Part shown: one piece after another, positions 1-20,865 of the stretch | How positions within the stretch are numbered: position 1 is the stretch's first letter | Layout of the letters: every line of letters starts with the position of its first letter | NCBI GenBank assembly: GCA_001600495.1 | Contig: BCKE01000102.1 | Location: 36,555 to 57,419, forward strand | Source: Pilasporangium apinafurcum | Taxonomy: Eukaryota > Oomycota > Peronosporomycetes > Pythiales > Pythiaceae | Direction: 5' to 3' | Length of the DNA stretch: 20,865 bases | Position numbers and translations under genes: made by a program | Notes under the pieces: generated by a model | Seen by the model: the letters and a program-made list of their open reading frames with translations, nothing else | Database searches by the model: none | Told to the model about the DNA's origin: nothing

Positions 1-14
1 CACGCGAAAACATC

Positions 15-710
15 ATGGACTCACCAGTACATGGAGCTGCTCGAGATGGAGATCTAAAACGAATTCGATATTTCGTGGAGGAAGAGGGACTACCACTAAA
101 CGAGATAGATCAAGATGGCGATACTCCTTTGATACTGGCAGCGCGTGAGGGATATCTCGATGCAGTCAAGTACTTTGTTGATAATGGAGTATCGGTGACT
201 ACGAAGAGCAAAAATGGCACTACTCCGCTACATGCAGCAGCAAGTGAGGGGCATCTTGATCTAGTCAAGTATTTTTTCGACAAGGGGGCAGTTGTGGATG
301 AAGCGGGCTGGCTTAGGGGAACTCCGCTACAGGCGGCAGCATTTGCGGGCCATCTTACTGTGGTCAAGTTTTTGATTGACAAGGGTGCGTCGGTGAATGT
401 GAAGAATGACTTTAACAGCACTCCGCTGTATGACGCAATAAGTCGAGGTCATCTTGATATTATTACGTATTTGATTGACAATGGAGCGCAAGTGAACGTG
501 AAAAGCAACGATGGCCGGACTCCATTACATAAAGCAGCATATGGGAATCTTTTGAATATGACTAAATATCTGATTGATAATGGAGCATCAGTGAATGAGA
601 AAGATCGATACGACAAAACTCCATTACATGCCGCTTCGAAATTGGGCCACAAAAAGATTGTTGAATTGCTATTAAGCTTTGGCGCTAAATTTGATTGTAT
701 TGATTATTGA
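15..710 (+). CDS. Ankyrin-repeat protein 1
   Basis: A 231-residue protein made almost entirely of ankyrin repeats, about six or seven of 33 residues, with the repeated pattern T-P-L-H-A-A-x-x-G-H-L-D-x-V-K-Y-L-I-D-N-G-A. Ankyrin arrays are protein-binding scaffolds and are abundant in giant viruses, where they are thought to bind host proteins. No second domain (no PRANC or F-box) is visible. The Met at 15 is preferred because the head that follows (A-A-R-D-G-D-L-K-R-I) aligns with the head of the ankyrin gene at 1768. The frame is open to the window edge, so a start further upstream cannot be excluded. The 3' end overlaps the convergent ankyrin gene by 26 bases. The stop is TGA and the same frame reaches TAA four codons later. 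The ankyrin call is certain; the target is unknown. Confidence 0.93.
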   Translation: MDSPVHGAARDGDLKRIRYFVEEEGLPLNEIDQDGDTPLILAAREGYLDAVKYFVDNGVSVTTKSKNGTTPLHAAASEGHLDLVKYFFDKGAVVDEAGWLRGTPLQAAAFAGHLTVVKFLIDKGASVNVKNDFNSTPLYDAISRGHLDIITYLIDNGAQVNVKSNDGRTPLHKAAYGNLLNMTKYLIDNGASVNEKDRYDKTPLHAASKLGHKKIVELLLSFGAKFDCIDY

Positions 711-1530
711 ACCAGTTTGTAAATTTGAATACCAAATTAGCTATCCAATTACTGTTACTTTTCTTCTCAGCTTTTTCTTTCAAGCCTACGAGCAATTCTT
801 GCAAACATTGTTTCTTCTTTACCTTCATTAGCAGCAACCAGTGTTCCTGTTTCGTCTGGACCTCCGTGAGACGCAACAATTTCTTCACCAGATCCACGTA
901 CCCCATAAACACTGCATACTCCAACGCTGTCCATAACTCCACGTTTCCATTTGGCAATTGAACTTGCGTCTCAGCATTGATGCTCACACAATCCCACTCC
1001 AATGGCTTCTCGAATTCGCGAAACTCGTTGATATTTCCATTGGAATACTTTACCACTTTGTGATATCCGAATTTATTCAAGTCATCAAGAAAACTGACTT
1101 CGAACGAGATCACTACAGCGCCATTCACAATCAAATACTCGACAACATCAAAATTACCCTTTCTTACCCCTCTATCCAAGGGGGTTTCGTTATTCTTGTC
1201 TTTTTTGTTCATTTGTAATCCATTGTCGATCAGATACTTGACAACATCAAGATTACCTTCATTGGTTGCTTCGAGTAATGGAATCCCGCCATCATTGCTC
1301 TCTGCATTCACTTGCGCTCCATTATCGATCAAATACTTGACCACGTCAGAATGATTATGACGAACAGCCTTATCCAATAAATTCCCGCCATACTTATCCT
1401 CATCATTCACTGATAATTCTTTCTGTTCCATGATCCATCGGAGTTTTTGTAGGTCTTCATCACGCGCAGCCTCGCGCATCTTAAAGGAAGGATTTGTTCT
1501 GCACCATGGTACACAGCAAGAGTGGTACAC
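685..1530 (-). CDS. Ankyrin-repeat protein 2 with divergent C-terminal half
   Basis: A 281-residue protein whose first half carries three or four ankyrin repeats with the same consensus as its neighbours (H-S-D-V-V-K-Y-L-I-D-N-G-A-Q-V-N). The second half (about residues 140-281) has only one or two weak ankyrin-like helices and a lysine-rich region ending in an aromatic segment (W-I-A-N-L-V-F-K-F-T-N-W-F). The annotated start gives a 17-residue leader before M-R-E-A-A-R-D-E-D-L. That Met (codon at 1479-1477) matches the heads of the other two ankyrin genes almost exactly, so it is an equally good start. The gene converges on ankyrin gene 1, overlapping it by 26 bases, and diverges from ankyrin gene 3. 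Likely a paralogue inverted after duplication. The ankyrin identity is secure; the C-terminal function is unknown. Confidence 0.88.
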   Translation of the reverse strand: MYHSCCVPWCRTNPSFKMREAARDEDLQKLRWIMEQKELSVNDEDKYGGNLLDKAVRHNHSDVVKYLIDNGAQVNAESNDGGIPLLEATNEGNLDVVKYLIDNGLQMNKKDKNNETPLDRGVRKGNFDVVEYLIVNGAVVISFEVSFLDDLNKFGYHKVVKYSNGNINEFREFEKPLEWDCVSINAETQVQLPNGNVELWTALEYAVFMGYVDLVKKLLRLTEVQTKQEHWLLLMKVKKKQCLQELLVGLKEKAEKKSNSNWIANLVFKFTNWFNNQYNQI

Positions 1531-1767
1531 TTCCTGATTTTTATCATTTATTGGAGTATAAAAGTATGTAAATATGATTATAGTCTATCATATTTAGGAG
1601 GTAATTATTTTATAAAAATTCAAAAAATATAGAAGGGAAGTTCTTTTTTGATGATGAGATCCACTTTCAAAATTGCGCGCGAAACACATACATATCATAT
1701 TAGAGAGGGGGGTTGGTAAGTACAATGGTGAGCGAGATCATTTGTGAACATCTGTTGCGAGTGAAAC
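1531..1767. promoter_or_regulatory. AT-rich divergent intergenic region of two ankyrin genes
   Basis: About 237 bases separate the divergent ankyrin genes 2 and 3, so promoters for both should lie here. Visible elements are a TATA-like run (gtataaaag) near 1557-1565, another (tttataaaaatt) near 1609, and a GCGCGCG block at 1675-1681 about 87 bases before the plus-strand ATG. A GCGCG core also stands before each gene of the 24-residue repeat family, which makes it a candidate shared element. No promoter has been tested; this rests on position and motif resemblance. Confidence 0.4.
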
Positions 1768-2688
1768 ATGATGAATCTATCGCTACACGAAGCTGCGCAC
1801 GATGGAGATCTACAGCGAATCCAATACTTGGTGAAGTCAGTGAACGAGAAGAATGAGAGGGGTCAAACTCCATTACATATAGCAGCAAGGGAGAAGCTTT
1901 TTGAAGTGGTCAGGTATCTGATCCATAATGGAGCATCAGTGAACGCCAGGAGCGATGATGGTTGGATTCCATTACATGAAGCAATATTCCTAGGTAATAT
2001 TGATATGGCAAAGTACTTGATCGACATGGGAGCATCAATGAGCGAGACGGTTCTGGTGGGATATTATATGTCTCCATTACATCTGGCAACATATATGGGC
2101 CATCTTAATGCAGTCAAATATTTACTTTTCAAAGGAGCAATAGTAAATGACAAAGCTAATAATGGTTGGACTCCATTACATCTAGCAGCAAGCAAGGGTC
2201 GTCCTGATATAGTTGAGTATTTGATCGACAATGGAGCAGCAGTGAATGAGAAAAGCAACAATAACTGGATTCCATTACATCAAGCAGCATATAGAGGTTA
2301 TCTTGATGTAGTCGCGTATTTGATCAACAAAGAAGCAGCAGTGAATGGGAAAGGTACTGAGGGCTGGACTTCATTACATCTAGCAGTAATAAGCAACCGT
2401 CTTGATATGGTCAAATTTTTGATCGAGAAAAAAGCGCAAGTAAATGCGAAGAGCAACGATGGTAAGACTCCATTACATCGAGCAGTAAATATTGGCAATT
2501 TTGATATGGCCGAATATCTGATCGAGAATGGAGCAGCAGTGAATGAGAAAAACAATGATGGCGAGACTCCATTACAGATCGCCATGAAACTCGATCACGT
2601 GAAGATCATAAAACTTTTACTTGAGAATGGCGCTGACCCGATCAACAATCTTGAGACTCGTGGCAAACGAGAAAATATCTCCAGGTGA
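1768..2688 (+). CDS. Ankyrin-repeat protein 3
   Basis: A 306-residue protein with about eight consecutive ankyrin repeats covering nearly the whole chain; typical units read G-W-T-P-L-H-L-A-A-S-K-G-R-P-D-I-V-E-Y-L. The N-terminus (M-M-N-L-S-L-H-E-A-A-H-D-G-D-L) shares its layout with the other two ankyrin genes, fixing the start at 1768 or the next Met. The last repeat is followed by a short basic tail. One repeat (around residues 90-105) contains a short insertion. The family role is protein-protein interaction; the partner is unknown. It diverges from ankyrin gene 2. Just after the stop begins the region of a decayed Tc1/mariner element. A weak inverted repeat (TGACAA at 2686-2691, TTGTCA at 2713-2718) overlaps the stop codon. 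Confidence 0.94.
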   Translation: MMNLSLHEAAHDGDLQRIQYLVKSVNEKNERGQTPLHIAAREKLFEVVRYLIHNGASVNARSDDGWIPLHEAIFLGNIDMAKYLIDMGASMSETVLVGYYMSPLHLATYMGHLNAVKYLLFKGAIVNDKANNGWTPLHLAASKGRPDIVEYLIDNGAAVNEKSNNNWIPLHQAAYRGYLDVVAYLINKEAAVNGKGTEGWTSLHLAVISNRLDMVKFLIEKKAQVNAKSNDGKTPLHRAVNIGNFDMAEYLIENGAAVNEKNNDGETPLQIAMKLDHVKIIKLLLENGADPINNLETRGKRENISR

Positions 2689-2803
2689 CAATATAAACAA
2701 GAACGTTGAAAGTTGTCAAATGGACATGTAGATGCTGGATTACGCTATATTTATTACAACTGGCAGTGAGAACGTCACCTTTTTTCTTTGTAAGAATATA
2801 GCC

Positions 2804-3775
2804 ATGAAATCAAATGTTGAACGACAAATTTGTTTTCGTCTTCGGACCCAAGGATTTACTCTCAACAAAATGACTGGGATTCTCGATATATGCACACAAA
2901 CCGTCCAACGCTGACTCAGTGGTGTTGAGTTTGCGGTACGACCGCTCAATCGATCTCATTTACGTAAATTAAATGACAATCAACGCACTCATCTCGTCAG
3001 TTTTTTTCTTGATCACAATACAAGCACACTTGCTGATGGGGTTACTTTTGTAAAAAAAATACATATGAGATCGATATCTCTCTACGAACAGTTCAACGCA
3101 TACTAATAGAACATAGAATCACGTACAAAAAGGCATCCATTGCTTATCAAAAAGCCTGTAAAACACGACAACGTCATTTTCTGGCATCACTATCCAAACA
3201 TACAGAGAGAAAGCGGATAGCGTTGGATGAAGCAGCGTTCTTTCTCAATCATAGTAGAAAGTATGCATGGAGTATAAAAGGTCAGAGAGCTATTGTGAGA
3301 AAACCAGGACAACGAGGAAATTTACATTCGTTGATCTTAGCAACATCACCTGATGGTGTAGTCGACTGGCGTTTGTTTTCATGAAGTGTAAACTCTGTCC
3401 GCTTTCATTCTTTTTTGAGTGGTTTACCAAATGAAAGCAATGTTATCTTGGATAATGTTGCAACACATAAAGCAGTCGCTAGTTTACAGAAGATAGGTCT
3501 GACTACAATTCCCCAAACTGCTCAAGAGAAACAAATGAATATGCTTTATCTTTCTCCATATTCTCCACAGTTGAACCCTGTAAAGTTGTGTTTCATTACC
3601 ATTCGAACGTTTGTCAACGCAAGTACACCACGTACATCGGACGATCTCAAAACATGCATTCAAAATGTGTTACCAACACTCACATCATCGATTTGCAGGA
3701 AGATGTTCTTACAAACACTCGCGATTCAGCATTCACAATCATTGGTCACGATCTGCTATCAAAACGCAAAGTGAC
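2804..3775 (+). pseudogene. Decayed Tc1/mariner (IS630-superfamily) transposase
   Basis: Three blocks in different frames together resemble a Tc1/mariner/IS630 DDE transposase. Block 1 (2804-2914) is the N-terminal helix-turn-helix (M-K-S-N-V-E-R-Q-I-C-F-R-L-R ...). Block 2 (about 3065-3384) contains the second DNA-binding helix (I-S-L-R-T-V-Q-R-I-L) and the first catalytic Asp (A-L-D-E-A-A-F-F-L). It ends at an in-frame TGA at 3382-3384. Block 3 (to about 3774) holds the second Asp (V-I-L-D-N-V-A-T-H) and the motif S-P-Y-S-P-Q-L-N-P-V-K, where families of this kind normally have the catalytic Glu in place of the final Lys. Several stops lie between blocks 1 and 2, so the gene is dead. A matching, internally deleted copy lies at 14336-14535. 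I could not find convincing terminal inverted repeats or a TA duplication. Confidence 0.82.
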
Positions 3776-3796
3776 CCGAAGAAAACAAATCACACT

Positions 3797-4246
3797 ATGA
3801 GCGACGTTAATGATCAAGATGATGTCGTACCTCGCCAGACATATGAAGAGCTCAAACATGAATGCGAAAAGTACAAGCGAGAACTTGAACATACGATGAT
3901 GGAGACACTCGAAAAGCTGGATCAACTTCACATCATACTTATGGAAGACGAAGCGTTTATGGCAAAGAAAAAAGAGCTCGGATTCGCTTTTATGAAGAGA
4001 GTTGAAACTGGAAGTGGTCAAATCATACCACTTATCGGACCAAAAGCGTATGTCGAACAACAAATGTCGATCCGCCAAACTCTTGGATTTGATGTAATGC
4101 AAGATTTTGTGCATCATCCATATCCAAAAGAATTAATGGTTGCGATTCAAAAACGCGGCAACGAAGTAATCAGACAAACAGTCAATGAAGAAAATGCCAA
4201 GGTGGGGGGATATATGTTTTATGCAGCTGCACAAAAAGATCACTAA
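3797..4246 (+). CDS. Hypothetical 149-residue protein, coiled-coil N-terminal part
   Basis: I do not recognise this protein. The chosen Met at 3797 starts an acidic leader (M-S-D-V-N-D-Q-D-D-V) typical of a true N-terminus. The same frame is open back to 3611, but that stretch is out-of-frame transposase sequence and should not be included. Residues 15-65 form a charged amphipathic helix with coiled-coil character; residues 70-149 look globular (I-I-P-L-I-G-P-K-A-Y-V). No signal peptide or membrane segment is seen. The gene lies about 20 bases after the end of the dead transposase, so its own promoter may have been displaced or supplied by the insertion. It converges on the gene ending at 4457 across a 210-base gap. 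Confidence 0.72.
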   Translation: MSDVNDQDDVVPRQTYEELKHECEKYKRELEHTMMETLEKLDQLHIILMEDEAFMAKKKELGFAFMKRVETGSGQIIPLIGPKAYVEQQMSIRQTLGFDVMQDFVHHPYPKELMVAIQKRGNEVIRQTVNEENAKVGGYMFYAAAQKDH

Positions 4247-4292
4247 TTACTGTTATGCTAAATATGTAGAGAAGCTCAGACGAAGCCAAAAT

Positions 4293-4314
4293 AACTGAGA
4301 AAGATATCCCAGTT
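4293..4314. terminator. Possible hairpin between convergent genes
   Basis: AACTGAGA and TCCCAGTT can pair over seven of eight positions around a 6-base loop, 46 bases after the stop at 4246. Mimivirus-type viruses end many transcripts at hairpins, but those stems are usually longer, so this is weak. Confidence 0.25.
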
Positions 4315-4442
4315 TCGTTTGGCGGATATAATTACTCGTAAAAGCGCAAAGTTATGACGATCGTACATGTTTTTTTTGTTCAAAGATATAAAAACATCAA
4401 AAACTATGTCTTGCTGACCGTGTCACTATTGTTGATTTTGGA

Positions 4443-4504
4443 GCAGTACGTCTTGTTTATTTTCTCTTCTTTTTGCTCTTTGGCTCTGGCGCAGTACGTC
4501 TTGT
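4443..4504 (-). repeat. In-frame 48-base tandem period with identical 14-base cores
   Basis: The 14-base core gcagtacgtcttgt occurs at 4443-4456 and again at 4491-4504, exactly 48 bases (16 codons) apart. On the minus strand the inner copy encodes T-R-R-T-A-P inside the coiled-coil gene, and the outer copy encodes the same six residues directly after that gene's TAA stop. Confidence 0.8.
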
Positions 4505-5299
4505 CGATTTTTTTCCCTTGATTTTACGTGGCGGAGATTTAGGAATAAACGACAACTGGGATTCTGTGTCTGATCCTNAAGCATCAAAAATATATCCATA
4601 TCTAGCTCCTCTAGGGGACGAAGGTGTAGAAACAGAACCAATGCCTTGTATCATCGATGGCGTAGGCGATTCCATTGACGGAGTTGTTATTGGCGTTTGT
4701 GGCATTCCAGACACTATTGGAGATGATATAACTGGAGGTGTTTGCGGCATTGACATCGGCGATGTATAAATTTGTTCCCTTGTAATTGGCGAAGACACGC
4801 TGTGGTAATCTTCTTCCTCTTTACTTTCTGCGTAGTGACGATAAAGAGATTCCTTTTTCGCTTCACGTAGTTGATCGACCAATTGAAGTTGGGCTAGACG
4901 CTGTATCTCAAAATTGGATTCTCGTTCTCGCAAAAGTTGTTCTTCTTCTTCTCTTCTTTCCTCTTCTTGCAGACGCTTCTCTTCTTCTATACGTTTTTCT
5001 TCTCGTAGACGTCGATGATCCATCTCTCTTTGGCGACGTTCATGTCTTATACGAATTTCGTTGGTATCGTCGAGTTCATCGCAAGTGTTTCGATACAACT
5101 CCATTTCGTATTCATCATCTTTATCGTTATAGTCGTTGAGTAAAGTTTCGCGGATGATCTCCTGCGTACATCGATCGAATCCGCTAAGCCACTGCTCCAT
5201 CCTGCGCCATCCCCATGCTTCTCGTCGCTTGATGCGAAATTCGTGGAAACTATGGAAGGGCTGCATGTTTGCAAGTGTACTGTAAAAATTGGGGAACAA
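4457..5299 (-). CDS. Hypothetical charged coiled-coil protein with Pro/Ser/Thr-rich region and basic tail
   Basis: A 280-residue protein of unknown function. Order of regions: an aromatic and basic N-terminal part (to about residue 60, with W-G-W-R-R-M), then an uninterrupted charged helix rich in Glu and Arg (about 75-155, E-E-K-R-I-E-E-E-K-R-L-Q-E-E), then a Pro/Ser/Thr-rich stretch (about 165-245, with S-P-I-V-S-G-M-P-Q-T-P repeats), and a strongly basic C-terminus ending K-S-K-K-K-R-K that resembles a nuclear localisation signal. The Met at 5299 or the one 11 residues later could be the start. One base in the gene is undetermined (4578). The frame continues after TAA for 19 codons that repeat the T-R-R-T-A-P motif, so the C-terminus may have been shortened recently. 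Long helices of this kind give unreliable database matches. Confidence 0.75.
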   Translation of the reverse strand: MFPNFYSTLANMQPFHSFHEFRIKRREAWGWRRMEQWLSGFDRCTQEIIRETLLNDYNDKDDEYEMELYRNTCDELDDTNEIRIRHERRQREMDHRRLREEKRIEEEKRLQEEERREEEEQLLRERESNFEIQRLAQLQLVDQLREAKKESLYRHYAESKEEEDYHSVSSPITREQIYTSPMSMPQTPPVISSPIVSGMPQTPITTPSMESPTPSMIQGIGSVSTPSSPRGARYGYIFDAXGSDTESQLSFIPKSPPRKIKGKKSTRRTAPEPKSKKKRK

Positions 5300-5316
5300 T
5301 GAAGGGAGTAGAGTTG

Positions 5317-5346
5317 CAATTTCACATGTTAAATACTGTGAAATTG
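5317..5346. repeat. Perfect 10-base inverted repeat
   Basis: CAATTTCACA (5317-5326) and TGTGAAATTG (5337-5346) are exact reverse complements around a 10-base loop (tgttaaatac). It lies 18 bases upstream of the start of the minus-strand coiled-coil gene, where an operator or a hairpin in the 5' leader would sit. Confidence 0.7.
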
Positions 5347-5605
5347 GTTAACAACAGTTTCGTGAAAATTTCTCACAAAATATTTAACCGTTAAAACTTT
5401 TAAAATTCAGTAATGAAATCAGCACGAAATTTACCAACAGTCTCCTAAGAAAAAGGAAGAGAGGGCGATCAAGAAGCAGCATGATCGGCAGAGCCATATG
5501 AGGCGGAATACTTCTCAACTAATATTACAGCCCCAACATCCATCAAGCGGAAGAGTGATCGATCTCAGTCATATCCAGAGTGCCGAGTGATGCCAACTGG
5601 AATCG
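5347..5605. other. AT-rich intergenic region with a short open stretch
   Basis: The first part (5347-5415) is AT-rich and may carry promoter elements for the minus-strand gene ending at 4457. From 5417 to 5590 a plus-strand frame is open for 57 codons and reads as a basic, Gln/His-rich peptide (S-P-K-K-K-E-E-R-A-I-K-K-Q) without a Met near its start. It could be a gene fragment or chance. The 3' end of the hAT element should lie in this interval, but I found no terminal inverted repeat. Confidence 0.3.
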
Positions 5606-7627
5606 CTACATTGTAACCATGGTCTCTGCGTCTTCATCACTATCTCCACTCAAATCATATTCATTATTGTGATCACACACACATCCGGAAAAAAGGTCAT
5701 AAAGTATGTGATCCACTGCACCTTTGTTCCCGATGTTGGAATACACAAATACCAACTTCTCAACCCGATCAGCAGTTAGACGATTGCGCCGCTTGGAATG
5801 AATAAAACTATGGATACTTCAGCTTCGTTCACTGGATGCAAAGGACGTTGATATGCAAAAAATTTGAAGTGTAGAACCCCGCAGATTTGGAAACATATTC
5901 GACAGAGACTATCAATCCAAAGGATTGAACTTGGAGTGTTTCTCCTTTTCCTCTGGTGACCAGCGGTTCTTCGAGCGTGCAAATGCGACAAGATCGTTGT
6001 GAAAGTCATTCACGCTCACATTCTCAGGGAGGTCCACGTTTTGCGCCATGCTGACGGCATTGGCAATTGTATCAATAATACCGTTGTCGACAAATCCGCT
6101 TAGTGTCTTCTTTTGATCTAAGAAGTACGCTATCCCCATCGATCGTGTGAATAAAAATCGCTTTCGATCTTCAATCATATCGAGTATCATACTCTGGATG
6201 GCGGTATCAAGATTCTTAACAGGCTGCGTGTATACGTGATGTGATTTCAACCAGATAAACTGGTGAAAAATCATTGAGATGCAGCAGCTGTCTTTCTCAA
6301 ATAAAGCCGGACAGTCGGTGATTGGGTGAACAATTTTGAGCACGATATCTGCGTGACTTCAAAACGCTTCATCAAGTAAAACTGCCTTAGCATCTCGCAG
6401 CTTCTGCATGCTGCCCTTGTATCGATTTAATAGATTATTATCCGAAAATGTTGCCGCGATCGCATCCTTGTTCTCCACAACGCTTCTTATACACAACTCA
6501 CATGAATACCATCGAGTCGGCACTGGAATAGAAAGCGTGTGGCGCGAGTCGCCTTGTCCTTTCAGTTGCTTCTGCATCGCACGAAATCGATCCAGAAGTG
6601 CGTGTCGATTCTTAATGAATTTTGCAAGCAGTGTGGCCTTTTTTAAAACGCTCGCAAAATATTCCAGCCCGAAAACGTCTTTTACCAAGAGATTCATAGT
6701 GTGTGAAGCGCACCCATTACAGATCAATCCACGGCGCTCTCGCTCTAAAATTTGCCATGCACCGATCATGTTGGCTGGATTATCAGTTGCAACGGAGCAG
6801 ACGACTCCCTTGCCTACGATCTTTTCAACATCATCAATGACGATTAAAATGTGTTCTGTGATATACTCGGACGAATGAGCAGCTTCCCCTGTGGCAATTG
6901 ACTTCCAGAATACAGGCCGAATGTAGGGATTTGCGATCATAAAATTAATTATGCTCTCGTTGTTTGGATTTGACCAACCATCAGTAACCAACGATAGATT
7001 TGTGACTGTTGATATGCACTCTAGAACGCGTGCCTTTTCACGCTGATAAATTTTGTCGAGCAAGGTTTTAGCCAATTGATCTCGCGATGAGAGTTCATAG
7101 TCGAACATGGCTTTGAAGTAAGGATCGTCAACAACACGGAATGGAATGCCGGTAGCGTAGAAACCAGTAGCGACTGTTAAGAACTGATCTTCCTTTGTCG
7201 ATTTTTTAGGGGTCTGTAAAGTGCTTCGGCGCTTTTGATCCGAAGATGGCGTCACAAACAACTGCTTATTTACTGACGAAGGAGTCTCTCGTCGTTGATT
7301 CAGCTTCCGTGCAGGCGGCGTGGTCAGCTTTAGTTGCTTTGGTCTTCGTTGCTGGGCGTCTAGTAGCCTCCATTTTGCTTTTTCTTCTTCAGAAATCAAT
7401 CTACATTCTAGAACATGCTTCAGCATGTTGCGCGATGGCTGGGTATTTGTAACAAGAGAATTGCATTGTCTGCACGTGGCATCAGGATGAATCTTCTCCT
7501 GGATCGCGGGATGTTCACACCAAATAGCGCCCAGATTTCGTGAGGAGGTCGTCCCATACTTGCTCTTCTGACTCTCTAATCTAATTTGATTGTTCTCCCT
7601 CTCTCTCTCCTTGTAGAGAGAACGCAA
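5606..7627 (-). pseudogene. hAT-superfamily transposase with four in-frame stop codons
   Basis: One continuous minus-strand frame of 673 codons encodes a hAT transposase. It has an N-terminal BED-type zinc finger (residues about 33-75: W-C-E-H-P, then C-R-Q-C, H and C), the central DUF659/RNase H-like catalytic region (S-L-V-T-D-G-W-S-N-P; V-A-T-D-N-P-A-N-M; C-A-S-H-T-M-N-L-L; P-T-R-W-Y-S-C), and the C-terminal dimerisation region (A-S-S-E-R ... I-H-S-K-R-R-N-R-L ... V-E-K-L-V-F-V-Y). The frame is interrupted by TGA at 6361-6359, TGA at 5914-5912, TAG at 5911-5909 and TGA at 5821-5819. By family pattern these are positions where Trp is expected. No indel breaks the frame. The only start in the frame is a TTG at 7627, just after an in-frame TGA, so the true N-terminus is unclear. 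Excision and integration activity is presumably lost. Confidence 0.87.
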
Positions 7628-8310
7628 TTCCCTCGTAGCTCATCTGATGATGATGGGGAAAAAATGTTTAACCTTAAGTCTGTAGGTTTTAGACTTGCGC
7701 ATAGATCCAAATTCTGGAGGTAATCGATTAAATAATTGGTTATCGCTTTCGAATCTTCAGTAGCCACTTGTACAGGCATGTCACCATCGCTGACTTCGCC
7801 TGTACCACCAAGCATCAGCTCCTCGCCATGCGCACAAAGTGGTATGGATTTGATGGAATCGCACATACTTGTTGGAGATTTTGGCGTAAATCTATCCAGC
7901 AACATTCGTCTCCTTAACTAATTCAGTCTTGGCTCGGAAGCCACAATGGAGTTGAGCAATGCGAATGGGTTGGAGTTTAGATCGTCGTCGACGACGGTTG
8001 CGTGTGCTGAACCAATTGAATGCACTTTATGTCGCACATAGGAATCAGATTCGGGAGAAGAAGCATCGGTTACTTGATGCAGCATTTTTCCCATAGGAAA
8101 CGCGTCGATATCGCTTTTCACTGTATCGTACCAAACGCGCAAGTGATGATGCCGCTATTGTCTCCAAAAACGGCCTGAACTGGAGGATGTGGATGGAAAT
8201 TCTTCACTGGACAAACCAGGGCGTGAGTTGGAGGTGCTTGAACCCAATACATTGCGGTGCCGGATACTTCCACTCTGGCAGGCTTTAACTGAACATTTCT
8301 AGTAGACAAA
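7576..8310 (-). pseudogene. Broken gene of unknown function, C-terminal part
   Basis: Three coding-like pieces follow each other on the minus strand: 8309-8118 (N-V-Q-L-K-P-A-R-V-E-V-S-G-T-A-M-Y-W-V), then after a frameshift near 8130, 8142-7921, then after a TAG at 7920-7918 the same frame continues to 7576. The composition and the way the pieces join suggest one decayed gene of at least 240 codons, whose end now overlaps the start of the hAT transposase in another frame. Further pieces upstream on the same strand (about 8943-8640) may belong to it. I do not recognise the protein. Alternatively these are unrelated short frames. Confidence 0.4.
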
Positions 8311-8837
8311 CTGGAATGAATGGTAACACTCTCGCAAGTGGATGGATGTTGTTCCCTGGTGCCACCTTTATCAACTCAAGCAGCTCCATCTCCCATGACG
8401 AGGTCAAGCAGCCATAAAGCTCAGCCAAGGGATACGCTTACGACAGTAGTCGCTCGACTATGGTTAACGTTTGATCGGAACTTGCACACGCCAATGTTCA
8501 AATACTATAGAAGCCCCATCGAAACATCCATCGGTAAGGTAAATACCTCCACAGACTTGAAAAATTGGCTCCACACCACGAAGATTTATGCGAAGTTGTT
8601 GACANCGCATCTACACGGGTTTATATTTCGCTTGTGAATGTACAGNTGGTTTTCAAAGGTGTCGTTCGAACGTGTGCACAATCGCGAGATCCTTCTCAGC
8701 GTCAATGACATACTGTTAAAATGTTACAGTGCCTCAATAGCTTCAAGGTTATCACNTACACTCCGTCAACATCTCAGAAACAGCGATGGGATCTCTCAAC
8801 ATCGTTCCTCTACCGAATTCTGCAGTTTTCAAGATTC
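8311..8837 (-). other. Decayed stretch with scattered minus-strand coding fragments
   Basis: No intact gene. Minus-strand fragments in changing frames look coding, for example G-G-I-Y-L-T-D-G-C-F-D-G-A near 8550 and the run ending about 8752 (F-G-I-L-K-T-A-E-F-G-R-G-T-M-L), extending up to about 8943. They probably belong to the broken gene just downstream. Several Ns are present, so the number of real frameshifts is uncertain. Confidence 0.3.
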
Positions 8838-9517
8838 CAAAGCTTGACTTTACCAAACTTGCTTGAAGATGACCATTGTCGTCGATCTCCGCTTGAAGCT
8901 TGTAAGCTAGAGCAACAGATGATCTGGAATTTACTGTGGACATTGAGGAGTGCTCAGCATTTGACGGCGTGCCGAAATATCCTCAGTTACATTCATCANT
9001 TNGCGACAAAAATACCCGAGTATNAGATNATGCNCCACGTGNTNGCCGCCAAAGANCACNAGCNATTGCTGAAGGATGCCNACGAGCTGGAGATCAGACA
9101 CGCNTACGAACGCAAATACATTGTGCGAGTTCAAGCAANGCTTCGTTTGGCTCTTGTTTGGCTANTTACTGCATTGTGATGGNCTCTGTCGTGGAATGTT
9201 TGAACAGCTGATAATGTATGTAAACAGCATACACGAAGTAGTTCGACCGTGCATAGGAAATTTTGTGTACATAAACAGTCGGTATACCGCTCGTCTATGA
9301 GCAGAAACCATACTCGCTCTTCGATCATGACGCCTCGTTGGCTCCTGACGAGTGGCAAATGGTTTTATCATTTGAATCGCACTTCAACAACAGACGTTAT
9401 TTCAATCCTTACTGTGGCGTATTCAACCGGTATAATGATGAAGAAGTACGTCATACTAGTCACTTCTGTGCTCGAAAATCATACAGATTTGTCGTTTTTG
9501 CCTCTCATAGGCAGTAA
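8838..9517 (+). pseudogene. Broken plus-strand gene of unknown function
   Basis: Three plus-strand pieces in successive frames read like one protein: about 8838-9179 (helical and charged, with N-I-L-S-Y-I-H and Y-E-R-K-Y-I-V-R-V-Q), then about 9185-9275 (M-F-E-Q-L-I-M-Y-V-N-S-I-H-E-V-V), then 9272-9517 (V-Y-E-Q-K-P-Y-S-L-F-D-H-D-A-S-L-A-P-D-E, ending R-Q-TAA). Each junction needs a shift of one base in the same direction. The last piece has a strong coding look (balanced composition, 79 codons open) but no Met. More than twenty Ns lie in 8999-9183, so shifts could be assembly errors. I do not recognise the family. Confidence 0.4.
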
Positions 9518-9673
9518 ATTTTGTTCAGAATTCAGATCAACTTGATCGTATCAAACATCGCGTATTTCAGCTTCACGTCCTAGACCACGACGTAAGCACA
9601 ATTATCACACATCATTGGCCATGTATGAGGGTGCATTGAAACTATGTTGTTCAATTTATCTGCGGTGCATGAG

Positions 9674-9909
9674 CATCCATTCTTTCAATATTCGTCGTTT
9701 TCGTTGTGTTATCCGCCTTTTCATACTTCCAGATTGCACCCCAAGATATCCAAACCCTTGGTGGAATAGCTGTACTGCTCATATATTTCTGTTGGTACCC
9801 AGCAAAGCAAATGTGGTCACGCACGCTGTCGATATTAGCGGGTGCCAAAATCACCAATGTACAAAGGCAGCCTATCTTCGATGAAATCGAACAAAACTGC
9901 TTCTGTTGA
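9674..9909 (+). CDS. Possible small two-helix membrane protein or fragment
   Basis: A plus-strand frame open from 9674 to the TGA at 9907-9909 encodes two hydrophobic segments (I-L-S-I-F-V-V-F-V-V-L-S-A-F and L-G-G-I-A-V-L-L-I-Y-F-C-W-Y) followed by a short polar tail ending in D-E-I-E-Q-N-C-F-C. There is no ATG; GTG at 9706 is the first alternative start and would cut the first helix. It may be the tail of a gene broken upstream. The opposite strand (9971-9651) is also open, so the strand choice rests on the membrane-like pattern only. Confidence 0.3.
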
Positions 9910-9976
9910 GCCAAGTGCGAGAGATCAGGAAATATTTCATATGCGGCTTTTTTTTTAGTGTTTAAATACATTTAGA

Positions 9977-10007
9977 AACTGTTTTTAACTCTTTTTAACA
10001 AACAGTT
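9977..10007. repeat. Perfect 8-base inverted repeat in AT-rich DNA
   Basis: AACTGTTT (9977-9984) and AAACAGTT (10000-10007) are exact reverse complements around a 15-base AT-rich loop. It lies in the long gap before the nuclease gene. The flanking sequence shares gttaaatact with the loop of the inverted repeat at 5317-5346. Confidence 0.6.
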
Positions 10008-10288
10008 ATTTATCAAGTTAAATACTTCTCGCATCCCTAACTTCAACACATTTTTTTATGGGATCTCTCACACATGATATATTGTCAAAATTGATATAGT
10101 CACTTACAGAAGTAATGACCATCATTCATATAATTAGCTCAAACTATTTTTCGCGCGCTTTTTCAAATGCGAAGAAAATCAAAATATTCAACTTGATCAG
10201 TGTTGGATGGAGTGCGTCTAAGCGGAACGTTTTCATGCAAAATCGCTTAAATTTGCTGTGAAAATAACGTACGTTCCAGACTACAATC
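10008..10288. promoter_or_regulatory. AT-rich leader before the zinc-ribbon nuclease gene
   Basis: No gene is seen in this stretch. It holds a GCGCGCTT block at 10153-10160 followed by a T-run, resembling the GGCGCGCTTTCT core found before the repeat-family genes at 14593. It is about 130 bases from the ATG, further than in that family, so its role as a promoter is speculative. Confidence 0.3.
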
Positions 10289-12199
10289 ATGACTAAGAAG
10301 ACCCCTTATGCCGATATTGTTGCTAAATTGCAAGAGTTGAATGTATCATGGAATGTTACTGAAGAAGCTTATATGAACATGGATATGGAAATGAAAGCCA
10401 AGTTCAAGTGCTCTCTTCATGGAGAGGAATGGGAAAACTCGACGATTCGCAGTGTGTTCAATGAGCGGAAGATGTGCAAACAATGCATGCGTCCAATATC
10501 AGCAGTGCTTAAATATACGAATCTTAAACCTAAGAATCGTGGGTCTGCGATCCCAAAAAGAGATGTGATTGCTAAGCTACAAGGTTTTGGTTATACCATC
10601 CTGGATCCATTCAAGAATATGAGCTCTTCCGTTAATTTCAGATGTGATAAAGGTCACACATGGAAAACTAGAATCTGTTATGTCTACCATGAGAATAGCA
10701 GATGCCCTGTGTGCGTCCAACCTTCGTGTGAAGCCATATCAATATTCGTTCTGGAGACACTTCTCGGCAAACCATTTAAGAAAACTCGAAGAGTACTCCC
10801 ATCTGGTTTAGAGCTGGATGGATACAATGATGAACTTAAACTAGCCATTGAATATAACGGCTCTCAGCATTATGTAGAGCAAAAAGCTTTCTTCCATCGA
10901 GAAGAAGGTTCCTTTGAAGCACAGCAAGAGCGTGACCGCAAGAAGCAAGAAGAATGCAAAGCATTGGGTATCAAGTTGATTATAGTTCATTATAAGGTGA
11001 ATACATTCAACAAGATTCTCGAGTATGTGAAATCAGAGGTGGTACGTTTGGGATACAACGCCATCCCGAATATTCATTGGGATATCCTCAAGAAGAATTT
11101 TCGTAAAACGTACAACTACAATATCTGCCAGCTGAATCGTATCCGAGAAATTGTGGAAGCCAAGAACGGCAAATGCTTGTCTACTAATTACATTGACAGA
11201 CTTGATCCACTGCGATTCAAATGCGAGGTGGATGAGCATCCAGAATTTGAAAAGGCTCCAGCATATATTATTGAAGGGAAATGGTGTAATGAATGTGCCC
11301 ATAATACCAGATTGGACGACGACATCCCAAGTATGACAAAAGAGGAAGCCGCCAACGCCTTAGGACTCGAAGAGCGTATGTATATTGTCCGTGAACGCCT
11401 GGACGAATACCTTGAGACTGGCAAAATTGTAGAGATTATGATACCAATCATAGACGATATTCCTCGCCCAACGGAGGAAATGCTTGAGCTCTTGAACACG
11501 CTAGATCCACGTGGAACCGGAAGAAGCGGTGGAATTGCTCGAACAAACGCAGATATCCAAAAGCGTATGCCATGCAGTCGAGTACTATCTTTCTTTGGGG
11601 AAACAGATGCATTGCAGATTTTTATCTGTCTGAAAACGCTGATGATCTTCATTCGTTCGCGCGAAAATATTCGCCAAGAAGATCGTATGTATTGTCCGCT
11701 CTGCAAGTTCAACCGTGAGGAAGATGTTTGTCGACGCAAATTCGGTCATAAAGATTTTTGGGCAGGAATGCCTGTGTACACATACAATCCTGTTCGCAAG
11801 ACAGATACAAATCCAGAACCGCTCAAATTTGTTGCCAAGTACNTGACNNTAGACGATGCTCTGAAGGACGAAAATGGCAAATATCCANCAAACATTATAG
11901 TAGTGATGAAGCCATTNCGTTACAGCCTATTNCAATGTGCCAANGGTTACCTTGCCAAGACCAACATTCCTGCGCGTGCTAANTGTAGAATGCAATATGT
12001 GTCTTTCTANCCNCCANGNNATGGTCNNTTGTCTGAGATAGATCCAAATTGGATCNTGTCACGNCGTTTAGACTGCGCCATCATCCGCTACATACGTAAA
12101 TATGTCCAGGATCAATATTTGGCAGAACGAGAAGTCGACAGAAAAAGATACGAGATGGAGATTGCGGCAAAGCGACGTAAATTCGCGAACTCTAAATAG
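10289..12199 (+). CDS. Zinc-ribbon protein with Vsr-like PD-(D/E)XK nuclease domain
   Basis: A 636-residue protein with modular zinc-binding units and a nuclease fold. Unit 1 has Cys41, His44, Cys63, Cys66; unit 2 (F-R-C-D-K-G-H-T-W ... C-P-V-C) has Cys119, His123, Cys139, Cys142; unit 3 has Cys312, His317 and C-N-E-C at 333-336. Another C-P-L-C lies near residue 473. Between units 2 and 3, residues 150-236 carry the pattern of very-short-patch-repair/homing-type endonucleases: Glu156, L-E-L-D-G-Y (Asp177), I-E-Y-N-G (Glu188), then R-D-R-K-K-Q-E-E-C-K-A-L-G-I-K-L-I-I-V. Such proteins are DNA endonucleases and are found in several giant-virus groups. The 3' fifth contains many Ns and a TAN codon at 12008-12010 that must not be a stop for the frame to hold. 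The likely role is DNA cleavage; the target is unknown. Confidence 0.85.
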   Translation: MTKKTPYADIVAKLQELNVSWNVTEEAYMNMDMEMKAKFKCSLHGEEWENSTIRSVFNERKMCKQCMRPISAVLKYTNLKPKNRGSAIPKRDVIAKLQGFGYTILDPFKNMSSSVNFRCDKGHTWKTRICYVYHENSRCPVCVQPSCEAISIFVLETLLGKPFKKTRRVLPSGLELDGYNDELKLAIEYNGSQHYVEQKAFFHREEGSFEAQQERDRKKQEECKALGIKLIIVHYKVNTFNKILEYVKSEVVRLGYNAIPNIHWDILKKNFRKTYNYNICQLNRIREIVEAKNGKCLSTNYIDRLDPLRFKCEVDEHPEFEKAPAYIIEGKWCNECAHNTRLDDDIPSMTKEEAANALGLEERMYIVRERLDEYLETGKIVEIMIPIIDDIPRPTEEMLELLNTLDPRGTGRSGGIARTNADIQKRMPCSRVLSFFGETDALQIFICLKTLMIFIRSRENIRQEDRMYCPLCKFNREEDVCRRKFGHKDFWAGMPVYTYNPVRKTDTNPEPLKFVAKYXXXDDALKDENGKYPXNIIVVMKPXRYSLXQCAXGYLAKTNIPARAXCRMQYVSFXXPXXGXLSEIDPNWIXSXRLDCAIIRYIRKYVQDQYLAEREVDRKRYEMEIAAKRRKFANSK

Positions 12200-12223
12200 G
12201 TTTTACATTTACTACATGTTTGG

Positions 12224-12259
12224 CGCACTTGGACGTAGCATTCGTGAACCAAGTCTGCG
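12224..12259. terminator. Hairpin after the nuclease gene
   Basis: CGCACTTGG (12224-12232) pairs with CCAAGTCTGCG (12249-12259) with a two-base bulge. It begins 25 bases after the TAA and is followed by a T-rich run (tttgtatttttttt). Position and shape fit a transcript-end hairpin as in mimivirus-like viruses, but the stem is short. Confidence 0.35.
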
Positions 12260-12386
12260 TTTGTATTTTTTTTAACAAAAGAGGTCTTTCTATGTGCACA
12301 TCGATCCACACATAGAACTGCTCATCAATAACTCCTAATAAATTCAAGCTAAATTGAATGCGTTGCATGTAAATATAAGCGTCATC

Positions 12387-12767
12387 ATGGATACTGACAC
12401 TTCAAACCTTCTTGTCTTTGAAAACATTTATTAAAATCCAAAGGATTCGAGACATTCAAAACTAGTAGAACTCCTAGAGAAATTGGATATTCCTGGTTGT
12501 AAACTAGTGGATGAAAAGTTTGCAATCATGGCAAATATTCACGATAGTGATTTGTGTATTGTGATGAAAAGGCATGACGACTATAGATATGTCTATCCAA
12601 TTACTAACTTAGATAATATCTATCGAAATATTAAAACTGAAAAATATAATGGTTATAGAATAGTTGATCTTGTTGGTTTTCGCATGGTTGGATTCTATAC
12701 AAAAGCTAACTGGTATTCCGCAGAAGAAGGCATTTTCTTTTCTTTTGGGAAGTGCGATCTTGAGTGA
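12387..12767 (+). pseudogene. Small gene interrupted by one in-frame stop
   Basis: From the ATG at 12387 a frame of 126 codons runs to the TGA at 12765-12767, broken only by TAA at 12432-12434 (codon 16). The part after the stop is a coherent small globular protein (K-L-V-E-L-L-E-K-L-D-I-P-G-C, then D-D-Y-R-Y-V-Y-P-I-T-N-L-D-N-I-Y and N-W-Y-S-A-E-E-G-I-F-F-S). I do not recognise the family. Either the gene is recently inactivated, or translation restarts downstream: the first in-frame ATG after the stop is at residue 48, while the TTG at 12483 would keep most of the domain. A sequence error is also possible. It converges on the gene ending at 12911. Confidence 0.55.
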
Positions 12768-12850
12768 TAATGCTGTAGTTCCAGCCAACATATTTTGTCT
12801 TCTTTTGTTTATTACCAAAGACACTAAAAAATGTCATCTTAAAACTGCTA

Positions 12851-12870
12851 AATGTGTTTGCTTCCACATT
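12851..12870. terminator. Short hairpin between convergent genes
   Basis: AATGTG (12851-12856) and CACATT (12865-12870) form a perfect 6-base stem with an 8-base loop in the gap between the genes ending at 12767 and 12911. Weak candidate for a bidirectional transcript end. Confidence 0.25.
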
Positions 12871-12910
12871 ATTTAAACACTGCTTCAAAGTAGGTCGTTG
12901 ATTTAGTGAT

Positions 12911-13411
12911 TCACATATACTGCTCACAACGACGATACAAATCAATGTCTTCCAATGCGTCATCTTCATTACTGTAGTACCCTTCAGCCTCAGGATTCCA
13001 CATTCCTCTTGGTCGAGTGTATCTGTTCGACGTTCTTCGCCTTTGATTGGATGCTATTCGATTACTCTCGTCTCGCAAGCTTGTCATATATCGAATATTT
13101 CTTTGTGGAATCGCGCTCTCAATCAAGTATTCGTCACTTTGTTTTACGCGAAACATTTGTAGACCTCTAGTGTCGATTTCATACACCACCGCATTATTGC
13201 AAAGCCCGTGAATCCTTCTTCCCCAATAAATCGCGTGTCTTCTACTTGAGAAAGCCGACAGAAATGGACTTGCAGATGATCGATCCCATTCTAAATGTCG
13301 CTGTTGTTGCGACTCGAAATCTTCTTGAGAATTTGGGAGGCCACGGGGTGCCAGACCATTGCCAGCATTTCCATAAGGCTCGATGCGCCACACTGTTCGC
13401 GGTTGAGCCAT
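12911..13411 (-). CDS. Hypothetical arginine-rich 166-residue protein
   Basis: I do not recognise this protein. It starts M-A-Q-P-R-T-V-W-R-I and is rich in Arg, Ser, Asn and Tyr, with a basic middle (R-R-R-T-S-N-R-Y-T-R-P-R-G around residues 123-135) and an acidic end (N-E-D-D-A-L-E-D-I-D). Residues 60-110 contain a compact hydrophobic stretch (I-H-G-L-C-N-N-A-V-V-Y-E-I) that could form a small beta-rich domain. There is no signal peptide or membrane helix. It diverges from the membrane-protein gene at 13662 across a 250-base gap that contains a 20-base tandem repeat. The continuous frame and balanced composition support a real gene. Confidence 0.65.
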   Translation of the reverse strand: MAQPRTVWRIEPYGNAGNGLAPRGLPNSQEDFESQQQRHLEWDRSSASPFLSAFSSRRHAIYWGRRIHGLCNNAVVYEIDTRGLQMFRVKQSDEYLIESAIPQRNIRYMTSLRDESNRIASNQRRRTSNRYTRPRGMWNPEAEGYYSNEDDALEDIDLYRRCEQYM

Positions 13412-13579
13412 TTTTCTTGAACGTGAGGTCTTGATTGAGTGTTTTGAAGGGAAAAAAGAAAATGACTGTCAGATCTTGAAGAAAATAATCAGTTATGCAA
13501 AGACCATCAATCACGTCCTAGTCTATTCAATCAATTCATTTTTTTGCAATTCATTTAGGCACTTGTCAATTCGTGTTCT

Positions 13580-13619
13580 GCAATTCAAGAATGTCAAGTG
13601 CAATTCAAGAAAGTCAAGT
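13580..13619. repeat. 20-base direct tandem repeat, two copies
   Basis: Two adjacent 20-base units (gcaattcaag followed by aatgtcaagt or aaagtcaagt) differ by one base. They lie in the spacer between two divergent genes, just before the membrane-protein frame. The first copy creates an ATG at 13591 that opens a different, 51-codon frame. Confidence 0.8.
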
Positions 13620-13661
13620 TTCGGAAGTGGCAACAAGGACTGCAGCGGGTTTATCCAGAAT

Positions 13662-14141
13662 ATGCAGGTCCAATCAGCTCTCATACAGCGTGGGATCGCT
13701 GCTCACATCCGCCAGCTCGATGATAACTCGGATCGGTCGATCTTGACCAGGGAAGAGCGCAGGTTTGTTAACGAGGTCATTCATGATTCATCCATGAATC
13801 ACCGACGAGAGTTTGATGAGCAGCTCGGGCAACTCGCGAGATCAAGACTGCCGCCGTCCCGTGTCGACCGAAGAAGTGGAAGAGCCGATGACGCACAGAG
13901 AAGCGACGGTCTATTACCTGGGCTAACGGCTCTCGGCGGACTCGCAGCGTTTGGTGTTTCGTCCTATGCTTTATCACGACACCGCAGGGAACGCGAACGC
14001 ATGGAGGCTGAAAATCAACGGCTCAAGATGGTGTTGCTGGGTGTCCTGTGTGTACTTGTGCTGATGTGGTACATTGGGTGGTTCTATTTCGTGTGCGGTG
14101 TCATTATCGTGTTTACTCTCTCAGTGTGTCGCTTATCATGA
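13662..14141 (+). CDS. Two-helix membrane protein with charged N-terminal domain
   Basis: With the Met at 13662 this is a 159-residue protein; the frame is open back to 13431, but the extra 77 residues are low-complexity and Asn/Ser/Lys-rich and do not look coding. Residues 1-80 are charged and helical (L-T-R-E-E-R-R-F-V-N-E-V-I). Residues about 83-104 form a glycine-rich hydrophobic helix (G-L-T-A-L-G-G-L-A-A-F-G-V). A basic linker follows (R-H-R-R-E-R-E-R-M-E), then a long hydrophobic segment from about 121 to 152 (V-L-L-G-V-L-C-V-L-V-L-M-W). This gives a membrane anchor with the N-terminal domain on one face. The gene is visibly more GC-rich than its surroundings. After the TGA at 14139 the same frame stays open for 37 codons. 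The function is unknown. Confidence 0.65.
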   Translation: MQVQSALIQRGIAAHIRQLDDNSDRSILTREERRFVNEVIHDSSMNHRREFDEQLGQLARSRLPPSRVDRRSGRADDAQRSDGLLPGLTALGGLAAFGVSSYALSRHRRERERMEAENQRLKMVLLGVLCVLVLMWYIGWFYFVCGVIIVFTLSVCRLS

Positions 14142-14255
14142 GTTGCAAGGAGTACACGCGTTGAAAGAATTGCCGACGCGTGCTCTATTCCCATCCCTCT
14201 TCCTGTTGCTGGTCAGTACGACGATGAAGATAACATTTTTTGGAAGACGATGTGA
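14142..14255 (+). other. In-frame open extension of the membrane-protein gene
   Basis: Directly after TGA (14139-14141) the frame continues for 37 codons to TGA at 14253-14255 and reads like a soluble tail (V-E-R-I-A-D-A-C-S-I-P-I-P-L-P-V-A-G then D-D-E-D-N-I-F-W-K). It may be a former C-terminus cut off by a nonsense mutation, or a product of readthrough. Confidence 0.4.
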
Positions 14256-14335
14256 ATATGATGACCGTACCAAACGTACTCAAGGATTGACCAGATACTC
14301 TTTTGCGCACAAAAAAAAGGAAAATAGTGATAAAT

Positions 14336-14535
14336 ATATTATTACATCCGGCAATGAGAATGTCATCTTTTTTTATTCGTAAAAATATAGTCATGAAATC
14401 AATTGTTGAACGACAAATTTGTTTTCGTCTCAACAAGATAGCTGAAATTCTTGATAACAAAATGCGCCACATATATTGGATGACCAACACTCATGCCATC
14501 TATTTGTAGGAAAACGCCTTTTTACAAAACGCTTT
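14336..14535 (+). mobile_element. Internally deleted copy of the Tc1/mariner element
   Basis: The first part (14336-14470) matches 2751-2900 closely, including the shared run gaacgacaaatttgttttcg. It then jumps to a part (14482-14530) that matches 3672-3722 (accaacactca, then atttg-x-aggaa). About 800 bases of the transposase are missing and a further 21-base deletion removes part of the helix-turn-helix. This is a non-autonomous, MITE-like derivative. It lies directly against the promoter module of the repeat-family gene at 14636. Confidence 0.75.
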
Positions 14536-14550
14536 CAATTTTCCATAAGT

Positions 14551-14635
14551 TTGATTGGGTTAGAAAACATATGAAAAAATAAATACATAACTGGCGCGCT
14601 TTCTGTTTCAACCCACATTATTTTCTTCGATACCA
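14551..14635 (+). promoter_or_regulatory. Repeat-family spacer module, copy 1
   Basis: Contains the shared blocks ttgattggg-ttag, then ataactGGCGCGctttct (core 14593-14598), then caacccacattatttt, ending at the ATG at 14636. The first part of the module seen in the other spacers (gtggtttacataacgg) is absent here, apparently replaced by the transposon remnant. Probably a promoter, judged from conservation alone. Confidence 0.55.
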
Positions 14636-16574
14636 ATGAAAGACGAACGAAAGCGAAAGTATCGGCCAGGCAGATGTGAAGGAGCTGCGTCGGATATCAT
14701 TCAGCCGCAAGCTAAGAAACCCAAAGAAGCTCGTTTCAAAATTAATCTGCTTGCGCTTTTTTCCGATCCGAGATGTCAGAACGTGCTTTCTTTTCTTGAT
14801 TGGGATGAACTATGTCGCTGCCCGGACTTGTGGTTACTATCTCTCTTCGAGACGCATCTAGACAAGCTCCAATGGAAAAGTCTTTGCAATAGACCCCAAG
14901 AATGGATGCTGCCATTATTCCAAGCGCGTCCAGATAAGCTTTATTGGGATATTCTTTGTCTAAAGTCCCAAGAGTGGATGTTGCCACTTTTCCAAGCGAA
15001 TTTGGGTAAACTCGATTATGGAAAACTCTACAATGGATTTCGAGAATGGATGCTACCACTCTTTGAAGCGTGTCCAGATGCCCTTTGTTGGTTACAACTC
15101 TGCAGGAACCCTCGAAAATGGATGCTGTCGCTCTTCAAAGCACACCCAGATAAGATCGAATGGGAAGAACTCTGCCATAAACCTCAAAAATGGATGCTAC
15201 CGCTCTTCGAAGCGTATCCAGAGAAGCTCAATTGGACATTACTCTGCGACGGAACCCAAAAATGGTTACTTCCTCTCTTGACGGCACACAAGAACAATAT
15301 TGATTGGAAACAACTTTGTTCTTCTCCTCATATATCGATATTACCCTTCTTACGAGCAAATTTGGAAAAAACTCCAATGGGAACAACTTTGTACCCAACC
15401 TCAAGAATGGCTGCTAGTGCTTTTCGAGGAGCACAAGGACAAGCTTGAATGGAAACAACTCTGTGATGCACCTGAAAAATGGATACTGCCATTCTTTGAA
15501 GAAAACCCTGAAAAGCTCATTTGGAGATGGCCCTACTTTACGCCTCGAAAATGGTTGTTGCCACTATTCGAATCACATCCAGAAAAGCTCCTTTGGGATA
15601 ATATTTGCATTTCTCGGAAAGAATGGATGTTGCCANTTTTCCAAGCAAACCCAGACAGGCTTGATTGGACACCACTGTGCATCGAACCTCCACAATGGTT
15701 GCGACCGCTTTTCGAAGTAAACCAAGACAAGCTTGATTGGACACAACTTTGCGTGCATTCTCGAGAATGGTTGCTGCCACTCTTCGAAATATATCCAGAT
15801 AAGCTAAACTGGGATCTTCTTTGTAGAAACCCTGAAAGATGGATACTGCCGTTTTTTCAACAAAACACAAACCGATTACAGTGGAATAGACTTTGTTGCG
15901 ACGTGAAGGAATGGATGCTGCCACTGTTTCAAGCAAATCCAGACAAACTCTTCATTCAGGTTGATGAAGGCAATCTCGACCTGCGTATTCTTTGTGAAAA
16001 CCCCCAAAAGTGGATGCTGCCACTTTTTCAAGCTTACCCAGATAAGCTCTATTGGAATACTCTTTGTCTAAAGTCCCAAGAGTGGATGCTGCCACTATTT
16101 CAAGCAAATCCAGATAAGTTTGACTTGCAAAATTTTAGGAATCGTCAATGGGCACTTCCGTTGTTCATCGCTTATCCAGATAAAATTGATTGGAAATATC
16201 TTCTATCTGATCGTCCTTATTGGTATAACCATCAAGATTGGTTCATCGATTTATTTGAAGCGCATCCAGATCGTGTGAAAGAATGGTATCCTCCATGTGA
16301 CACTCTTACTGAGCGAGTGCTATCATTCATTCGAAAATATCCTAATACTGTTTGTTGGGATACACTTGGGNAAGATGNANNGGAANNTTCAGCCATNCCN
16401 TTGTTCGAAGCATTNCCTGAATATGTCAATTGGGACAATATATCGCAGCATGAATGGGCAATACCACTACTTCGCAAGTATCCTCATCGTGCCAATTGGA
16501 GAACAGTCTCTCGACAATATTGGGGGAAAGCATTTATGAACGAATTTCCTTGGCATACATATCTATCTTCGTAA
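14636..16574 (+). pseudogene. 24-residue-repeat protein A, frameshifted
   Basis: Two frames form one gene. From ATG 14636 the first runs through a basic N-terminus (K-R-K-Y-R-P-G-R ... Q-A-K-K-P-K), the family head D-P-R-C-Q-N-V-L-S-F-L-D-W and about eight repeats of the W-M-L-P-L-F-Q-A-N-P-D-K-L-x-W type. At 15366-15371 a run of six A (five would fit) throws the frame off inside repeat 8. The repeats continue in the next frame to TAA at 16572. In all about 24 repeats over some 645 residues; the last four or five are divergent. The repeat resembles the D-K-I-D-W / N-P-x-A-I-x-L-L repeats common in giant viruses. If the extra A is real, only a protein of about 270 residues is made. Several Ns occur at 16372-16415. 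Confidence 0.8.
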
Positions 16575-16580
16575 AATTTT

Positions 16581-16670
16581 ATGTGGTTTACATAACGGCA
16601 ACTTGTTTTGATTGGTTAAAAACAATGCATAATTTGGCGCGTTTTCTATCAACCCACATCATTTTTTTCG
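16581..16670 (+). promoter_or_regulatory. Repeat-family spacer module, copy 2
   Basis: Between genes A and B. It has, in order, atgtggtttacataacggcaac, a T-run with gattggttaaaaa, ataatttGGCGCG (core 16636-16641), then tatcaacccacatcattttttt, and the ATG at 16671. The first half probably ends the upstream transcript and the second starts the next, judged from order and conservation in four spacers. Confidence 0.6.
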
Positions 16671-18356
16671 ATGCCAGCGAAAGACGAGTACAAGCGAGAG
16701 CGCCAACACTTTGAGGGAACCGTATTGAATCCCAATCAATCACCAACAAAGAAACCCAAACTTAATCTATATGCGCTGTTATTTGATCCCAGATGTCAGA
16801 ACGTGTGTTCGTTTCTCGATTGGAGTGAGTTGTGTTACCATCCAGAACCATGGATGCTACCGCTCTTCAAAGCGAACCTAGACAAGCTTGATTGGAAACA
16901 ACTCTGTCGTGAACCTTGGGAATGGATACTGCCGCTCTTCAAAGCACATCCAGACAAGTTTAATTGGAAAAGACTTAGCAATACTGATGATGAATGGATG
17001 TTGCCATTGCTACAAGAGAATCCAGATAAGCTCTATTGGGATCGTATTTGCTACAACCCGCAAAAATGGATGATACCGCTATTACAAGCAAATCTAGATA
17101 AGCTTGATTGGGAAGGAGTCTCTCGGAGCCGTCGAGATCATTTAGTACCTTTTTGGGAAGAACATTTGGGCAAGCTTCGTTGGGAGTACATTTGTGATTG
17201 TCCTGAAGAGAAGATGTTACCATTTTTTCAAGCGAATATAAATAGGCTCGATTGGGAATCGTTTTGCCACAAGCCCAGAAAATGGATATTGGCACTCTTG
17301 ACGATAGTAGATCCTGACAAACTTGATTGGAAACTACTCTGCTACAAACCTCAAAAATGGATGTTGCCTTTTTTTCAAGCACATCAAGACAAACTCGATT
17401 GGGAAAGACTCGGGTACGAATCTCAAGAGTGGATGCTGCCGCTGTTTGAAGCGAATCCAGATAAGCTTCCTTGGAGAACTGTTTCCATTATTCGTCCACA
17501 ATGGGCGCTACCACTTTTCCAAGCAAACCCAGACAAAATTGAGTGGAATCGTTTCTGCAGGTTCCCTCGCGAATGGATGCTACCTTTTTTAACAGAGCAT
17601 TTGGATAAGCTTGATTGGGCGCAGTTTTGCAAAACGCCTGAAGAACAGATGTTACCTTTTTTGACAGAACATTCAGACAAGCTTGACTGGATAGAGCTTT
17701 GCAAGAATCCTCGAGAATGGATGCTACCACTCTTTGAAGCCCATCCAGACAAGCTTGACTGGAAACAACTTTGTGATACTTCTCCGTATGACACAATATA
17801 TTCCGCAGTGAACCAAACAGAATGGATACTGCCATTTTATCAAACACATATAGATAAGCTTGATTGGGAACGACTCTGCAACAAACCTCGAAAATGGATG
17901 CTATCACTCTTTGAAGCGCATCCAGACAAGCTTGATTTGAGGAGCTTCTGTTATAAACCTCAAGAATGGATGCTACCGTTTTTTCAAGCGCGCCCAGATG
18001 AGCTCAATTGGATGCAACTGTGTAATGAGCCTCAAGAATGGATGCTACCATTTTTTGAAGCGCATCCAGACAAACTCCATTGGAGATTTTTACTTTATAA
18101 CTCTCAAGAATGGATGTTACCACTTTTCCAAGCAAATTTAGATAAGCTCGAATGGGGAGAACTCTGCGACACACCTCAAAAATGGATGTTGTCACTCTTT
18201 CAAGCACACCCAGATAGTCTCGAGTGGGGATACCTTTGTATGGAACCTCAAGAATGGATGTTGCCACTTTTCCAAGCGAATCAAGACAAACTCCATTGGA
18301 ATCGACTTCGTGAAAATCCCCCAGAGTGGATATTGATGTGGTTTACACAGCAGTAA
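16671..18356 (+). CDS. 24-residue-repeat protein B
   Basis: An intact 561-residue protein. Residues 1-40 are basic (Y-K-R-E-R-Q ... P-T-K-K-P-K-L), like a bipartite nuclear localisation signal. The family head follows (L-F-D-P-R-C-Q-N-V-C-S-F-L-D-W-S-E-L-C), which resembles the core of an F-box. Then come 20 full repeats of 24 residues with consensus W-M-L-P-L-F-E-A-H-P-D-K-L-D-W-x-x-L-C-x-x-P-Q-E, plus a partial one; repeats 5 and 6 lack the leading Trp. The repeats should form a solenoid of short helices and act as a binding surface. The C-terminal M-W-F-T-Q-Q is encoded by the start of the spacer module, so the stop has moved about 25 bases downstream compared with gene C. The function is unknown; the family resemblance is to giant-virus repeat proteins. 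Confidence 0.92.
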   Translation: MPAKDEYKRERQHFEGTVLNPNQSPTKKPKLNLYALLFDPRCQNVCSFLDWSELCYHPEPWMLPLFKANLDKLDWKQLCREPWEWILPLFKAHPDKFNWKRLSNTDDEWMLPLLQENPDKLYWDRICYNPQKWMIPLLQANLDKLDWEGVSRSRRDHLVPFWEEHLGKLRWEYICDCPEEKMLPFFQANINRLDWESFCHKPRKWILALLTIVDPDKLDWKLLCYKPQKWMLPFFQAHQDKLDWERLGYESQEWMLPLFEANPDKLPWRTVSIIRPQWALPLFQANPDKIEWNRFCRFPREWMLPFLTEHLDKLDWAQFCKTPEEQMLPFLTEHSDKLDWIELCKNPREWMLPLFEAHPDKLDWKQLCDTSPYDTIYSAVNQTEWILPFYQTHIDKLDWERLCNKPRKWMLSLFEAHPDKLDLRSFCYKPQEWMLPFFQARPDELNWMQLCNEPQEWMLPFFEAHPDKLHWRFLLYNSQEWMLPLFQANLDKLEWGELCDTPQKWMLSLFQAHPDSLEWGYLCMEPQEWMLPLFQANQDKLHWNRLRENPPEWILMWFTQQ

Positions 18357-18465
18357 CTTTTTTTGATTGGTTAAAAAAAACATATGGAATAAAGAATACA
18401 TAACTGGCGCGATTTCTATCTCAACCCACATCATTTTTTGTCTTTCATCGAACTCATTAATACCA
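18334..18465 (+). promoter_or_regulatory. Repeat-family spacer module, copy 3
   Basis: Overlaps the last codons of gene B (gatgtggtttacacagcagtaac), then a T-run with gattggttaaaaa, ataactGGCGCG (core 18406-18411), ctatctcaacccacatcatttttt and a 20-base insertion before the ATG at 18466. The insertion places the core 54 bases from the start instead of about 30. Confidence 0.6.
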
Positions 18466-20100
18466 ATGAGAGTCGAATGCAAGCGGAAGTGTTGTTCAGA
18501 TCTCGCCCAGCTGCAAGTTAAGAAAAGGAAAATCGATCTGATTGCGCTATGTACTGATCCTAGATGTCAGAACGTGCTCTTATTTCTTGACTGGAGGGAA
18601 CTTTGTGACCGTCCAGATCCATGGATGTTACCACTTTTCCAAGCAAACCTCAACAAGCTCAATTGGTGGAGACTGTGTATCAGACCCCAAAAATGGATGT
18701 TATCATTGCTCCAAGCGAATTCAGACAAACTCCATTGGAATCACATTTGCAATTGCCCAGAGGAGTGGATTTTGTCACTATTACAAGCAAACCTAGATAA
18801 GCTCGATTGGACATCACTTTGTCGGTGGCCTAAAAAATGGATATTGCCATTCTTTGAAGCGAATCCGGACAAGCTCGATTGGAAATTGCTCAGCAATAAT
18901 CTTCAAGAATGGATAATACCTCTTTTGATCGCATATCCCGATAAGCTTAATTGGGAACGGATTTGTCGTTATNATCAAAAAGCATTTGTATTGCCGCTAT
19001 TCGAAACACACCCAGATAAGCTCAATTGGGAGGTACTCTGCTACGAACCTCAAGAAGAAGAATGGATATTATCACTGTTTCAAGCTCACCCAGATAAACT
19101 TAATTGGGAGTATCTTCACTACTTTGTAAAAGAATGGATGCTGCCACTTTTTGAAGCGAATCCAGACAAACTCAATTGGGAGAAACTCTGTACCAAATCT
19201 AAAGAATGGATGTTACCGCTCTTTCAAGCAAATCCAGACAAGATTTTTTGGGAAGAACTTTGTTACAAATCTCAAGAGTGGTTACTACCATTCCTCGAAA
19301 CGCACGTAGATAAAATTGCTTGGGAACAACTTTCCTACGAACCTCAAGAATGGATGCTGCCATTTTTCAAAGCGCATGTAGATAAGCTCTCTTGGGAAGA
19401 ACTTTGTTACAAATCTCAAGAGTGGTTACTACCATTCCTCGAAATGCACCTAGATAAAATCGCTTGGAAACAACTTTGCTACAAACCTCAAGAGCGGTTA
19501 TTACCATTTTTCAAAGCGCATCTAGATAAGCTCTCTTGGGAAGAACTTTGTTNCANTTCTCAAAAATGGATGCTATCATTCTTCGAAACACATCCAGATA
19601 AGCTCCATTGGGATAAACTCTGCGAAAACTCTGAAGAATGGATGCTACCACTTTTTCAAAATCACCTAGACAAACTCAACTGGGAGAAACTCTACTACAA
19701 ACCTCAAGAATGGATGCTGCCGCTTTTCAAGACATGCCCAGATAAGCTTAATTGGACGCGACTCTGCTACAAACCTCAAGAATGGATGCTACCGCTCTTC
19801 GAAGCACATTTAGACAAACTCGATTGGAAAAAACTCTGCTTGTGTTCTCCAAAGTTGATGCTACCATTTTTTGAAGCGCATCCAGATAAGCTCCATTGGA
19901 CACGACTCTTTTTGTACGGTCCTCAAGAATGGATGCTACCACTCTTTGAAGCACACCCAGATAAGCTCAATTGGGAGAAACTTTGCAACAGGCCTAAGGA
20001 ATGGATGCTACCTCTTTTTCAAGCAAATCCAGATAAACTCCATTGGGATCGACTTCGTGAAAATCCCAAAGAATGGTTGTTGCCATTACTCCAGAATTGA
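18466..20100 (+). CDS. 24-residue-repeat protein C
   Basis: A 544-residue protein using the ATG at 18466, which aligns with the starts of A and B; the frame is open 33 codons further upstream, but that stretch is the conserved spacer. The N-terminus is basic and bipartite (C-K-R-K then V-K-K-R-K-I), followed by the family head (D-P-R-C-Q-N-V-L-L-F-L-D-W-R-E-L-C), 20 full 24-residue repeats and a partial one. Repeats 10-11 and 12-13 are a recent two-unit duplication (144 bases). Two repeats contain small insertions (E-E before W-I-L-S-L-F; an extra residue in F-L-Y-G-P-Q-E). Three undetermined bases lie inside (18973, 19553, 19556). It has the same repeat count as protein B, suggesting a fixed solenoid length. 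The likely role is a host-interaction scaffold, possibly nuclear, by inference. Confidence 0.92.
   Translation: MRVECKRKCCSDLAQLQVKKRKIDLIALCTDPRCQNVLLFLDWRELCDRPDPWMLPLFQANLNKLNWWRLCIRPQKWMLSLLQANSDKLHWNHICNCPEEWILSLLQANLDKLDWTSLCRWPKKWILPFFEANPDKLDWKLLSNNLQEWIIPLLIAYPDKLNWERICRYXQKAFVLPLFETHPDKLNWEVLCYEPQEEEWILSLFQAHPDKLNWEYLHYFVKEWMLPLFEANPDKLNWEKLCTKSKEWMLPLFQANPDKIFWEELCYKSQEWLLPFLETHVDKIAWEQLSYEPQEWMLPFFKAHVDKLSWEELCYKSQEWLLPFLEMHLDKIAWKQLCYKPQERLLPFFKAHLDKLSWEELCXXSQKWMLSFFETHPDKLHWDKLCENSEEWMLPLFQNHLDKLNWEKLYYKPQEWMLPLFKTCPDKLNWTRLCYKPQEWMLPLFEAHLDKLDWKKLCLCSPKLMLPFFEAHPDKLHWTRLFLYGPQEWMLPLFEAHPDKLNWEKLCNRPKEWMLPLFQANPDKLHWDRLRENPKEWLLPLLQN
19252..19539 (+). repeat. 144-base tandem duplication within gene C
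   Basis: The block 19252-19395 is repeated at 19396-19539 with few differences and opens with the same run gaagaactttgttacaaatc. Each block encodes two 24-residue units (48 residues), so the array grew by a two-unit step. Confidence 0.85.
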
Positions 20101-20203
20101 TGTGGTTTACATAACGGTAACTTTTTTTGATTGGTTAAAAAATAATGAATGCATAATTTGGCGCGCTCTCTATCTCAACTCACATCATTCACATAGTTCC
20201 TCA
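20098..20203 (+). promoter_or_regulatory. Repeat-family spacer module, copy 4
   Basis: Starts at the TGA of gene C (tgatgtggtttacataacggtaac), then a T-run with gattggttaaaaa, gcataatttGGCGCG (core 20160-20165), ctatctcaactcacatcatt, and a stretch leading to a GTG at 20204 in the position of the family ATG. The module itself looks intact although the start codon behind it is lost. Confidence 0.6.
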
Positions 20204-20260
20204 GTGTCAGCGAAAGTAGCGGCACAATCTCATACTACCACGGAGTAAGGAAAAGCAACA

Positions 20261-20865
20261 ATGACCAAGAAAGAACATTTCAAGATCAATCTGATTACGC
20301 TATGCACTGATCCCAGGTGTCAGAACGTGCTTTTATTTCTTGACTGGCGTGAACTCTGTGGCCATCCGGAATCATGGATGTTGCCACTCTTTGAAGCAAA
20401 CCCAAACAAGCTCCGCTGGAGATATCTGTGCATCAGACCTCAAAAATGGATGCTATCGCTCTTTGAAGCGAATCTAGACAGGCTCTATTGGGATCGGATC
20501 GGCAGCGAACCTCGAGAATGGACGTTGCCACTATTACAAGCAAACCTAGATAAGCTCGATTGGGGATATCTTTGCTCGCGGTCTTACAAATCGGTACTAC
20601 CGCTCTTTGAAGCTAATCCAGATAAGCTTGATTGGAGACGATTCTGTGAAGAACCTCAAGAATGGATAATACCGCTCTTGATAACATATCCCGATAAACT
20701 TGATTGGAAACGGCTTTGTCGTTATCCTGAAAACCCAATGTTATTGCCGCTCTTTGAAGCACATCCAGACAGGCTCGATTGGAGACGATTCTGTGAAGAA
20801 CCTCAAGAATGGATAATACCGCTCTTGATAACATATCCCGATAAACTTGATTGGAAACGGCTTTG
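20261..20865 (+). CDS. 24-residue-repeat protein D, truncated by window end, N-terminus lost
   Basis: From ATG 20261 an open frame runs to the window edge without a stop (201 complete codons). It begins M-T-K-K-E-H-F-K-I-N-L, then the family head D-P-R-C-Q-N-V-L-L-F-L-D-W-R-E-L-C and seven repeats. The family start position (20204) now reads GTG, and 14 codons on is TAA (20246-20248) in the same frame; the basic N-terminal segment of A-C is therefore lost, and the Met at 20261 sits only a few residues before the conserved head. This could be a functional shortened form or the first step of decay. The last 89 bases repeat 20630-20718 exactly. The 3' end is not in the window. Confidence 0.85.
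   Translation, partial: MTKKEHFKINLITLCTDPRCQNVLLFLDWRELCGHPESWMLPLFEANPNKLRWRYLCIRPQKWMLSLFEANLDRLYWDRIGSEPREWTLPLLQANLDKLDWGYLCSRSYKSVLPLFEANPDKLDWRRFCEEPQEWIIPLLITYPDKLDWKRLCRYPENPMLLPLFEAHPDRLDWRRFCEEPQEWIIPLLITYPDKLDWKRL
20630..20865 (+). repeat. 147-base tandem duplication at the window end in gene D
   Basis: Bases 20630-20718 recur without a mismatch at 20777-20865, a period of 147 bases (two 24-residue units plus one codon). The window stops inside the second copy, as expected if an assembly broke at an unresolved repeat. It could also be an assembly duplication. Confidence 0.85.

What the first reader, a model, noticed from the sequence alone, without database searches (positions are those of the whole stretch)
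14636..20865. Tandem array of four large 24-residue solenoid proteins, apparently a giant-virus family
Four adjacent paralogues share a head (D-P-R-C-Q-N-V-x-x-F-L-D-W-x-E-L-C) and a strict 24-residue unit W-M-L-P-L-F-E-A-H-P-D-K-L-D-W-x-x-L-C-x-x-P-Q-E. The D-K-L-D-W part resembles the D-K-I-D-W / N-P-x-A-I repeats known from giant viruses, but the W-M-L-P-L-F half is distinct. B and C both have exactly 20 full units plus one partial, which argues for selection on length. The members sit at different stages: frameshifted (A), intact (B, C), N-terminally eroded (D).
Basis: partly seen in the sequence, partly recalled or inferred. Interest (0 to 1): 0.75.

Follow-up and report, generated by a model that had tools for sequence, protein, structure and literature searches.

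The report
Tandem solenoid genes resembling viral repeats
A row of genes coding for spring-like repeat proteins, related to repeats known mainly from large viruses and giant phages, turns out to belong to a gene family in the genome of what is most likely an oomycete (water mould), where many copies look intact and selection holds most of the repeat constant while a few positions change faster.

Summary
In detail: four adjacent paralogues (14636-20865) share a head and a strict 24-residue unit, far above chance. B and C each have 20 full units plus a partial. Corrections: D keeps its head, lacks only the basic leader and is cut by the contig end; the 'length selection' argument fails, because sister copies B' and C' have about one and two units fewer and head-bearing frames span about 8-30 units. 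AlphaFold2 gives a clean helical solenoid (pLDDT 87.9). The window lies in a 36.5-Mb, 136-contig assembly, not a virus genome. I count 22 head-bearing copies on 9 contigs, 17 open from head to a stop, often near Crinkler genes (8 of 15 clusters within 5 kb). Nine of ten recent pairs have dN/dS 0.23-0.56; constraint is weakest at positions on or beside helix 2. Relatives are the 'tryptophan repeat'/NPNAI-DKIDW repeats of large viruses and jumbo phages, plus a Phytophthora protein. Best reading: a nuclear-encoded, probably nuclear-localised binding-scaffold family in an oomycete, a new variant of a known repeat. Expression, partner and direction of virus-host transfer are not shown.

The parts
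14636..15448 (+). Gene A, first open frame (270 aa): basic leader, head at 14765-14815, 7 full units and the start of an eighth; the frame changes at about 15360-15375
15282..16574 (+). Gene A, second open frame (430 aa): about 11 full and several partial or divergent units and the tail RQYWGKAFMNEFPWHTYLSS; not joined to the first frame here
16671..18356 (+). Gene B, intact, 561 aa: basic leader, head, 20 full units and a partial; unit 13 carries an 11-residue insertion
   Evidence: AlphaFold2 solenoid, pLDDT 87.9
16785..16835 (+). Head of B (DPRCQNVCSFLDWSELC); in register with the repeat (unit start 24 residues before the next), so I read it as a degenerate N-terminal capping unit
18466..20100 (+). 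Gene C, intact, 544 aa: basic leader, head at 18556-18606, 20 full units and a partial
20261..20865 (+). Gene D, cut by the end of the contig: starts at MTKKE, head intact at 20309-20359, six full units and a partial up to the window end; lacks the basic leader of its paralogues
16580..16670 (+). Intergenic block before B, similar before A, C, D and other copies: GATTGG (reverse CCAAT), then TCAACC and CATCATT near the start codon
18357..18465 (+). Intergenic block before C (same layout)
20101..20260 (+). Intergenic block before D (GATTGG and CATCATT present, TCAACC altered)

Best explanation
The array is part of a nuclear-encoded multigene family of intracellular alpha-solenoid binding proteins in an oomycete-like protist, built from a 24-residue unit of the 'tryptophan repeat' superfamily otherwise seen mainly in large DNA viruses and jumbo phages. 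Each unit makes a helix (positions 2-10), a short helical turn (12-14) and a second helix (17-22). Positions W3, L5, L7, F8, L15, W17, L20 and C21, which I took as the core, are strongly conserved; positions 16, 18, 19, 22 and 23, on or beside helix 2, change fastest. I infer that these residues are exposed and form the contact surface, and that gene duplication with gain and loss of units makes new binding specificities. A basic, NLS-like leader on most copies suggests action in the nucleus. Shown: repeat, predicted fold, family size, duplication, purifying selection that depends on unit position, co-location with Crinkler genes. Inferred: oomycete host, nuclear location, binding function. 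Not shown: expression, partner, direction of virus-host transfer.
For: 36.47-Mb assembly with 107 tblastn matches on 10 contigs, a lower bound for pieces, not a gene count. 22 head-bearing copies by my count, two of them with variant heads, 17 open from head to a stop; some of the 17 may be shortened, e.g. C14:664871-667279 ends inside a unit. Model of B with mean pLDDT 87.9 and 44 helices of four or more residues in a regular pattern. dN/dS of duplicates with dS up to 0.22: B/B' 0.31, C/C' 0.28, A1/A1' 0.29, A2/A2' 0.56, D/D' 0.39, C14/C112 0.23, C106/C117 (short pieces) 0.32, C71/C121 0.38, C71/C106 0.37. Pooled by unit position: 0.12 in the core, 0.26 at positions 1, 2, 9-12, 0.75 at 16, 18, 19, 22, 23. 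Same-index units match best between close duplicates. Basic clusters by pattern in 19 of 21 leaders. Upstream GATTGG in 15 of 21 (7% of random places), TCAACC 14 of 21 (3%), CATCATT-type 13 of 21 (3%); initiator TCAYTYY 11 of 21 (9.5%), combined INR+FPR only 2 of 21 (0.5%); CCAAT upstream of INR is a described oomycete promoter layout (PMC3599244, passages). Crinkler within 5 kb of 8 of 15 clusters. Named oomycete relative P0068, Phytophthora idaei.
Against: No transcript or protein data. Contig C102 itself has no Crinkler match and carries transposon and TnpB-like pieces. Most named relatives are viral or phage. A, A' and D' are interrupted and many headless fragments exist. One of ten recent pairs (C106/C117, long pieces) gave dN/dS 1.40, on 1 synonymous and 6 other changes. 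Upstream blocks are paralogous, so their motif counts are not independent; 0 of 12 Crinkler upstreams have the CATCATT form, 2 of 12 GATTGG, 4 of 12 TCAACC. pTM is modest (0.65). Exposure of the fast positions was not measured.
Confidence: 0.66

Rival explanations
1. The array belongs to an endogenous or episomal giant virus, and the solenoids are viral proteins (host-interaction repeats such as those of entomopoxviruses), amplified by the virus or after integration.
For: Closest solenoid models are viral: BFVD hits to MSV205, Marseillevirus LCMAC101, Megaviridae, Orpheovirus. C102 also has TnpB-like pieces, a thioredoxin, small ORFs that look like membrane proteins by eye, and ankyrin ORFs, which giant viruses often have (recalled).
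Against: Paralogues lie within 3 kb of Crinkler genes on C71 (213 kb) and C14 (704 kb), as well as on short contigs; DUF659 and DDE_3 transposase ORFs in the window; upstream blocks look like oomycete promoters. No MCP or VLTF3 match in the genome, but no control genome rang, so this is weak. Scans of viral contigs confirmed no relative, but the scan with the NPxAI proteins themselves was also empty, so the scans are insensitive.
Confidence: 0.15
2. The proteins are secreted effectors delivered into a host, parallel to Crinklers, with the solenoid binding host proteins.
For: Near Crinkler genes in 8 of 15 clusters; expanded, duplicating family; some unit positions change fast.
Against: No Crinkler N-terminal domain in B or C; leaders are charged and basic, without a hydrophobic signal stretch (by eye; no signal-peptide program was used).
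Confidence: 0.13
3. A decaying, mostly non-functional repeat family kept up by unequal crossing-over in repeat-rich contig ends.
For: A, A' and D' are interrupted and many headless fragments exist; all 15 clusters lie within 37 kb of a contig end, partly because several contigs are short; C14 and C28 end in the same block with a 151-b satellite, 97.6% identical.
Against: dN/dS 0.23-0.56 in nine of ten recent pairs, and lowest at core positions; 17 of 22 head-bearing copies open from head to a stop.
Confidence: 0.06

Closest known systems
Tryptophan repeat gene family (entomopoxviruses, e.g. MSV205; jumbo phage vB_BpuM-BpSp gp053-gp058)
   Same: B's model matches MSV205 (Foldseek E 9.9e-11); C matches BpSp proteins (tblastn E 4e-6) and Listeria phage LPJP1 (E 3e-8); own-family profile against one BpSp protein: hhalign E 2e-6, probability 89%; in BpSp too the genes are adjacent (six).
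   Different: 15-26% identity in the five best structural matches; encoded in a cellular-size genome; WMLPLF half, C21 and the DPRCQN head; basic leader.
NPNAI / DKIDW repeats, typical of giant viruses (recalled), here as metagenome proteins such as P0001, P0010, P0015
   Same: Profile alignment probability 100%, E 2.7e-39; DK(L/I)-x-W and WxxL shared.
   Different: N-P-x-A-I replaced by W-M-L-P-L-F; mostly C instead of S at unit position 21; of the 66 hits only P0006 and P0035 have the WxLP pattern three or more times.
P0068, Phytophthora idaei hypothetical protein PI124_g18323
   Same: WMLPLLEANTDKLDW units, 95 of 243 aligned columns identical to C; basic C-terminal tail.
   Different: 249 aa, fewer and less regular units, no head.
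P0070, unnamed metagenome protein (246 aa, longest contig 33 kb)
   Same: Same head (ERCSNILSFLDWYEIS) followed by WMLPLF units; 78 of 239 aligned columns identical to B from the head onwards.
   Different: Short, no leader, organism unknown.

Membership tests
Tryptophan repeat / NPNAI-DKIDW repeat superfamily | Tandem unit of about 24 residues with a nearly invariant Trp | tested here: met
   W3 98%, W17 97% in 93 units; lag-24 z 14-34
Tryptophan repeat / NPNAI-DKIDW repeat superfamily | Sequence-profile homology to named or typical members | tested here: met
   hhalign E 2.7e-39; phrog_3532 E 2.4e-31; BpSp E 4e-6
Tryptophan repeat / NPNAI-DKIDW repeat superfamily | Same predicted fold | tested here: met
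   14 BFVD models at E <= 0.001, among them MSV205 and MSV029; TM-scores low (0.18-0.42 by query)
Tryptophan repeat gene family as a virus-encoded family | Encoded by a virus or phage | tested here: not met
   Window is part of a 36.47-Mb, 136-contig assembly with 63 Crinkler matches; integrated viral DNA is not excluded
NPNAI sub-type | N-P-x-A-I half-unit | tested here: not met
   Replaced by W-M-L-P-L-F
Endogenous giant virus | Hallmark genes (MCP, VLTF3) in the genome | tested here: inconclusive
   No match, but no control genome rang
Crinkler effectors | PF20147 N-terminal domain | tested here: not met
   No PF20147 in B, C (from 18532) or the two A pieces
Armadillo / HEAT / pumilio solenoids of solved structure | Clear structural match | tested here: inconclusive
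Leucine-rich variant (LRV) 24-residue repeats | Alternating alpha and 3-10 helix in a 24-residue unit | tested here: inconclusive
   Unit shows helix, short helical turn, helix; no Pfam LRV match. The likeness is recalled
F-box-type adaptors | F-box domain at the head | tested here: inconclusive
   No Pfam F-box match; the head falls in unit register. One entomopoxvirus tryptophan-repeat protein, AMV254, is reported to have an F-box (PMC7728225, passage)

The most novel reading that the evidence does not exclude
An oomycete lineage took over a viral tryptophan-repeat protein and turned it into a nuclear family of modular binding proteins, growing together with Crinkler genes, in which the fast-changing residues on and beside helix 2 act as a per-unit recognition code that changes by duplication and unit gain or loss.
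Probability: 0.22. Interest if true: 0.72.

Novelty: new variant of a known kind. Interest (0 to 1): 0.46.

Why it matters
Repeats of this kind are found in large viruses and jumbo phages, but B and C match no Pfam or NCBIfam model above its cut-off (a few NPxAI relatives barely pass HEAT_PBS or NosD), the family profile and model find no solved structure, and I found no tested function. A cellular family with some 17 open copies, recent duplicates and measurable selection gives a system in which function, binding face and virus-host exchange can be tested. It also shows that a giant-virus-like repeat is no safe sign that a contig is viral.

Full report
Where the window lies. A whole-genome search places it at G000:C102:36555-57419, the end of a 57419-base contig of a 36,473,033-base, 136-contig assembly. 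No virus of that size is known (recalled), so the sequence is part of a eukaryote-size assembly. B gives 107 matches on ten contigs there (pieces, not genes, and a lower bound). Six-frame reading of 20 fetched stretches and the window gives, by my count, 22 copies with the head on nine contigs (C102, C14, C71, C112, C28, C106, C121, C111, C117): 20 by the head pattern and two with variant heads (C102:5411, C71:15712). 17 are open from head to a stop, though some may be shortened (C14:664871-667279 ends inside a unit); A, A', D' and C121:7557-8180 are interrupted or short, and D is cut by the contig end. Headless fragments lie on several of these contigs and on C27.

The observation. The 24-residue period is not chance. 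B and C have 20 full units and a partial each. But C102 carries a second array, A'-B'-C'-D'-E' (14842-24421), a segmental duplicate with 81-96% DNA identity in the best aligned pieces, and after the head B' is 24 residues shorter than B and C' 49 shorter than C. Over 20 head-bearing frames the length after the head runs from 8.3 to 29.7 units. So unit number is not held constant. A's frame change is shared with A'. D keeps the head and lacks only the leader.

Relatives. The unbiased protein search gave 66 hits, best E 5.6e-31, 21-38% identity. Two of the 66, P0006 and P0035, carry the WxLP pattern three or more times. Alignment searches added P0068 of Phytophthora idaei, and P0070, P0071 and P0072. 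P0070 has the same head and aligns with B from there on at 33%; P0068 aligns with C at 39%. Profile comparison with 12 NPxAI proteins is strong for homology (probability 100%, E 2.7e-39). Jumbo phage BpSp has six adjacent 'putative tryptophan repeat gene family' genes. Against a viral reading: five scans of viral contigs with these proteins or alignments confirmed nothing; but two of them gave 367 and 293 pattern matches that tblastn did not confirm, and one used the NPxAI proteins themselves, so the scans are insensitive.

Neighbours. 57 flanking ORFs were scanned: 8 have the Crinkler N-terminal domain, others ankyrin repeats, transposase, reverse transcriptase, TnpB-like and thioredoxin domains. 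The genome has 63 Crinkler matches, none on C102. Eight of 15 solenoid clusters, as I grouped them, have one within 5 kb; for random placing the chance per cluster is about 0.018 and the tail about 6e-11, an overstatement because both families lie in repeat-rich regions. The clusters lie within 37 kb of a contig end, partly because several of these contigs are short. The end of C14 and the start of C28 share a 700-base block with a 151-base satellite.

Promoters. Upstream blocks hold a reverse CCAAT box and an initiator-like CATCATT. In P. infestans CCAAT boxes lie upstream of INR at a median of 83 nt, and the commonest INR is TCATTCT (PMC3599244, passages seen). The combined INR+FPR pattern is in 2 of 21 solenoid upstreams only. 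Of the 12 Crinkler upstreams found, 6 have TTTCTTCATTTGA before the start and the other 6 close variants, by eye, like the published INR+FPR block; they do not have the CATCATT form (0 of 12). This supports an oomycete host but not a shared promoter.

Selection. Nei-Gojobori estimates for 16 pairs: 15 lie at 0.17-0.56; C106/C117 gave 1.40 on seven changes. Ten pairs have dS up to 0.22; nine of them lie at 0.23-0.56. The second frame of A (0.56) is the most relaxed of these. Nine pairs pooled by unit position: core 0.12, all other positions 0.37, positions 16/18/19/22/23 0.75, positions 1/2/9-12 0.26. I had grouped the positions from the unit composition, not from the structure. The fast ones lie on or next to helix 2 in the model (positions 17-22, from the secondary structure). 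I had no coordinates, so exposure and the concave or convex face were not measured. A value below 1 fits relaxed constraint as well as mild diversification.

How it would work. Fixed scaffold, fast positions around helix 2, many paralogues with changing unit numbers and a basic leader (19 of 21) fit a family of nuclear binding scaffolds. The step from fast positions to binding, and from leader to nucleus, is inference. Transfer from a virus is plausible since most named relatives are viral, but the direction was not tested; no tree was built because 24-residue units carry little signal.

Noticed in passing
window 3-710, 685-1530 (-), 1768-2688: Three ankyrin-repeat ORFs at the left end of the window (Pfam Ank_4 9e-62, Ank 1e-75 for the two + strand ones; the minus-strand one is ankyrin-like by eye).
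   Followed up: partly
window 6359-7627 (-) and 3415-3774 (+): DUF659 ORF (E 2e-22; hAT-transposon type, recalled) and a DDE_3 transposase fragment (E 1e-7).
   Followed up: no
window 10289-12199: 636-aa ORF with zinc-ribbon-like cysteines and a nuclease-like stretch by eye; weak DUF2726 (E 0.16); distant relative in IMG/VR contigs, one of which looks like a phage.
   Followed up: partly
window 12914-13468 (-): ORF with a DUF7587 match (E 7.5e-9).
   Followed up: no
L010:9630-9998 (-) and L011:395-1750 (-): TnpB/IS605 OrfB-like pieces (OrfB_IS605 E 6e-5, below cut-off; helix-turn-helix E 5e-10), perhaps eukaryotic Fanzor relatives.
   Followed up: no
L015:3641-5470: Crinkler N-terminal domain followed by a protein-kinase domain.
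   Followed up: no
L043 (C14 end) and L021:1-720 (C28 start): The two contigs end in the same block, 97.6% identical over 698 bases, with a 151-base satellite; possible subtelomere or assembly break.
   Followed up: partly
KT895374.1 43106-46369 (L009): Jumbo phage BpSp carries six adjacent 'tryptophan repeat' genes: the same tandem habit in a phage.
   Followed up: no
P0069: A metagenome protein joins NPNAI repeats to a cytidine/dCMP deaminase domain (E 6.6e-20).
   Followed up: no
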